This document shows, in pieces, positions 1-64,000 of a DNA stretch of 64,000 nucleotides. Location: positions 120,455 to 184,454 of the forward strand of contig NZ_KQ948851.1 of the NCBI RefSeq assembly GCF_001514215.1. Direction: 5' to 3'. Position numbers and translations under genes: made by a program. The notes below the pieces were generated by a model, which saw only the letters and a program-made list of their open reading frames with translations, ran no database searches and had not been told where the DNA came from. Within the stretch, counting starts at the first letter, position 1, and each line of letters starts with the position of its first letter. The stretch comes from Streptomyces bungoensis. Its GTDB lineage: Bacteria; Actinomycetota; Actinomycetes; Streptomycetales; Streptomycetaceae.

Positions 1-574
1 TGAACATCTGCGAGGTCTCGCGGACCATGAACACGAAGTCGGTGAGCGCGGGGCTGTAGGCGGCGCCCCCGGCACACGGGCCGAGCATCACGGAGATCTG
101 CGGGATGACCCCGGACGCCGCCGTGTTGCGCCGGAAGATCCCGCCGTAGCCCGCCAGCGCGGTGACGCCCTCCTGGATGCGGGCGCCGGCCCCGTCGTTC
201 AGCGAGACCAGGGGCGCGCCCGCCGCGAGGGCCATGTCCATGATCTTGTGGATCTTCGCCGCGTGGGCCTCGCCGAGTGCGCCGCCGAAGATCCGGAAGT
301 CGTGGGCGTAGACGAAGACCGTGCGGCCCTCCACCGTGCCCCAGCCGGTGACGACGCCGTCGGTGTACGGCTTCCTGGCCTCCAGCCCGAACCCGGTGGC
401 CCGGTGCCGGCGCAGCGGTTCGACCTCGTGGAACGACCCCTCGTCCAGCAGCAGGGCGATCCGTTCCCGCACGGTGAGCTTGCCCTTGGCCTTCTGGGCG
501 GCGGTCGCCTTCTCACCGGGGCCGGCGAGCACGCGCTCGCGGATGCCCGCCAGTTCCTCGACCTGGGACCTCAT
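1..574 (-). CDS. acyl-CoA carboxylase carboxyltransferase (beta) subunit, partial
   Basis: The C-terminal part lies beyond the left edge; about 191 N-terminal residues are visible. It has the crotonase-like carboxyltransferase signatures NDGAGARIQEGV and GPCAGGAAYSPAL, which hold acyl-CoA and carboxybiotin in the AccB/PccB family. The start ATG follows a GGGGGAG ribosome site. The likely role is making malonyl-CoA (or methylmalonyl-CoA) for the PKS and Fab-type enzymes of the cluster. A SARP-type promoter (656-687) sits just upstream, which ties it to the pathway rather than to housekeeping lipid synthesis. Whether acetyl- or propionyl-CoA is the substrate cannot be told from this fragment. 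Confidence 0.9.
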   Translation of the reverse strand, partial: MRSQVEELAGIRERVLAGPGEKATAAQKAKGKLTVRERIALLLDEGSFHEVEPLRRHRATGFGLEARKPYTDGVVTGWGTVEGRTVFVYAHDFRIFGGALGEAHAAKIHKIMDMALAAGAPLVSLNDGAGARIQEGVTALAGYGGIFRRNTAASGVIPQISVMLGPCAGGAAYSPALTDFVFMVRETSQMF

Positions 575-655
575 GTCTCCCCCTGCTGGTGCGAAGTGAT
601 GGGACGTCAGGTGGGCCGCCGGTGCGGGCCGCGCACCGAGGGCCGCGGCCCGTCG

Positions 656-687
656 AGCGTGACGGGGCGGGCTGACCGGGGACTGAC
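656..687 (-). promoter_or_regulatory. SARP-type promoter for the carboxylase gene
   Basis: On the minus strand two GTCAG heptamers start 11 bp apart (687-681 and 676-670). They are followed by exactly 8 bp and a -10-like CACGCT (661-656). This is the layout known for SARP-activated Streptomyces promoters. Predicted transcription starts near 649, leaving a leader of about 75 nt before the carboxylase ATG. Confidence 0.7.
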
Positions 688-719
688 GGACCGCTTACGC
701 CCGCCGGGGCGGCCGCCGC

Positions 720-1505
720 TCAGGCCGGTTGCAGCATCCGGTCGCCGGTCAGCGAGGGATCGTGGGCCAGGATCGCGTTCTCGACCCGGCGCAGCGCGGG
801 GGAGGGCTGGATGCCGAGCTCCTCGTCCAGGTGGCGGCGCATCCGGTGGAACACGTCGAGGGCGTCGGCCTGTCTGCCCGAGCAGTACAGGGCGATCATC
901 AGCTGCTCGCAGAACCGTTCCCGCAGCGGGTGTCCGGCGTGCGCCTCGGTCAGCTCGGCGAGCACCGCGGCGTGCCGGCCGAGCCGCAGCTCGGCCTCGA
1001 AGCGCAGCTCCATGGCCCGCATCCGGTACTCCTCGAAGCGGGCCGCCGCCAGCTGGCACAGGGTCCCGCCGGTGAACCCGCCGAACACCGGCCCCCGCCA
1101 CATCCCGAGCGCGTCGCCGAGCAGCCGGGCGGTGCCGGCCGCGTCGGCCGGCGTGGCGGACTCGGCCAGCCGCACCGCCCGGATGAACTCGGCCGCGTCC
1201 AGCTCGCCCTCCGCGAGGGTGAGCCGGTAGCCGGAGGGGTGCATGGTCACCCGGGAGGCCGGCCGGTCCGGCTCCAGCTCCCGGAGCCTGCGGCGCAGCC
1301 GGCTGACATGGGCCTGGAGGGCGTTGGCCCGGTGGTCGGGCACGGCGTCCCCCCACATCTCCTCGGCCAGGCTCTCCCCGGACACCGGCTGGCCCTCGCT
1401 GACGAGCAGGGTCTGCACCAGCACGCGCTGCAGGTCGCCGAAGACGTCCGCCGGGCCGGCGGAGGTGTGTATCTGCAGTGCGCCGAGAACGGAGAACCTC
1501 AGCAT
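720..1505 (-). CDS. SARP-family pathway-specific activator
   Basis: A 261-residue protein of usual small-SARP length. Residues about 1-95 form an OmpR-type winged helix (ends with the beta-hairpin HPSGYRL), and about 100-250 form the bacterial transcriptional activation (BTAD) domain with TPR-like helices. SARPs bind direct heptamer repeats at 11-bp spacing next to the -10 element and recruit RNA polymerase. Ten promoters in this window carry such repeats, so this protein is their obvious activator. The start is placed at the ATG after GAGGGGG. It lies downstream of the tRNA-like gene on the same strand, so read-through from the SARP-type promoter at 1878-1920 could give positive autoregulation (inference). 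Confidence 0.93.
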   Translation of the reverse strand: MLRFSVLGALQIHTSAGPADVFGDLQRVLVQTLLVSEGQPVSGESLAEEMWGDAVPDHRANALQAHVSRLRRRLRELEPDRPASRVTMHPSGYRLTLAEGELDAAEFIRAVRLAESATPADAAGTARLLGDALGMWRGPVFGGFTGGTLCQLAAARFEEYRMRAMELRFEAELRLGRHAAVLAELTEAHAGHPLRERFCEQLMIALYCSGRQADALDVFHRMRRHLDEELGIQPSPALRRVENAILAHDPSLTGDRMLQPA

Positions 1506-1741
1506 GTATTCCCCCTCGTGAATTCCACAATTCCTGGCGAAAGTGCTTGTTCCTGGGATCTCACTGCGGCAAGGGCACGGTGACCGAACGACCGCGCCCC
1601 GGCGGGCGTCGCATTCCTGGACGGCCCGCCGGGGCGGTTTATACCGCCGGGACGGGGGGCGGCCGGCGGTACCTGGGGAATCCGGTCCCGAGCCGACTGC
1701 GGCACAGGACCGGGTGGTCGGTGAATTCATCGTCGAATTCA
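1506..1741 (-). other. SARP upstream region
   Basis: No coding sequence is seen in this stretch. A small inverted repeat at 1633-1648 (GGCGGT, TTAT, ACCGCC) includes a TATAAA on the minus strand, which could be a -10 for the SARP gene, but no convincing -35 is visible. It is also the 3' flank of the tRNA-like gene; no strong terminator separates that gene from SARP. Confidence 0.35.
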
Positions 1742-1838
1742 TGGCGGAGAGGGCAGGGTTTGAACCTGCGTGGGCTGCGTGGGCCCGACCTGAAGGCATG
1801 CTCCAAGGTCCCCGATAGGCCGCTCCGGGCACCTCTCC
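1742..1838 (-). tRNA. tRNA-Ser-like gene with enlarged anticodon loop (putative non-decoding tRNA)
   Basis: Reading from 1838 down, a 97-nt class II tRNA is seen: acceptor stem GGAGAGG pairs perfectly with CCTCTCC, followed by discriminator G and an encoded CCA (1744-1742). The D-arm is CCCG/CGGG with a GG-containing loop. The T-arm is GCAGG-TTCAAAC-CCTGC (1769-1753). A long variable arm GGGC/GCCC (1786-1772) and G73 point to serine. The anticodon stem GACCT/AGGTC (1810-1806 with 1791-1787) is perfect, but its loop (1805-1792) has 14 nt instead of 7. A GGA triplet preceded by T sits at the 5' side, as in tRNA-Ser(GGA), followed by about 7 extra nt. Such an RNA should be chargeable by SerRS, which reads the variable arm and acceptor, but should not decode. 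A SARP-type promoter precedes it. Alternatives are a decayed tRNA or an attachment-site relic. Confidence 0.75.
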
Positions 1839-1877
1839 TCGCTCCCGGCCCGGTTTTCCGTGCCGTTCACGGGAACC

Positions 1878-1920
1878 ACAGTGGCAGGGCCCGCTGACGG
1901 AATGCTGACACGCTTCTGAC
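1878..1920 (-). promoter_or_regulatory. SARP-type promoter pointing at the tRNA-Ser-like gene
   Basis: Three minus-strand GTCAG repeats (1920-1916, 1909-1905, 1898-1894) stand at perfect 11-bp steps. After the last heptamer come 8 bp and CACTGT (1883-1878) as -10. Predicted transcription starts near 1871, about 33 nt before the tRNA 5' end. The orientation is away from the VlmA-like gene and toward the tRNA-like gene. Confidence 0.7.
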
Positions 1921-2012
1921 GCAGGCAACGAATTTCCTGCGGCCCTTTTCCGGAACGCTCTGACGGTGCTGTACTCCCTTCGACGGAATACGCTCCCGAA
2001 AGGGGTACGCAC

Positions 2013-3044
2013 ATGACCGCGACCACCACCGAGGCCACTACCGGAACCACCACCGACACCGCCGTGCACCAAGCGGTTCTCGACGCCGTACGCACCCACA
2101 CCGCAAGCGAGAATCCGAGTTCGTTCCTGGCGCTCAACAGCGGAAACAGCGTCTTCACCGTGCCGGGCGCGGACGGCGTCGTCGTCTACCGCCGCACCGG
2201 CCGCTGGGCCGTCCAGTTCGGCGGTCCCTTCGCCGCCGAGCGGGACTACGGCACCCTCCTCGACGCCTTCCGCCGCCACGTCCGCGACGAGGGTCTCGGC
2301 CTGGTCGGCGTCCAGCTCCAGCGCGCCGACGCCGAACGGTACGCCGGCCTCGGCTTCACCGTGAACCAGGTCGGCGCCTCCTGGGCGGTGAGCCTCGCCG
2401 ACTTCACCCTGCGCGGCACCAAGTTCATGCAGCTGCGCAACAAGATCTCCCGCGCCCACCGCAACGGCCTGCAGATCCGCGAGGTCGACGCGGCCGACGT
2501 GCAGGGCGACATCGCCGCCATCGACCGGGCCTGGCTCGGCTCCAAGGGCGGCGCCCAGCAACTGGAGTTCCTCGTCGGCCAGATCGGCGGCGAGGCCCAG
2601 GCGCACCGCCGGCTCTTCGTCGGCACCATCGACGGCGCCCCCGTCGCCTACATCTCGTACTCGCCGGTCTACGGCAGCCGGGCCGGCTGGATGCACGACC
2701 TCAGCCGGCGCATCCCGGAGGGCTCCCCGGGCCTGATGGAGGCCATCAACGCGCACGCCATCGAGGTGTTCCGCGCCGAGGGCGTCGCCTGGCTGCACTT
2801 CGGGTTCACACCCTTCACCGGCCTGGACGCGGCCCACGAACTCGACGGGCACAGCCCCGCGTTCCAGTGGCTGATGCACGCCCTGTGGGCCGAGGGCGCT
2901 GCCCTGTACCCGGCGCAGACGCAGCTGTCGTACAAGCAGAAGTGGGCCCCCGACGTGCTGATCCCCGAGTACGTCGCCGTCGACGGGCCGCAGGCCTCGC
3001 TGCCCGGCTTCGCGCACGTCTTCCGCGCCTGCAACGCCTTCTGA
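2013..3044 (+). CDS. VlmA-like seryl-tRNA:hydroxylamine seryltransferase (DUF2156/GNAT fold)
   Basis: 343 residues resembling the C-terminal catalytic domain of MprF-type aminoacyl-tRNA transferases (DUF2156, tandem GNAT fold), without the flippase membrane segments. The block KFMQLRNKISRAHRNG is typical of this family. In the valanimycin pathway VlmA moves serine from seryl-tRNA to the hydroxyl of an alkylhydroxylamine; all other Vlm steps also have candidates here, so the same role is inferred. It lies next to the tRNA-Ser-like gene, and its partner synthetase is at 7160-8437. Ribosome site GAAAGGGG is upstream of ATG. No SARP repeats point toward it; a TGACGG/GGAATA promoter at 1961-1990 is only a guess. 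Confidence 0.8.
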   Translation: MTATTTEATTGTTTDTAVHQAVLDAVRTHTASENPSSFLALNSGNSVFTVPGADGVVVYRRTGRWAVQFGGPFAAERDYGTLLDAFRRHVRDEGLGLVGVQLQRADAERYAGLGFTVNQVGASWAVSLADFTLRGTKFMQLRNKISRAHRNGLQIREVDAADVQGDIAAIDRAWLGSKGGAQQLEFLVGQIGGEAQAHRRLFVGTIDGAPVAYISYSPVYGSRAGWMHDLSRRIPEGSPGLMEAINAHAIEVFRAEGVAWLHFGFTPFTGLDAAHELDGHSPAFQWLMHALWAEGAALYPAQTQLSYKQKWAPDVLIPEYVAVDGPQASLPGFAHVFRACNAF

Positions 3045-3073
3045 CCACCCCGCCACGACACGAGGAGACCGGC

Positions 3074-3223
3074 ATGACCCAGTCCACCGAGGAACTCCAG
3101 CACGCCATGGTCGAGCAGCTGATGGCCGTCATCGGGGCCCCCGACGACGAGACGGTCGCCGAGGCCGCCGACGCGGTCGTCCGCGACCTGGACGAACGGC
3201 TGCGCGCCGGAGCGGCCGCCTGA
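3074..3223 (+). CDS. small protein of unknown function downstream of the VlmA-like gene
   Basis: A 49-residue ORF with a good GAGGAG site (3062-3067), 29 nt after the VlmA-like stop. It is acidic and predicted all-helical (QHAMVEQLMAVIGAPDDETV, then VVRDLDERLRAG). Position and spacing suggest cotranscription with the seryltransferase. No family is recognised. It could be a small accessory subunit; codon choice is strongly GC-ending like real genes around it. Confidence 0.55.
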   Translation: MTQSTEELQHAMVEQLMAVIGAPDDETVAEAADAVVRDLDERLRAGAAA

Positions 3224-3248
3224 GGGCGGGCCGCCCGATCAGGACGGC

Positions 3249-3280
3249 ATCAGTGCCACATCAGCGCTCCACGGAACGCT
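3249..3280 (+). promoter_or_regulatory. SARP-type promoter (ATCAG variant) for the desaturase operon
   Basis: Two ATCAG heptamers start at 3249 and 3260 (11-bp step), followed by 8 bp and AACGCT (3275-3280) as -10. The transcription start would be near 3287, giving a long leader of about 175 nt before the desaturase ATG at 3462. The rest of 3224-3461 shows no coding sequence. Confidence 0.5.
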
Positions 3281-3461
3281 GGACACACGTTCGCCCGGCG
3301 GCCCGGGCCCGGGAGCACCGCACTGTGCCCCCGACGCCCGTCCGCCGGGCGGACCCGCCCGCGACGCACGCGGGAGCTGAAGTCGACTCGCGGCGCCCGC
3401 AGGTCCGCGGGGCAGCGGCGCCGCCGCCCGAACCGGGCACTTCTCCCAAGGAGAGCAACGC

Positions 3462-4562
3462 ATGCAGCGTCCGCACACACCACCGGCCGGTGCCCTGACC
3501 GCCGACGCCGGAACGCGCACCGGTGCCTCGGCGACCTTCGCCGAACTGCTCAAGCGGGTCAAGGCCGAGGGCCTGCTCGACCTCGACCCCCGGTACTACG
3601 TGGGCAAACTCGCCCTCAACACCGCCCTGCTGCTGATCGGTTTCGCCGCCTTCTTCGAGCTCGGCGACTCCTGGTGGCAGCTGCTGACCGCCCTGTGGAT
3701 GGGGCTGTGCGGCGGCCAGTCGGCGTTCATGTGGCACGACGCCGGCCACAAGGCGATGTTCCGCAGCAAGAAGGCCGCCTCCGCGGTCGGCTACATCCAC
3801 GCCAACCTGGTCAACGGGGTCAGCTACGGCTGGTGGGTCAACCACCACAACCGGCACCACAGCAACCCCAACCACCTGGACATGGACCCGGACATCGGCC
3901 GGCGCACCGCCATCTTCGACATCAAGCAGTACCCGAGCCGCAAGGGCACCCAGAAGCTCGTCGTGCGCTACCAGAGCGTGCTGTTCTTCGTGCTGCTCGT
4001 CCTCGAGGGCTTCAAGATGCTGAAGACGGCCGTCCGCTCCATCGTCCGGGGCGACACCAAGCGGCCCGTCCTGGAGACCTCCCTCATCCTCCTGCGCACG
4101 GCCGTCTACCTCGGTCTCGTCTTCACCGTCCTGTCCCCGGCCCTGGCGGTCGCCTTCATCCTCGTCCAGCACGCCGCCCTCGGCGTCTACTTCGGGATGA
4201 TCTTCGCCCCCAACCACAAGGGCATGCAGATCCGCGACGGCGAGGAGGAGACCCTGGACTGGCTGGAGCGCCAGGTCCTCACCTCCCGCAACATCCGCCC
4301 CAATCGGCTGGTCGACTTCCTCTACGGCGGCCTCAACTACCAGGTCGAGCACCACCTGTTCCCGGCCATGCCGCAGAAGAGCCTGCCGCGCGCCCGCGAA
4401 CTGACCATGCAGTACTGCGCCGAGCGCGGGGTGCCGTACCACGAGGTCGGGTTCTGGGCCTCCTACCGCGAGGTCGCCTCCTTCCTGCACGAGGTCAGCG
4501 CGCCGGTGCGGCGCGGTGACGTGGAGGAGCAGATCCGGCGCCGGGCCGCCGAGGCCGCCTGA
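3462..4562 (+). CDS. membrane fatty acid desaturase
   Basis: A 366-residue integral membrane diiron desaturase. The three histidine boxes are present: HDAGH (about residue 92), HNRHH (about 129-133) and QVEHH (about 294-298), with hydrophobic segments between them. It would introduce a double bond into a fatty acyl chain using O2 and ferredoxin electrons; a ferredoxin is encoded two genes downstream. The AAGGAGAG site precedes the ATG. In this cluster it may act on the chain that becomes the alkyl-amine part, or on a later intermediate; regiochemistry cannot be predicted. Confidence 0.92.
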   Translation: MQRPHTPPAGALTADAGTRTGASATFAELLKRVKAEGLLDLDPRYYVGKLALNTALLLIGFAAFFELGDSWWQLLTALWMGLCGGQSAFMWHDAGHKAMFRSKKAASAVGYIHANLVNGVSYGWWVNHHNRHHSNPNHLDMDPDIGRRTAIFDIKQYPSRKGTQKLVVRYQSVLFFVLLVLEGFKMLKTAVRSIVRGDTKRPVLETSLILLRTAVYLGLVFTVLSPALAVAFILVQHAALGVYFGMIFAPNHKGMQIRDGEEETLDWLERQVLTSRNIRPNRLVDFLYGGLNYQVEHHLFPAMPQKSLPRARELTMQYCAERGVPYHEVGFWASYREVASFLHEVSAPVRRGDVEEQIRRRAAEAA

Positions 4563-4600
4563 GCCACACCGAGTTCCGCCCGCCCCAAGGAGCACACCCC

Positions 4601-5968
4601 ATGTCCCAGACCACCGCGGCGGCGGGCGGAGTCACCGCCGCCGCCCCGATCGGCGCCCGCCTGGACCGCCTGCCGATCACCCCGCTGCACCGCAGGCTCA
4701 CCGCGGTCGTCGGCGTCGGCCTGTTCTTCGACACCTTCGAGAACAACCTGTCCGGCACCCTCGGCAAGGTCCTGCAGAGCGGCTTCGGCTTCGGCGCCAC
4801 CTCGCTCAAGCTGGTCCTGGCCTCGGTGTTCGTCGGCCAGTTCATCGGCTCGCTCACGCTCGGCCGGATCGCCGACCGGTTCGGCCGGCGCCGCGCCTTC
4901 CTCATCAACCTCGCCCTCTACTCGGTCTTCTCCCTGCTCGGCGCCTTCTCCCCGAACGCCGCCTGGCTGATCGCCACCCGGTTCCTCGCCGGTGTCGGCA
5001 TCGGCGCCGAACAGGCCCTCTCCGACTGCTACCTGGCCGACGTGCTGCCCGCCGGCAAGCGCGGCCGGTTCATCGCCTGGGCCTACACGCTCGCCTTCTG
5101 CGGCGTCCCCGCCGTCGGCTTCGCCGCGCTGTGGCTGGTCCCGCTGACCCCGCTGGGCGTGGCGGGCTGGCGCTGGCTGTTCGTGCTCGGCGCGCTCGGC
5201 TCGGCCGTGGTGTGGGTCCTGCGGCGGCAGCTCATCGAGTCCCCGCGCTGGCTCGCGGCGACCGGCCGCACGGCCGAGGCCGAGCGGCTGGTCGCCCGGA
5301 TGGAGGCCGAGGCGGCGGACCGCGGGCTGCCCCTGCGCCCCCCGGCCCGGGCCCCGCACCCGGTCGCCGGGACCTCCCGCCTGCGCGACGTCCTCGCGCC
5401 CGGCATGATCCGCCGCACCCTGGTGCTCTGGCTGTTCTGCGCGCTGTCCGTCGTCGGCTACTACGGCTTCGGCACCCTCGCCCCGCAGATCGTCGCCGCC
5501 AAGGGCTACGGCATCGTCGCCGGGCTCGGCTTCACCGCGCTGTCCTTCCTCGGCTACCCGGTCGGCTCGGCGCTCGCCCTGCCCGTCGTGGACCGGCTCG
5601 AGCGCCGGACGCTGATCGCCCTGTCCGCCTCCGCGATGGTCGTGGCCGGGCTCGGCTTCGCCTACGCGGACTCCGCCGCGCTCATCGTCGTCTGCGGCTT
5701 CGCCTACACCCTGTTCAGCAACGTCTTCTCCAGCGTCAGCCACGTCTACCTGTCCGAGCAGTACCCCACCGCGATCCGGGCCACCGCCTCCGGCGCCGCC
5801 TACTCGCTGTCCAAACTCAGCGCCGCCGCGCTGCCGTTCGTCCTGCTGCCGGTCCTGGACGCACACGGCGCGGGCGCCCTGTTCGCCGTCATCGCCGCCG
5901 CCATGGCCGTCCTCGCCGTCACCGTGCTGACCCTGGGCGAGCGCACCACCGGCGTCCCGGTCGAGTGA
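4601..5968 (+). CDS. MFS transporter, metabolite:H+ symporter type
   Basis: 455 residues with about 12 hydrophobic segments. The MFS loop 2-3 motif appears as GRIADRFGRRRAF, and a charged central loop follows the sixth helix. This resembles the sugar/aromatic acid symporter branch rather than the DHA2 drug exporters found later in the cluster. It sits between the desaturase and ferredoxin genes with short gaps (38 and 28 bp), so it is part of the same operon. It may export the product or import a precursor. Confidence 0.85.
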   Translation: MSQTTAAAGGVTAAAPIGARLDRLPITPLHRRLTAVVGVGLFFDTFENNLSGTLGKVLQSGFGFGATSLKLVLASVFVGQFIGSLTLGRIADRFGRRRAFLINLALYSVFSLLGAFSPNAAWLIATRFLAGVGIGAEQALSDCYLADVLPAGKRGRFIAWAYTLAFCGVPAVGFAALWLVPLTPLGVAGWRWLFVLGALGSAVVWVLRRQLIESPRWLAATGRTAEAERLVARMEAEAADRGLPLRPPARAPHPVAGTSRLRDVLAPGMIRRTLVLWLFCALSVVGYYGFGTLAPQIVAAKGYGIVAGLGFTALSFLGYPVGSALALPVVDRLERRTLIALSASAMVVAGLGFAYADSAALIVVCGFAYTLFSNVFSSVSHVYLSEQYPTAIRATASGAAYSLSKLSAAALPFVLLPVLDAHGAGALFAVIAAAMAVLAVTVLTLGERTTGVPVE

Positions 5969-5996
5969 CACCCCCAACCTTCCCGAGGAGTTGAGC

Positions 5997-6326
5997 ATGG
6001 CCTACGTCATCGGACTGCCCTGCGTCGACGTCAAGGACCGCTCCTGCGTCGAGGAGTGCCCCGTGGACTGCATCTACGAGGGCCGCCGCGCCCTGTACAT
6101 CCACCCCGAGGAATGCGTGGACTGCGGCGCCTGCGAACCGGTGTGCCCCGTCGACGCCATCTACTTCGAGGACGACCTGCCCGCCGAGTGGGGCGACGAC
6201 CACGCGGCGTCCAACGCCGCCTTCTTCGCGGAGCTCGGCTCGCCCGGCGGCGGCAGCGCCCTCGGCCCCCAGGACCACGACTCGCCGCTGGTCAGCACGC
6301 TGCCGAAGGGGGTGACCGTAGCGTGA
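5997..6326 (+). CDS. 7Fe-type (3Fe-4S/4Fe-4S) ferredoxin
   Basis: 109 residues. Cysteine clusters SCVEECPVDCI and ECVDCGACEPVCP match FdxA-type seven-iron ferredoxins of actinobacteria. The ATG at 5997 is chosen over an upstream TTG because GAGGAG lies 6 nt before it. Likely electron donor to the desaturase, the VlmB-like diiron enzyme or the P450s of the cluster. Its stop overlaps the start of the next gene by 4 bp (GTGA), so the two are translationally coupled. Confidence 0.92.
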   Translation: MAYVIGLPCVDVKDRSCVEECPVDCIYEGRRALYIHPEECVDCGACEPVCPVDAIYFEDDLPAEWGDDHAASNAAFFAELGSPGGGSALGPQDHDSPLVSTLPKGVTVA

Positions 6327-7090
6327 GCGGCATCCTCGCCGGCAAGCGGATCCTGGTGACCGGGGTCGTCACGGACGCCTCCATCGCCTTCCACGCGGCC
6401 CGGATCGCCCAGGAGGAGGGCGCCGAGGTCGTCCTCACCGGCTTCGGCCGGCTCTCCCTGATCGAGCGGTTCGCGGACAAGCTCCCCAGGCCCGCCCCGG
6501 TGATCGAGCTCGACGTCACCGACCAGGGCCACCTGGACACCCTCGCCGAGCGGATCGGCGCGCACACCGACTCCCTCGACGGCGTGGTGCACTCCATCGC
6601 CTACGGCCCCCAGGGCGCCTTCTCCTTCCTCGACGGCACCTGGGACGACGTGTCGACCGCCGTGCACGTCTCGGCGTACTCCCTGAAGTCCCTCACCACG
6701 GCCTGCCTGCCGCTGCTGGAGCGGCGCGGCGGCTCGGTCGTCGGGCTCACCTTCGACGCGGCCGTCGCCTGGCCGCACTACGACTGGATGGGCGTCGCCA
6801 AGGCGGCGCTGGAGTCCACCAGCCGCTACCTCGCCCGCGACCTCGGCCCCCGCGGCGTCCGCTGCAACCTGGTCGCGGCCGGGCCGCTGCGCTCCATGGC
6901 CGCGAAGTCGATCCCCGGCTTCGCCGACCTGGCCGACGTCTGGACGACCCACCGGGCCCCGGCCGGCTGGGACCTCACCGACCCGGACCCGGCCGCCCGG
7001 GCGGTCGTCGCCCTGCTGTCGGACTTCTTCCCGCGCACCACGGGCGAGATCGTCCACGTCGACGGCGGGGTCCACATGATGGGTGCCTGA
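6323..7090 (+). CDS. enoyl-[ACP] reductase, InhA/FabI type
   Basis: 255 residues, GTG start overlapping the ferredoxin stop. It has the NADH-binding block TGVVTDASIAFHAARIA, the Y-x6-K active site (YDWMGVAK) and the NLVAAGP segment that closely follow InhA. It reduces trans-2-enoyl thioesters. A pathway copy makes sense because the PKS has only a remnant of an enoyl reductase domain, so this enzyme may supply that step in trans or serve the FabH/FabF/ACP set. It could also give the cell a second FabI. Confidence 0.9.
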   Translation: MSGILAGKRILVTGVVTDASIAFHAARIAQEEGAEVVLTGFGRLSLIERFADKLPRPAPVIELDVTDQGHLDTLAERIGAHTDSLDGVVHSIAYGPQGAFSFLDGTWDDVSTAVHVSAYSLKSLTTACLPLLERRGGSVVGLTFDAAVAWPHYDWMGVAKAALESTSRYLARDLGPRGVRCNLVAAGPLRSMAAKSIPGFADLADVWTTHRAPAGWDLTDPDPAARAVVALLSDFFPRTTGEIVHVDGGVHMMGA

Positions 7091-7106
7091 ACCTCCCGAA
7101 CGTCCC

Positions 7107-7150
7107 GAAGGGGCGGGAGCCGAGGACCGGTCCTCGGCTCCCGCCCCTTC
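7107..7150. terminator. bidirectional terminator
   Basis: A perfect 22-bp inverted repeat with no loop (GAAGGGGCGGGAGCCGAGGA and its complement, centred at 7128/7129) lies between two convergent genes, the enoyl reductase and SerRS. It should stop transcription from both sides. Confidence 0.85.
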
Positions 7151-7159
7151 GTCGTGCGG

Positions 7160-8437
7160 TCACTCGGTGGCGCCGCCGGGCAGGATCCGCCGGAACCCGG
7201 TGTACGGCACCAGCGCCTCGGGCAGCACCACGGACCCGTCGTCGCGCACGCCCTGCTCCAGCAGCGCTGCCACCGTGCGCCCGATCGGCAGCGCCGAGCC
7301 GTTCAGGGTGGCCGCCGGCGCCTTGCGGCCGTCGGCGCCCCTGACCCGGATGTCGGCGCGCCGGGCCTGGAAGGTGCCGCAGTCGGACACCGAGGAGATC
7401 TCCCGGTAGGCGCCGCCGCCCGGCAGCCAGACCTCGATGTCGTACGTCATCCGCGCCGAGAAGCCCATGTCGCCCGCGGGCAGCAGCACGGTGCGGAAGG
7501 ACAGTTCGAGCCGCCGCAGGCACTCCTCGGCGTGCCCCACCATCAGCTCCAGCTGCTCCTGGGCCTGCTCCGCCGCGCAGACGCGCACCAGCTCCACCTT
7601 CTCGAACTGGTGCAGCCTGAGCACGCCCCGGGTGTCCCGGCCGTACGCCCCCGCCTCCGCGCGGAAGCACGGGGTGCGCGCGGTGAAGGCGTACGGCAGG
7701 CTCCGCGCGTCCAGGAGCCGCCCGGCCACCAGGTTGGTCAGCGGCACCTCGGCGGTCGGGATCAGGAACAGCTCCCGGTCGCCGACCTGGGTGCGGAACA
7801 GGTCCTCCTCGAACTTGGGCAGCTGCCCGGTGCCGGTCATGGTGTCCCGGCTGACGAGGAAGGGCACCGACTGCTCGGTGTAGCCGTGCTCTTGGGTGTG
7901 CAGGTCGAGGAAGAAGTCGCCGAGGGCCCGCTCCAGCCGCGCCCCGGCGCCCCGGGCCACGCTGAATCGGGCGCCGGAGAGCCGGGCCGCGGCGGGGGAG
8001 TCGAGGATGCCGAGCGCCTCACCGATCTCGGCGTGGTGCCGTGCGCCGTCGGCCGGGCGCGGGGCGGGGCCGCCCCGCCGCACCTCCACCGCCTCCTTCT
8101 CCGAGTCGCCGTCCGGTACGGCGTCCAGCGGCAGGTTGGGGATGGACAGCAGCAGTTCGGTCAGGTCACCGGCGGCCGTGCGGGCGGCGGACTCCGCCCG
8201 CTGCACCTCGGCGCGCAGGGCCCGGGCTGCCTCCTTCTCCTCCTCGGTCGGCGGGCCGGAACGGCGGGCCTTGGCGGTGCGGTTCAGCTCGGTGCGCAGC
8301 CGGGTCACCTCGCTCTGGGCGGCCGAGCGGGCGCGCAGGGCGCCGCCCAGGGCGTCCAGGTCCAGGTCGTGGCGGCGGCGGGCGAGGCGCCGTACGGCGT
8401 CGTCGCCGGCCTCGAGCAGCTCAGTGGGATCGTGCAT
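7160..8437 (-). CDS. serS: seryl-tRNA synthetase paralogue (VlmL-like)
   Basis: 425 residues, full length for SerRS. The N-terminal long coiled-coil arm (about residues 25-105) binds the variable arm of tRNA-Ser. The class II core has motif 2 (TPCFRAEAGAYGRDTRG) and motif 3 (NGSALPIGRT). It forms seryl-tRNA from serine and ATP. Location in the cluster matches VlmL, the extra SerRS of the valanimycin cluster, which supplies seryl-tRNA to VlmA. The N-terminus is divergent from housekeeping SerRS. Its start overlaps the upstream permease gene by 17 bp. A specific partner could be the tRNA-Ser-like RNA at 1742-1838. Confidence 0.93.
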   Translation of the reverse strand: MHDPTELLEAGDDAVRRLARRRHDLDLDALGGALRARSAAQSEVTRLRTELNRTAKARRSGPPTEEEKEAARALRAEVQRAESAARTAAGDLTELLLSIPNLPLDAVPDGDSEKEAVEVRRGGPAPRPADGARHHAEIGEALGILDSPAAARLSGARFSVARGAGARLERALGDFFLDLHTQEHGYTEQSVPFLVSRDTMTGTGQLPKFEEDLFRTQVGDRELFLIPTAEVPLTNLVAGRLLDARSLPYAFTARTPCFRAEAGAYGRDTRGVLRLHQFEKVELVRVCAAEQAQEQLELMVGHAEECLRRLELSFRTVLLPAGDMGFSARMTYDIEVWLPGGGAYREISSVSDCGTFQARRADIRVRGADGRKAPAATLNGSALPIGRTVAALLEQGVRDDGSVVLPEALVPYTGFRRILPGGATE

Positions 8438-9899
8438 GACGGTCTCCTGACGGGGCGGGGGAGGACTCGGGGGCGGGGGCTACGGTGTGCCGGGTGCCGA
8501 GCAGGCGGTAGCGCAGGGGGTGCGCGGAGCGCAGCCGGGCCGCGTACGCCAGGCCGCCGAGCGCGACCAGCGGCAGCAGCCAGGGCAGGGCGGCGATCAC
8601 CTTCGACGGCGAGCCGGTGAGCATGTCGAAGTTGCCCACCACCAGCCAGACGGAGGCGGCGAGACCGGCGAAGCCCAGCAGCGGCGCCACGGTCTCCCGC
8701 CACCAGTGCCCGCGCCCGGCGCGCAGCCGCAGCCCGAGCACCGACAGCGCGGCCAGCGCCTGCAGGGCGACGATGCCCAGGGTGCCGAGACCCAGCATGC
8801 TGGTGGTCAGGTCGGCGTACGGATCGAGCCCGGCCGCGGCGAAGGCGGCCACGACCACCGCGGTCAGCGCGCTCTGCGCGAGGCTCGCCCGGTGCGGGGA
8901 GCCGTGCCGCGGGTGCTCGGCGGCCAGGCCGCCCGGCAGCAGGCCGTCGGCGGCGAGCACCTGGGCGTACCGGTTGGCGGCGCTGTGCAGGGCCAGCGTC
9001 GCCGCGAACAGGCTCGTGCACAGCAGGATCTGCAGCCCGGTGCTGCCGGCCTTGCCGAGGAGGTCGTCACCGAGGACGAAGAACAGGTCGCCCATCTGCT
9101 TGGCCGCCACCTCCCGCACCCGTCCGCTGCCGACGGCGCCGACCGCCAGCCAGCTGGTGAGCGCGTAGAACCCGGCGATCAGCACGACGGCCGCGTACGT
9201 GGCCCGGGGCACACTGCGCCGCGGGTCGCGCGCCTCCGCGCCGTACAGGGCGGCCGACTCGAACCCGATGAAGGACACGAACGCGAACATCAGCGAGACG
9301 CCGACGCCGTGCCCGGTGGCGACGTGCGGGGAGAACGACGCCGCGGGCAGGGCGTGCAGCCCGTGCCGGACGAGGATCGCGACGTCCAGGGCGGCCAGCA
9401 CCCCGATCTCACCGAGCATCAGCAGCGCCAGCACCCGCGCGCTGAGCGCGATCTCCCGGTACCCGAGCACGGCCGTCAGCACCAGCCCGACGGCCGCACA
9501 CCACTCCCAGGACACCGTCAGGCCGTGGGCGGCCAGGACGAGCTGGGTGAAGTAGCCGAGCGCGCCCGCCAGACCGATGGTCGCGCAGTTGTACGACAGC
9601 AGCGCCACGTATCCGGCCGCCACCGCGGGCGGCCTGCCGAGCCCGTCGGCCACGGACGCGTAGAACCCGCCCGAGCCGCCGGTGCGGCGGGCGCTGACCG
9701 CGTATCCGACCGAGAAGCACAGCAGCGTGACCCCGGCGAACAGGAAGGCCGCCGGCACCCCCGCCCCGTCGCCGAAGGCGAACGCGAGCGGCACGGTGCC
9801 GACCATGGCCGAGAGCGGAGCGGCCGCGGCGACGATGAGGAAGAGGATGTGCCCGGTACCGAGCCGGCCGGCCCGGGGCGGGGAACCACTGGTGGACAT
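8421..9899 (-). CDS. APC-family amino acid permease
   Basis: 492 residues with about 12 hydrophobic helices and the APC first-helix pattern (LIVAAAAPLSAMVGTVPLAF). The ATG at 9899 follows a GGAG and begins just before the first membrane helix; longer upstream starts would add an unlikely Arg-rich tail. It overlaps the SerRS gene by 17 bp, so the two form a unit. Serine or precursor uptake for the seryl-transfer step is a reasonable guess; substrate is not known. Confidence 0.87.
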   Translation of the reverse strand: MSTSGSPPRAGRLGTGHILFLIVAAAAPLSAMVGTVPLAFAFGDGAGVPAAFLFAGVTLLCFSVGYAVSARRTGGSGGFYASVADGLGRPPAVAAGYVALLSYNCATIGLAGALGYFTQLVLAAHGLTVSWEWCAAVGLVLTAVLGYREIALSARVLALLMLGEIGVLAALDVAILVRHGLHALPAASFSPHVATGHGVGVSLMFAFVSFIGFESAALYGAEARDPRRSVPRATYAAVVLIAGFYALTSWLAVGAVGSGRVREVAAKQMGDLFFVLGDDLLGKAGSTGLQILLCTSLFAATLALHSAANRYAQVLAADGLLPGGLAAEHPRHGSPHRASLAQSALTAVVVAAFAAAGLDPYADLTTSMLGLGTLGIVALQALAALSVLGLRLRAGRGHWWRETVAPLLGFAGLAASVWLVVGNFDMLTGSPSKVIAALPWLLPLVALGGLAYAARLRSAHPLRYRLLGTRHTVAPAPESSPAPSGDRHARSH

Positions 9900-10113
9900 G
9901 GGGAACTCCAGAGAAGGGGAGAGGGACGAAAACGGGGGACAGCCGCCCGCGGGCGAACCAGCGGACGGCTGTCGGAAGACGGGCCCCGTGAGCAGGCGGC
10001 GCAGCCGCCGCGAAAGGGGCGCGGGGCTGCACTCGACGTGCGGCTCCGCCGCGCGGGCGCGACAAGCCACGGACGAACCCGCAGCCGCCGAACGACAGGC
10101 GCCCGGCAGACGC
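9900..10113 (-). other. intergenic region with streptomycete-type repeat
   Basis: No gene is seen. The stretch carries hairpin-prone GC-rich sequence around 9995-10095 (GGCGGCGCAGCCGCC, then GGGGCGCGGGG and GACAAGCCAC), resembling the intergenic repeats common downstream of Streptomyces genes. The permease-SerRS unit needs a promoter here or read-through from the FabF operon; no GTCAG repeats are present. Confidence 0.4.
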
Positions 10114-11334
10114 TCAGGCAGGGGCGATCGCGAGCGCCGTGTTCTGCCCACCGAACCCCAGCGAATTGCTCAACGCCAGGTCGATCGGCATCTCCACCGG
10201 TGTCTGCGCCAACTTCACCTCGATCCGGGGATCGGGCATGACGAGGTTGGCAACCGGTGGAACCACCTCGTGCTCGACGCTCAGCAGGGTGAAGGCCGCC
10301 TCCACCGCGCCGGCGGCGCCGAGCAGGTGCCCGGTGACGCCCTTCGTCGACGTGACCACCGGATCCCCGCGCAGCGTGCGCCGGATCATCCGCGCCTCGG
10401 ACAGATCGTTGAGCGGCGTGGACGTCCCGTGCGCGTTCACGTGCTGCACGTCGTCGGGATCCGCCCCCGCGTCCGCGAGCGCGGCCCGGACCGCCGCCTC
10501 GATGCCCGCGCCGTCGGGATGCGGTGACGTCATGTGGTGCGCGTCGGCCGTGGCGCCGTAGCCGATGATCCTGCCGTGGACGTGCGCGCCCCGGGCCCGG
10601 GCGTCCGCGACCCGTTCCATCACGAGGATCCCGGCGCCCTCCCCGGCCACGAACCCGTCCCGGTCGGCGTCGAACGGGCGGGACGCGGTCGCGGGGTCGT
10701 CGTGCCGTTTCGACAGCGCGCCCATCTGGGCGAACCCGGCCATGACCAGCGGGGTGATCATGGCCTCGCTGCCGCCCGCGAGGACGATGTCGCAGCGGCC
10801 GAGGGCGAGCAGGTCCCGGGCCGTGCCGATGGCGGTCGCGCCCGAGGCGCAGGCGGTCGCCACCACCAGGTTGGGCCCGGTCGCCCCGAACTCGATGGCC
10901 GTCTGCCCGGCCAGCATGTTCGGCAGCTGCATCGGCAGCAGCAGCGGCGACACCCGGTCGGCGCCCTGCTCGCGCAGCACGTGGTGCTGTTCCTCGACCG
11001 TGCCCGGACCGCCGTCCGCGCAGCCGAGCACCACGCCCACCCGCGCGCCGTCCCAGGTCTGCGGGTCGAGGCCGGCGTCGGCCACCGCCTCGTGCGCGGC
11101 GACCAGCGCGAACTGCACGAAGCGGTCCAGCCGGTGTGCGCGCCGCGCACTGAGCAGGGTCTCGGGGTCGAAGCCGGGCACCCGGCAGGAGATCTGTACA
11201 GGGTTGTCCGCCAGCACCGGATCGAGGGCGGCGGCCGGCCTGCCGTCGCAGACCGCCGCCCAGCTCGGCCCGACCCCGATCCCGCCCGGGGTGACCAGGC
11301 CGAGCCCGGTGACGGCGATGTCCATGCCGGCCAT
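10114..11334 (-). CDS. beta-ketoacyl-ACP synthase II (FabF-like)
   Basis: 406 residues, normal KAS II length. The Cys-His-His triad is complete: ATACASGA, NAHGTSTPLND and VTGHLLGAAG. It condenses malonyl-ACP with acyl-ACP. Last gene of the ten-gene minus operon; its start overlaps the stop of the ACP gene (ATGA). With FabH, ACP and the FabI-type reductase it forms a partial discrete fatty-acid set. No chain-length-factor partner is present, so it is not an aromatic type II PKS. Confidence 0.92.
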   Translation of the reverse strand: MAGMDIAVTGLGLVTPGGIGVGPSWAAVCDGRPAAALDPVLADNPVQISCRVPGFDPETLLSARRAHRLDRFVQFALVAAHEAVADAGLDPQTWDGARVGVVLGCADGGPGTVEEQHHVLREQGADRVSPLLLPMQLPNMLAGQTAIEFGATGPNLVVATACASGATAIGTARDLLALGRCDIVLAGGSEAMITPLVMAGFAQMGALSKRHDDPATASRPFDADRDGFVAGEGAGILVMERVADARARGAHVHGRIIGYGATADAHHMTSPHPDGAGIEAAVRAALADAGADPDDVQHVNAHGTSTPLNDLSEARMIRRTLRGDPVVTSTKGVTGHLLGAAGAVEAAFTLLSVEHEVVPPVANLVMPDPRIEVKLAQTPVEMPIDLALSNSLGFGGQNTALAIAPA

Positions 11335-11564
11335 CAGACCTTCGCGCTCCGCTCCTCCATCAGCCGGACCATGTCGGCCACGGTCTCGGCCTCCAGGAGG
11401 TCGTCGTCGCTGATGTCCAGGTCCAGCTCGGACTTCAGCAGCAGCGACAGCTCCACCACGGCCAGCGAGTCCAGCTCGATGTCCTCCCGGGTGGCCTCCG
11501 GAGTGATCGACTCGGGCGACACCTTGAGCTTGTTGGACAGGATTTCCTTGAGCTGCTCCAGCAT
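11334..11564 (-). CDS. acyl carrier protein
   Basis: 76 residues with the phosphopantetheine site ELDSLAVVEL. The ATG at 11564 follows AAAGGA; an upstream in-frame start would add a non-ACP tail. It lies between FabH and FabF genes and probably carries the growing chain for them. Distinct from the second carrier protein at 19457-19756, which has a different serine context (GLTSL). Confidence 0.93.
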   Translation of the reverse strand: MLEQLKEILSNKLKVSPESITPEATREDIELDSLAVVELSLLLKSELDLDISDDDLLEAETVADMVRLMEERSAKV

Positions 11565-11596
11565 GGCGGTTCCTTTCGAAAGGTGTGTTCCGGTGG

Positions 11597-12607
11597 TCAC
11601 TCAGTGGTCTGCAGCCCGGGCCAGACGAGGGTGGCCGCGCCCCAGGACAGGCCCCCGCCGAAGGCGGTGAGCAGCACCCGGTGGCCGGCCGTGAGCCGTC
11701 CCTCGGCGGTGGCCTCGGCGAGCAGCAGGGGGATGGAGGCGGCTCCGGTGTTGCCGACCCGCGCGATGTTGCTCAGCCGGCGCTCGGCGGGGATGCCGAG
11801 CCGGTCCGAGACGGCCTCCAGGATCCGGGCGTTGGCCTGGTGCGCGACGAACCGGTCGACCTCGTCGAGGCGCCATCCGGCCCGCTCGGCGGCCTCGGTG
11901 GAGGCGGCCGTCATGTGTTCCACCGCGTGCCGGTAGGTGTCCCGGCCCAGCATCCGGAAGTAGTGGTCCTCCGGGGCCACCGGCCGGCCGGCGGACCGGG
12001 TCCGGGAGCCGCCCGCCGGGACCTCGATCAGATGGCTCAGCTCGCCGTCGCTGCCGAGCACCAGCGGTCCCAGCGCCCCGGGTTCGTCGGGCGACCCGGC
12101 GCGCAGCACCACCGCGCCCGCGCCGTCCGCGAAGATCACCGCGGTGGTGCGGTCCTCCGGGTTGACGATCGTGGTGAAGGCGTCCGCCGCGATCAGCAGC
12201 ACCCGGTCCGCGATGCCGGCCGCGACGAGCCCGGCCGCCGAGGCCAGGCCGTACAGGAAGCCCGAGCAGACGGCCGCCACGTCGAAGGCGGGCACGCGGC
12301 CCAGGCCCAGCCGGGCCGCGACCTGCGGCGCGGTCGCCGGGCAGGGCTGGTCGGGGGTGGTGGTGGCCAGCACCACCGCCCCGACCTCCTGGTCGCCCGC
12401 GGACTTCAGCGCCCTGAGGCCCGCCTCCACCGCCAGGTCACTGGTGGAGGTGCCCGGGGAGACGACGTACCGTTCGGCGATCCCGGTCCGCGAGCGGATC
12501 CAGGCGTCGGAGGTGTCCAGCCGCGCCGACAGGTCCTCGTTCGTGACGACGTTGGGCGGGACGTACGACCCGATGCCGGTGACGACGGCGGCCCGCCCGG
12601 TGCTCAT
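11597..12607 (-). CDS. beta-ketoacyl-ACP synthase III (FabH-like)
   Basis: 336 residues. The catalytic Cys (AAVCSGFLYGL), His (VAHQAN) and Asn (VGNTGAASIP) of KAS III are all present. It would start chains by condensing acyl-CoA with malonyl-ACP, setting the starter unit of the alkyl chain. Its ATG overlaps the stop of the VlmB-like gene by 4 bp, linking chain initiation with the azoxy enzymes in one operon. Confidence 0.93.
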   Translation of the reverse strand: MSTGRAAVVTGIGSYVPPNVVTNEDLSARLDTSDAWIRSRTGIAERYVVSPGTSTSDLAVEAGLRALKSAGDQEVGAVVLATTTPDQPCPATAPQVAARLGLGRVPAFDVAAVCSGFLYGLASAAGLVAAGIADRVLLIAADAFTTIVNPEDRTTAVIFADGAGAVVLRAGSPDEPGALGPLVLGSDGELSHLIEVPAGGSRTRSAGRPVAPEDHYFRMLGRDTYRHAVEHMTAASTEAAERAGWRLDEVDRFVAHQANARILEAVSDRLGIPAERRLSNIARVGNTGAASIPLLLAEATAEGRLTAGHRVLLTAFGGGLSWGAATLVWPGLQTTE

Positions 12608-13584
12608 GCGCCGGCCTCCGAGGAGAGGACCTCGACCGGCAGGCCCATGTAGGCCATCCGGACCTCGGCCATCTCGTCGGTCCAGCGCTCGGCCATGTCG
12701 TAGCGCTGCTCGGCGGTGGTGTCGAGCAGCCGCACGCCCGGCCAGACCTCGTAGTCGCCGATCTTGTCGGCGTGCTCGAACATGCCCTGCTGGAACAGCT
12801 CCTCGCGGTGGATGACGAACTCCCGGTCCGGGATCTCGTCCCACAGCTTCACGCCCGAGCGCAGGATCTCCAGCAGCCGCGGCTTGTACTCCGGGTGCGC
12901 GATCACGTGGTCGCGCAGGATGGTGCTGGCCACGGTGAGGTGGCGGATCTCGTCGATGGCGGTGCCGCGGGAGATCTCGCCGGTGGCCGGGGACAGCGGG
13001 GTCCACTTGCGCTCGCTCAGCTCGGCGGCCGGGGCGAGCACCCCCTCGATGATGATGGCGAACACCGCGACCCCGCCGGGGAAGTCGGCCTGGTCGCGAA
13101 CGATGTCCAGGGTGAAGTCCACCACCGGGTCCAGGACCCGCTTGCGGTAGTCCCGGGCCATCGTGTCGATCTCCTTCAGGAGCGTGTCCGCCGGCACGCC
13201 CAGCTCCACCAGGTGCTGCCGGAAGACCCGGGCGTGCCGGGCCTCGTCGAGCAGCTGGGTGGCGTAGAACTCCATCTGCGGGATGCCCGGCGCGATCGAC
13301 ACGTAGTGGCCGAGCAGCCGGGTGGCCAGCTCCTCCGCCAGCGCCCGGAAGCCGAACTCCAGCACCAGCGCCTCGCGCAGCGGGCCGGGTGCCTTCAGGA
13401 AGTCCGGGGTGAGCGCGCTGTCGTGGTGGCCGGTGACCCCGCGGTCGCGCAGGGTGCCCTGGGCGACCGAGGTGATCCAGTAGGCGAGGTCGCACTCCTC
13501 GGGGCCGAGGGTGAGTTCCTTCGCGCCGTCCAGCAGACCGGGCGCCTTCTCCCAGTCCGCCTCGGGGGCAACGGGTGCGGTCAT
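12604..13584 (-). CDS. VlmB-like nonheme diiron oxygenase (azoxy formation)
   Basis: 326 residues with a ferritin-like four-helix pattern. Candidate metal ligands are E84 or E85, E114 and H117 (DEARH), E180, and E212 and H215 (DEIRH), the two ExxH motifs of diiron carboxylate enzymes. VlmB of valanimycin oxidises an alkylhydrazine-serine by four electrons to the azoxy group; the gene neighbours here (VlmO, VlmR, VlmH homologues) support the same role. The ferredoxin at 5997 may donate electrons. ATGA overlaps join it to both neighbours. An AurF-like amine N-oxygenase is the main alternative. Confidence 0.8.
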   Translation of the reverse strand: MTAPVAPEADWEKAPGLLDGAKELTLGPEECDLAYWITSVAQGTLRDRGVTGHHDSALTPDFLKAPGPLREALVLEFGFRALAEELATRLLGHYVSIAPGIPQMEFYATQLLDEARHARVFRQHLVELGVPADTLLKEIDTMARDYRKRVLDPVVDFTLDIVRDQADFPGGVAVFAIIIEGVLAPAAELSERKWTPLSPATGEISRGTAIDEIRHLTVASTILRDHVIAHPEYKPRLLEILRSGVKLWDEIPDREFVIHREELFQQGMFEHADKIGDYEVWPGVRLLDTTAEQRYDMAERWTDEMAEVRMAYMGLPVEVLSSEAGA

Positions 13585-14126
13585 GATGCGGCGGCCTCCT
13601 TCGCCGGACGCAGGGATCCGGCGTAGAGCCCGCCGGCGTAACTGAACAGCGGCAGGCCCTCGTCCGCCGTGGCGCGCACGACGTGGCCGAGCAGCAGTTC
13701 GCTGTCGCCCGCCCCGTGCGCCGAGTGGAAGCGGCACACGTAGTGGGCGAGCGCGCCCGCGATCAGCGGGGCGTGCGCGTACCGGTCCGCCGTCCAGGCC
13801 AGGCCCGTGAACGCCGCGTCGCCGTCGGGCCGGGCGCTGTCGGCGAACCGGCGGGCCACGTCGGCCTGGTCGCCGCCGAGCACGTTGATCGCGAACCGGC
13901 CCTCGGCGGCGGCCAGCCGCGCGAAGGACGAGCCCGCCCGCAGCACCACCCCGACCAGCAGGGGCTCGCGCGAGACGAGGGTGACCGTGCTCGCGGTCGT
14001 GCCGTGCATCCGCTCCTCGGGTCCGGTGGTCAGCACCGACACCGGGGACGCCAGGTGGTACAGCGCCCGGCGGCGCTCGGCGGGGTCCTGCCGGACCGGC
14101 CGTCGTACGTCGGTCGCGGTGGTCAT
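13581..14126 (-). CDS. flavin reductase (VlmR-like)
   Basis: 181 residues of the flavin reductase-like/HpaC fold (HLASPVSVLTTG near the start, FAINVLGGDQADVARRFA, then HYVCRFHSAHGAGDSELLLG). It reduces FMN or FAD with NAD(P)H and passes free reduced flavin to a partner. In valanimycin VlmR serves the amine hydroxylase VlmH; the VlmH-like gene lies three genes upstream in this operon. The ATG at 14126 overlaps the VlmO-like stop. Confidence 0.9.
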   Translation of the reverse strand: MTTATDVRRPVRQDPAERRRALYHLASPVSVLTTGPEERMHGTTASTVTLVSREPLLVGVVLRAGSSFARLAAAEGRFAINVLGGDQADVARRFADSARPDGDAAFTGLAWTADRYAHAPLIAGALAHYVCRFHSAHGAGDSELLLGHVVRATADEGLPLFSYAGGLYAGSLRPAKEAAAS

Positions 14127-14662
14127 CGCGCGGCCTCCGTCTCGCGCACCGGAGCGGCGGCCCGCGCCGGGACGTGCCCGACCGGCACCGGGTCCGCGGC
14201 GTGCCCCACCGGCTTCGGGTGCGGCAGGCCCAGGTCGTCCAGCAGCCGCAGGTAGCCCGGCTGGCGCACCGGCTCGAAGGGCAGCGCGAAGGACTTCATG
14301 AAGTTGCCGAACAGGCCGCGGTCGCCGAACAGGTGGAACGGCAGCACCAGCAGCGCCCACTCGGGCTTCACCAGCCAGCACCACAGCGCGGCGACCGCGC
14401 CCTGCGTGATGAGGCTGTGCATGACGTTGTAGAGGACGTAGTACGCCTTGTGGATCGGCCGGCCGCCGCTCTTCTTGAACGCGATGGCGCCGGGGATGTA
14501 GCCGATCAGGTCGATGTAGAGGAACAGTCCGAGCGCCGGCAGCCAGCGGATGTCGCCGAAGTGGTAGACGATCATGCCGGTGGTGACGGCGAGGCCCACC
14601 AGGTACTCGGCGCGGTGCAGCGAGTAGGTGCGCGGGGTCTCGAAGGGGTTCGCCTGGTCCAT
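14123..14662 (-). CDS. VlmO-like membrane protein (N-N bond formation candidate)
   Basis: 179 residues with three to four membrane segments (about 18-36, 40-62, 73-98, and a shorter one near 101-113) and a polar Pro/Ala-rich tail. Conserved-looking polar residues in or near the membrane include YHFGD, YIDLIGY, RPIHKAYY and HLFGDRG. VlmO is a small membrane protein shown to rearrange O-seryl-alkylhydroxylamine into the N-N-bonded hydrazine. Assignment rests on size, topology and on standing directly before VlmR- and VlmB-like genes, not on a recognised motif. Confidence 0.65.
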   Translation of the reverse strand: MDQANPFETPRTYSLHRAEYLVGLAVTTGMIVYHFGDIRWLPALGLFLYIDLIGYIPGAIAFKKSGGRPIHKAYYVLYNVMHSLITQGAVAALWCWLVKPEWALLVLPFHLFGDRGLFGNFMKSFALPFEPVRQPGYLRLLDDLGLPHPKPVGHAADPVPVGHVPARAAAPVRETEAAR

Positions 14663-14684
14663 GGTCAGCTCCTCCGCTTGAGGT

Positions 14685-15167
14685 CTAGGCGCCGACCGCG
14701 GCGGGCGTGGTCAGGTCGATGCCGCCCTGGATGCGCACGGCCGGGAACAGGCCGGTCAGCGCCCAGGCGACGGTCTCCTTGATGACCCGCTCGGCGATCG
14801 GGTCGAGGATGCCCTCGAGGCTCGGGATGCCGAAGTCGAAGTCGGCGTCGAAGCGGACGCGCACGTCGGCGCCGTCCTGGCGGACCGCCCAGGTGCCGGC
14901 GAAGGAGTCGAAGTCGCCGTCGGACTGCTCGAAGCGGATCTCGCCCTGCTCCGGCAGCACCGTGTCGTCCTCGGTCCAGCGCAGCAGGCCGCTGCGGAAG
15001 TGCAGCTCCCAGCTGGAGGAGGCGTTCGGGTCGGGGTAGGAGGCGTGCACGGTGGTCGCGTTGACGTGGGGCGCCAGGGCGGGGTACTTCTCCCAGCGCC
15101 GTACGGCGTGCAGGACCGTGTCGGCCTGCTCCGCGGGTATCAGGGCATCGAGTTCGACGTGCCGCAC
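14685..15167 (-). CDS. SRPBCC/polyketide cyclase-like protein
   Basis: 160 residues with the helix-grip pattern of polyketide cyclase/dehydrase proteins (coenzyme Q-binding Coq10-like): a VRRWEKYPALAPHV opening, antiparallel strands, and a long C-terminal helix starting near ILDPIAERVIKETVAWAL. Members bind hydrophobic ligands in a deep pocket. There is no aromatic ring to cyclise in the inferred pathway, so it may bind or process the fatty chain or an azoxy intermediate. It is in the middle of the azoxy operon, 2 bp after the aminotransferase gene. Confidence 0.75.
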   Translation of the reverse strand: MRHVELDALIPAEQADTVLHAVRRWEKYPALAPHVNATTVHASYPDPNASSSWELHFRSGLLRWTEDDTVLPEQGEIRFEQSDGDFDSFAGTWAVRQDGADVRVRFDADFDFGIPSLEGILDPIAERVIKETVAWALTGLFPAVRIQGGIDLTTPAAVGA

Positions 15168-15169
15168 GA

Positions 15170-16465
15170 TCAGTTACCGCCTTCCGGCATTGTGGCCGCG
15201 CCCTTGATCAGGTCGCGGGTGGCCAGGTCGAAGGAGTTGACGAGGAAGTCCACGTCGGTGTCGTCCAGCACGGCGGGCGGGGTGAACCGCACCACCGAGC
15301 TGCCGTTCATGGAGTGGTTGGCGACCACGCCGTGGTTGAACAGCTCGATCAGCAGCTCGCCGGCGAGGCCCGCCTCGACCAGCTCGACACCGATGAGCAG
15401 GCCCCGGCCGCGCACGTCCACCACCAGCTCGGGGATGTTGCGGTGGGCGACCTCCGCGATCCGCGGCAGCAGCCGGGCGCCGAGGTCCATGGCCCGGGTG
15501 ACCAGGCGCTCCTCCTTGACGGCCCGGATCGCGCCCTGCACCGCGGCCATCAGCACCGGCTGCCCGGAGAAGGTGGCGGTGTGGACGTAGGGGTCCTTGT
15601 CGAAGGGGCGGAACGCCTTGCGGGTGGCGACGGCCGCCGACACCGGCATCACCCCGCCGCCCAGCGCCTTGCCGGTGAGCAGGACGTCCGGGACGACGCC
15701 CTCGATGTCGGCGCCCCACCACTCGCCGAGCCGCCCGAAGCCGGACTGCACCTCGTCGAGGATGAGGAAGCCGTCGTACTCGCGGACCAGTTCCTCGACG
15801 CGCTTGAGGTAGCCCTTCGGCGGGATGACGACCCCGCCCTCGCCCTGGACCGGCTCCAGGATCACGCACACCTCACCCGGGTGGGCGCGCAGTTCGGCCT
15901 CGAGGGCGTCGGCGTCGCCGAACGGCAGGTGCTGGAAGTCGGGCACGAGCGGGCGGAACGGCGCCTGGTAGACGTCCTTCGCGGTCGCCGACAGGGCGCC
16001 CAGGGTCTTGCCGTGGTAGCCGCCGCGCATCGAGATGGTGCGCTTGAACCCGTTCGCGCGGGCCAGTTTCAGGCCGGTCTCCACCGCCTCGGCGCCCGAC
16101 AGCGCGAAGTGCACGCGGTCCAGGCCGGCCGGCAGCACGGACACCAGGGCCTCGGCGGCGCGGGCCACCGTCGGCTCCAGCAGGATGCGGGTCGCGGTGG
16201 GGTGGGTGCGCAGCTGGCGCTCCACCTCCTCCATGACGATCGGATGGCGGGCGCCCATGATGAACACGCCGTAGCCGCCCGCGTTCAGGAAGCGCTCACC
16301 GTCGCTGGTGGTGAGCCAGGCGCCCTCGGACGCCGTCTCCATGTGGCTGCCGAACAGCTCGGCGAGCGTGGCCCGGCCCTTGCTCAGGTGGGCCCGGTAC
16401 AGATTGAGGATCTCCGCCTCCGTGTCGGCGGCCGGGGCCGCCGGAGACTCCTGCAGTACGGTCAC
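15170..16465 (-). CDS. class III (omega-type) PLP aminotransferase
   Basis: 431 residues, fold-type I. The PLP lysine lies in LLTGKALGGG and the upstream Asp in FLILDEVQSGFGRLG. This family aminates aldehydes, ketones and terminal amino acids. Next to an ALDH-family gene and a VlmH-like N-hydroxylase it most likely converts a fatty aldehyde to the alkylamine that replaces valine-derived isobutylamine of valanimycin. Ornithine/acetylornithine-type activity is the alternative. Confidence 0.9.
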   Translation of the reverse strand: MTVLQESPAAPAADTEAEILNLYRAHLSKGRATLAELFGSHMETASEGAWLTTSDGERFLNAGGYGVFIMGARHPIVMEEVERQLRTHPTATRILLEPTVARAAEALVSVLPAGLDRVHFALSGAEAVETGLKLARANGFKRTISMRGGYHGKTLGALSATAKDVYQAPFRPLVPDFQHLPFGDADALEAELRAHPGEVCVILEPVQGEGGVVIPPKGYLKRVEELVREYDGFLILDEVQSGFGRLGEWWGADIEGVVPDVLLTGKALGGGVMPVSAAVATRKAFRPFDKDPYVHTATFSGQPVLMAAVQGAIRAVKEERLVTRAMDLGARLLPRIAEVAHRNIPELVVDVRGRGLLIGVELVEAGLAGELLIELFNHGVVANHSMNGSSVVRFTPPAVLDDTDVDFLVNSFDLATRDLIKGAATMPEGGN

Positions 16466-16486
16466 GTGGGACTCCAGGTCGAAGGG

Positions 16487-17629
16487 TCAGGCCAGGACCA
16501 GCGGGCCGCCCGCGAAGTACGCGAGCATCGGCTCCGCCGCGGCGAGACGGGACGGCGGGTGGAAGGCGAGGGCCCGGGTGGCGGCGGCCGCCTGGGCGGT
16601 GTCGGAGCCGTTGATGAACTCCAGGCCGCCGAGCAGCTCCAGGGCGCGGGCGACGATGTCCGGCATCGCGTTCTGCACGGCGTACCGGGCGACCAGCACG
16701 CGCGCCACCGACTCCTCGTCGCCGGGCTCCGGGCCGGTGCCGCGGGCCACGCCCTCCAGCAGGGCGAGGGCGGCCTCCATGTCGACGGCGAGCGCGGCCC
16801 GCTCCGCGGCGCCGCCCCGCTCGCGCTCCAGCACCTGCTCCACCAGCGCGGCGGCGGCGCCCGCGTACCCGGCGGAGATCAGCATCTCGAACCAGACGAA
16901 CCCGGCGGACTGCAGGTCGTCGAGGCGGGTGGGATCGTCGGCGCCGGCCCGGACCACCATCTCGGCCGGGACGAACACGTCCTCCAGCCGCACCTCCTCG
17001 CTCTCCGCGCCCGCCAGCAGCTGGTTGCCCCAGAAGGTGTGCACGGACAGGCCGGGCGCGCCGGCCGGCACCAGCGCGAGGGCCAGCTCCGGCTCGCCGC
17101 CGTCCTCGCCGTGGATCGCGATGGACGCGGTGAGCAGGCTCATCGAACGGGACAGGCTGCACGGCTTCTTCGACCCGGACAGCAGGAACCCGCCCTCCAC
17201 CGGGCGCGCGGTCACGGCCGGCTTGAGGATGTTCTGCGCGGTGCGGCCCTCGGCCCAGCCGGAGGCCATCATCATCTGGTCCGGCACGATCCGGTGCAGC
17301 AGTTCGGTCTGGGCGCCGGTGAGCCGGCCCGCCTTGACGGCGAGGGAGTACAGCATGGCGGCGGTGAAGTGGTGCATGGACACCGCGGCGACCAGCGACG
17401 GGGACAGGGCGCCGAGCGCCAGCTGGACGCGCAGGGCCTCCAGCGGGGCCGCGCCGTGGCCGCCGTAGGCCTCGGGTATGAGCAGGCCGACCCCGCCGTG
17501 GATGCGGAACAGGTCGATCACCGGGCTGCCGGGCCGCTCCCGCTCGGCGTACGGGAGCTGGTCCAGCTCCTTGAGCAGTCCGGGGTGGAACCGCTCGCAG
17601 ACGGTGCGGGCAGCATCGAGGGAACGCAA
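16487..17629 (-). CDS. VlmH-like flavin-dependent amine N-hydroxylase (acyl-CoA dehydrogenase fold)
   Basis: 380 residues with the three-part acyl-CoA dehydrogenase fold: N-terminal helices to about 115, beta domain (about 120-225, with SGSKKPCSLS) and C-terminal helical bundle. Such proteins include the FADH2-dependent isobutylamine N-hydroxylase VlmH. The nearby flavin reductase and aminotransferase favour alkylamine N-hydroxylation over fatty acid beta-oxidation. It would give the alkylhydroxylamine that receives serine from the VlmA-like enzyme. A true acyl-CoA dehydrogenase cannot be excluded from sequence alone. Confidence 0.78.
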   Translation of the reverse strand: MRSLDAARTVCERFHPGLLKELDQLPYAERERPGSPVIDLFRIHGGVGLLIPEAYGGHGAAPLEALRVQLALGALSPSLVAAVSMHHFTAAMLYSLAVKAGRLTGAQTELLHRIVPDQMMMASGWAEGRTAQNILKPAVTARPVEGGFLLSGSKKPCSLSRSMSLLTASIAIHGEDGGEPELALALVPAGAPGLSVHTFWGNQLLAGAESEEVRLEDVFVPAEMVVRAGADDPTRLDDLQSAGFVWFEMLISAGYAGAAAALVEQVLERERGGAAERAALAVDMEAALALLEGVARGTGPEPGDEESVARVLVARYAVQNAMPDIVARALELLGGLEFINGSDTAQAAAATRALAFHPPSRLAAAEPMLAYFAGGPLVLA

Positions 17630-17656
17630 GGGAAACCTCCGCGGGACTGGGTGTGG

Positions 17657-19294
17657 TCAGGCGCCGAAGACCGCGTCGTACGGGCTGACGTCGCGGGCGA
17701 TGCTGACTCCCTGGACGTGGGAGGTCTTGAGCATCGGGTAGTTGGCCTCGCCGAACGCGCCGCCGGTGCGGCCGGTGCCGCCGTGGCTCGGCAGGTAGGG
17801 CAGGAAGCCGATGTGGGAGTCGTTGACCTTCAGCAGACCGCCGTTGACGGTGCGCCGCACGAAGGTCTCGATCACGTGGTCCGAGCGCGACCACAGGGAG
17901 TTGCGCAGCCCGTAGTCGTTGCTGTTCACGAACTGCAGGAACGATTCGAGCAGCGCGTCGTCGCTGTCGCGTTCGGCGACCACGATCGGGACCAGCGGGA
18001 AGAAGGTCTCCTCGCGGACCACGTCGTAGGTCCGCGCCCGGTCCAGGCCGTCCACGCGCACCACCGTCGGCTGCAGGAACACGCCCGTCTCCGACACCGT
18101 GCCGTCGACCTCGGTGCGGTTGCCGCCGGTGACCAGCTCGGCGCCGTTGTCCAGGGCCTGGCGCAGCAGCCGGAAGAAGCGCTCGCTGCGCCGCACCGGC
18201 GACAGCAGGACGTCCTCCTCCTCGGGCAGGCCCGGCTTGATGCCCTTGACCTGCTTCTTCACCTCGTCGATCAGCGCCTCGGCGATGTCCGGGTGGACCA
18301 GCACGTAGTTGGGCACCATGCAGATCTGACCGGAGCCGTAGAACGCCTCGGTGATGGCCTCGGCCGCCCACGTCACGTCGGCGTCCTTCCAGACCACGAT
18401 GCCGTCGTTGCCGGCGAGCTCCAGGATCGGCTTCTTGCCGTGCGACACGCACTGCTGCTCGAAGCGCAGGCCCTCCTGGCTGCCGCCGATGTAGAAGATG
18501 TCGTCGATCAGCGGATCGGCGATCCAGCGGTCCATGGTCTGCTTCGGGTTGGAGCACACCGCGTTGAGCACACCGGCCGGCGCGTCGAGCTCCTCCAGCA
18601 GCGGCGCCACGATGTCGCGCAGCAGCCACATCGTGGACAGCGCGATGGAGCGCGGGGCCCGCACGACGACCGCGTTGCCGGCCATCAGCGCCAGCACGCA
18701 CAGCGCGGCGCTCGGCAGCGGCGCGTTCTGCGGCGGGTTGAAGGCGACCACACCGTCCGGCTGGCGGTGCAGGATCAGCTTGCGGCCGTTGTACTCCTTC
18801 TCCACCCTCATCTGCTTCAGGTACCAACGCAGGGAGCCCGGGGCGTAGATCTGCAGCAGGCAGCTCAGCTCCCACCGGGCGAGCTTCACGGGGTGCGACT
18901 CGGCGACCAGCATGCGCAGGAACTCGTCCTGGTGCTTGATCAGTTCCTCGCGGAAGCGGGTGCCCAGCTGCATCCGCCGCTCCAGCGGTACGGCCGCCCA
19001 GTCGGGGGCCGCCGCGGCGGCCGCCTGGGTGGCCAGGTCGATGGCGGAGTCGTCCGCGATCGCGCAGCGCCCGACGACATAGGGGTGCTTGGCCGCCTCC
19101 GACTCCGGGTCCTGTTCCAGGGAGCGCTTCAGGCTGACGCTCGTGAAAACGTCTTCCAGCAGGGAACGCCCGCTGACGGTGTAGACCCACCCGTCCCCGG
19201 CCACGTCCTTGCCCGCGATGTAGAGGTCGTAACTCTTCAATCCGGAAGGTGCCTCAGCACTCTCCTCCTGCTCCTGCGCGGCTTCGCGAAGCAT
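17657..19294 (-). CDS. aldehyde dehydrogenase-superfamily enzyme (candidate acyl reductase)
   Basis: 545 residues. The catalytic Cys is in GSGQICMVPN and the usual general-base Glu in LELAGNDG. The N-terminus is extended by about 100 residues compared with ordinary ALDHs. First gene of the ten-gene minus operon. Since an aminotransferase follows, it may run as an acyl-thioester or acid reductase giving a fatty aldehyde; oxidation of an aldehyde is the default family chemistry. The ATG at 19294 follows AAAGG and is the first start after the predicted transcription start near 19333. Confidence 0.85.
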   Translation of the reverse strand: MLREAAQEQEESAEAPSGLKSYDLYIAGKDVAGDGWVYTVSGRSLLEDVFTSVSLKRSLEQDPESEAAKHPYVVGRCAIADDSAIDLATQAAAAAAPDWAAVPLERRMQLGTRFREELIKHQDEFLRMLVAESHPVKLARWELSCLLQIYAPGSLRWYLKQMRVEKEYNGRKLILHRQPDGVVAFNPPQNAPLPSAALCVLALMAGNAVVVRAPRSIALSTMWLLRDIVAPLLEELDAPAGVLNAVCSNPKQTMDRWIADPLIDDIFYIGGSQEGLRFEQQCVSHGKKPILELAGNDGIVVWKDADVTWAAEAITEAFYGSGQICMVPNYVLVHPDIAEALIDEVKKQVKGIKPGLPEEEDVLLSPVRRSERFFRLLRQALDNGAELVTGGNRTEVDGTVSETGVFLQPTVVRVDGLDRARTYDVVREETFFPLVPIVVAERDSDDALLESFLQFVNSNDYGLRNSLWSRSDHVIETFVRRTVNGGLLKVNDSHIGFLPYLPSHGGTGRTGGAFGEANYPMLKTSHVQGVSIARDVSPYDAVFGA

Positions 19295-19339
19295 CTTCAG
19301 CCTTTCGGATATGGCGTGTGGATTTCTTGAAGCACTGCG

Positions 19340-19382
19340 AGCCTGACAGCGGAATCTGACCCGGCGCTGACACCCCGCTGAC
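19340..19382 (-). promoter_or_regulatory. SARP-type promoter for the ten-gene azoxy operon
   Basis: Minus-strand GTCAG repeats at 19382-19378, 19371-19367 and 19360-19356 stand at 11-bp steps, followed by 8 bp and CAGGCT (19345-19340) as -10. A fourth GTCAG (19347-19343) overlaps the -10 region. It drives ALDH through FabF. Confidence 0.75.
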
Positions 19383-19417
19383 CACGCCGATCCGGCCACG
19401 GGAGCGCTCCCGGGGCC

Positions 19418-19449
19418 GTCAGCGGGGCGTCAGCCGGCGCTGCTTGCAT
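19418..19449 (+). promoter_or_regulatory. SARP-type promoter for the ACP-PKS operon
   Basis: Two GTCAG heptamers at 19418 and 19429 (11-bp step), 8 bp, then TTGCAT (19444-19449) as -10. It is back to back with the operon promoter at 19340-19382. The predicted start of transcription is at about 19456-19457, on or next to the ATG of the carrier protein gene. Confidence 0.65.
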
Positions 19450-19456
19450 GAGGCGC

Positions 19457-19756
19457 ATGCCACCTGTCGACAGCACCATCGAGCGGTTGCGCGACCTGCC
19501 GCGCAGTGAACTCGCCGAAGAAATCGAGTCGATCGTCCTGACGAAGTTCCGGGCCGTCCTGCTGATGGACGAGTCCGAGGACCTCCCCGTCGACGTCAGC
19601 TATTTCGATCTCGGCCTCACCTCGCTGCGGCTGACCGAGATACGGCAGAGCCTGGAACAGCTCCTGGACCTGTCGATCAACGTCAGCGTGCTCTTCAACG
19701 AGCCGACGATCGCCCACCTCGTGGACCACCTGACCCAGGCCATCCAGGAAGCTTGA
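19457..19756 (+). CDS. freestanding PKS-type acyl carrier protein
   Basis: 99 residues with the carrier site DLGLTSLRLTEI (Ser in LTSL), a helix-rich profile and no catalytic domain. An upstream ATG (19448) overlaps the predicted -10 element, so the ATG at 19457 is preferred; this would give a leaderless or nearly leaderless message. It is 11 nt before the PKS start and likely hands chains to or from the PKS, for example as a loading or release carrier. Confidence 0.85.
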   Translation: MPPVDSTIERLRDLPRSELAEEIESIVLTKFRAVLLMDESEDLPVDVSYFDLGLTSLRLTEIRQSLEQLLDLSINVSVLFNEPTIAHLVDHLTQAIQEA

Positions 19757-19767
19757 GGAGTCGCTCC

Positions 19768-22700
19768 ATGCCGCGTACGGAATCAGAGCAGGCGCCCGAG
19801 CCGGTCGCGATCGTCGGAATCGGTCTGCGGTTCCCCGGCGGCAGCGGCTCGGCCGACGAGTTCGACGCCTTCCTGCGGGAGGGCCGCAGCGGGATCGGCC
19901 CGATCCCGCGGGACCGCTGGGACGTCGAGGCGTTCACCCCCGAAGGACCCGACGACAAGGGCAAGATCCGCGCCTCGGGCGGCGGGTTCCTCGACCGCAT
20001 CGACCTGTTCGACGCCGGCTTCTTCAACATCTCCCCGAAGGAAGCCCGCTACATGGACCCCCAGCAGCGGCTGCTGCTGGAGACCGCCTGGCAGGCCCTG
20101 GAGCACGCCGGCATCGACCCGGCCCCGCTGCGCCGCGGCAACGGCGGCGTGTACATCGGCGCCAGCTCCATCGACTACGCCCTGGAGCTCGACTCCCTGC
20201 CGTACGAGGAGCTGGACGGCCACCTGGCGTCCGGCATCACCATGTTCCCGCTCTCGGGCCGGCTGTCGTACTTCCTCGGCTGGCGCGGCCCCAGCATGAG
20301 CGTCGACACCGCCTGCTCCTCCTCGCTGGTCGCCCTGCACCTGGCCGCGAACGCCCTGAGGGCCGGCGAGACCGACATCGCGCTGTGCGGCGGCGTCAAC
20401 GCCCTGCACCACCCGCGCATCCCGGTGATGTTCTCCAACGCCCAGATGCTGTCCCCCGACGGGCAGTGCAAGACCTTCGACGAGTCCGCCGACGGCTACG
20501 CGCGCGCCGAGGGCTGCGGCGTCGTCGTCCTCAAGCGGCTCTCCGACGCCCGGCGCGACGGCGACCGGATCCTCGCCCTGGTGCGCGGCACGGCGGTGGG
20601 CCAGGACGGCGACAGCGCGGGCCTGACCGTGCCCAACGGCCCCGCCCAGGAGAAGGTCATCCGCACCGCCCTGGCCGCCGCGCACCTCGCCCCCGAGGAC
20701 ATCCAGTACGTCGAGGCGCACGGCACCGGCACCCCGCTCGGCGACCCCATCGAGTTCGGCGCCATCGGGGACGTGTTCGTCGACTCCCACACCAAGGACC
20801 GGCCGCTGCTGGTCGGTTCGGTGAAGACCAACCTCGGCCACATGGAGCCGGCCTCCGGCATCGTCGGCGTCATCAAGACCGTGCTCCAGCTGCGCGCCCG
20901 CACCATCTACCCGCACCTCAACCTCACCACCCCGTCCGGGCGCATCCCCTGGGACCTGTACCCGGTGCGGGTGCCGACGGCGTGCGAGCCGTGGGAGGCC
21001 GAGGTCCGGCGCGCGGTCGTCAACAGCTTCGGGTTCGCCGGGACCATCGGCGCGGTGGTGCTGGAGGAGGCGCCCGAGCAGGCCGAGCAGCCCGCCGATG
21101 GCGGCGCCGCACCCGTGTTCACCCTGTCCGCCAAGAACGCCGGCGCCCTGCGCGAACTGGCCTCCGCCTACCGCGAGTTGCTGGACGAACGGCCGGAGCT
21201 CCCGCTCGGCGCCCTCTGCCACACGGCCAACACGGCCCGCAGTCACCACCCCTACCGGATCGCCGCCCCCGTCACCGACCGCGCCGCGCTGGCCAGGCTC
21301 CTGGAGCGCGCCGCCGAGGCCGAGCACGAGGGCCCCACCGGCATCCGCAAGACCGCGTTCCTGTTCACCGGCCAGGGCTCCCAGTACGCCGGCATGGGCG
21401 CCGCCCTCTACGCGGCCCTCCCCGTCTTCCGCGCCCGCGTGGACGAGTGCGACGAGCTGTTCGCCGAGCACCTCGGCCGCTCCGTGCGCGAGCTGCTGCT
21501 CGGCACCGCCGCCGACCCCGAGGCGATCGACCGCACCGAGTACACCCAGCCCGCCCTGTTCACCCTCGAGTACGCGCTCGCCCAGCAGTGGATCGCCTGG
21601 GGCGCGAAGCCCAACGTGCTCATCGGGCACAGCATCGGCGAGGTCGTCGCCGCCGCCGTCGCCGGGCTGTTCAGCCTGCCCGACGCGGTGCGCCTGGTCG
21701 CGGCCCGCGCCCGGCTGATGCAGGCGGTGACCGCCGAGGGCGGCATGGCCGCCGTCAGCGCCCCCGTCGAGGAGGTCGTCCCGCTGCTGGAAGGCCACGA
21801 CGACCTCGCCGTGGCCGGGATCAACGCCCCCGACCAGACCGTGATATCCGGCGCCACCGCCGCCCTCGACGAGGTCACCGGCATCCTCACCGGCCGGGGC
21901 GTGCGCGTCGAGCGCCTGAAGGTCTCGCACGCCTTCCACTCCCCGCTGATGGCCGAGGTCTACGACGACTTCCGCGCCGCCCTGGACGGCATCGCCTTCC
22001 ACGAGCCGCAGATCAGCATCGTCTCCAACGTCACCGGCCGCCTCGCCCGCTTCCGCGAGATCGGCAACCCGGACTACTGGGTGCGGCACATCGGCGAACC
22101 CGTCCGCTTCCTCGACGGCATCCGGGCCGTCGCCAAGCGCGGCCGGCACGCCCTGATCGAGGTCGGCCCGCAGGCCGGGCTCACCGCGCTCGCCCGGCGC
22201 TCGGTCACGGTCGAGGACCACGTGTGGCTGGCCAGCCTGCGCCGCCGCGACACCACCACCGCGACCACCCTCACCGCTCTCGCCGACTACTACGCGGCCG
22301 GCCTCAACGTCTCCTGGACCGGCTACCACGCCGGCTGCCCCGCGCCCGCCCGCGTGGACCTGCCGACGTACGCCTTCCAGCGCAAGCGCTACTGGCTGCC
22401 CTCCGCCGCACCCCGCCGCTCCGCCGCGAACGGCACCGCCCGGCACCCGCTGCTCGGCACCGAGGAGCGGTTCGCCAGCGGGGTACGGGAGTTCACCGCG
22501 GAGTTCACCGCCGAGGAGCTCGGCGCGCTCGCCGACCTCGCCGACGGTGGCCGGACCGTCCTGCCCGCCGGCGCCTACGTCGACCTGCTGCTCGCCGTGC
22601 AGGACGCGGTGCGGGGCCACGCCCGCTCGGCCGTCCGCGACCTGAGGCTGCTCGCCCCGCTGGAGCTGCCCGCCGAGACCCTCACCGCGCTCACCACCCG

Positions 22701-25620
22701 CTGGCGGCCCCGCCCCGGCGGCGGCGCCGAGGTCGAGGTGTTCACGGTCGTCGGCGGCGAGGAGAACCTGCACGCCACCGCCGTCGTCGCCGCCGAACCC
22801 GAACCCCTCGTGCCCGTCTCCGAACTGGCCGAACTCGACGCCACGCTCGCCCCGGCCGCCCAGCACATAGACGACGAGGACATCTACACCGACCTCGCCT
22901 CCGTCGGCCGCCCCCAGGGCCCCCGCATGCGCCTGCTGCTGCGCGCCGCCCGGCACGGCGACGCAGTGCCCCGGCAGGCACCGTCCGCCCCGTCACGACG
23001 CCCGGCACGCCCTCTCGCCGCACCGGCCGAAACCCCGAGTACGCCCAGTACGAGGGATTCCGGCCGGCACGCCGAGAGCACGCACCGGACGCCGCTCCTC
23101 GATGGGCAAACGGCGCCCGCCGGGGCACTGGTCACCGGCGAACTCACCGGCCGCGACGCCACCGCCGTCGAGCACGTCCCGGCCGAGCTGCTGGAGGCCG
23201 CCGTGCAGGCCCTGGTCGTCCTCGACCCCGAGGGCCCGGTGTTCGTGCCTCGCGAGATCGCCTGCGTACGGCACTTCCGCAAGCCGCGCGGCGAGAACCT
23301 GCGGGTGCTGGCCCGGGTCCGCGGCGAGCAGGACCGGCGCCTTGCCGACGTGCTGCTGCTGGAGAACGGCGAACCGGTCGCCGAACTGCTCGGCGTGCGC
23401 ATGGCCCGGCCCGAGGGCCGCACCGGCCGCCGCCGCTTCCTGCACCGCCCCGACTGGGTGCGCCGCGCCCTGCCGGCGCGGGACGGCACCGCCGTCCGGC
23501 ACGTCGTGCTGCTCGACCCGTCCGCCGTCCGCGCCGCCGAACTGGCCGCCGAGCCCGGTCTGAAGGTGACCTGGCTGCCCGACCTCACCGACCTCAAGGC
23601 CGCCCTGGAGGACCCCACCGTCACGGACGTGTGCCGCGTCTGGCGGCAGCTCCCGGCGCCGATGTCCGTGGGCCGGCTGCGCGCCGAGTGCGAGGACAAC
23701 TACCGCGACCTGCTCACCCTCGTCGGCGCCCTGGACGCCGCGCCCCGCCCGCCCCGGCTCTGGCTGGTCACCGAGGGCGCCCAGCACCTGCCCGGCGACC
23801 CGGCCGGCGACGGCGGCCACCTCGCCGCGGCCACCCTGTGGGGCTTCGGCCGGGTGCTGCTCACCGAGTACCCGCAGTACCGGGCGACCCTGGTCGACCT
23901 CGCCCCGGGCAGCGGCCTCGCCCCGCTGGCCGAGGAGTGGCGGGCCGAGCCGCCCGGCGAGTACCAGGTCGCCCACCGGCCCGGCCGCCGCTACGTCCGC
24001 CGACTGCTCGCCGGCGACTCCGCCCTCACCTGGACCGGGGGCTTCGAACTGCGCGCCCCCGACTCCGGGGACCTGTCCGACCTGGCCCTCGCGCCGGTCA
24101 CCGGCGTCGAGCCCGGCGCCGGCGAGGTCCAGGTCCGCGTGCACACCGTGGGCCTGACCGCCGACGACGCCCGCACCGCCCTGGACACCGGCCGGGCCGA
24201 ACGCGCGGAGGAGGCCGCGGCCGAGGAGGAACCGCCGCCCGTCCTGGGGCAGTTCGCCCGCGGCACGGTGCTCGCCGCCGACACCGGCACCGGCTTCGCC
24301 CCCGGCGACGAGGTCCTGGTCCGGCACGACGGCACGTTCCGCTCCACGCTCACCGTCCCCGCGCCGGCCGTCGTCCACGCCACCGGCTCCGACGACACCG
24401 CGCCCCGCTTCCGGCTCGACGAGACCGGCGAGGCGCTGCGCACCGCCCTCGCCGACCCCGCCCAGCGCGCCTGGGTGACCCTCCCCGAGGACCCGGCCGA
24501 GGAGCGCACCGACCCCGTCGACGAGGGCCCCACGGGCCTGCGGGCCGACCGCACCTACCTGGTCACCGGCGGACTCGGCGGCCTCGGCCTGGTCACCGCC
24601 CGCAAGCTGGTCGCGCTCGGCGCCCGGCACCTGACCCTGGTCAGCCGCGGCGGCCGGCCCACCGACGAGGCCTCGCCGGTCCTGGCGGACCTCGCCGCCG
24701 AGGCCGAGATCGACGTCGTACGCGCCGACGTCTCCCGCGAGCAGGACGTCGAGCGCCTGGTGCGGCACCTGGCGGCCGGGCCGTACCCGCTCGGCGGGAT
24801 CGTGCACGCCGCCGGCTCCTACGACAAGAAGCTGATCTCCGAGCTGACCTGGGAGTCCGTCGACGCCCAGCTCGCCGCCAAGGCCTACGGCGGCTGGCTG
24901 CTGCACGAGGCCGCCGAGGAGTCCTTCCCCGAGCTGGAGTTCTTCGTCACCTACTCCTCCATCGCCTCCGTCCTCGGCGGCGCCACCCAGGGCCACTACG
25001 CCGCCGCCAGCGCCGCGCTCGACGCCCTCGCCGAGTGGCGCGGCCGGCGCGGGGTGCCGGGGCTCTCGGTGAACTGGGGCGCCTGGGCCAGGGTCGGCAT
25101 GTCCGCCCGGCTGGAGGACCACCTCGGCCAGGAGATCGAACGCAGCGGCGTCCGGTTCTTCTCCCCGACCCGGGCCCTGGACACCCTGGCCCGGCTGTGG
25201 GACCGGCCGCGCACCCAGCGGATCGTCGGCGAGTTCGACTGGGACCGCTACGTCTCGGGCAGCGTCACCGGCGACCTGTTCTACGACCGGCTGGCCCGCC
25301 AGGCCCCCGACGACGACGGCACCGGCCTCGACCTGGCGGCGCTCGCCGCGCTGCCCGCCGCCGAACGCCTGGCCGCCGTCACCGGCGTGGTCCGCGACAA
25401 GGTCGCCGTCGTCCTGCACCTGGAGGAGGGCGACGAGCTGGACCTCTCCACCGAGTTCGTGTCGCTGGGCCTGGACTCCCTCATGGCCCAGCAGGTCAAG
25501 GCCGCCCTGGAGCAGACCTTCCGGCTGCCCCTGCCGGCCTCCCTCACCCACGACCACCCCACGGTCCGCGCGCTGGCCCAGTTCGTCGACGGGCAGCTCG
25601 GCCCGGTGCCGGCGGCGTGA
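19768..25620 (+). CDS. type I PKS module, KS-AT-DH(degenerate)-ER(remnant)-KR-ACP
   Basis: 1950 residues, GAGGAG before the ATG. KS (about 10-440) has C183, H318 and H358. The AT (about 535-830) has S622 in GHSIGE and HAFH, predicting malonyl-CoA. The DH-like region (about 890-1230) lacks the catalytic His (Leu924 in the HxxxGxxxxP position) and has Glu1143 for the usual Asp; a Pro/Arg/Ser-rich stretch of about 50 residues separates its two halves. A structural KR part follows, then only about 100 residues resembling the start of an ER (about 1445-1545), without the nucleotide-binding part. The KR is intact (TGGLGGLG at about 1600, Tyr1744), as is the ACP (Ser1904 in GLDSL). No docking segments or TE are seen. 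It may work once or iteratively. Confidence 0.93.
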   Translation: MPRTESEQAPEPVAIVGIGLRFPGGSGSADEFDAFLREGRSGIGPIPRDRWDVEAFTPEGPDDKGKIRASGGGFLDRIDLFDAGFFNISPKEARYMDPQQRLLLETAWQALEHAGIDPAPLRRGNGGVYIGASSIDYALELDSLPYEELDGHLASGITMFPLSGRLSYFLGWRGPSMSVDTACSSSLVALHLAANALRAGETDIALCGGVNALHHPRIPVMFSNAQMLSPDGQCKTFDESADGYARAEGCGVVVLKRLSDARRDGDRILALVRGTAVGQDGDSAGLTVPNGPAQEKVIRTALAAAHLAPEDIQYVEAHGTGTPLGDPIEFGAIGDVFVDSHTKDRPLLVGSVKTNLGHMEPASGIVGVIKTVLQLRARTIYPHLNLTTPSGRIPWDLYPVRVPTACEPWEAEVRRAVVNSFGFAGTIGAVVLEEAPEQAEQPADGGAAPVFTLSAKNAGALRELASAYRELLDERPELPLGALCHTANTARSHHPYRIAAPVTDRAALARLLERAAEAEHEGPTGIRKTAFLFTGQGSQYAGMGAALYAALPVFRARVDECDELFAEHLGRSVRELLLGTAADPEAIDRTEYTQPALFTLEYALAQQWIAWGAKPNVLIGHSIGEVVAAAVAGLFSLPDAVRLVAARARLMQAVTAEGGMAAVSAPVEEVVPLLEGHDDLAVAGINAPDQTVISGATAALDEVTGILTGRGVRVERLKVSHAFHSPLMAEVYDDFRAALDGIAFHEPQISIVSNVTGRLARFREIGNPDYWVRHIGEPVRFLDGIRAVAKRGRHALIEVGPQAGLTALARRSVTVEDHVWLASLRRRDTTTATTLTALADYYAAGLNVSWTGYHAGCPAPARVDLPTYAFQRKRYWLPSAAPRRSAANGTARHPLLGTEERFASGVREFTAEFTAEELGALADLADGGRTVLPAGAYVDLLLAVQDAVRGHARSAVRDLRLLAPLELPAETLTALTTRWRPRPGGGAEVEVFTVVGGEENLHATAVVAAEPEPLVPVSELAELDATLAPAAQHIDDEDIYTDLASVGRPQGPRMRLLLRAARHGDAVPRQAPSAPSRRPARPLAAPAETPSTPSTRDSGRHAESTHRTPLLDGQTAPAGALVTGELTGRDATAVEHVPAELLEAAVQALVVLDPEGPVFVPREIACVRHFRKPRGENLRVLARVRGEQDRRLADVLLLENGEPVAELLGVRMARPEGRTGRRRFLHRPDWVRRALPARDGTAVRHVVLLDPSAVRAAELAAEPGLKVTWLPDLTDLKAALEDPTVTDVCRVWRQLPAPMSVGRLRAECEDNYRDLLTLVGALDAAPRPPRLWLVTEGAQHLPGDPAGDGGHLAAATLWGFGRVLLTEYPQYRATLVDLAPGSGLAPLAEEWRAEPPGEYQVAHRPGRRYVRRLLAGDSALTWTGGFELRAPDSGDLSDLALAPVTGVEPGAGEVQVRVHTVGLTADDARTALDTGRAERAEEAAAEEEPPPVLGQFARGTVLAADTGTGFAPGDEVLVRHDGTFRSTLTVPAPAVVHATGSDDTAPRFRLDETGEALRTALADPAQRAWVTLPEDPAEERTDPVDEGPTGLRADRTYLVTGGLGGLGLVTARKLVALGARHLTLVSRGGRPTDEASPVLADLAAEAEIDVVRADVSREQDVERLVRHLAAGPYPLGGIVHAAGSYDKKLISELTWESVDAQLAAKAYGGWLLHEAAEESFPELEFFVTYSSIASVLGGATQGHYAAASAALDALAEWRGRRGVPGLSVNWGAWARVGMSARLEDHLGQEIERSGVRFFSPTRALDTLARLWDRPRTQRIVGEFDWDRYVSGSVTGDLFYDRLARQAPDDDGTGLDLAALAALPAAERLAAVTGVVRDKVAVVLHLEEGDELDLSTEFVSLGLDSLMAQQVKAALEQTFRLPLPASLTHDHPTVRALAQFVDGQLGPVPAA

Positions 25621-25645
25621 CAGTCACAAGGGACGGGACACCACG

Positions 25646-27250
25646 ATGAGCGAGACACCGAGGGAGCGCTGGACGCTCCAAGACTCCGCCCGGGCCCACG
25701 CGGGCAGCCGCCCGGACCACCCGGCGATCATCTGCGAGGGCCGGGTCACCACCTACGCCAAGTTCCACCGCGACAGCAACCGCGCCGCGCACGCCCTGCG
25801 CGCCTGCGGGGTCCGGCGCGGCGACCGGGTCGCCTACCTGGGCCGCGAGTCGGAGAACTACTACCTGGTGATGATCGCGTGCGCCAAGGCGGGCGCGGTC
25901 CTGGTACCGGTCAACTGGCGGCTCACCCCGAACGAGGTCGACCACATCCTGCGCGACTCCGGCGCCGCGCTGATCTTCGTCGACGACGAGTTCTGGGAGA
26001 CCGTCGCCACCGTCCGCCACCAGCTGCGCGGCCTGCGCAGGGTGATCCGGGTCGACGGCACCGACGCCGACGGCGAACCCGCCCGCGGGGCCGGCCTGCC
26101 CGCCTGGGCCGCCGACCAGCCCGACACCGACCCCTCCCCCGGCACCGGCCCGGACGACGCCGTCATCCAGATCTACACCAGCGGCACCACCGGCCTGCCC
26201 AAGGGCGCGGTCCTCGCCCACCGCAGCTTCTTCACCCTGCCGCACGCCAGCCGCGAGCACGGCGTCGACTGGATCGACTGGCTGCCCGAGGACGTTGCCC
26301 TGATCTCCCTGCCGGGCTTCGGCGTGGCCGGCATCGGCTGGTTCCTGCACACCTTCAACGCCGGCGGCACCAACGTGGTCATGCCGCAGTTCGACCCGCA
26401 GGAGGCCGTACGCCTCATCCGCGCCCACGGCGTCACCACCACGTTCGCCGCCCCGGCCATGCTGCAGGCGATGGCGGCCGAACGCGGCGCGGGCCCCGAG
26501 GCGTTCGCCTCGCTGCGCAAGATCGCCTACGGCGCCGCCCCGATGTCCGAGACGCTGCTCAAGCAGTGCCTGGAGACCTACCGCTGCGAGTTCGCCCAGA
26601 TCTACGCGAGCACCGAGACCGGCAGCGTGGCGGTGTGCCTGCCGCCCGCGGCCCACCACCCCGGCAGTACGCACCTCACCTCCGTCGGCCGGCCCTGCCC
26701 CGGCAACGAGATCAAGGTGATCGGCCCGGACGGCGCGACCCTCCCGCCCGGCGCCATCGGCCAGATCTGCGTCCGCGCCCCCTCCCGGATGCTCGGCTAC
26801 TGGAACCTTCCCGAGGCCACCGCCCGCACCCTGGTGGGGGAGTGGCTGCACATGGGGGACGCCGGCTACCTCGACGAGGACGGCTACCTCCACCTGTGCG
26901 ACCGCATCAACGACACGATCATCGTCGCCGGCCAGAACATCTACCCGGCCGAGGTCGAGAAGGCGCTCGCCGCCCACCCGGCGGTCGCCGACGCGGCGGT
27001 GGTCGGCCTGCCCGACGACCGCTGGGGCGAGAGCGTGCACGCGGTCGTGGTGCTCCGGCCCGGCGCGCGCGCCACACCCCGCGAACTCCTGCTGTCCCTG
27101 CGGGGCCGCATCGCCGACTACAAGATCCCCGGCACCTACCACTTCGTCCCCTCCCTGCCCCGCAACCCGTCGGGCAAGATCCTGCGCCGCGCGGTACGCG
27201 AGCAGCTGACGGCACCGGCCAGGGACGCCCTGAAGGCAACGGTCGTCTGA
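25646..27250 (+). CDS. acyl-CoA/acyl-ACP ligase (AMP-forming)
   Basis: 534 residues, ANL superfamily. P-loop-like YTSGTTGLPKG, YASTETG, the hinge region GDAGYLDEDGYLHLCDR and the C-terminal Lys in PSGKILRR are all present. It activates a carboxylate as acyl-AMP and transfers it to CoA or a carrier protein. Placed 25 bp after the PKS, it probably activates a fatty acid as PKS starter or re-activates a released chain for reduction to the aldehyde. Confidence 0.92.
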   Translation: MSETPRERWTLQDSARAHAGSRPDHPAIICEGRVTTYAKFHRDSNRAAHALRACGVRRGDRVAYLGRESENYYLVMIACAKAGAVLVPVNWRLTPNEVDHILRDSGAALIFVDDEFWETVATVRHQLRGLRRVIRVDGTDADGEPARGAGLPAWAADQPDTDPSPGTGPDDAVIQIYTSGTTGLPKGAVLAHRSFFTLPHASREHGVDWIDWLPEDVALISLPGFGVAGIGWFLHTFNAGGTNVVMPQFDPQEAVRLIRAHGVTTTFAAPAMLQAMAAERGAGPEAFASLRKIAYGAAPMSETLLKQCLETYRCEFAQIYASTETGSVAVCLPPAAHHPGSTHLTSVGRPCPGNEIKVIGPDGATLPPGAIGQICVRAPSRMLGYWNLPEATARTLVGEWLHMGDAGYLDEDGYLHLCDRINDTIIVAGQNIYPAEVEKALAAHPAVADAAVVGLPDDRWGESVHAVVVLRPGARATPRELLLSLRGRIADYKIPGTYHFVPSLPRNPSGKILRRAVREQLTAPARDALKATVV

Positions 27251-27282
27251 CGACGCCGATCGCCGAGAAAGGAAACCGACGC

Positions 27283-28347
27283 ATGCCTTCCAACGCCGGG
27301 GAGAGCAGCTCCCCAGCGGCGCGGGGAACCGCTTCGCACCCCGCGACGGACCCGAACCCCCCGCTGCAGATCGGCATCCTCCTCCCCACCCGGGAGCAGG
27401 CCATCAACGGCACCTACGCCGCCGCCCCCCTGCTCGACTTCGCCCGCCAGGCGGAAGCCCTCGGCTTCGACTCGCTGTGGGCCGGCGACTCGCTGACCGC
27501 CCGCCCGCGTCTGGACCCGCTGGTCGTGCTGTCGGCCGCGGCGGCCGCGACGAGCCGCATCACCGTCGGCACCGCGGCCCTCACCCCGGCCCTGCGCCAC
27601 CCCCTCATCGGCGCCAACATGATCGCGAGCCTCAGCCACGTCGCCGCCGGCCGGCTCGTCCTCGGTCTCGGCTCCGGCTTCCCCATGGCCGAGACCGAGG
27701 AGGAGTTCGCCTCCGTCGGCGCCTCCTTCCAGGGCCGGGTCGGCCGCCTGGACGAGATCACGGCGCTGTGGCGCACCGCGTGGCGGGCCGGCGAGGAGGG
27801 CGAACCCGCCGCGTTCCAGGGCCGGTACTGGCTGGCGGAGAACCTGGACCGGCTGCCCTCGCCGGCCGTCCCCGGCGGCCCGCCCCTGTGGCTGGCCGGC
27901 AGCGACACCCCCAAGGTGCTCGCCCGCGCGGCGACCCGCTACGACGGCTGGCTGCCCTTCCTGCCCGACGTCGACGCCTACGGCCGCGCCCGCCGCCGGA
28001 TCGCCGAACTCGCGGCGGAGGCCGGCCGCACGGTCACGCCCGCGCTCTACGCCACCGTCACCGTGAACCGCAGCGAGACGGCGGCGAAGGCCGAGCTCGA
28101 GCACTACATCAGCCACTACTACGGCCGCTCCCTGGAGCAGATGAGCAGCATCCAGGCCTACGCCTGGGGCAGCGCCGAGAAGTGCGCCGAGTGGCTCGGG
28201 GGATACGTCCGCGCCGGTGCCCGGCACCTGGTCGTACGGATCGGATCGCTCGACCCCGAGCCGCAGTTGAAGGAGATCGCCGAGGTGCTGCTGCCCGCGG
28301 TACGCGCCCTCGGCTCGTCCACCACCGTTGGGAGTACGCAGTCGTGA
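27283..28347 (+). CDS. LLM-class flavin-dependent oxidoreductase
   Basis: 354 residues, luciferase-like TIM barrel (QIGILLPTREQAINGTY at the start, ALGFDSLWAGDSLTARP, GRLVLGLGSGFP, PPLWLAGSDTPK). Uses FMN or F420. The first about 25 residues are Ser/Pro/Ala-rich and look unrelated to the fold; the ATG follows GAAAGGAA. In the cluster it could oxidise or reduce the alkyl chain or the azoxy head. Its stop overlaps the thioesterase start (GTGA). Confidence 0.87.
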   Translation: MPSNAGESSSPAARGTASHPATDPNPPLQIGILLPTREQAINGTYAAAPLLDFARQAEALGFDSLWAGDSLTARPRLDPLVVLSAAAAATSRITVGTAALTPALRHPLIGANMIASLSHVAAGRLVLGLGSGFPMAETEEEFASVGASFQGRVGRLDEITALWRTAWRAGEEGEPAAFQGRYWLAENLDRLPSPAVPGGPPLWLAGSDTPKVLARAATRYDGWLPFLPDVDAYGRARRRIAELAAEAGRTVTPALYATVTVNRSETAAKAELEHYISHYYGRSLEQMSSIQAYAWGSAEKCAEWLGGYVRAGARHLVVRIGSLDPEPQLKEIAEVLLPAVRALGSSTTVGSTQS

Positions 28348-29144
28348 CCACCGCCATCGGCACCATAGGCCGGCAGATGTCCAGCGAGGGGCACTGGTTC
28401 CACCCCGTGGAGCCCTCGCCCGACGCCTCGATCCGGCTGTTCCTGCTGCCCCACGCGGGCAGCGGCGCCATCATCTACCGCGACTGGGAGACCCTGCTGC
28501 CGCCAGACATCTCGCCGCAGGCGGTCACCCTGCCGGGCCGTCACAACCGCCGGGACGAGCCCACCTACGAGGAGTTCTGGCCGCTGCTCGACGCCCTGCA
28601 CGAGGCGGTCCTCAACGACCTCGACGAGCGCCCGTTCGCGTTCTTCGGCCACTGCCTCGGCGCCCAGCTGGCGTTCCGGCTGGCGATCCGGATGGAGGAG
28701 GAGGGCGGGCGGACCCCGGCGATGGTCGGGATGTCCGGCTGGTCGCCCGAGGGCTTCTTCCAGCCGACGGAGGAGCAGAGCCGGATGCCGGAGCCCGAAC
28801 TGGTCGAGTGGATCAAGAAGCTGGGCTCGTTCCCGGCCGAGATCTACGACAACCCCGAGATGCTCGCCCTGGTCGTGCCCGCCCTGCGCGCCGACCTCAG
28901 GGTCGCCGCCCAGTACGAGGACGACGGCGCCGGCGTCACCTGCCCGCTCGCCTCCTACGGCGGCCGCAGCGACCCGCTCCAGGAGGCCCCCGACGCCATG
29001 ACCCACTGGGCCGAGCGCACGCCCACCTACCTGGGCCACAACGAGTACGAGGGCGGCCACTTCTACATCGACACCCACGCCCAGGCCGTCACCGCGCACT
29101 TCGCGCACCGTCTGCAGCGGACCGTCGCCACCGCCGCGAGCTGA
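28344..29144 (+). CDS. type II thioesterase with Cys nucleophile
   Basis: 266 residues, alpha/beta hydrolase of the GrsT/RifR type (LFLLPHAGSGAIIYRDW at the start). The nucleophile motif is GHCLG, so Cys replaces the usual Ser (TGC codon at 28653-28655); Asp (GRSDPL) and His (EGGHFY) follow. Such enzymes remove wrong or stalled chains from carrier proteins or release the product. GTG start overlapping the LLM stop; last gene of the PKS operon. Confidence 0.88.
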   Translation: MTTAIGTIGRQMSSEGHWFHPVEPSPDASIRLFLLPHAGSGAIIYRDWETLLPPDISPQAVTLPGRHNRRDEPTYEEFWPLLDALHEAVLNDLDERPFAFFGHCLGAQLAFRLAIRMEEEGGRTPAMVGMSGWSPEGFFQPTEEQSRMPEPELVEWIKKLGSFPAEIYDNPEMLALVVPALRADLRVAAQYEDDGAGVTCPLASYGGRSDPLQEAPDAMTHWAERTPTYLGHNEYEGGHFYIDTHAQAVTAHFAHRLQRTVATAAS

Positions 29145-29158
29145 CCGAACGAGGCCGT

Positions 29159-29190
29159 GTCAGCGCCGTGTCAGCAGGGCGCGGGACAGT
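29159..29190 (+). promoter_or_regulatory. SARP-type promoter for the MFS exporter
   Basis: GTCAGC heptamers at 29159 and 29170 (11-bp step), 8 bp, then GACAGT (29185-29190). The leader to the MFS ATG at 29312 would be about 115 nt. Confidence 0.65.
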
Positions 29191-29311
29191 GACCCGATGA
29201 CCGTCGCACCGGGTGCCGTCCCGCGCCCTGTCGTGCGTAGCGGGCAGGGACGAAGCCGGCTTCCCACCACCGGCACCACCACCGGCACGAAACGACCTAG
29301 GAGGGTCGTCC

Positions 29312-30781
29312 ATGACCACCGAAGCGGAACTGACCGGCAGCGCGGCCGCGGCCGCACCGCCACCGGACATCGAGGAGGCCGCCGGCACGCCCGCCTGGGG
29401 CGCGCTCCTGGTCGTGCTGGCCGGCCTGTTCATCACCAACCTCGACTTCTTCATCGTCAACGTGGCCATCCCCTCGCTGCAGCGGGGGATGCACGCGACC
29501 AGCGCCGAGATCCAGCTGGTCGCCGCCACCTTCAACATCGGCCTGTCCGCCATGCTCATCACCGGCGGGCGGCTCGGCGACCTCTACGGCCGCCGGCGCG
29601 TCTTCTCCGTCGGCCTCGCCCTGTTCACGCTCGCCTCGCTGGCCTGCGGCGTCGCGCCGAACATGGGCGAGCTGATCGCGGCGCGCGCCGTGCAGGGCGC
29701 CGCGGCCGCGCTGGTCATCCCCCAGGTCCTCGGCATCCTGACCACGACGTACACGGGCAAGGCCCGGGTCGCCGCGTTCAACGCCTACGGCCTCACCCTC
29801 GGCGCCTCGGCCGTCTTCGGCCAGCTGATCGGCGGCCTGCTGATCAAGGCGGACGTGTTCGGCTGGGACTGGCGGACCATCTTCCTCATCAACGTGCCGA
29901 TCGGCGCCGTCGTCCTGCTGCTGACCCCGAAGGTGGTCCCCGAGTCCCGGGCCGACGGCCGCACCGGACTCGACCTGACCGGTGTGGTCCTGGTGACCGC
30001 CGGGCTCACCGCCGTGGTGCTGCCGCTGGTCGAGGGCCGCGAGCAGGGCTGGCCCACCTGGACCTGGGAGTGCCTGGTGGCCGCCGTGCCGCTGCTGGCC
30101 GCGTTCTGGTACACCCAGCGCCGCAAGGCCGCCCGCGGCAAGTCGCCGCTGGTCCACCCGAGCCTGTTCGAGGACCGCGCGTTCGGCGTGGGCGTGGTCT
30201 CGCTGCTGGTGTTCTTCGCCGCGATGGCCTCCTTCTTCCTGGTCCTCGCCCTCTACCTGCAGGAGGGCCGCGGCCAGTCCGCGCTCACGTCCGGGCTGCT
30301 GTTCATCCCGCTGGGCCTCGGCTTCTTCATCGGCTCCGTGCAGGCGCCGAAGGCCGCGGCCAAGCTGGGCAAGCAGGTCCTGGCGCTGGGCGCGCTGCTG
30401 CTGGCGGCGGGTGACGTGGCCCTGGCCGAGACCGTGTGGCACCTGGACACCAGCGGCTCCGTCGAGTGGTGCATTCCGGCCATGGTCCTCGGCGGGTTCG
30501 GCATGGGCCTCGTCGTCGCCCCGCTCACCTCGCTGGTCCTGGAGGGGGTGGCCCCGCACCACGCGGCCGCCGCGTCCGGTGTCTTCTCCACCGCCCAGGA
30601 GATGGGCAACGCCATCGGCATCGCGGTGATCGGCGTGGTCTTCTTCAGCGTCGCCGGCCACCGGGTCGGCGCCCACTCCTACGCCCACGCCTTCGGCACG
30701 AGCCTGCTGGTCCAGGCGGGTATCTGCGTGCTGGTGGCGGCTCTGGTGCAGCTGCTGCCGCGCAGGGCGGAGGCCGCCTGA
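29312..30781 (+). CDS. DHA2-type MFS drug exporter
   Basis: 489 residues with about 14 membrane helices (14-TMS DHA2 family). The motif A region is GGRLGDLYGRRRVF and the first helix carries the D-x-F-I-V-N-V-A pattern typical of this family. It has its own SARP-type promoter and terminator. Probable self-resistance and export; the valanimycin cluster also relies on an MFS resistance pump (VlmF). A related exporter is at 34040-35515. Confidence 0.9.
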   Translation: MTTEAELTGSAAAAAPPPDIEEAAGTPAWGALLVVLAGLFITNLDFFIVNVAIPSLQRGMHATSAEIQLVAATFNIGLSAMLITGGRLGDLYGRRRVFSVGLALFTLASLACGVAPNMGELIAARAVQGAAAALVIPQVLGILTTTYTGKARVAAFNAYGLTLGASAVFGQLIGGLLIKADVFGWDWRTIFLINVPIGAVVLLLTPKVVPESRADGRTGLDLTGVVLVTAGLTAVVLPLVEGREQGWPTWTWECLVAAVPLLAAFWYTQRRKAARGKSPLVHPSLFEDRAFGVGVVSLLVFFAAMASFFLVLALYLQEGRGQSALTSGLLFIPLGLGFFIGSVQAPKAAAKLGKQVLALGALLLAAGDVALAETVWHLDTSGSVEWCIPAMVLGGFGMGLVVAPLTSLVLEGVAPHHAAAASGVFSTAQEMGNAIGIAVIGVVFFSVAGHRVGAHSYAHAFGTSLLVQAGICVLVAALVQLLPRRAEAA

Positions 30782-30850
30782 GCCGAACCGGGACGGCCCC
30801 GCGGCCGGCCGGCGGCCGGCCGCGGACCGCGACAAGTACAAAGCTCAACC

Positions 30851-30887
30851 GACGGGCACACGGAGGCAAAGAGTCCGTGTGCCCGTC
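30851..30887 (+). terminator. terminator after the MFS exporter
   Basis: A perfect 14-bp stem (GACGGGCACACGGA with TCCGTGTGCCCGTC) and a 9-nt loop. Its last bases overlap the first GTCAG of the next SARP-type promoter. Confidence 0.8.
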
Positions 30888-30927
30888 AGCCATGCATCAG
30901 AAACAGGTCAGTCACCTCCTCCACGAT
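30885..30927 (+). promoter_or_regulatory. SARP-type promoter for the first P450
   Basis: GTCAG (30885), ATCAG (30896) and GTCAG (30907) at 11-bp steps, 8 bp, then CACGAT (30922-30927). The transcription start would be near 30934, 44 nt before the GTG of the P450. Confidence 0.65.
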
Positions 30928-30977
30928 GGCGGCCGAAATAGCCCGCTCGATTTCAGCCTTACCAACGGGAGGACACC

Positions 30978-32171
30978 GTGACCGATTCCTGTGAGCCCCT
31001 TCCAGCCTGGCCCATGCCGCGCTCCTGCCCCTACGCGCCACCGGACGCCTACGAGAGCCTGCGCAAGGAGCCCCCGCAGAAGGTGCGCATCCGCGGCGGC
31101 GAGGCCTGGCTGGTCACCCGGCACGCCGACGTGCGGCGGGTGCTCAACGACAACCGCTTCAGCGCCGACGACCAGAAGCCCGGCTTCCCCATCCGCATCC
31201 AGCTGCCGCCCGAGCCCGGCGTCATGTCGTTCAACCGCATGGACGACCCCGAGCACGGCCGGCTGCGCCGCATGGCGATGACCGAGTTCACCGCCCGCCG
31301 CACCCGCGCGCTGCGCCCCGAGGTCGAACTCCTCGTCGAACGGCTGCTGGACGAGCTGGCGGCGGGCCCGAACCCGGCCGACCTGGTCGAGGGCTTCGCG
31401 GTGCGGCTGCCCTCGCTGGTCATCGCGCGGATGCTCGGCGTCCCGGAGGAGGACGAGGCGACGTTCACCGAGCAGAGCCGGGTCATCCTCTCCCAGGACG
31501 CGACGCCCGAGGAGACGTACGCCGCCTTCGTGGAGATGACCCGGTTCCTGGACAGGCTCGCCGCGCAGCGCACGGAGAACCCGAAGGACGACCTGATCAG
31601 CCGGCTGGCCACCCGCTACGTGGCCACCGGCGAGCTGACCCACCAGGAACTCGTCGCCATGGCCCGGTTCTTCCTGGTCGCCGGGCACGAGACCTCCGCC
31701 CACCAGATCAGCCTGAGCGTCCTCAGCCTGCTGCGCGACCCGGCCCAGCTGGCCGAACTCCGCGCCGAACCGGCCCTGTTCAAGCCGGCCGTCGAGGAGC
31801 TCCTGCGCTACTGGTCCATCTCCCAGGACAACCAGGTGCGGGCCGCCGTGGCCGACGTCGAACTGGGCGGGGCGCAGATCCGCGCCGGTGAGGGCGTGAT
31901 CGTGGCGATACCCGGCGCCAACCACGACGAGTCGGTCTACCCCGACCCCGGCCGGCTGGACATCCACCGAAACGCCTCCGGCCACCTCGCCTTCGGCTTC
32001 GGCGCGCACCTGTGCCCCGGCGCCTCGCTGGCCCGCATGGAGCTGGAGGTGTGCCTGAGCGCCCTCTTCGCCCGCTTCCCCGCGCTCCGCCTGGCCGTCC
32101 CGGCCGAGGACGTGCGCTTCCGCGAGAACACCCTCGTCTACGGCCTGGAGGAACTCCCCGTCACCTGGTGA
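30978..32171 (+). CDS. cytochrome P450 (first of two)
   Basis: 397 residues, bacterial class I soluble P450 resembling CYP105-type enzymes. The I-helix motif is VAGHETSAHQ, the K-helix ExxR is EELLRYW, and the heme loop FGFGAHLCPG holds the Cys ligand. GTG start after GGGAGG. A tailoring hydroxylation or epoxidation of the alkyl chain is likely. No P450-specific ferredoxin is adjacent, so the cluster ferredoxin or a chromosomal one must serve. Confidence 0.93.
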   Translation: MTDSCEPLPAWPMPRSCPYAPPDAYESLRKEPPQKVRIRGGEAWLVTRHADVRRVLNDNRFSADDQKPGFPIRIQLPPEPGVMSFNRMDDPEHGRLRRMAMTEFTARRTRALRPEVELLVERLLDELAAGPNPADLVEGFAVRLPSLVIARMLGVPEEDEATFTEQSRVILSQDATPEETYAAFVEMTRFLDRLAAQRTENPKDDLISRLATRYVATGELTHQELVAMARFFLVAGHETSAHQISLSVLSLLRDPAQLAELRAEPALFKPAVEELLRYWSISQDNQVRAAVADVELGGAQIRAGEGVIVAIPGANHDESVYPDPGRLDIHRNASGHLAFGFGAHLCPGASLARMELEVCLSALFARFPALRLAVPAEDVRFRENTLVYGLEELPVTW

Positions 32172-32250
32172 CGGCCGCTCCACCCGGGTGAAGGAGGGCC
32201 GTGTCCCCACCACGGCCCCGCCCCCGCACCGGCCCGGCCGCGGCCGGCCC

Positions 32251-32293
32251 GTCAGTCCGAGGTCAGCCCCGGGTCAGTTCTCCTTGGCAAAGT
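32251..32293 (+). promoter_or_regulatory. SARP-type promoter upstream of a small ORF
   Basis: Three GTCAG heptamers at 32251, 32262 and 32273 (11-bp steps), 8 bp, then CAAAGT (32288-32293). It is one of the most regular sites in the window, and the only thing between it and the next SARP-type promoter is a 58-codon ORF. Confidence 0.65.
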
Positions 32294-32365
32294 CATTACC
32301 GCCACACGCGCCCGCCACCGCTCCGGTTCGCCGCCGGTGCGTCCGACGTGAGGAGAACACCCGTC

Positions 32366-32542
32366 ATGGCCCACACCCCCGCTCCGGGCCCGTACCACGG
32401 CCGACCCGGCCGCCGTCCGGCACCGCTCCGCACCCGTGAACCGGCCCACGGAGCCGTGCACCCCGAGCCACCACGCAACCGCCTGCCCCGGCAGGCCCCG
32501 TCCGCCGCACCCCGGCGGACCCGCGCCCCGCACACGCCCTAG
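32366..32542 (+). CDS. small Pro/Arg-rich peptide, unknown
   Basis: 58 codons, ATG after an AGGAG, TAG stop. The sequence is rich in Pro, Arg, Ala and His (MAHTPAPGPYHGRPGRR at the start) with no predicted membrane segment or family. Support comes from the ribosome site and from the perfect SARP-type promoter about 70 nt upstream. It may be a real small protein, a leader, or chance coding in a promoter region. Confidence 0.35.
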   Translation: MAHTPAPGPYHGRPGRRPAPLRTREPAHGAVHPEPPRNRLPRQAPSAAPRRTRAPHTP

Positions 32543-32586
32543 CAGCCTCCCCCCACCGACCTCCACGGGCCCCGGCAGGGACCCGT

Positions 32587-32629
32587 GTCAGCGCTGTGTC
32601 AGCGCGGTGTCAGGGCCTTGCGCGAAGGT
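32587..32629 (+). promoter_or_regulatory. SARP-type promoter for the second P450 operon
   Basis: GTCAGC, GTCAGC and GTCAGG heptamers at 32587, 32598 and 32609 (11-bp steps), 8 bp, then GAAGGT (32624-32629). It would drive P450, MFS and the hydrolase-like gene, with a leader of about 130 nt. Confidence 0.7.
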
Positions 32630-32768
32630 GGCGTACGACGTCCGCGCGTGGTCCGGAGGGAGGCATTCCCCTTCCGTGGGCCCGTTCCGGGCCCCCTTCA
32701 CCGTGCCCAGCGCAGAGAGAGAGTCGGTGCCGAGGATCACCTTTGCCCCCCGAACACGGAGGACGAAC

Positions 32769-33977
32769 ATGTCACTCGCGGACCACACCGACATCCTTGA
32801 CTGGCCCTTCGCCCGCACCGAGGACGGCGCCCCACCGCCGCTGCTCGCCGAGCTGCGCAAGGCGCCGCCCTGCGTGGTGCGGATCCCGGCCGGAGCCGCG
32901 GAGTCCCGGCTCGCCTGGCTGGTGACCCGCTACGCCGACGTGCGCCAGGCCCTGGCCGACCCGCGGCTGAGCGCCGACGAGACCTTACCCGGCGCCCCCG
33001 TGCGCATCCAGGTGCCGCCCGGGGGCAACCCCAGTTCGTTCCTCCGCCTGGACGACCCCGAGCACGCGCGGCTGCGCGGCATGATCCAGACCGAGTTCAC
33101 CGCCCGCCGCGTCAAGCGGCTGCGCGAGCCGGTCCAGCGGCTGGTGGACGAGCTGCTGGACGAACTGGCCGCCCAGCCGCAGCCGGCCGACCTGCACGCC
33201 GTCTTCTCCCGGGCCCTGCCCACCCTCGTCATCGCGCGCCTGCTGGGCGTCCCCGAGGAGGACTCCCCGTTCTTCGTCGAGAAGACCCGCGTCACCATCT
33301 CCCAGGAGGACCCGGCCGTCTCCCTGGCCGCGTTCGAGGAGATGTCCGAGTACCTCGCCAAGCTGGCCCTGCGCAAGCTCGCCGCCCCCGGCGACGACCT
33401 GATCAGCCGGCTCGCCGTCAACCACCACGCGACCGGCGCCCTCACCCTCGACGAACTCGTCGGCATCGCCCGCCTCGTCCTGGTCGCGGGCCACGAGACC
33501 ACCACCAACCAGATCGCCCTGAACGTCCTCGCTCTGCTGCGCGACGACGAGCTGCGGGAACAGGTCGCCGCCGACGACGGCGCGCTCGTCCCGAAGTTCG
33601 TCGAGGAGTCCATGCGGTACTGGTCGATCTCCCAGGACGCCATGGTCCGCCTCGCCGTCGAGGACCTGGAACTGGGCGGCGTGACCGTCGAGAAGGGCGA
33701 CGCCGTCGTCATCTCGGTGCCCGCGGGCAACCACGACGAGTCGGTCTTCGCCTGCCCGCACCGCCTCGACCCGCACCGCGACACCAGCCACCACCTGCAG
33801 TGGGGCTTCGGCCCGCACTACTGCCAGGGCGCACCGCTCGCCCGGCTGGAGATGGAGCTGTCCCTGCGCTCCCTGCTGCGCCGCTTCCCCGGCCTCCGCC
33901 TCGCGGCCGACCCGCGGACGCTGTTCCGCCGCGGGACCGTCTTCCACGGCGTGACCCGACTTCCCGTGACCTGGTGA
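32769..33977 (+). CDS. cytochrome P450 (second), contains a TTA codon
   Basis: 402 residues, clearly paralogous to the P450 at 30978 (shared patterns SADE, FLRLDDPEHARLRGM, VAGHETTTNQ). The heme loop is WGFGPHYCQG and ExxR is EESMRYW. Codon 73 is TTA (32985-32987), which in Streptomyces requires the bldA tRNA, so this step is likely under developmental control. Probably arose by duplication and acts on a different position or intermediate. Confidence 0.93.
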   Translation: MSLADHTDILDWPFARTEDGAPPPLLAELRKAPPCVVRIPAGAAESRLAWLVTRYADVRQALADPRLSADETLPGAPVRIQVPPGGNPSSFLRLDDPEHARLRGMIQTEFTARRVKRLREPVQRLVDELLDELAAQPQPADLHAVFSRALPTLVIARLLGVPEEDSPFFVEKTRVTISQEDPAVSLAAFEEMSEYLAKLALRKLAAPGDDLISRLAVNHHATGALTLDELVGIARLVLVAGHETTTNQIALNVLALLRDDELREQVAADDGALVPKFVEESMRYWSISQDAMVRLAVEDLELGGVTVEKGDAVVISVPAGNHDESVFACPHRLDPHRDTSHHLQWGFGPHYCQGAPLARLEMELSLRSLLRRFPGLRLAADPRTLFRRGTVFHGVTRLPVTW

Positions 33978-34039
33978 CCGGAGGAATCCGCCGGTGCACC
34001 AGCCAACCCACAGTGAGAAATCAAGGAAACGGAGTCGTC

Positions 34040-35515
34040 ATGACTTCTGAAGCAAGCCCGGAAGTCGCGGTGGAGGGGCGTGCGAGGCCGGCCCCCGCCG
34101 CCGGCGCACCGGCTGCCGCCCCCTCGGCCGGTGCCCTGGTGGTGGTGCTCGTCGGCACGTTCATCACGGTGCTGGACTTCTTCATCGCCAACGTGGCCGT
34201 GCCCGCCATCAAGGCCGACCTGCACGCCACCGCCGCCCAGGCCCAGATGATCGTCGTCGGCTACGGCGTGGCCTTCACCTCCGGCCTGATCACCGGCGGC
34301 CGGCTCGGCGACCTCTACGGCCGCCGGCGGATGTTCGCCCTCGGCATGGCGCTGTTCATGGTGGCCTCCGCCGCGTGCAGTCTCGCGCCCTCGGTGACCG
34401 TCCTCGTCGTGGCCCGGATCGCCCAGGGCGCCTCGGCGGCGCTGATGGTGCCCCAGGTGCTGGGCATCATCGGCACCGTGTACACCGGCGAGGCCCGCGA
34501 CCGCGCCTTCAACGTCTACGGCCTGGTCATCGGACTCGCCGGTGTCTTCGGCCAGTTCATCGGCGGCGCGCTGATCTCCGTCGACGTGGCCGGCCTCAGC
34601 TGGCGCACGATCTTCCTGATCAACGTCCCGCTGTGCCTGCTCTCGCTGGCCTTCACCCGCCGCACGATCCCCGAGTCCCGCGGCCAGGGCGGCACCCGGC
34701 TCGACCTGTTCGGCGCCCTGCTGGTCACGGCGGCCCTGGGCCTGGTGGTGTTCGCGCTGCTCGAGGGCCAGGAGCGCCACTGGCCGGTGTGGGTGTGGGA
34801 GGCGCTGGCCGGGGCGGCCGTCCTGCTGGCGGTGACCGTGTGGCACCTGCGCCGCCGGGCGGCCGCCGGCCGGGGCCCGCTGATCGAGCCGGGGATGTTC
34901 CGCTCCCGGCTGTTCTCGGTGGGCCTGCTCGCCACGGTCGTCTACTTCCTCGCCATGGGCTCGTTCTTCTTCACCCTCGCCCTCTACCTGCAGCTGGGCC
35001 GGGGACTGACCCCGCTGGAGTCGGGGCTGCTCTTCCTGGCGCTGGGCGCCGGCTACTTCGGCGCCTCGATCGTCTCCGCGCGGTTCGCCGCCTCGGTGAA
35101 CGCCCGCCGGGTGGCCGCCGGACCGCTCGTCCTCGCCGTCGGCTACACCGCGATCGCCCTGACCGTGCGGGACCTGGGGATGAGCGGGCACGTGCTGTGG
35201 CTGCTGCCGGTGCTGCTCGTGGCCGGGCTCGGCATGGGCCTGACCACCGGCCCGCTGACCAACCTGGTGCTGGGCGGCGCGGTCCCCGAGCACGCGGCCG
35301 CCGCCTCCGGGCTGCTGAACACCGCGCAGGAGGGCGGGGCCGCCGTCGGCGTGGCGATCGCCGGCACGGTCTTCTTCCCCGCCCTCGCCCACGCGGGCGG
35401 CAAGGCCGGCGCCTACCCGCACGCGTTCGCCGTCACCCTGGTCCCGCTCGTCTGCCTGGGCGTCCTCGCCTCGCTGCTGGTGCTCGCCGCCCCGGGCCGC
35501 GCCGCCCGGAAGTGA
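34040..35515 (+). CDS. DHA2-type MFS exporter (second)
   Basis: 491 residues, about 14 membrane helices, motif A GGRLGDLYGRRRMF, similar in layout to the exporter at 29312-30781, with an Ala/Pro-rich cytoplasmic N-terminus. It follows the TTA-containing P450 by 62 bp and is likely in its operon. Two paralogous P450s each beside a paralogous MFS gene suggest a segmental duplication (P450-MFS) inside the cluster. Confidence 0.9.
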   Translation: MTSEASPEVAVEGRARPAPAAGAPAAAPSAGALVVVLVGTFITVLDFFIANVAVPAIKADLHATAAQAQMIVVGYGVAFTSGLITGGRLGDLYGRRRMFALGMALFMVASAACSLAPSVTVLVVARIAQGASAALMVPQVLGIIGTVYTGEARDRAFNVYGLVIGLAGVFGQFIGGALISVDVAGLSWRTIFLINVPLCLLSLAFTRRTIPESRGQGGTRLDLFGALLVTAALGLVVFALLEGQERHWPVWVWEALAGAAVLLAVTVWHLRRRAAAGRGPLIEPGMFRSRLFSVGLLATVVYFLAMGSFFFTLALYLQLGRGLTPLESGLLFLALGAGYFGASIVSARFAASVNARRVAAGPLVLAVGYTAIALTVRDLGMSGHVLWLLPVLLVAGLGMGLTTGPLTNLVLGGAVPEHAAAASGLLNTAQEGGAAVGVAIAGTVFFPALAHAGGKAGAYPHAFAVTLVPLVCLGVLASLLVLAAPGRAARK

Positions 35516-35588
35516 GCGCCCGGGCACCCGGCCGCACCGACCGTACCGACCGCACCCATCACCGGAATCGGAAAGGAGGCACGAGGAC

Positions 35589-36422
35589 ATGCCGTACCTC
35601 ACCACCCGCGACGGCACCCGGCTGCATTACAGCGACTGGGGCGACGGACGGCCCGTCGTCCTGCTCGGCGCGGCCATGGCGGACTCGCGCATGTGGGAGT
35701 TCCAGGCACCGTTCCTGGCCGGCCACGGCCTGCGCTGCGTCACCTACGACCGGCGCGGCAGCGGCCGCTCGGACGTCCCCTGGACCGGATACGACTACGA
35801 CACCCTGGCCGGCGACCTGGCCGACCTGCTCGACCACCTCGACCTGAGGGACGCCGTGCTGGTCGGCTACGCGGTCGGCGGCGGCGAGTGCGTGCGCTAC
35901 CTGTCCCGGTACGGCACCGCCCGGGTCGGGAAGCTGGCCCTGGTCGCCTCGACGACACCGTTCCTGCTGCGCGCCCCGGACCACCCCGAAGGCCTGGAGT
36001 ACGGGCTGTTCGAGCAGGTCGAGCAGGCGATCCGCACCGACCGGGCCGCCTGGCTGGACGCCCTGACGTGGCCGTTCTTCGCCGGCCGCCCGGATCCGGA
36101 CCCGGACGAGCTGCCGATCTCCCGGCAGCTCGCCGGCTGGCTGATCGGCATGTGCCTGAACACCTCGCCGAGAGCCGGGATCGAGATCTACCGCACGCTG
36201 TTCACCACCGACCAGCGGGCGGAGACGGCCGCGGTGCGGGTCCCCACCCTGGTGGTCCACGGCACCGCGGACCTGGCGGCCCCCTACGCGCTGTGCGGGC
36301 CGCGGACCGCCGGGCTGATACCCGGCAGCAGGTTCCTCACGTACGAGGGCGCCGCGCACGGGCTGTTCGCGACCCACGCGGAGCGGCTCAACGCCGACCT
36401 GCTGGCGTTCGTGAAGGAGTGA
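35589..36422 (+). CDS. alpha/beta hydrolase-fold protein lacking the nucleophile Ser
   Basis: 277 residues similar to non-heme chloroperoxidase/arylesterase-type hydrolases. The nucleophile elbow reads GYAVGGGE where family members have G-x-S-x-G: Ser is Ala (GCG codon). The Asp (HGTADLAAPYA) and His (EGAAHGLF) positions are still in place. It may therefore be a non-hydrolytic lyase, binding protein or cyclase helper, or a dead gene. It follows the MFS exporter by 73 bp. Confidence 0.85.
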   Translation: MPYLTTRDGTRLHYSDWGDGRPVVLLGAAMADSRMWEFQAPFLAGHGLRCVTYDRRGSGRSDVPWTGYDYDTLAGDLADLLDHLDLRDAVLVGYAVGGGECVRYLSRYGTARVGKLALVASTTPFLLRAPDHPEGLEYGLFEQVEQAIRTDRAAWLDALTWPFFAGRPDPDPDELPISRQLAGWLIGMCLNTSPRAGIEIYRTLFTTDQRAETAAVRVPTLVVHGTADLAAPYALCGPRTAGLIPGSRFLTYEGAAHGLFATHAERLNADLLAFVKE

Positions 36423-36521
36423 CCTCCCGCGTCCGGGGCACGTCCGGCTCCCCGCCCAGGGGGGCCGGACGTTCGTGTTCCGGCCGTTGCCGCACCATCG
36501 CGGCGCCCCACCCGCCGCCGC

Positions 36522-36564
36522 GTCAGCGGCATGTCAGACCCGTGTCAGCACCCCCCGGCACAGT
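36522..36564 (+). promoter_or_regulatory. SARP-type promoter for the kinase-SnoaL unit
   Basis: GTCAG heptamers at 36522, 36533 and 36544 (11-bp steps), 8 bp, then CACAGT (36559-36564). The leader to the kinase ATG at 36638 would be about 67 nt. Confidence 0.7.
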
Positions 36565-36637
36565 GGAGACCGCCGCGACGCCGGGGCGCTCAGCCCGCCC
36601 GGTCCGCCGGTGCCGTCCGACGAAGGAGTACGCCGAC

Positions 36638-37588
36638 ATGGCAGACACCGCAGCCCCGGCTCCCACCCGGGCGCTCGTCCTGGGCAATCCCGCCTCCGGC
36701 AGCCACTCGCCCGAACTGGTCGAGGAGGTGCGGCAGCTGTGCGCCTCGTGCCTGGAGCACACCGAGGTGCACCTGACCACCGGGCCGGGGGACGCCACCG
36801 TCGCCGTGCGCCGGGCCCTGCAGCGGCCCGGCGGGGCGCCGGACCTGATCGTCGTCATCGGCGGCGACGGCACCGTACGGGAAGCGGTGCAGGGGCTGGT
36901 GCCCGTCACCGGCGCCGCCGCGCTCACCGTGATTCCCGGCGGCACCGGCAACTCCGGCTACAAGATGCTGTGGGGCGAGCGGCCCTGGAGCGAGTCCCTG
37001 AAGGCGGTCCTGACCGACCACGGCATCGGCGGCAGCGTCCGGCTGCGCCGGCTGGACCTGGCCCGCCTCGCGGAGACCCGCAACTGCGTCTACCTGGGCG
37101 CGTGTTCGGGGGTGATCGCCGACGCACTGATCACCGCCCGGGATCTGCCGCTGACCGGCCGGGAGCGCTACTCGCGCGCCTTCGCCGACACGGCCGCCGG
37201 CTACGAGCCGTACCCGGGCCGGGTCACCGTGGACGGCCGGGTCGTGCACGAGGGCCCCACGGTCCTCGCCAACGTCGGCGGCGGCCGCTACCGCGGCGGC
37301 CGGTTCCAGGTCCTGCCCGACTCGCTGCTCGACGACGGACTGCTCGACGTCTGCGTCATCGGCGGCGAGATCCCCGCGGCCGACGTTCCGGGACTCACCC
37401 TGAACGCCGCGCACATGGACCACCCGGCGACCGTGTACGCGCGCGGCCGCACGATCACCGTCGAGCGCACCGACGGCCGCAGGCTGCCGCTGGAGCACGA
37501 CGGCGAGTACCAGCACGGCATCGGCCCCTCGGCCACCTTCGAGGTGCTCCCCGGAGCCCTCCCGGTCTGGGCGCCGGCCACCGCCTGA
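36638..37588 (+). CDS. VlmJ-like diacylglycerol kinase-family kinase
   Basis: 316 residues of the DAGK/sphingosine kinase fold, with the nucleotide motif VVIGGDGTVREA and a following PGGTGNSGYK. In valanimycin the DAGK-like VlmJ phosphorylates the hydroxyl of the serine-derived part (valanimycin hydrate) before elimination. The MmgE/PrpD gene downstream matches the VlmJ/VlmK pair, which makes this the probable role instead of lipid phosphorylation. Start at the ATG after GAAGGAG. Confidence 0.8.
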   Translation: MADTAAPAPTRALVLGNPASGSHSPELVEEVRQLCASCLEHTEVHLTTGPGDATVAVRRALQRPGGAPDLIVVIGGDGTVREAVQGLVPVTGAAALTVIPGGTGNSGYKMLWGERPWSESLKAVLTDHGIGGSVRLRRLDLARLAETRNCVYLGACSGVIADALITARDLPLTGRERYSRAFADTAAGYEPYPGRVTVDGRVVHEGPTVLANVGGGRYRGGRFQVLPDSLLDDGLLDVCVIGGEIPAADVPGLTLNAAHMDHPATVYARGRTITVERTDGRRLPLEHDGEYQHGIGPSATFEVLPGALPVWAPATA

Positions 37589-37648
37589 AGCCTCACGAAG
37601 CCACCCGTCCGAAGAAACAAGAAGCACGTAACAGAGGAGAACGCCCGC

Positions 37649-38017
37649 ATGAGCGACCTGACCACCACCGTCTCCCGCTACCTCGACATCTGGAACGAGG
37701 CGGACGCCGAGAAGCGTGCCGCGGCCATCGCCGAGCTGTTCACCGCAGACGCCCCGTACATCGACCCGCTCGCGGCGGTCGAGGGCCACGAGGGCTTCGG
37801 GGCCGTGGTGGCCGGTGCCCGCGACCAGTTCAAGGGCCTCACCTTCGAACTGCACGGCACCGTCGACGCCCACCACAACCAGGCCCGCTTCCAGTGGGGC
37901 CTGGTGACCGAGCCGGGCGCCGAGCCGATCGCCATCGGCTTCGACGTCCTGGTCACCGACGAGGCGGGCAGGATCAAGGCCGTCTACGGCTTCCTGGACA
38001 AGGTCCCGGCCGCCTGA
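37649..38017 (+). CDS. SnoaL-like NTF2-fold protein
   Basis: 122 residues with the SnoaL-like/NTF2 fold: an N-terminal helix (SRYLDIWNEADAEKRAAAIA), YIDPLAAVEGHEGF, and a beta-sheet ending in IKAVYGFLDKVP. Family members include cyclases, isomerases and hydroxylase-like proteins. No clear catalytic residues can be assigned. It sits between the VlmJ- and VlmK-like genes, so it probably acts near the end of the pathway. Confidence 0.8.
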   Translation: MSDLTTTVSRYLDIWNEADAEKRAAAIAELFTADAPYIDPLAAVEGHEGFGAVVAGARDQFKGLTFELHGTVDAHHNQARFQWGLVTEPGAEPIAIGFDVLVTDEAGRIKAVYGFLDKVPAA

Positions 38018-38028
38018 GCACGGCGCCC

Positions 38029-38064
38029 ACCGCGGGAGCACCGGCTCGCCGGTGCTCCCGCGGT
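38029..38064 (+). terminator. strong hairpin between SnoaL-like and VlmK-like genes
   Basis: A perfect 16-bp stem (ACCGCGGGAGCACCGG) with a CTCG loop. It would end the kinase-SnoaL transcript or reduce read-through into the lyase gene, 48 bp downstream, for which no separate promoter is obvious. Confidence 0.8.
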
Positions 38065-38111
38065 CGTGTGCGCACCCTCGACGCACGCACGGCAAGGAAG
38101 GTAGCCCCCTC

Positions 38112-39680
38112 ATGACCGCTGTCCTCGGGGAGAGCGTCGCCCGGGCGCTGTGCGCCGACTGGGCCGAGCAGGCGCAGCCCCTGCCCCGGGCCGCCCGCGG
38201 CCGCACGTCCGCCGACACCCCGCTGCGCGAACTGTCCCACTGGGCGGCCGGACTGCGCCCGCAGCACGTCCCGTGCCGGGTGCTGAAGCTCGCCGCCAGC
38301 CAGGTGCTGTCGCAGATCGCCTCCATCCGGGCCGGTCTCCAGCACCCCCTGGGCCGCAAGCTGGTGGCCGCCTTCGGGCACCCGATGCAGCGCGACCCGC
38401 GGCAGGCCGCGGGGGTGTTCGCCGCGCTCGGCTCCTGGCTCAACCTGGACGACACGGCGTACGCCGGGCACCTGTCCAACTCCACGGTCGCCGTCCCGCT
38501 CGCCTTCGCCTACGCCCGGCAGCTCGACGGACTCTCGCTGCTCACCGCCGTGGTCGCGGCCAACGAGTGCGCGGCCCGTATCACCGCCTCGGCGACCCTC
38601 GGCCCGCTGCGCGGACAGAGCGCCGTGCACACCCACCTGGCCGGCGCCGTCGCGGGCCGCCTGCACTGCGACCGGGCCTCCGCCACCCTCTTCGAGAACG
38701 CCTTCGGGCTGGCGTTCGCCATGCCCAACTGGCCGTTGATGCGCGCCTTCCTGGCCAGCGACGCCCGGCTGTTCAACACGTTCACCCCGGTGCGCACCGC
38801 GATGGACGCCTGCGACGCGGCCTACGCGGGGCTGCGCGGGGCGCCGGACATCATGGAGCACAGCGACGGCTTCCTGGCCCGGTTCGCGACCGTGCCGCTG
38901 CCGCAGGCGGTGGCCAAGGGCCTGGGCCGCCGCTGGCACACGGACACCCTCTCCTTCAAGATGCACCCCGGCGGCCCCGGCATCGACGCGGCGGTCGACT
39001 GCGCCGCCGAGATCCACCGGGAACTCGGCTCCCTGCGGCCCGAGGACGTGGCCGAGGTCGTCGTCGAGGCCTCGCTGTACACGCTGTTCGCGGGGGAGCG
39101 GGCCGCCCAGTACGTCACCGGCCCCGGCTCCCCGCTGGGCGCGCTGGTCCTGGACGTGCCCTACCCGGTCGCCACCACGCTGCTGACCGGCGAGTTCTCG
39201 GTGGACGACTTCTCCTCGCCGCTGCTGGACGACCCCGACCGGTGGGCGCTGGCCAAGCGGATCCGCCTGGAGCACGACACCGACATGACCCGCGAACTCT
39301 TCCTGTCCGACGCGCCGTTCGGCGAGGCGGTACGCGAGGCGGGGGACCTGGCCGTGCCCTGGCTGCGCGGCTTCGGCGGGGACGAGCTGGTGGACCTGGT
39401 CGGCGCCGCGCGGGCCGACGACCGGGACTTCTCCCGGTCCACCAAGGCCACCGGCGCCCGGGTCACCGTACGGCTGACGGACGGCCGTACGGTCTCCCGC
39501 ACCCGGCTGATCCCGGTGGGCGCCGCCGGCCCGGAGACCCGGGCGGGCCACGCCGACCTGGTACGGGAGAAGTTCCTGTCGGTCGGCGGCTCGCAGCAGG
39601 TGGCCGACACCGTTGGCAGGCTGCACCGGATGCGCCCGCGTGCGGTCCGCCGCTGGATCGAGACGGCGTTCCTGGACTGA
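38112..39680 (+). CDS. VlmK-like MmgE/PrpD-family lyase
   Basis: 522 residues of the MmgE/PrpD family (2-methylcitrate dehydratase fold): an all-helical N-terminal domain with LDDTAYAGHLSNSTVA and AANECAARI, and a smaller alpha/beta domain (SFKMHPGGPGIDAAVDC). VlmK of valanimycin belongs to this family and removes phosphate from the phosphorylated serine part to give the dehydroalanine-like alkene. This is the last gene of the cluster at this end; it converges with dasR. Confidence 0.82.
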   Translation: MTAVLGESVARALCADWAEQAQPLPRAARGRTSADTPLRELSHWAAGLRPQHVPCRVLKLAASQVLSQIASIRAGLQHPLGRKLVAAFGHPMQRDPRQAAGVFAALGSWLNLDDTAYAGHLSNSTVAVPLAFAYARQLDGLSLLTAVVAANECAARITASATLGPLRGQSAVHTHLAGAVAGRLHCDRASATLFENAFGLAFAMPNWPLMRAFLASDARLFNTFTPVRTAMDACDAAYAGLRGAPDIMEHSDGFLARFATVPLPQAVAKGLGRRWHTDTLSFKMHPGGPGIDAAVDCAAEIHRELGSLRPEDVAEVVVEASLYTLFAGERAAQYVTGPGSPLGALVLDVPYPVATTLLTGEFSVDDFSSPLLDDPDRWALAKRIRLEHDTDMTRELFLSDAPFGEAVREAGDLAVPWLRGFGGDELVDLVGAARADDRDFSRSTKATGARVTVRLTDGRTVSRTRLIPVGAAGPETRAGHADLVREKFLSVGGSQQVADTVGRLHRMRPRAVRRWIETAFLD

Positions 39681-39719
39681 GCGCCCTGCCCGGCCCTCCG
39701 TCAGCCGGCCGGGCGGCGC
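39681..39719. terminator. bidirectional terminator between lyase and dasR
   Basis: Outer arm GCGCC/GGCGC and inner arm GCCCGGCC/GGCCGGGC separated by a 2-nt bulge, with an 11-nt loop, between convergent genes. It overlaps the last codons of dasR and marks the edge of the cluster. Confidence 0.65.
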
Positions 39720-40489
39720 AGTGCCGCGACGAACTTGTAGCGCGAGCCCCGGTACACCGAGCGCACCCACTCCACCGGCGTGCCCCCGGCGTCCCGGGAG
39801 TGCCGGGACAGCAGCAGCATCGGCAGGCCCACGTCGGTGGCCAGGAGCTGGGCCTCGCGCGGGGTGGACAGGCACGTCTCGATGGTCTCGTCGGCCTCCG
39901 CGAGCCGGACGCCGTACACCTCGGCGAGGGCGGTGTACAGCGACGGGTGGGTGTCGAGCGACCCGCGCAGTCCCGGGAAGCGCCGGACCGACAGGTGGGT
40001 CGTCTCGATCGCCATGGGGTCGCCGCCCGCGAGCCGCAACCGCTCGATGCGCAGGACCCGTTCACCGGCCGCGATGCCGAGCAGCCCCGACAGCTTCGCG
40101 TCGGCCGGGATCTCGCCGACGTCCAGCACCCGTGAGGCCGGCGTCAGGCCCTGGGCGCGCATGTCCTCGGTGTGCGAGGTGAGGTCCAGGGTCCGGTACA
40201 GCTTGGGCTGGGCGACGAAGGTGCCCCTGCCCTGGACGCGGTCGAGCCGGCCCTCGGCCACCAGTTCCTGCAGCGCCTGCCGGACGGTGGTGCGGGAGGT
40301 GCCGAGCCGGACGGCGAGCAGGCGTTCGGCGGGCATGGCCGCACCGGGCGGCAGCGCCCGCGTCATCTCCAGCACCTGCTGCTTGACCCGGTAGTACTTC
40401 GGCACGCGCGCGGTGCGGCCGGGCGGCCGTGCCAGGTGACTTTCCTGGATGACTTTCTCGTAACGGCGCCTGTCGGCTTCCCGAACCAC
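39701..40489 (-). CDS. dasR: GntR/HutC-family regulator DasR
   Basis: About 262 residues: GntR winged helix (about 25-95, [19 protein letters not shown]) and UTRA effector domain (about 105-255). The sequence closely follows Streptomyces DasR, the GlcNAc/GlcN phosphate-sensing repressor of chitin and amino-sugar use that also controls antibiotic genes. It is divergent from dasABCD as in other streptomycetes, with dre operators between. A GTG at 40498 is possible, but AGGAG touches it directly; the GTG at 40489 has a proper 9-nt spacing. Confidence 0.9.
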
Positions 40490-40502
40490 CCTTGACACTC
40501 CT

Positions 40503-40518
40503 AAAGGTCTAGGCCAAG
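40503..40518. promoter_or_regulatory. dre-like DasR operator
   Basis: Centre GGTCTAGGCC closely resembles the core of the DasR-responsive element (consensus ACTGGTCTAGACCACT). It lies directly upstream of dasR, fitting autoregulation. Confidence 0.6.
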
Positions 40519-40527
40519 CTCCACCGT

Positions 40528-40543
40528 ACTGGTCTACACCATT
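40528..40543. promoter_or_regulatory. dre DasR operator for dasA
   Basis: ACTGGTCTACACCATT matches the 16-bp dre consensus at nearly all positions. It lies about 100 bp before dasA. Confidence 0.85.
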
Positions 40544-40635
40544 AGTGGCCAGACCCGAGCCCTACGTGCAACAGCGTCGTACGCAGGTCACCGCCGAGGG
40601 CGTGGGGGGTTAGTGGTATCCCTGAGGAGGGTGGC

Positions 40636-41916
40636 GTGAAGCGCAAGCTTGCGGCCGCGATCGTGATCGCGGGCATGATGGTCTCCGTCTCGGCGTGCGG
40701 CGGGAACGACGACGACAACACCGGCAAGAACGCGGGACCGGACAGCTGGAAGGGCCAGACGCTGACCGTCTGGACGATGGACGGCTCGGCGCCTGAGCAG
40801 TGGACGAAGGACGTCCAGGCGGCCTTCGAGAAGAAGACCGGCGCCAAGCTCAAGTTCGAGACGCAGAAGTGGGACGGGATCCAGCAGAAGATCACCACCG
40901 CCCTCTCCGAGTCCAACCCGCCGGACGTCCTCGAGGTCGGCAACACCCAGACCCCGGCCTACGCCGCCACCGGCGGCCTCGCCGAACTGGGCGACCTGAA
41001 GCAGCAGATCGGCTCGGACTGGACCCCGTCGGTCTCCCACTCCTCCGTCTACGACGGCAAGCAGTACGCCGCACCGTGGTACTTCGCCAACCGCGTCGTC
41101 ATCTACAACAAGAAGATCTGGGCCAAGGCCGGCATCAAGGACACCCCGAAGACCCGGGACGAGTTCTTCAAGGACCTGGACGCCATCGGCAAGAAGACCG
41201 GCGCCGAGCCGCTCTACCTGCCCGGCCAGAACTGGTACTTCTTCGACGGCCTGACCATCGGCCAGGGCGCCGACCTGGTGAAGAAGCAGGGCGACACGTA
41301 CGTCTCCAACCTCGGCGACCCCAAGGTCTCCGCCGCCATGGAGATCTACAAGAAGTACGCCTCCTACTCCAAGGCCCCCAAGGACAAGGACGAGGCCACC
41401 CCGCAGCAGGCCCAGGTCTTCGCCAAGGGCAAGACCGGCGCGTTCATCGGCATGGGCTGGGAGGCCGGCACGGCCGTCCAGGCCAACAAGTCCATCGAGA
41501 AGGACCTCGGCTACTTCACCATCCCGGGCGCCACGGCCGGCAAGCCCGAGGGCGTCTTCCTCGGCGGCTCCAACCTCGCCGTCGCCCAGGGCAGCAAGAA
41601 GCAGGCCCTGGCCAAGGAGTTCCTGAAGATCGCCCTCTCCGACCAGTACGAGGGCGAGCTGGCCAAGCTCAACGGCGTCATCCCCAACAAGCAGTCCCTG
41701 GAGACCAACCTCAAGGGCAACGCCGTCGCCGAGGCCGCCGCGCCGGGCGCCGCGGCCGGCGGCACCACCCCGCTGATCCCCGAGTGGGCCGCGGTGGAGA
41801 ACACCCCCAACCCGATCAAGTCGTACATGACGGCCGTGCTCAACGGCAAGTCCCCGGCGGCCGCCGCCAAGCAGGTCGAGGGCGAGATCAACAAGCGCCT
41901 GGCCCAGCAGAACTGA
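40636..41916 (+). CDS. dasA: chitobiose/amino-sugar ABC transporter binding lipoprotein
   Basis: 426 residues with a lipoprotein signal (MKRKLAAAIVIAGMM, lipobox VSAC) and the extracellular solute-binding family 1 fold. In Streptomyces DasA binds N,N'-diacetylchitobiose for uptake through DasBC and the MsiK ATPase. GTG start after GAGGAGG. Divergent from dasR, with a dre site upstream. Followed by dasB after a stem-loop. Confidence 0.92.
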   Translation: MKRKLAAAIVIAGMMVSVSACGGNDDDNTGKNAGPDSWKGQTLTVWTMDGSAPEQWTKDVQAAFEKKTGAKLKFETQKWDGIQQKITTALSESNPPDVLEVGNTQTPAYAATGGLAELGDLKQQIGSDWTPSVSHSSVYDGKQYAAPWYFANRVVIYNKKIWAKAGIKDTPKTRDEFFKDLDAIGKKTGAEPLYLPGQNWYFFDGLTIGQGADLVKKQGDTYVSNLGDPKVSAAMEIYKKYASYSKAPKDKDEATPQQAQVFAKGKTGAFIGMGWEAGTAVQANKSIEKDLGYFTIPGATAGKPEGVFLGGSNLAVAQGSKKQALAKEFLKIALSDQYEGELAKLNGVIPNKQSLETNLKGNAVAEAAAPGAAAGGTTPLIPEWAAVENTPNPIKSYMTAVLNGKSPAAAAKQVEGEINKRLAQQN

Positions 41917-41924
41917 TGACCCGC

Positions 41925-41952
41925 GCCGGGGGCGTCGGCGGACGCCCCCGGC
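41925..41952 (+). terminator. stem-loop between dasA and dasB
   Basis: GCCGGGGGCGTC and GACGCCCCCGGC pair perfectly over 12 bp with a GGCG loop. Such attenuating or mRNA-stabilising loops commonly raise the level of the binding protein over the permeases. Confidence 0.7.
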
Positions 41953-41998
41953 TCAGTCAGTCGTACGGCCCGTACGGCCCCGGAAGAGATGGCAACTC

Positions 41999-42994
41999 AT
42001 GTCAGTGCAGACCGAAGGCACGGACACGGCCGGTCAGCCCGCTGTCCGCAAGGCCCGGGTGCCGGCGCCGCGAGGTGAGGACCGCACCCCGGCCCCGTCC
42101 GCCCGCCGCGGCGGTGCCGCCCCCTATCTGCTCCTGCTGCCCGCGCTGCTGGCGACCCTGGTCCTGCTCGGCTGGCCCCTGGTCAAGAACGGCATGCTGT
42201 CGTTCCAGAACCTCAACCCGCGCCAGCTCATCCAGCACCTCACCGAGTGGAACGGCGTCGACAACTACCAGGAGGTCCTGACCGGTTCGGACTTCTGGCA
42301 CGTCGTGGAGCGCTCGGTGGTCTTCACCGCCGCCAACGTCGTGCTGATCATGGTCCTCGGCACCCTGGTCGGCCTGCTGCTGGCCCGCCTCGGCAGGAAG
42401 ATGCGGCTGACGCTCCTGCTGGGCCTGGTCCTCGCCTGGGCCATGCCGGTCATCGCGGCCACCACCGTCTACCAGTGGCTGTTCGCCCAGCGCTTCGGCG
42501 TCGTCAACTGGGTCCTGGACAAGGCCGGCTGGCACTCCATGGCCGACTACAACTGGTTCGGCTCCCAGTTCTCCACCTTCTCCGTGATCACGCTGCTGAT
42601 CGTCTGGCAGTCGATCCCGTTCGTGGCGATCAACCTGTACGCGGCCACCACCACGATCCCCAGGGAGCTGTACGAGGCCGCGTCGCTCGACGGCGCCGGC
42701 GCGTGGAAGAGCTTCACCTCGGTGACCTTCCCGTTCCTGCGGCCCTTCCTGTACGCCACGACCTTCCTCGAGGTCATCTGGGTGTTCAAGGCGTTCCCAC
42801 AGATCTTCGCGCTGAACGAGGGCGGCCCGGACCACCTCACCGAGACCCTGCCGATCTACGCCTTCGTCGAGGGCGTCGGCAACCAGCACTTCGGCGTCGG
42901 TGCGGCGATCTCCTTCCTCACCATCCTGGTGCTGCTCGTCATCACCTCGTACTACCTGCGCATGGTGCTCAAGCAAGAGGAGGACGAGCTGTGA
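41999..42994 (+). CDS. dasB: amino-sugar ABC transporter permease DasB
   Basis: 331 residues, MalF-type permease with about six membrane helices and the EAA loop near YEAASLDGAGAWKSFTSVTFP. Stop overlaps the dasC start (GTGA). It forms the membrane channel with DasC. Confidence 0.92.
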   Translation: MSVQTEGTDTAGQPAVRKARVPAPRGEDRTPAPSARRGGAAPYLLLLPALLATLVLLGWPLVKNGMLSFQNLNPRQLIQHLTEWNGVDNYQEVLTGSDFWHVVERSVVFTAANVVLIMVLGTLVGLLLARLGRKMRLTLLLGLVLAWAMPVIAATTVYQWLFAQRFGVVNWVLDKAGWHSMADYNWFGSQFSTFSVITLLIVWQSIPFVAINLYAATTTIPRELYEAASLDGAGAWKSFTSVTFPFLRPFLYATTFLEVIWVFKAFPQIFALNEGGPDHLTETLPIYAFVEGVGNQHFGVGAAISFLTILVLLVITSYYLRMVLKQEEDEL

Positions 42995-43821
42995 AGCGCT
43001 CCGTCTTCGGCCGTATCTGGCCCAACGCGACCGCCCTCGTCCTCTTCGTCGGCTTCGCGTTCCCCGTCTACTGGATGTTCGCCACGGCCTTCAAACCGAC
43101 CGGCGACATCATCTCCGAGAACCCCGTGTGGGTCCCGACCGACGTCACCTTCGGCCACTTCACCAAGGCCGTGCACGCCGACCACTTCTGGACCCTGGTG
43201 GCCAACTCCGTCACCGTCACGGTCAGCGCGGTGCTCATGTCGCTCGTCATCGCCCTGTTCGCCGCCTTCGCGCTCGCGCGGCTGCGGTTCCGGGGCCGGC
43301 GCGGCTTCATCGTGACCTTCATGCTGGCGCAGATGGCGCCCTGGGAGGTCATGGTCATCGCCATCTACATGCTGGTCCGCGACAACGACATGCTCGACAG
43401 CCTGGTCCCCCTCACCGTCTTCTACGCCGTCATGGTGCTGCCCCTGACGATCCTGACGCTGCGCGGCTACGTGGCCGCCGTGCCGAAGGAGCTGGAGGAG
43501 TCGGCGATGGTCGACGGGTGCACCCGCACCCAGGCCTTCGTGCGGGTCATCTTCCCGCTGCTGGCGCCCGGCCTGATGGCCACCTCGCTGTTCGGCTTCA
43601 TCACCGCCTGGAACGAGTTCCCGCTGGTCCTGATCCTCAACAAGGACATCGAGAAGCAGACGCTGCCGCTGTGGCTGTCGCAGTTCCAGACCGCGTTCGG
43701 CGACGACTGGGGCGCCACGATGGCCGCCTCGTCCCTGTTCGCCCTGCCCATCCTGATCCTGTTCATCTTCCTGCAACGCAAGGCTGTCAGCGGTCTGACC
43801 GACGGCGCCGTGAAGGGATGA
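42991..43821 (+). CDS. dasC: amino-sugar ABC transporter permease DasC
   Basis: 276 residues, MalG-type permease with six membrane helices and the EAA loop near ELEESAMVDGCTRTQAFVRV. GTG start overlapping dasB; its stop overlaps the dasD start (ATGA). Confidence 0.92.
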   Translation: MKRSVFGRIWPNATALVLFVGFAFPVYWMFATAFKPTGDIISENPVWVPTDVTFGHFTKAVHADHFWTLVANSVTVTVSAVLMSLVIALFAAFALARLRFRGRRGFIVTFMLAQMAPWEVMVIAIYMLVRDNDMLDSLVPLTVFYAVMVLPLTILTLRGYVAAVPKELEESAMVDGCTRTQAFVRVIFPLLAPGLMATSLFGFITAWNEFPLVLILNKDIEKQTLPLWLSQFQTAFGDDWGATMAASSLFALPILILFIFLQRKAVSGLTDGAVKG

Positions 43822-45317
43822 CACCGCCGATGACCACACTTGCCACGGGCGCAGACACCCTCACCCGCGACGCGCTGGCGGTGCTGCAGCCGGGCTTCGA
43901 CGGCACCACCGCACCGGACTGGGTGCGCCGCCGCCTCGGCGAGGGGCTCGCCTCCGTCGCCCTGTTCGGCCGCAACGTCGTCAGCGAGGAACAGGTCACC
44001 GCGCTGACCGCCGAGCTGCGCGCCGAGCGGGACGACCTGCTGGTGGCCATCGACGAGGAGAGCGGCGACGTCACCCGCCTGGACGTGCGCACCGGCTCCT
44101 CCTTCCCCGGCAACCACGCCCTCGGCGCCGTCGACGACCCCGCCCTCACCCGGGGCGTGGCCCGCGAGCTGGGCCGGCGCCTGGCCGCCTGCGGCGTGAA
44201 CCTCGACTGGGCGCCCTCCGCCGACGTCAACGCCAACCCCGACAACCCCGTCATCGGCGTGCGCTCCTTCGGCGCCGACCCCGGCCTCGCCGCCCGGCAC
44301 ACCGCCGCCTGGGTCGAGGGCCTGCAGTCCACCGGGGTCGCCGCCTGCACCAAGCACTTCCCCGGCCACGGCGACACCAACGTCGACTCCCACCTCGCCG
44401 TCCCGCGCATCGACGTGGACGCCGAGACCCTGTACGCGCGGGAGCTGCCCCCGTTCCGCGCCGCCATCGCGGCCGGCACCCGGGCCGTCATGAGCGCGCA
44501 CATCGTCGTCCCCGCCCTCGACCCGGACCGCCCCGGCACCCTCTCCCGCCGGATCCTCACCGACCTGCTGCGCGGCGAACTCGGCTACCGGGGCCTGGTC
44601 GTGACCGACGGCATGGAGATGCGCGCCGTCTCCGCCACGTACGGCCTGGAGCACGGCGTGGTCCTGGCGATCGCGGCGGGCGCGGACGCGATCTGCGTCG
44701 GCGGCGGCCTGTGCGACGAGGGCACCGTGCTCAGTCTGCGGGACGCGCTGGTGGCCGCCGTGCGCTCCGGCGAGCTGCCCGAGGAGCGCCTCGCCGACGC
44801 CGCCGCCCGGGTGCGGGAGCTGGCGCGGTGGACCGCCGGGGCGCGCGGCGGCGCCGAGGCCGCCGTACCGGACCCGGGGATCGGCCTGACCGCGGCCCGC
44901 CGCGCGCTGACCGTGACCCGCAGCGGGGCCGGCGCACCGGTCACCGAGGCGGTCCACGTCGCCCGGTTCAGCCCGGCACCCAACATCGCCGTCGGCGAGG
45001 AGACGCCCTGGGGGCCTGCCGCCGAGCTGGGGCGGCTGCTGCCCGGCAGCACGGCCGGCACCTTCGGCGGACCGGACGCGGGCGCGCAGGCCCTCGCGGC
45101 CGCCGCCGGCCGGCGGATCGTCGCCGTCGTCCGCGACGAGCACCGGCACCCCTGGATGGGCGCCGCCCTGGACACCCTGCTCGCCGCCCGCCCGGACACC
45201 GTGGTCGTCGAGATGGGCGTCCCGCAGGCCCCGCCGCGCGGCGCCCTGCACATCGCCACCCACGGCGCCGCCCGGGTGTGCGGCGTGGCGGCGGCGGAGG
45301 CCGTCGTCGCGGGCTGA
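43818..45317 (+). CDS. dasD: glycoside hydrolase family 3 beta-N-acetylglucosaminidase
   Basis: 499 residues, GH3 of the NagZ type. The substrate loop KHFPGHGDTNVDSHLAVP and the nucleophile region VVTDGMEM are present. No signal peptide, so it hydrolyses imported chitobiose to GlcNAc in the cytoplasm. The ATG at 43818 overlaps dasC; an ATG at 43830 is also possible. Confidence 0.92.
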   Translation: MTPPMTTLATGADTLTRDALAVLQPGFDGTTAPDWVRRRLGEGLASVALFGRNVVSEEQVTALTAELRAERDDLLVAIDEESGDVTRLDVRTGSSFPGNHALGAVDDPALTRGVARELGRRLAACGVNLDWAPSADVNANPDNPVIGVRSFGADPGLAARHTAAWVEGLQSTGVAACTKHFPGHGDTNVDSHLAVPRIDVDAETLYARELPPFRAAIAAGTRAVMSAHIVVPALDPDRPGTLSRRILTDLLRGELGYRGLVVTDGMEMRAVSATYGLEHGVVLAIAAGADAICVGGGLCDEGTVLSLRDALVAAVRSGELPEERLADAAARVRELARWTAGARGGAEAAVPDPGIGLTAARRALTVTRSGAGAPVTEAVHVARFSPAPNIAVGEETPWGPAAELGRLLPGSTAGTFGGPDAGAQALAAAAGRRIVAVVRDEHRHPWMGAALDTLLAARPDTVVVEMGVPQAPPRGALHIATHGAARVCGVAAAEAVVAG

Positions 45318-45352
45318 GGAGCCGCGGAGCGCACGCGGGCCGCACGGCGAAG

Positions 45353-45388
45353 GGCCCCGGCCCGGCGGTGACGCCGGACCGGGGCCCC
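45353..45388. terminator. bidirectional terminator after dasD
   Basis: GGGCCCCGGCCCGGCG and CGCCGGACCGGGGCCC form a 16-bp stem with one mismatch and a GTGA loop, between convergent genes. Confidence 0.8.
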
Positions 45389-45407
45389 TTGTCCGGGACG
45401 GGCCCGC

Positions 45408-48155
45408 TCAGCCGTCGGACTCCGACGACGGCAGGTAGGCGCCCGGCACGTCCTGCGGGGCGTAGATCCCCCTCTCACCGGGGTACGGCTTGCTCCAGTT
45501 GTGCGTCTGGTACCAGGTGTAGTGGTTCATCTGGGCGGGGTTGGCGAAGTCGGGCACGGCGTGCGGCCCGGTCAGCCGCTGCTCGGCCTTCCAGGCGTTC
45601 CACTCCGCCGCCAGCGACCGCTTGGCCGCGGGCACCTTCGCCGCGGGCACCGGCGCCGCGGCGGGGTCCTGCGGTGCCGGGGTGTCCGTGCCGCAGGACG
45701 GCGCCGTGCTCAGACCGTCGGTCAGCGAGGTCCGGTTGGGCAGGGCGGTGAACGGCGTGTAGTCGGCGTGCCGGGTGAACGCCGCGCGCATCGGGGTGGC
45801 CGCGCTGTCCTTCTGGTTCATCGGGTGGATCCCGAGGATCTGCTCGATGGTCCGGATCACCGTGATCTGCGAGTAGTAGTGGCTGTCGACCGCGCCGTGC
45901 CGGGCCCAGGGGCTGATGATCTGGATCGGGGCGCGGTGGCCGTCCACGTGGTCGAGGCCGGCCTGGGAGTCGTCCTCGACGACGAAGACCGCCGAGTCCT
46001 TCCAGTACGCGCTGTGCGAGATCTCGTCCACGATCCTGCCGGTGGCGAGGTCGTTGTCGGCGACCTGCGCGGCGGCGCTCGCCGGACCACCGGTGTGGTC
46101 GCTGGAGAGCCAGAACATGTTCAGGTCCGCCGGCCCGTTCCGCTCGAAGTCACGCTTCCAGATCTGGTACCGGTAGACGTCCGGGACGCTGGTGTCGAAC
46201 TTCGGGAAGCCGTGCACCGACACGTCGTTGAGCGACGGGATCGGCGAGGACGAGTTCAGCGGGTAGGCGGTGTCCTGCCCCGTCGCGGCCATGTTCTTCG
46301 CGTCGCAGTACAGGTTCTGCCAGCTCGCGCCCGACGGCTTGGTCAGGAACTGCTGGAACTCGCCGAAGTCGCGCACCGACCGGCCCACCGCCTGCGCGCC
46401 GGTCCACAGGAAACCGGTCCGCTGGTGGCCGAGGGCGTCGTCCTCGGTGTCGTAGCTGCGCGCGTACTCGCCGGCCGAGGACTCGGTGTACTCCGGGTCG
46501 TCCGCCTGCATCAGCCAGTTGTGGCCCTCGGCGGAGTTCGTGCCGATGTCGTAGGTGTTGTCGTACAGGCCGAACTGCCGGGCCAGCGCGTGCTGGTTGG
46601 GCGTCACGTTCTCGCCGAACTCGGTCAGCGACGGGTCGCCGTTGCCCTCGGGGATGTCGCCGAGGACCTGGTCGTAGGTCCGGTTCTCCTTGACGATCAG
46701 GAAGACGTGCTTGATCGTCGACGGGTCGCCGAGGCGCTGCGGGACCGCCACCGGCTTGGCGTGGCCGCCCTTGGCCCGCTTCACCGAGTCGCCGGTCCAG
46801 CCGTTCTGCCGGAAGACCTTGGCCGTCTCGTGCCGGATGACGCTGTCGTCGGGCAGGGTGAACCGCTGCACGCTCGACGTCGTGTCGTGGGTGGCGTGCC
46901 CGGCCCGGTCGACGGGCCGGCGGGCGTCCACACCGCGGGTGTCGGAGACCACGACCTGGTCGCCGACGGTCGCGATCTCCGCGGGGAAGTAGTCCGTCGG
47001 CAGCAGGCCGACGTAGCTCACCGGCTCCTGCGGGGCGGTGTACTTGTAGACGGCGACCGCGTTCGCGCGGCCGAGCGTCACCAGCAGCCGGCCGTCGTCG
47101 GTGAGCGTCACCGCGTCGGGCTCGTAGCCCACCGACGCCTCCGGCCACGGCTGGGTGGCGATGGTCTGCACGACCTTGTCGGTGGCCGTGTCGACCACCG
47201 ACACGTCGTTGGTCGCGGTGTTCGTGACGAACAGCGCGCCCTTCTTCGCGTACAGGGCGGTCGGGTGCAGGCCGACGTCGATGCTGCGGACGGCGGCGGC
47301 CGGGTCGGCCAGGTCGATGACGCTGACGGTGCCGGTGGTGGTGGCGGCCGTCACCGGGTCGGCGGGCACCTGGGTGCCGTAGGAGTTGATGGTGGTGTCG
47401 CCGGGCCGGGCCGGACGGCCGCCCTCGTTGCTGACGTACAGCTTGCCGCCGACCGCGACGAGGTCGCGCGGCGCGTTGCCCACGGCCCAGCTCCGCTCGA
47501 CCGCGCCGGTCGCCGCGTCGAGGGCGACCACCCGGTTCTGGCCGTTGACCGCGGAGTACACGGTGGAGCCGTCGGCGGAGAACACCGCCTCGCCGACGAG
47601 GGCGTGCTTGGCCCCGTCGGCCGGGATCCTGATGGTGGTGGGGTCGGCGACGCTGCCGTCCGGGTTCACCGTGAACCGGGTGTAGCCGTCGGTCTGGCCC
47701 AGCCACAGCTGCTTGCCGTCGGGCGAGTAGGTGGGGCCTTCCTGGCCGACGCTGTTGCTGCCGAGGCGCGGGCTGGAGGACTTGGCGGTGCCGACGACCT
47801 GCTGCACCGTCCAGTTCTTCAGGTCCACGACGGCCAGGGCCGCGCCGCCGTCGGTGACCGAGGCCGCGAGGTGGGTGCCGTCCGGGCTGACCGTGGACGA
47901 CATGATCTTGCCGTTGTTCACGACGAGGCGGTCGCCGTACGGGGCGATGTACTGGTCGTCGGAGACGACCTGGCCGTGGTCGGTGATCTGGCCGACCTGG
48001 TCGAATCCGAACTGGCGCGTCTGGGCGAAAGCCGTGCCGGCGGCGGCCAGGGCCAGGGCGGTGACGCCCGCCGCGACCAGGGTCCGGCGTCCCGGACGTC
48101 TGCCGGGGAGGCCGGGGCTGCCCTTCTCTACACGCCTGCGGCGTGTTACCTGCAT
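45408..48155 (-). CDS. secreted YVTN beta-propeller/phosphoesterase protein
   Basis: 915 residues. An Arg-rich N-terminus and a hydrophobic segment with AFA cleavage site indicate export. Residues about 50-420 show beta-propeller repeats (LVVNNGKIMSSTVSPDG, AVVDLKNWTVQQV and similar). Residues about 480-800 belong to the phosphoesterase family of acid phosphatase AcpA and phospholipase C (KHVFLIVKENRTYDQVLGD). It may hydrolyse phosphate esters outside the cell. Starts 4 nt after the ABC permease gene, in one operon with it. Confidence 0.87.
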   Translation of the reverse strand: MQVTRRRRVEKGSPGLPGRRPGRRTLVAAGVTALALAAAGTAFAQTRQFGFDQVGQITDHGQVVSDDQYIAPYGDRLVVNNGKIMSSTVSPDGTHLAASVTDGGAALAVVDLKNWTVQQVVGTAKSSSPRLGSNSVGQEGPTYSPDGKQLWLGQTDGYTRFTVNPDGSVADPTTIRIPADGAKHALVGEAVFSADGSTVYSAVNGQNRVVALDAATGAVERSWAVGNAPRDLVAVGGKLYVSNEGGRPARPGDTTINSYGTQVPADPVTAATTTGTVSVIDLADPAAAVRSIDVGLHPTALYAKKGALFVTNTATNDVSVVDTATDKVVQTIATQPWPEASVGYEPDAVTLTDDGRLLVTLGRANAVAVYKYTAPQEPVSYVGLLPTDYFPAEIATVGDQVVVSDTRGVDARRPVDRAGHATHDTTSSVQRFTLPDDSVIRHETAKVFRQNGWTGDSVKRAKGGHAKPVAVPQRLGDPSTIKHVFLIVKENRTYDQVLGDIPEGNGDPSLTEFGENVTPNQHALARQFGLYDNTYDIGTNSAEGHNWLMQADDPEYTESSAGEYARSYDTEDDALGHQRTGFLWTGAQAVGRSVRDFGEFQQFLTKPSGASWQNLYCDAKNMAATGQDTAYPLNSSSPIPSLNDVSVHGFPKFDTSVPDVYRYQIWKRDFERNGPADLNMFWLSSDHTGGPASAAAQVADNDLATGRIVDEISHSAYWKDSAVFVVEDDSQAGLDHVDGHRAPIQIISPWARHGAVDSHYYSQITVIRTIEQILGIHPMNQKDSAATPMRAAFTRHADYTPFTALPNRTSLTDGLSTAPSCGTDTPAPQDPAAAPVPAAKVPAAKRSLAAEWNAWKAEQRLTGPHAVPDFANPAQMNHYTWYQTHNWSKPYPGERGIYAPQDVPGAYLPSSESDG

Positions 48156-48159
48156 GGAG

Positions 48160-49527
48160 TCATCCCTTCGAGGAGGCCTTCGCGGTGGCGAGGAGCTCGA
48201 CGGTGCCGTCGAACTGCCAGAGCGGGTTCGGCGCGTCCCCGGTAGGGGTCCGCACCAGGAAGTAGCCGTTGACTTCCTTCGGTCCGTCGCCGTCGGCCAC
48301 GAACCGCCCGTCGGGGGCGACGTCGAGCTGGTAGACGGCCGTCCCTGCGGCCTCGACGCCGGGAAGGTGCCAGGAGACGACGCAGCGCCAGTCGTTGCCC
48401 GGCCCTTCGGCAGCGACGTGCACGCTGCCCTTGTCGCACGCCGCCGTGGCCCTCAGCCGCGCCTCGGTGACGGCGGGACGGCCCAGTTGGGCGGTCTGCA
48501 GGCGGTACAGGTGCGCGAACGCCGTGGCGAGCGAGCGCTGCACCTTCTCCTGCGCGATTCCGGAGCCGGTGGCCCCGGTCGTCACGGTGACGACCGCCGT
48601 CGTCGCGGCGGCCAGCCCCGCCAGCGGCAGGGCGCCGAGGGTGAGCGCGCGACGCCCTGAGCCGTCGTCGGCCGGGTTGGTGAAGTCGCGCCGCAGGAAG
48701 AGCAGCCGGGCCAGCGCCGTCGCGCTCACCGCCCACACCAGGCCGACGGCGATGCCGATCAGCAGCGGGGTCTTCTGCGCCGGCGTGCTGAACAGGCCGT
48801 TCCAGGTGGTGAAGGCGGAGGTGGGCAGGGCCAGGCGCACGGCGACGGGCATCGGCATCATCTGCGCGAGCTGCATCGCGAGGGCGACGAGCGCGGGCAG
48901 CAGCAGCCCCATCGGCGACCGTCCCAGCGCCACCGACCCCAGCAGCCCGATGCCCGCGAGGGCCAGGGTCGGGGCGAGGACGCACAGCCAGGCGAGCAGC
49001 ACCCGGGCGGCGGCGTCCCCCGGCGCCAGCGGATGGCCGTCCAGGCCGGGCAGCGGCCGGTCGCCGACCGCCAGCAGCCCGCCGGCCGTACTGGAGCAGG
49101 CCAGCCCGGCCACGAGCAGCAGCAGGACGGTGAGACCGGCGAGCGCCTTCGCCGCGAAGACGCGCCGGGGCGAGCGGACCGCCACCAGCAGGTGCCGCCA
49201 GGTACCGAGCCGGTCCTCGGAGGCGAACACGTCCCCGGCGACCACCGAGGTCAGCAGCGGGAGCGCCCAGGTGCCGGCGAACCCGAGCGTCACCAGCGGC
49301 CCGGCCCACCCCGTGGCGTGCATCCAGCGGCCGAAGAGGGTGTCGGTGGGCAGCGTGCTCTGCAGGCTCACCGCGGCGGTGAACAGCCCCGGCACGCTCC
49401 AGCAGGCGAGGACCAGCAGCCGGATCCGCCACTGCGAGACCAGCTTGACCAGCTCGAACCGGTAGCCGCGCGCCACGGAGACGGACCCCGCGCCGGACAC
49501 CCGGGCCCCGGCGGCGACCGCGGTCAC
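48160..49527 (-). CDS. ABC transporter permease with extracytoplasmic C-terminal domain
   Basis: 455 residues. About six membrane segments up to about residue 310, then a C-terminal soluble domain (about 320-450) that begins after a last helix and would face outside. GTG start overlapping the ATPase stop (GTGA). Together with the ATPase it forms an exporter; the operon with the secreted phosphoesterase suggests a linked envelope function, substrate unknown. Confidence 0.82.
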   Translation of the reverse strand: MTAVAAGARVSGAGSVSVARGYRFELVKLVSQWRIRLLVLACWSVPGLFTAAVSLQSTLPTDTLFGRWMHATGWAGPLVTLGFAGTWALPLLTSVVAGDVFASEDRLGTWRHLLVAVRSPRRVFAAKALAGLTVLLLLVAGLACSSTAGGLLAVGDRPLPGLDGHPLAPGDAAARVLLAWLCVLAPTLALAGIGLLGSVALGRSPMGLLLPALVALAMQLAQMMPMPVAVRLALPTSAFTTWNGLFSTPAQKTPLLIGIAVGLVWAVSATALARLLFLRRDFTNPADDGSGRRALTLGALPLAGLAAATTAVVTVTTGATGSGIAQEKVQRSLATAFAHLYRLQTAQLGRPAVTEARLRATAACDKGSVHVAAEGPGNDWRCVVSWHLPGVEAAGTAVYQLDVAPDGRFVADGDGPKEVNGYFLVRTPTGDAPNPLWQFDGTVELLATAKASSKG

Positions 49528-50444
49528 CGCCCGTCCTCCTGCTGCTCCGTCAGGGCGAGGAACGCGGTCTCGAGCGGCGACACCACGGGCGCGAGCTCGC
49601 GCACGGCGACACCGGCGCCCACCAGCCGCGCCACCAGCTCGTCCAGGGCGGGCACGGACGCGCGTACGACGAGGACGCCGGCGTCGACGATCTCGATCCC
49701 CCGGACGGCGGCGGCCAGTTCGCGGGCGGCCGGCGGGTCGGAGGTGAGCAGCCGGTAGTCCAGTTCCCGGTTCTCGGCGGCCAGTTTGCCCAAGGGACCG
49801 GAGAAGACCACGCGTCCGGTGGCGAGGATGGTGACCTCGGAGCACAGCGCCTCGAGGTCGTCCATGCGGTGGCTGGAGAGGACGACGGCGGTGCCGTCCG
49901 CCGCGAGCCGGGAGAGGACCCCGTGCACATGCCTCTTCCCGGCGGGGTCGAGTCCGTTGGACGGCTCGTCGAGCACGAGCAGCCGCGGCCTGGTGAGCAG
50001 CGCGGCGGCCAGGCCCAGCCGCTGGCGCATGCCCAGGGAGAAACCGCGGGTCCGGTCGTCGGCGACCGCCGTGAGCCCGACCTGGTCGAGCACCTCGTCG
50101 ATGCCCGCCGTCCGCGCGTCCGGGCCGCGCAGGGAGGCCAGCGCGGCGAGGTTCTGCCGCGCGGTGAGCGAGGGGTACAGACCCGGGCCGTCCACGAACC
50201 CGGCGACCCCGTCCGGAGCGGACAGCACCCGCCCGACCGGTGTTCCGAGGATCTCCAGGCTGCCGCGGTCGGCGACGGCCAGGCCCAGCAGCAGGCCGAG
50301 CAGGGTCGTCTTGCCGGCGCCGTTCGGCCCGACGAGACCGTGTATCCGGCCTTCGGTCACGTCCAGGTCGACGCCGTCGAGTGCGACGACGTCACCGAAG
50401 CACTTGGTGATCCCACGAGCCCGGACCGCGAGCGACGCGTCCAT
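49524..50444 (-). CDS. ABC transporter ATP-binding protein
   Basis: 306 residues. Walker A GPNGAGKTT, signature FSLGMRQRLGLA, Walker B LLVLDEPSNGLDP, H-loop SSHRMDD. The family is the ABC-2/CcmA-like drug exporter ATPase. First gene of a three-gene minus-strand operon. Confidence 0.95.
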   Translation of the reverse strand: MDASLAVRARGITKCFGDVVALDGVDLDVTEGRIHGLVGPNGAGKTTLLGLLLGLAVADRGSLEILGTPVGRVLSAPDGVAGFVDGPGLYPSLTARQNLAALASLRGPDARTAGIDEVLDQVGLTAVADDRTRGFSLGMRQRLGLAAALLTRPRLLVLDEPSNGLDPAGKRHVHGVLSRLAADGTAVVLSSHRMDDLEALCSEVTILATGRVVFSGPLGKLAAENRELDYRLLTSDPPAARELAAAVRGIEIVDAGVLVVRASVPALDELVARLVGAGVAVRELAPVVSPLETAFLALTEQQEDGR

Positions 50445-50676
50445 GGCCCCCCTTCCCCAGCCCGCAGGAAACCTAGGGAGGGGACACGGCGCGTGCGGGG
50501 GCAGCCGGTTGAACGCTCAGGAAACTGATGGTCAAGTCATGGGCAAGCGCGCGGCCTTGGCGGGGACCGGACCGCGTACCGGGGCGGTACGCACGGAGAA
50601 GCCCGTCGCCGTCCGTCCGCGCTCCGTGGGGGCGGGCGCGGGCGGACGGCACACGGGCACCGGGCCGGCGGTCGGG

Positions 50677-51081
50677 TCAGGAACGGCCGTGTCCGCCGGC
50701 GCCGGACGTGCGGTGGCCGCCCCCGCCGCCACCGACGGGTTCGTGGGTGCCACCGCTGTGGGAGTCCGCGTGGTGGGTCAGCACCTTCATGATCTCCGAG
50801 GACAGCACCTCCGCCAGGGCGGGCGCGAGGGAATCCGCCAGCGCGGTCGCGAGGGACTGCGCGAACAGCACCCTTTCCAGTTCCGAGGAACGGGAGGGCG
50901 GATTGGCCATGTACGCCACCGCCGCTTCCATCAGGGCGCCTGCCAGCGGGTCCTTTCCGCCGTGCTTGACACCGGTGCCGGCATGCGGGGCGCCGGCATC
51001 GCGCATCATTTCCTCGAAGACCTCGTCGATGAAGGCCTCCAGGGGATCCCGTTCCGATTCTCCGCCGGACTCAGCTGCCAT
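50677..51081 (-). CDS. hypothetical protein, acidic helices and Gly/His-rich tail
   Basis: 134 residues, not recognised. It has an acidic start (ESERDPLEAFIDEVFEEMM), two amphipathic helical parts (DPLAGALMEAAVAYM; LFAQSLATALADSLAPALAE) and a disordered Gly/His tail. It lies 100 bp downstream of the eight-repeat protein gene and shares its DPL/hydrophobic-helix style, so the two may interact. The stretch from 50445 to 50676 shows no other gene. Confidence 0.6.
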   Translation of the reverse strand: MAAESGGESERDPLEAFIDEVFEEMMRDAGAPHAGTGVKHGGKDPLAGALMEAAVAYMANPPSRSSELERVLFAQSLATALADSLAPALAEVLSSEIMKVLTHHADSHSGGTHEPVGGGGGGHRTSGAGGHGRS

Positions 51082-51181
51082 TGTGGTTCCTCAAGTCTTC
51101 GAAGTCCTCGATTTCCTTACGGGGCCCGCCCCCCGACGCCGACGGTTCGCCGGGATCGGAGGGCAGGCGTGCCATGTCCCG

Positions 51182-51763
51182 TCAGCGGCGCATGAGCGCG
51201 GCCAGGAGCAGCGGGTGCTGGATGATCGGCTCCTCGCGCTCCTCACGGCGCTGCATCAGCGCTGCCAGCAGGAGGGGGTGCTGGATGATGGACTCCTCGC
51301 CGCCCTCCTCGCGGCGCCGGCGCATGAGCGCGGCCAGCAGGAGGGGGTGCTGGATGATGGACTCCTCGCCGCCCTCCTCACGGCGGCTGCGCATGAGCGC
51401 GGCCAGGAGCAGCGGGTGCTGGATGATCGACTCGCCGCCCCCTTCGCGGCGCCGGCGCATGAGCGCGGCCAGCAGGAGGGGGTGCTGGATGATGGACTCC
51501 TCGCCGCCCTCCTCACGGCGGCCGCGCATGAGCGCGGCCAGGAGCAGCGGGTTCTGGATGATCGACTCGCCGCCCTCCTCGCGACGGCCGCGCATGAGCG
51601 CGGCCAGCAGAAGCGGGTGCTGGATGATCGACTCGTCACCGCGTTCCTCGCGACGCGACAGCATCGCTGCGAGCAGGAGCGGACCGATGGCGGATTCCTC
51701 ACCGAACTCTTCCTGGCCGGCACCGGCCTTCTCTCGAGTGGGAGTCTCCGTCGCTGCCGTCAT
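51182..51763 (-). CDS. eight-repeat protein, 22-23-residue repeats, unknown function
   Basis: 193 residues. After a 20-residue leader come eight tandem copies of a unit like ESIIQHPLLLAALMRRR followed by REEGGE. Copies two to seven are nearly identical in protein and similar in DNA; the first is diverged (SAIGPLLLAAMLSRR). Each unit should form a short amphipathic helix with a basic-acidic linker. No signal peptide. The ribosome site GAGGGAA precedes ATG. No family is recognised; a self-assembling scaffold or membrane-surface protein is only a guess. Confidence 0.75.
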   Translation of the reverse strand: MTAATETPTREKAGAGQEEFGEESAIGPLLLAAMLSRREERGDESIIQHPLLLAALMRGRREEGGESIIQNPLLLAALMRGRREEGGEESIIQHPLLLAALMRRRREGGGESIIQHPLLLAALMRSRREEGGEESIIQHPLLLAALMRRRREEGGEESIIQHPLLLAALMQRREEREEPIIQHPLLLAALMRR

Positions 51764-51933
51764 GGTTCCCTCTTTCTTTCACGCATGGCTCGGCGGAGTG
51801 CCCGGCCCTCACGGGCTCGGCGCTCCGCCCTTCATCGCCATCGTGGGGGAATGGGATGCTCATCGCATTTTGATCATGCGCCCTTTCTGGTCCGTACAGG
51901 TGCGTCGAATTCCCGGTGAGAATCCCGGGTCAC

Positions 51934-54373
<2,440 letters not shown>

Positions 54374-54374
54374 C

Positions 54375-55328
54375 ATGGGCACCGCGACGAAGGTCCCCGA
54401 GACCCGGGACATGGGCGGGGAGGAACTGTCCGGCGACGAGGCGTGGGCTTCGCTGCGCCGCTACGGCGGCTGGTCGCTGCTGCGGGACGCGTTCCTCCGC
54501 TTCCGCTACGCCGACGGCTTCACGCACTCCCGCGCCCTCGCCCTGCAGACGGTGCTGTCCGTCATCCCGCTGGCCATCGCCTTCGTCGGCCTGTCGACCA
54601 CCCTGCACACCGAGAACGTCGGCAGACTCGCCGAACTGACCATGCACCGGATCGCCCGGGGACCGAGCGCCCACGTCGTCGACGACGCCCTCGACCGCAG
54701 CAGGCGCACGGCGGGCGACGGGGCCGCCGTCGCCCTCTGGTTCGGCGCCGCCTTCTCCCTCGTCAACGTCACCACCGCCATGTGCCAGATCGAGCGGGGC
54801 GCCAACCGCATCTACGGCAACGAACGCGACCGCCCCTTCCACCTCAAGTACCTGCGCGGCCTGCTGATGTCCGTCGGCGCCGGGTTCCCGCTCGGCCTCG
54901 GGTTCATCGTCATGATCGCCGGCGACGACCTGGCCTCGGCGGCGGTGGACGTCTACCACCTGCACGACAGCACCCGGGCCGCCTGGGACGTCCTGCGCTG
55001 GCCGTTCGGGCTGCTGCTCGCGCTCCTGTCCGCCAGCGTCATCTTCCGCCGGTCACCGCGCCGCAAGCAGCCCGGCTACACCTGGCTCGCCTTCGGCGCG
55101 GCCGTCTACCTGGTGCTGTGGATGACACTGACCTGGCTGCTCAGCCTCTACCTGGACCTCAGCGGCTCGTTCGACACCGTCTACGGCCCCCTGAGCGCCT
55201 TCATGTCCCTGCTGCTGTGGGCCTACCTGACGTCGATCGCCCTCTTCCTCGGGCTGGCCTTCGCCGCGCAGCTGGAAGCGGCGCGCGGCCGCCGCCCCGG
55301 CCCGATCCAAGCCGATCCCGGAGTCTGA
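54375..55328 (+). CDS. YihY/BrkB-family membrane protein
   Basis: 317 residues with about six helices. YihY-type signatures include the opening part with the aligned FTHSRALALQTVLSVIPL and the later LLWAYLTSIALFLGLAFAAQ. The family is often misnamed ribonuclease BN; its function is unknown. Starts 1 nt after the fusion gene. Confidence 0.9.
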   Translation: MGTATKVPETRDMGGEELSGDEAWASLRRYGGWSLLRDAFLRFRYADGFTHSRALALQTVLSVIPLAIAFVGLSTTLHTENVGRLAELTMHRIARGPSAHVVDDALDRSRRTAGDGAAVALWFGAAFSLVNVTTAMCQIERGANRIYGNERDRPFHLKYLRGLLMSVGAGFPLGLGFIVMIAGDDLASAAVDVYHLHDSTRAAWDVLRWPFGLLLALLSASVIFRRSPRRKQPGYTWLAFGAAVYLVLWMTLTWLLSLYLDLSGSFDTVYGPLSAFMSLLLWAYLTSIALFLGLAFAAQLEAARGRRPGPIQADPGV

Positions 55329-55329
55329 C

Positions 55330-56130
55330 ATGCACGACCTGACCGCCCTGCGGCACCTCCGTGACCGCCGGGCACGCCGTGAACGCCGCCGGCAGGCCGA
55401 CCGCAGGTTCGGCGCGCGGCTGCTGGCCGCCGCCGGCGTCGCCGCCGCGGCCGCGGTCGCCTTCGGACTGCTGCTGACCCTGGTCGAGGGACAGTGGCGG
55501 CCGCTGTCGCGGCTGGACTCCTCCGCGGCGCAGGACCTGCACCAGTACGCCCTCCGCCATCGCGCGTGGACGGCCGTCCTGCACCTGCTCTCCGACCGGA
55601 TCTGGGACCCCGTGACGCTGCGCGCGGCCGTCGCGCTGCTGGTCGTGTGGCTCCTGTACCGCCGGGCCTGGCGCCTGGCGGCCTGGGCGACGGTCACCGC
55701 CGTGGCCGGCGGGCTCGTCGGACTGCTCGTCAAGTCCGTGGTCGGCCGGGCCAGGCCGGTGCTGCAGGACCCGGTGGCACACGCCCCGGGCTACTCCTTC
55801 CCGTCCGGACACGCGATGACGGCGACGACCTCCTTCGCCGTCTTCATGCTGGTCCTGGCCCCCCTCCTGCCGCGGGCCTGGCGCGTCGCGGGCTGGTGCG
55901 TCGCCGTGCTCTGCGTCCTCGGAACCGGCTTCACCAGGGTCGCCCTCGGCGTGCACTGGTTCAGCGACGTCCTGGGCGGCTGGCTGCTGGGCCTGGCCGT
56001 CGTCGCCCTGACCGCCTGGGCCTTCGAGGCCTGGCGCGCCGACGCCGGACGGAGCCGCACCCCGGTGAGCGACGGTCTGGAGCCGGAGCTCACCGAAGCC
56101 ACCCCGGAGCCCCGGCCGCGGACCCGCTGA
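55330..56130 (+). CDS. PAP2-family phosphatase
   Basis: 266 residues, about six helices. All three PAP2 motifs are intact: KSVVGRARP, FPSGHAM and TRVALGVHWFSD. It would dephosphorylate lipid phosphates or undecaprenyl pyrophosphate at the outer face. Starts 1 nt after the YihY stop, in one operon with it. Confidence 0.92.
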   Translation: MHDLTALRHLRDRRARRERRRQADRRFGARLLAAAGVAAAAAVAFGLLLTLVEGQWRPLSRLDSSAAQDLHQYALRHRAWTAVLHLLSDRIWDPVTLRAAVALLVVWLLYRRAWRLAAWATVTAVAGGLVGLLVKSVVGRARPVLQDPVAHAPGYSFPSGHAMTATTSFAVFMLVLAPLLPRAWRVAGWCVAVLCVLGTGFTRVALGVHWFSDVLGGWLLGLAVVALTAWAFEAWRADAGRSRTPVSDGLEPELTEATPEPRPRTR

Positions 56131-56277
56131 GGGACGGTACGCGCATCCGGCCCGCGCATCCGTTCCGAGTCTTTTATCGGAAACCCGTGCATGTACGTCA
56201 TGAGCGGGGGTAGGCGGGGGTTCACCGGTCAAGGTGGACCGACCGGTGCAGGAGTGTGGAACAGGGAGGGGCGCACC

Positions 56278-57120
56278 ATGGCGACGACGACCGTGCAGAC
56301 TGCCGAACAGGCGGTGGCCGTGCCGGAGATCGCGGACCCGTCCCGGGTCGCGCCGAAGGACGCGCGGGAGTTGTCGAAGGTCTTCTTCGCACAGCTCGCG
56401 GTGCTGGAGGAGGGCACGCCGGAGTACAGCTACGCCCGCAACACGCTGATCGAGATGAACATGTCCCTGGTCCGCTACGCGGCCGGCCGGTTCCGCAGCC
56501 GCGGCCCGGAGGAGATGGAGGACATCGTCCAGGTCGGCATGATCGGCCTGATCAAGGCGATCGACCGCTTCGAGCTGTCCCGGGAGGCGGAGTTCACCTC
56601 CTTCGCCATCCCGTACATCGTCGGTGAGATCAAGCGGTTCTTCCGCGACACCACCTGGGCCGTGCACGTGCCGCGCCGCCTCCAGGAGGCCCGCGTCCAG
56701 CTCGCCCGGGCGACGGAGGAGCTGCGCACCCGGCTGGGCCGCAACCCCACGACCAAGGAACTCTCCGAGCTGATGAGCCTCCCGGAGAACGAGGTCGTCG
56801 AGGCCCAGCTCGCCTCGAACGGCTACAAGTCGGCCTCTCTGGACGCCGCGATCGGCGGCAGCGAGGACGGCGAGGCCGCGCTGCAGGACTTCATCGGTGA
56901 CGAGGACGCGGCCCTCGGACTGGTCGAGGACTTCCACGCCCTCGCCCCGATGATCGCCGCGCTCGACGAGCGCGACCGCAAGATCATCCACTGGCGCTTC
57001 GTCGAGGAGCTCACCCAGGCCCAGATCGGCGAGCGCCTCGGCGTCTCCCAGATGCACGTCTCCCGCCTGATCACGCGCCTGCTCGCCCGCCTGCGCGAGG
57101 GCATGCTCACCGCTCACTGA
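56278..57120 (+). CDS. SigB/SigF-family RNA polymerase sigma factor
   Basis: 280 residues with sigma-70 regions 2 (MVRYAA-like NMSLVRYAAGRF, EDIVQVGMIGLIKAIDRFE), 3 (HVPRRLQEARVQLARATEEL) and 4 (LTQAQIGERLGVSQMHVSRL). This is the stress/development group of Streptomyces with nine SigB-like paralogues. Anti-sigma ATPase-type genes are further downstream (58325, 60049). A GGGTAG about 70 nt upstream could be a SigB-type -10. Confidence 0.92.
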   Translation: MATTTVQTAEQAVAVPEIADPSRVAPKDARELSKVFFAQLAVLEEGTPEYSYARNTLIEMNMSLVRYAAGRFRSRGPEEMEDIVQVGMIGLIKAIDRFELSREAEFTSFAIPYIVGEIKRFFRDTTWAVHVPRRLQEARVQLARATEELRTRLGRNPTTKELSELMSLPENEVVEAQLASNGYKSASLDAAIGGSEDGEAALQDFIGDEDAALGLVEDFHALAPMIAALDERDRKIIHWRFVEELTQAQIGERLGVSQMHVSRLITRLLARLREGMLTAH

Positions 57121-57402
57121 CGTCCGTACCGGCCGCCCCGGCCCCGCCGCACACGACACGCCAGGCGGCCGGGGGCACGCCGGCCCGGCACCGGAAGAAG
57201 TCCCGACGGGACCGGGGCGCCGTCGAGCGAATCGGGCCTCGAGGAACGTCTTGGCGCCCGTGCCGGGGGCCGCGCGCGTCGCCCAGGTGAGGGCGCGCAC
57301 GTCGTAGTCCGATTCCCGGCCGTGGTCGGCCACTTGGGCCATTCGGTGACGTGCCGCCGGCGACATGGCGTCTGAGGTGAACCTCAGGACGCCGGCCTTC
57401 GT
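57121..57402. other. intergenic region
   Basis: No gene, repeat or clear regulatory site is seen between the sigma factor and the convergent immunity-like gene. Confidence 0.4.
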
Positions 57403-57963
57403 TCACCCGTCGAAGGTGAGTGAACGAAGACCGGTGTCCAGGACGCGGATCAACTCACCGACCCGGCCCCCACCACCCGGCGCCGCCGGGAAGCGTGTGA
57501 GCACGTCAACGACGGCGGGTGTGGCACGACGCACCGTCTGCTCAAGACGTGCGGCACCGGCGCTCCGGTCGTCGCCCGCGACGAGTTCGGCTGTCCTGGC
57601 CGCGTGCGCGCCGGCTCCGAGAATGTGCTTGACCTGGGTGGCCTTGGCCAGCGGATGCAGGTAGGCGGCGCCTGCCGCGGACATCGCCGCCCACGCCGCC
57701 TCGCGGGCAGCCGCCGTCTCCGCGCCCTTGGCCGCTTTAAGTGCCGCCCACGCCGCGTCGCGCAGAGACTTCCCCCGTTCGCCGCCCCGGGCGAACTCCC
57801 ATGCGGCACCGATGGCGTCCCGCGGCCGCGCGTCGTCCGGCTGATCGGCCTCGAACACCCCGAGCACGGCCTCCGCACACGCCGCGGCGAACGCGGCGAC
57901 CTCACGAAGGTCCTGCTTGCTCAGAACGATCTCGCTCGCGTCCCCTGTCACGGTGCCCAGCAT
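57403..57963 (-). CDS. putative immunity-like protein (Ala-rich helical)
   Basis: 186 residues. The Ala-rich helical pattern (RDAAWAALKAAKG, AREAAWAAMSAAGAAYLHPL) resembles proteins annotated as putative immunity proteins in actinobacteria. No toxin gene is adjacent. The ATG at 57963 gives the start MLGTVTGD; upstream starts add an unlikely tail. Confidence 0.5.
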   Translation of the reverse strand: MLGTVTGDASEIVLSKQDLREVAAFAAACAEAVLGVFEADQPDDARPRDAIGAAWEFARGGERGKSLRDAAWAALKAAKGAETAAAREAAWAAMSAAGAAYLHPLAKATQVKHILGAGAHAARTAELVAGDDRSAGAARLEQTVRRATPAVVDVLTRFPAAPGGGGRVGELIRVLDTGLRSLTFDG

Positions 57964-58046
57964 GCACCGGATCGGCACGCTTCGAACGGGGTGCCCGGGG
58001 TACTCCCCGCCGGGTACGACACACACGTATCGCCGGGAGGTACCTC

Positions 58047-58244
58047 ATGGGCAAGCTGGGAGACATGGCGAACAAGGCCAAGGAGATGGCGAAGGCCCAT
58101 CCGGACCAGGCCGACAAGGGTGTCGACGGTGTCGAGCGGATGGTCGACGAGCGCACGGGGGACAAGTACGACGCGCAGACCGACAAGGCCGCCGACGCCG
58201 TGCACCGTTCCTACGGCGGCGGCGGAGAAGTGACGGACCGCTGA
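58047..58244 (+). CDS. MT0933-like antitoxin family protein
   Basis: 65 residues. The pattern KLGDMANKAKEMAKAHPDQA and DERTGDKYDAQTDKA fits the MT0933-type antitoxin/CsbD-like small proteins common in Streptomyces. No toxin partner is seen beside it. GGGAGG precedes the ATG. Confidence 0.75.
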   Translation: MGKLGDMANKAKEMAKAHPDQADKGVDGVERMVDERTGDKYDAQTDKAADAVHRSYGGGGEVTDR

Positions 58245-58260
58245 ACCCGCGGCACCCGCA

Positions 58261-58293
58261 ACCGGGCCCCGGCGCCACGCGCCGGGGCCCGGT
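58261..58293 (+). terminator. terminator
   Basis: A perfect 14-bp stem (ACCGGGCCCCGGCG with its complement) and 5-nt loop just after the small antitoxin-like gene. Confidence 0.8.
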
Positions 58294-58324
58294 CGTGTTC
58301 CGGATGCGAAGCGCCCAGCGCGGT

Positions 58325-58777
58325 TCACGCCTCGGCGGCGGGCGCCGACAGCACCGCCCGGACCGTCTTCCCGCTGGGCGGGTAAGGGACGCAGTCCCAG
58401 TGGTCGGCGAGGGCGGTGACGAGCGTCAGGCCGCGCCCGCCGAGGCGGAGGGCGTCGGCTCCGGCGGCGCCCGTCGCGATCTGCGGGTGGAGGTCCCCGC
58501 GAGCGTCGCTGACCTCCACGCGCAGACGGCCGGACGACGCGTCGAGGACGAGCGTCAGCCGGAAGCAGCGGCCCGGCACGCGGCCGTGGAAGACGGCGTT
58601 GGCGGCCAACTCCGCGACGACGGCTTCGGCACGCTCCGTGAGATGCGGCGGAGCGCCCCAGGACCGCAGCTCGGTGACGCCGAGCAGCCGTGCGAGCCGG
58701 GCGCCGCGGCGTGTGGAGGACAGCAGTTGGGTGAAGCTGCGGGTCGGCGCGCTGAGTTGGGGAGACGCGTGGTTCAT
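58325..58777 (-). CDS. RsbW-type ATP-binding regulator
   Basis: 150 residues with the GHKL/HATPase_c fold of anti-sigma kinases: N-box AVVAELAANAVFHGR, then VEVSDARGDLHP and GGRGLTLVTALADHW. Could bind a SigB-type sigma factor or its antagonist. Divergent from the XRE gene at 58949. Confidence 0.87.
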   Translation of the reverse strand: MNHASPQLSAPTRSFTQLLSSTRRGARLARLLGVTELRSWGAPPHLTERAEAVVAELAANAVFHGRVPGRCFRLTLVLDASSGRLRVEVSDARGDLHPQIATGAAGADALRLGGRGLTLVTALADHWDCVPYPPSGKTVRAVLSAPAAEA

Positions 58778-58948
58778 GGGGCCAGCGTGGCGGCCCGGCG
58801 CGGGTGCGCGCGAGCCCGGCACCCCGTACGCGCAGTGAGCGTACGGGCACTCGGAGTGGACAGTACGCACAGCCCTCCGACACGCTGAGTGCCGAGCGCG
58901 AGGCGGCGTACGGGCCGTCGCGGCGCGGTACGAGGAGAGGGTCGGCGG

Positions 58949-59848
58949 ATGGGCATCGTCGAAGGGGACGCGGCCGAGGTCGAGCAGGGAGCCGGGGGCG
59001 TCGGCGTACGGGCGGTTCCGGCGGGGGAGTGGGAGCGCGAGCCCCATCCGTCGGACAGTCTGCGCACGTTCGGCGCGTTCGTCCAGGCGTTGCGCGAGCA
59101 CGCGGGGCTCACCCGGGCCGACCTGGGCGCCCGGGTGAGCTATTCCAAACACACCGTGGAATCCGTGGAGTTGGGCCGCCGGATGCCGGACGAGGCGTTC
59201 GTGGAACGCGCGGAGGAGGCGCTCGGCAACACGGGCGCGCTGCGCAAGGCCGCCCGCCATCTCACCCGGGGCGAGGCGGGCCTCGCGGCGTGGTTCCGGC
59301 GGTGGGCCCGGCTGGAGCGGGAGGCGGTGAGCCTGTGCACCTACGAGTGCCGGCTGGTGCCGGGGCTGCTGCAGTCGGAGGCGTACGCGCGGGCGGTGTT
59401 CGAGGGCACGATCCCGCTGCGCACCGACGAGGAGCTGGAGCAGCAGCTCACCGCCCGAATGGAACGGCAGGCGATGATGCGGGAGCGGCCGACCGTGCCG
59501 TTCAGCTTCATCGTCGAGGAGCACGTGTTCCGGCGGCGGTTCGGGGACGCGGAGATGATGCGTGAGCTGCTGGACCATGTGCTGGAGCGCAGCGCACCGC
59601 GCAACGTGACGCTTCAGGTGGTGCCGTTCGAGGCGGGGCTGCACGCGTGTCTGGACGGTCCCGTGCAGGTCCTGGAGACCCCCGAGGGACGGCGACTTGG
59701 CTACTCCGAGGGACAGGAGAACGGGCGGCTGATCTCCGACCCGAAACAGGTGAGTCTGCTCTGTCAGCGCTATGAAACACTGCGCTCGCAGGCCCTGAGC
59801 CCCAACGAATCCCGGGCCCTGCTGGAGCGACTGCGAGGAGAGCTATGA
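58949..59848 (+). CDS. XRE-family regulator with DUF5753
   Basis: 299 residues: helix-turn-helix at about 45-95 (LTRADLGARVSYSKHTVESV) and a DUF5753 domain (about 120-290). Very common in Streptomyces and usually paired with a DUF397 gene, as here (4-bp overlap). BldB/WhiJ-type developmental regulators have this architecture. Confidence 0.93.
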   Translation: MGIVEGDAAEVEQGAGGVGVRAVPAGEWEREPHPSDSLRTFGAFVQALREHAGLTRADLGARVSYSKHTVESVELGRRMPDEAFVERAEEALGNTGALRKAARHLTRGEAGLAAWFRRWARLEREAVSLCTYECRLVPGLLQSEAYARAVFEGTIPLRTDEELEQQLTARMERQAMMRERPTVPFSFIVEEHVFRRRFGDAEMMRELLDHVLERSAPRNVTLQVVPFEAGLHACLDGPVQVLETPEGRRLGYSEGQENGRLISDPKQVSLLCQRYETLRSQALSPNESRALLERLRGEL

Positions 59849-60036
59849 GCAGCGGTACGACGGAACTCGCCTGGTTCAAGTCCAGCTACAGCGGCAGCCA
59901 GGGCGACAGCTGCGTGGAGGTCGCGATCGCCGAACAGGCCGTCCACGTAAGGGACTCCAAGGACGTGACCCGCCCCGCCTTCGCGGTGAGCCGTGAGCGC
60001 TGGGGGCGGTTCGTGCGGTTCGCGTCGCAGCGCTGA
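59845..60036 (+). CDS. DUF397 protein
   Basis: 63 residues with the DUF397 signature (WFKSSYSGSQGDSCVEVA, VRDSKDVTRPAFAVSRERW). It is translationally coupled to the XRE gene and probably acts with it; DUF397 proteins antagonise WhiJ-type regulators. Confidence 0.93.
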   Translation: MSSGTTELAWFKSSYSGSQGDSCVEVAIAEQAVHVRDSKDVTRPAFAVSRERWGRFVRFASQR

Positions 60037-60048
60037 GCCGCCGCACGG

Positions 60049-62370
60049 TCACAACTTCAGGCTGAACCACGTCGTCTTCCCGTCGTCCGTCGGGCGGACC
60101 CCCCAGTCGTCGGCCAGGGCCCGCACGAGCAGCAGGCCGCGGCCGGACTCGTCGTCCTCCGCCGCGAGGCGCGGCTGGGGGAGGTGCAGGCTGCGGTCGC
60201 TGACCTCCACGGTGAGGGCGGTGTCCGTGCGGCACATGTGCACGCCGAGCGGGCCCTGGGCGTGCTGGACGGCGTTGGTGAGGACCTCGGAGAGCAGCAG
60301 CAGCGCGTCGTCCGCCGTCCGCTCGCAGCCCCAGGTGAGGAGCGCCTTCGCCAGGAAGTCGCGGCCCGCCGGGACGGACGCGGCGGTGGCGGGCAGGTCC
60401 GTCGCGACCGTGGCCAGGGGAGCCGCCGGCAACTGGGTCAGCAGCAGCGTCACGTCGTCGTGCCCGTCCGCGTCGGGGAGCAGCGTCGACAGCACGTGGT
60501 CGGCGGCCGCCTCCAGGTCGGGCGGGGCGCCGGGGAGCTGGTCCAGCGTGGCGATCAGCTGGGTGAGCTGGTCCTCGATGTCGGTGCCCGGGGTCTCGAT
60601 CAGCCCGTCCGTGTACAGCACGAGGGTGGCGCCGGGCGCGACCGAGGCGCGGCACTGCTCGTAGATGATGCCGCCGACGCCCAGGGGAGCGTTCACGGGC
60701 GCCGGGAGTACCTGGGCGCTGCGGCCGGGGGCGGTGACGAGGACCGGCAGGTGACCGGCGGAGCAGATCGTCACCTCGCCGGTGTCGGCGGCGATGACCA
60801 GGTAGCAGCAGGTGACGAGCTGGTCGGGGACGTCGAGGTCGGCGACGACGCTCTCCATCGTCTGCATCAGCTGCCGCGGCTGCACCCCGGTCTTCGCCAG
60901 TGCGTGCGCGGCGGAGCGGAGCTGGCCCATGACGGCGGCGGCCTCCAGGCCCCGGCCCATCACGTCGCCGATCAGCACGCCCACCCGGCCGGCGCCCAGC
61001 GGGATCAGGTCGAACCAGTCGCCGCCGACCCCCGCGCCCTGGGTCGCCGGACGGTAGCGGCTGGCGGTGGCGAGGCCGGGGATGGCGGGCGGCGTGCCCA
61101 TGAGGCTGCGCTGCAGGGTGAGGGCGATGTGCCGCTGCTGCTCGTACAGCTCCGTCAGCTCCGCCTCGGCGCGCTTGCGGTCGCTGATGTCCCGGACTAT
61201 CGCGCAGGCCCCGACGACCCGGCCGTTGCGGGCCCGCGTCGGCCAGAGGGTGACGTCGACGTCCAGCAGACCGCCGGAGCGGGTGACCCGCAGCGTCTCG
61301 AAGTGCTCGACCTTCTCGCCCCGGCGCAGCCGCTTGAGGAGCGCCGTGATCTCGTCCCCGCGTTCGGGCGGCGCCAGCACGGACACGTGCCGCCCCAGCA
61401 CCTCGTCCGCCGTGAACCCGTACAGCCGCTGGGCCGCGGCGTTCCAGTACGTGATGTGGCCGTCGAGAGTCTTGGCGAGAATCGCGTCCTGGGAGGACTC
61501 GACGAGCGCGGCGAGTTCGTTGATGCGCTCTTCGGCGGCTTTGCGTTCGCTGACGTCGCGGACGGCGGCGGAGACGAGGAGGCCGTCGGCGGTCTCCAGG
61601 GGGCTGAGGCTGATCTCGACGGGGAACTCGGTGCCGTCCTTGCGCAGTCCGTAGAGGTCGAGTCCGGCGCCCATGGGGCGGACCTGCTGGTTGTGGGTGT
61701 AGGCGTTGCGGTGTTCGGTGTGGTGCCGGTGGAAGCGGCCGGGGACGAGGAGTTCGACGGGGCGGCCGAGGAGTTCCTCGCGGCGGTAGCCGAAGAGGGC
61801 CTCGGTCTGGGCGTTGACCAGGCGGATCAGGCCGCTGTCGTCGACGATCACCATCGCGTCCGGCGCCGCCTCCAGCAGCCCACGGAACCTTTCTTCGGCG
61901 GCTTTGCGTTCGCTGACGTCGCGGACGGCGGCGGAGACGAGGAGGCCGTCGGCGGTCTGCAGGGGGCTGAGGCTGATCTCGACGGGGAACTCGGTGCCGT
62001 CTTTCCGCAGTCCGTAGAGGTCGAGTCCGGCGCCCATGGGGCGGACCTGCTGGTTGTGGGTGTAGGCGTTGCGGTGTTCGGTGTGGTGCCGGTGGAAGCG
62101 GCCGGGGACGAGGAGTTCGACGGGGCGGCCGAGGAGTTCCTCGCGGCGGTAGCCGAAGAGGGCCTCGGTCTGGGCGTTGACCAGGCGGATCAGGCCGCTG
62201 TCGTCGACGATCACCATCGCGTCCGGCGCCGCCTCCAGCAGTCCACGGAACTTCTCCTCGGCGGCCCCCGGACCCCCTGCCCGGGGCGCCGGGGCACCGC
62301 ACGGGCACGTGCCCCGCGCCATCGTGCCGGCGGCGTGCTGTGGTGGTACTGCTGCGGCCAGGTCGCTCAT
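60049..62370 (-). CDS. PAS-PAS-PAS-SpoIIE phosphatase-HATPase sensor
   Basis: 773 residues. PAS 1 (about 37-157) and PAS 2 (about 158-278) are 121-residue copies differing almost only at Q/E in SPLxTADG; PAS 3 (about 285-405) is distinct. A SpoIIE/PP2C domain (about 430-625, GDWFDLIPLGAGRVGVLIGD) and a C-terminal RsbW-like ATPase (about 635-770) follow. This type of protein controls partner-switching of SigB-like sigma factors, dephosphorylating anti-anti-sigma factors. The start ATG follows GGAGAA. Confidence 0.92.
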   Translation of the reverse strand: MSDLAAAVPPQHAAGTMARGTCPCGAPAPRAGGPGAAEEKFRGLLEAAPDAMVIVDDSGLIRLVNAQTEALFGYRREELLGRPVELLVPGRFHRHHTEHRNAYTHNQQVRPMGAGLDLYGLRKDGTEFPVEISLSPLQTADGLLVSAAVRDVSERKAAEERFRGLLEAAPDAMVIVDDSGLIRLVNAQTEALFGYRREELLGRPVELLVPGRFHRHHTEHRNAYTHNQQVRPMGAGLDLYGLRKDGTEFPVEISLSPLETADGLLVSAAVRDVSERKAAEERINELAALVESSQDAILAKTLDGHITYWNAAAQRLYGFTADEVLGRHVSVLAPPERGDEITALLKRLRRGEKVEHFETLRVTRSGGLLDVDVTLWPTRARNGRVVGACAIVRDISDRKRAEAELTELYEQQRHIALTLQRSLMGTPPAIPGLATASRYRPATQGAGVGGDWFDLIPLGAGRVGVLIGDVMGRGLEAAAVMGQLRSAAHALAKTGVQPRQLMQTMESVVADLDVPDQLVTCCYLVIAADTGEVTICSAGHLPVLVTAPGRSAQVLPAPVNAPLGVGGIIYEQCRASVAPGATLVLYTDGLIETPGTDIEDQLTQLIATLDQLPGAPPDLEAAADHVLSTLLPDADGHDDVTLLLTQLPAAPLATVATDLPATAASVPAGRDFLAKALLTWGCERTADDALLLLSEVLTNAVQHAQGPLGVHMCRTDTALTVEVSDRSLHLPQPRLAAEDDESGRGLLLVRALADDWGVRPTDDGKTTWFSLKL
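61531..62256. repeat. 363-bp tandem duplication (PAS coding)
   Basis: Two copies, 61531-61893 and 61894-62256, nearly identical at the DNA level including silent positions. They code for two PAS domains of the sensor above. The few differences (for example at the end of the unit) show a recent duplication or gene conversion. Confidence 0.9.
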
Positions 62371-62651
62371 TTTCTCCTTGCCCCCCCGGGCTCTTCATGA
62401 GACGGGCCATTCCAGTGCAGTCCGCACGGCGGCGCGGCGACATGTCGTTTAGTGACGCGACACTGTCCGAACCTGTCGGCGACGGGCGGCAAGGTGACCG
62501 CTCCGTGCCCGCGTCCGCCCGGTCACCGGCGCGCCGACGGGACGCAGACACGCGGGCGGCGAAATTCGGTGCGGGACCGCTGCAACCTTTTCCGGGCCTC
62601 GCCGGGAATCAACTCGCAGGACGAAAGGGACGTACGCGGAAGGGACGTGTC
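62371..62651. other. divergent intergenic region
   Basis: No gene is seen between the divergent sensor and DUF4383 genes. The promoters of both must lie here, but no clear element was found. Confidence 0.4.
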
Positions 62652-63221
62652 ATGAGGCTTCGCGACGAGCTGCCTGTGGACCACAGGCTCGCCACCGTCT
62701 ACCGGTACGGCGCCGGACTGTGCGGTGCGATCCTCCTGCTGTTCGGCTGCCTCGGTTTCGCCGACGAACTCAGCCCCTTCGACACCGACGGAACCCGCAT
62801 CGCGGGCCTGTCGACCAACGGACTGCTCAGCCTGATCTCCGTGGTGTTCGGGCTGCTGCTGATCGGCGGTGCCGTGGTCGGCGGAAACATCGCCTCGACG
62901 CTCAACATGGCCGTGGGCACGCTGTTCCTGCTCAGCGGCTTCGTCCACATCTTCATCCTGGACCGGCCCGCCAACATCCTGGACTTCGGCATGACGAACG
63001 TCCTGTTCACGTTCGTCATGGGACTGCTGATCCTGACCTTCGGCATGTACGGCCGCGTGTCGGGCAGGCTCCCGCACGACAACCCGTACTGGCGCCGCCG
63101 GCACCCCAGGGAGGCGGCGCGCGAGCGGCTGGCCGCCCGGCGCCGGCAGCACGCCCAGGCACTCCTCGCCGGTGCGCCGAGGGCGGCTGCCGCCGCCCCG
63201 GTCGACGGGCCCCGTGCCTGA
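62652..63221 (+). CDS. DUF4383 membrane protein
   Basis: 189 residues with four membrane helices (about 22-42, 62-82, 90-110, 118-140) and a basic tail. DUF4383 proteins are actinobacterial and of unknown function. Its stop overlaps the next start by 8 bp. Confidence 0.85.
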   Translation: MRLRDELPVDHRLATVYRYGAGLCGAILLLFGCLGFADELSPFDTDGTRIAGLSTNGLLSLISVVFGLLLIGGAVVGGNIASTLNMAVGTLFLLSGFVHIFILDRPANILDFGMTNVLFTFVMGLLILTFGMYGRVSGRLPHDNPYWRRRHPREAARERLAARRRQHAQALLAGAPRAAAAAPVDGPRA

Positions 63222-64000
63222 CCGGGCCGACGGGCGGGGGCCGGTGCTGCACGGCGGGCACCCCGAGTCGCTCACCGCCGTCCCGCCCCGCCCCGTCCAC
63301 CGGGTGCTGTTCCGCCAGTGGTGGCAGGACCTCGTCTTCCTCCACTGGGAGGCCGACCCCTTCGAGGTCGCCGGGCTGCTGCCGCCCGGCACGACGCCCG
63401 ACCTCTTCCACGGCCGCACCTACGTCGGCCTCGTCTTCTTCGCCATGCGGGACCTGGCCTTCGGGCACACGCCCCCGCTGCCCTACCTCGGTACGTTCAC
63501 CGAGGTCAACGTGCGCCTGTACAGCAGGGACGCGCTCGGGCGGCGCGGGGTGGTGTTCCGCTCCCTGGACTGCGACCGGCTGCTGCCCGTCCTCGCGGCC
63601 CGGGCGGGCTTCGGACTGCCGTACCGCTGGTCGCAGACGTCCCGCCGGTGGTACGGGAACCGGCTGCTGTACCGCACGCGCGGACGCGGCGACACCCGCA
63701 CGGACGCGCACGCCTGGATCGGCGTCGGGAACGAGACCGTGGCACCGCGGCCGCTGGACGAGTTCCTGACCTACCGCTGGGGGCTGCACGAGAGCCTGTG
63801 GACACGCACGTACTACCTGCCCAACAGCCACCCGGCCTGGACGTTCCGGCGGTGCCACCTGCTCGGCTGGGACGCCTCGGTGGTCGCGGCGGCCGGACTC
63901 ACCCCGCCGTCGGGCGAGCCGGTCAGCGTCCTGTACGCCCCGGGCGTGCCGGTCCGGTTCGGGCCGCCCGTCCGGCTCCCGCCGGGCCGCCCGAAGCGCT
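63214..64000 (+). CDS. DUF2071 family protein, runs off the right edge
   Basis: GTG start within the end of the DUF4383 gene; at least 262 codons, no stop before the window ends. The opening VLFRQWWQDLVFLHWEADP and later TYVGLVFFAM, LGTFTEVNVRLY and RGVVFRSLDCD match DUF2071 (YqjF-like) proteins, whose function is unknown. It must be near its end, since the family is about 240-270 residues. Confidence 0.8.
   Translation, partial: MPDRADGRGPVLHGGHPESLTAVPPRPVHRVLFRQWWQDLVFLHWEADPFEVAGLLPPGTTPDLFHGRTYVGLVFFAMRDLAFGHTPPLPYLGTFTEVNVRLYSRDALGRRGVVFRSLDCDRLLPVLAARAGFGLPYRWSQTSRRWYGNRLLYRTRGRGDTRTDAHAWIGVGNETVAPRPLDEFLTYRWGLHESLWTRTYYLPNSHPAWTFRRCHLLGWDASVVAAAGLTPPSGEPVSVLYAPGVPVRFGPPVRLPPGRPKR

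Follow-up and report, generated by a model that had tools for sequence, protein, structure and literature searches.

Likely private serine carriers for azoxy-bond synthesis: tRNA-Ser-shaped RNAs without an anticodon, predicted to be switched by a SARP-type regulator

In valanimycin biosynthesis, a cluster-encoded seryl-tRNA synthetase (SerRS) and a transferase (VlmL and VlmA) act together to pass serine from seryl-tRNA to a hydroxylamine (PMC4052509, PMC9379638, PMC12945691), and the way in which Ser-tRNA is diverted from translation into this pathway is "still unknown" according to PMC4052509. The same question is raised by the locus described here, a stretch of 64,000 nucleotides of Streptomyces bungoensis DNA (hereafter the window), in which a gene for a tRNA-Ser-like RNA (minus strand, 1838 to 1745, 94 nt by sequence and alignment, then an encoded CCA at 1744 to 1742) lies beside a gene for a VlmA-like transferase. 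Is this RNA a serine tRNA that the pathway keeps for itself?

The window holds VlmA-, VlmH-, VlmB- and VlmR-like genes together, as in a valanimycin-type azoxy cluster; VlmH and VlmR were assigned by family, and VlmB by its identity to an annotated VlmB-like protein. The VlmA-like transferase (PF09924; 2013..3044, plus strand) is the predicted user of the charged RNA. The minus strand encodes a SerRS that passes the NCBIfam serS cut-off (TIGR00414; 7160..8437) and is the predicted charger of the RNA, the VlmB-like protein (12604..13584; no Pfam match, 60% identical to the VlmB-like protein of pSA3239), a VlmR-like flavin reductase (13581..14126), a VlmO-like protein with no Pfam or NCBIfam match that is labelled by its cluster position (14123..14662), a class III aminotransferase (15170..16465), an acyl-CoA-dehydrogenase-like protein, taken as the VlmH-like N-hydroxylase by position and family (16487..17629), and an aldehyde dehydrogenase family protein that is the first of a minus-strand operon (17657..19240).

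The original prediction described a complete class II tRNA cloverleaf with a 7-bp acceptor, a long variable arm, G73 and CCA, and all of these were confirmed on the minus strand at 1742-1838. The acceptor pairs GGAGAGG with CCTCTCC and is followed by the discriminator G73; U8, a D-stem of 4 bp and the GG of the D-loop are present, and the T-arm (GCAGG-TTCAAAC-CCTGC) has a 5-bp stem and a standard T-loop. Fold and alignment place the long class II variable arm at 1772..1786, and the segment comprising the T-arm, the 3' acceptor strand and G73 (1745..1769) is invariant or nearly so in the 68 copies aligned below. The position of the anticodon arm is taken by a hairpin (1787..1810 by fold and alignment) in which no family-wide anticodon is conserved. 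It consists of a 5-bp stem (GACCT/AGGTC) and a 14-nt loop, which pairs further in the predicted fold (GGAG-CAUGC-CUUC). Stem and loop are thus present as predicted earlier; the family trait, however, is a variable hairpin that replaces the anticodon arm rather than a 14-nt loop.

Neither ARAGORN nor Rfam at its gathering threshold reported this RNA over the whole window. In covariance scoring, which had been proposed as a check, the Rfam tRNA model was silent in the window, and the family model R1, which was built with this copy, scored 1745-1838 at 87.4 bits. The predicted fold is only mildly more stable than expected by chance (z −1.35; 26 of 200 shuffles were equally stable), and it is the comparative evidence (12 genomic places, 68 aligned copies and compensatory pairing) that marks the RNA as more than a chance fold.

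The window sequence matches 12 places in the 8.41-Mb genome of its own strain, namely itself and 11 others at 78-84% identity, and the Rfam tRNA model, which has 68 matches in that genome, misses all 12. Inspection of the predicted genes around the 11 dispersed copies revealed no common theme. The copy that had been regarded as the RNA of the cluster is one of 12 in the genome, and its SARP-type promoter is common to the dispersed copies. Across genomes, the copies stand in tandem arrays or are scattered. For example, locus L092 (6011-6577) has five in tandem with a single upstream promoter-type site, and a single array holds all three matches of S. coeruleorubidus ATCC 13740 and likewise another both matches of Streptomyces sp. 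WAC 01529. Another copy, dispersed in the S. bungoensis genome (C14:6067-6175), overlaps an opposite-strand open frame (C14:5300-6313, equal to L105 5300-6313) that by eye resembles a transposase or integrase.

From 84 places found, 68 distinct complete RNA sequences were aligned with MAFFT, and the cloverleaf was drawn by hand. Forty-four alignment columns are invariant. They cover the acceptor, the T-arm, G73 and parts of the D-arm, and the stretch between positions 29 and 49 contains none of them. All seven acceptor pairs and all five T-stem pairs are invariant, and the serine-type G73, G1-C72 and G2-C71 are kept in 68/68 copies. Sequence and length of the replaced anticodon arm vary, while compensatory changes preserve its pairing. 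In helix 3, the counterpart of the anticodon stem, both sides have changed in seven of eight pairs, and in the variable arm in six of seven. None of 500 shuffles reached any of five pairing measures, and shifting the partners by 1-3 columns made all five worse; since relatedness was not preserved in the shuffles, and folds of the same sequences had served to draw the structure, most weight falls on the double changes. Helix 3 is 80% paired, its inner pairs often being open in some copies. The replaced arm spans 17-35 nt, the variable arm 11-20 nt, and the replaced arm is capped by GAAA or UUUU loops in some copies. One copy (L043, 9683-9788) carries a long extra hairpin in this arm, which totals 35 nt.

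Set against five tRNA-Ser genes, the RNA shows 60-64% identity, and against a tRNA-Tyr 61.7%, so that overall identity does not clearly single out tRNA-Ser as its nearest relative. G73, by contrast, distinguishes it from the Leu and Tyr genes compared, because those have A73, whereas all five tRNA-Ser genes have G73. As read from the alignment, no anticodon is kept, and the parts that SerRS and the tRNA elbow need are frozen. The non-decoding tRNA-Ser shape proposed earlier thus holds at the level of the alignment, with serine-type features invariant and an anticodon absent across 68 copies. We know of no other tRNA family with a dismantled coding part and a frozen charging part. Exclusion from EF-Tu by way of the T-stem pairs is not claimed; two of those five tRNA-Ser genes also have C50-G64.

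If the RNA were a dedicated donor, it should be found with its transferase. A scan of genome contigs for VlmA-like proteins yielded 63 loci, and in 49 of them the fetched DNA contains the RNA at less than 10 kb from the VlmA-like gene. In 42 of these 49 it is divergent from vlmA and less than 600 bp upstream, and 14 of the 49 have 2-5 copies by a strict pattern. Among the 14 loci without a nearby RNA, 13 have copies elsewhere in the genome by whole-genome search, and 12 of the 14 genomes gave 1-15 matches elsewhere, among the matches listed; per-genome copy numbers are throughout numbers of matches among those listed, part of which were inspected. In L076 the RNA is a single copy interrupted by the contig start, and in L057, where the vlmA locus is on a 5.6-kb contig of a draft, no RNA was found anywhere in the genome. 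Four loci without nearby RNA encode VlmA proteins 86-92% identical to that of the window, and their genomes have distant matches, among those listed (eight for L039, nine for L040, nine for L047 and 15 for L068). On S. lavendulae pSA3239, some 8 kb separate vlmA from the RNA, which sits in a gap. Since distant copies are retained where vlmA has none beside it, the RNA would act in trans. Going by record titles, it was found in Streptomyces, Kitasatospora, Actinacidiphila, Streptantibioticus, Actinokineospora, Salinispora, Sphaerisporangium and Rhodococcus.

Co-occurrence was also evident in genome samples. In a same-genus sample, model R1 passed E ≤ 1e-6 in 38 of 295 genomes; three of these (G055, G113 and G192; 54-58 bits) were dropped as ordinary tRNA-Ser(UGA), leaving 35. 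VlmA was present at E ≤ 1e-40 in 61 of the 295, and these include 34 of the 35 RNA genomes (Fisher p 1e-26). The 35th, G176, encodes a 39%-identical VlmA 2.4 kb from the RNA, aligned in two pieces within one open frame, so that a VlmA-like protein accompanies the RNA in 35/35. Secondary R1 matches reached 62.3 bits in G290 and 60.5 bits in G150 and were assigned to neither type. In a phylum-wide sample, VlmA was found in 3 of 396 genomes, two of which have RNA matches above 70 bits, and the third carries the RNA-free type of VlmA. R1 passed E ≤ 1e-6 in 220 of these 396 genomes and exceeded 70 bits only in G000 and G678; ARAGORN identified the 18 lower-scoring loci that were fetched (56-61 bits) as ordinary tRNA-Ser.

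A VlmA tree was built by a quick method from 123 loci with 112 different sequences, some genomes being entered twice. All RNA-positive loci fall in one clade of 97 (SH-aLRT 99), in which the RNA is present in 94/97 with L076 counted as positive, and in the sister group it is present in none of 26 loci. The labels used for the tree statistics and for the SerRS counts given below comprise 93 RNA-positive loci; with L076 thus labelled RNA-free, the RNA-free label changes four times on the tree, vs. a mean of 27 in shuffles. The original prediction had named a lack of conservation beside VlmA homologues as a refutation, and the opposite was found: across eight genera, the RNA is inherited together with a single VlmA clade. 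Because VlmA homologues outside this clade lack the RNA, the VlmA reaction as such needs no such RNA. In the three exceptions within the clade (L057, L216 and L219), a locus search with filters off gave nothing convincing, and genome searches returned only a tRNA-Tyr in two and nothing in the third. Two of them, L216 and L219 (G081 and G094), could reveal what replaces the RNA there.

The RNA also appears to share its control with the cluster. The window encodes a SARP-family activator with BTAD and Trans_reg_C domains as the probable regulator (720..1505, minus strand), and a putative SARP-type site of three perfect GTCAG repeats at 11-bp spacing (1894..1920, minus) lies 55 nt upstream of the RNA. 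Further perfect triple GTCAG sites lie at 19356..19382 (minus), 116 nt before the predicted start of the minus-strand operon; at 32251..32277 (plus); at 32587..32613 (plus), 156 nt before a predicted gene start; and at 36522..36548 (plus), 90 nt before another. A similar arrangement is described for valanimycin, where VlmI is a SARP and three heptameric repeats occur upstream of vlmJ and vlmA-vlmH (PMC10972967).

About 100 nt of upstream sequence are common to all 12 copies of the S. bungoensis genome, and with up to one mismatch GTCAG occurs at 11-bp spacing three times in nine of them and twice in three. For the whole family, 130 nt upstream of 116 distinct copies were searched for runs of at least three GTCAG, one mismatch being allowed in each, at 11-bp spacing. 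Such runs precede 83 of the 116 copies. The downstream control gave 2 of 116, and no run occurred in shuffled upstream sequence (20 shuffles per stretch). Twenty-five of the 33 copies without a run are second or later members of arrays, so that a run stands before 83 of the 91 copies that are first or solitary; seven of the other eight have two GTCAG repeats. In the S. bungoensis genome there are 13 perfect triples, five in the window, seven before dispersed copies and one elsewhere, and with up to two mismatches the whole genome has 51 sites vs. 12 for the reversed pattern. Judged by these repeats, a promoter of the SARP-site type, with three direct repeats at 11-bp spacing, is common to the RNA copies and the cluster, and the SARP of the window would be the protein that binds them. 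The sole perfect triple away from the window and the RNA copies belongs to a GTCAG-like run at 11-bp spacing (C17:183427-183486, L210) that lies just behind and at the end of a minus-strand gene.

Taken together, it is very likely that this gene encodes a tRNA-Ser-shaped RNA that is reserved for donating serine to the VlmA-like transferase, outside translation. We also think it likely that tRNAs have here been turned into metabolic carriers, a private set of SARP-switched serine tRNAs without anticodons loading serine for azoxy-bond synthesis. In such a scheme, the cluster SARP would activate the pathway and all RNA copies at the same time, trimming and CCA addition would fall to the usual tRNA enzymes, and the cluster SerRS, or the housekeeping SerRS where the cluster has none, would charge the RNA via the acceptor, G73 and the variable arm. 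VlmA uses seryl-tRNA, and serine identity does not depend on the anticodon (PMC4052509, PMC9976931). Because VlmA is known to move serine from seryl-tRNA to a hydroxylamine, we infer that the RNA is serylated and that VlmA takes its serine and places it on a hydroxylamine. As the anticodon is absent, the charged RNA would not be spent by the ribosome and hence would be left for VlmA, so that induction of the pathway would raise a serine pool that translation cannot drain. As found by sequence search, the genes of the predicted carrier lie both inside the cluster and at scattered chromosomal sites (12 copies here, elsewhere up to 15 matches, among those listed), and many copies would raise the carrier supply.

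The closest precedent is the specialised tRNA-Gly of Staphylococcus aureus used in cell-wall synthesis (PMC4810233, PMC4052509), a tRNA that is favoured by a non-ribosomal aminoacyl transferase and escapes translation, as is predicted for the RNA described here; VlmA and the Fem enzymes have a common GNAT fold (PMC12945691). However, as described, the S. aureus tRNA-Gly is an isoacceptor that translation uses inefficiently, whereas in the window RNA the anticodon arm is replaced, and the RNA belongs to the putative regulon of a secondary metabolite, with a predicted use in azoxy biosynthesis. With canonical class II tRNA-Ser the RNA has in common the cloverleaf, the long variable arm, G73, G1-C72, G2-C71 and the elbow nucleotides, but it differs in having no anticodon, in its 60-64% identity and in going unreported by ARAGORN and Rfam in the window. 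tRNA-Sec and the allo-tRNAs are also non-standard and related to tRNA-Ser; by their description they have an acceptor branch of 13 bp, or of 12 bp as 9/3, and a decoding role (PMC7609411), whereas the present family keeps 7 + 5 pairs and no anticodon. The pseudo-tRNA "tRNAOther" of Bacillus cereus is similarly tRNA-like and said to be non-translational, but it lies beside a pathogenicity island, and its account describes no such pathway enzyme, array or regulon (PMC3399842). Like the valanimycin cluster, the window has a cluster SerRS, a VlmA-like gene, a SARP and three-repeat sites; the valanimycin route, as described, mentions no special tRNA (PMC4052509, PMC9379638, PMC12945691).

No description of such an RNA was found in the open-licence PMC literature, in agreement with the earlier statement that it was undescribed in azoxy clusters. 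We rate the RNA family as new, with its carrier function predicted. If the function is as proposed, secondary metabolism and translation would be separated through their tRNA pools, and the question of Ser-tRNA diversion would have a concrete, testable answer in a separate tRNA incapable of decoding. It would also mean that a biosynthetic gene cluster has an RNA component, missed in this window by ARAGORN and Rfam, and that a pathway regulator controls RNA genes scattered over the genome. Possible uses are as an orthogonal serine carrier for engineering and as a genomic marker for one branch of azoxy clusters.

Alternative to serine donation, the RNA might be a regulatory tRNA-like molecule, a sensor or sponge that binds SerRS, VlmA or EF-Tu and tunes the pathway. 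Action in trans and SARP-type control would fit this role equally well. However, the invariant acceptor, T-arm and G73, the arrays and the up to 15 matches per genome (among those listed) point to a mass-produced charged adaptor, and the partner VlmA is known to use seryl-tRNA (PMC4052509). We therefore consider a regulatory role improbable, and return to the RNA as a donor of serine and to the enzyme that would charge it.

A SerRS was counted where at least 280 residues aligned in the fetched DNA of the 123 loci. It was found in 50, all RNA-positive, and in the fetched DNA it was absent from 43 of the 93 loci labelled RNA-positive and from all 30 labelled RNA-negative. The link is thus not strict: SerRS implies the RNA (50/50), but the reverse fails. 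The loci span at most about 10 kb per side and many are cut at contig ends, so some SerRS genes were missed. Within these loci the RNA is a more constant partner of VlmA than SerRS is, and the dedicated SerRS seems to have been added later; because the 43 loci show no SerRS, the housekeeping enzyme probably serves there. The proposal that the cluster SerRS alone charges the RNA was therefore too narrow. The same 43 loci would also suit a carrier that bears, or is converted to, a cargo other than serine, or that serves another cluster enzyme. VlmA homologues can use other amino acids, and alanyl-tRNA was proposed for the azodyrecin cluster, in which the authors report no aminoacyl-tRNA synthetase gene (PMC9379638). 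Such a carrier is nevertheless distinctly improbable, given G73, G1-C72, G2-C71 and a long variable arm in 68/68 copies, and a SerRS that occurs only with the RNA (50/50) and in none of the 30 RNA-free VlmA loci.

Could the copies be selfish repeats of tRNA origin that spread through genomes and contribute nothing to the pathway? The 11 dispersed copies in unrelated neighbourhoods of the S. bungoensis genome would agree with this, and insertion sites mostly differ, since only 8 of 33 dispersed copies compared have at least one flank in common with a dispersed copy of another locus (L118 and L134 being the single pair with both flanks in common). A selfish element is very hard to reconcile, however, with the confinement of the RNA to VlmA genomes (35/35, after exclusion of the three ordinary tRNA-Ser), with arrays beside vlmA in many species, with arms whose pairing is kept by double changes and with a promoter site that is the same as that of the cluster.

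An ordinary decoding tRNA-Ser with an odd loop or an intron is scarcely credible. When forced with artificial flanks and CCA, ARAGORN called 49 of the 68 copies, and 63 of 68 with introns allowed, as the cloverleaf and serine features might lead one to expect; but the anticodons it assigned are inconsistent between copies, the replaced arm varies from 17 to 35 nt with several tetraloop ends, and the family has no 7-nt anticodon loop with a serine anticodon. Equally hard to credit is an integration-site remnant, a pseudogene or a cis-acting element of vlmA, which the intergenic position beside vlmA and the end at a discriminator plus CCA might suggest, but against which stand the compensatory changes, the RNA's own promoter, the arrays and the copies far from vlmA, a cis element being excluded because genomes with none nearby keep the RNA elsewhere.

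A minor observation concerns SerRS. A second type of extra SerRS, about 57-62% identical to that of the window, is present in more than 20 same-genus genomes (G279, G220, G241, G297 and others), mostly without VlmA or the RNA, and may belong to another seryl-using or SerRS-resistance cluster.
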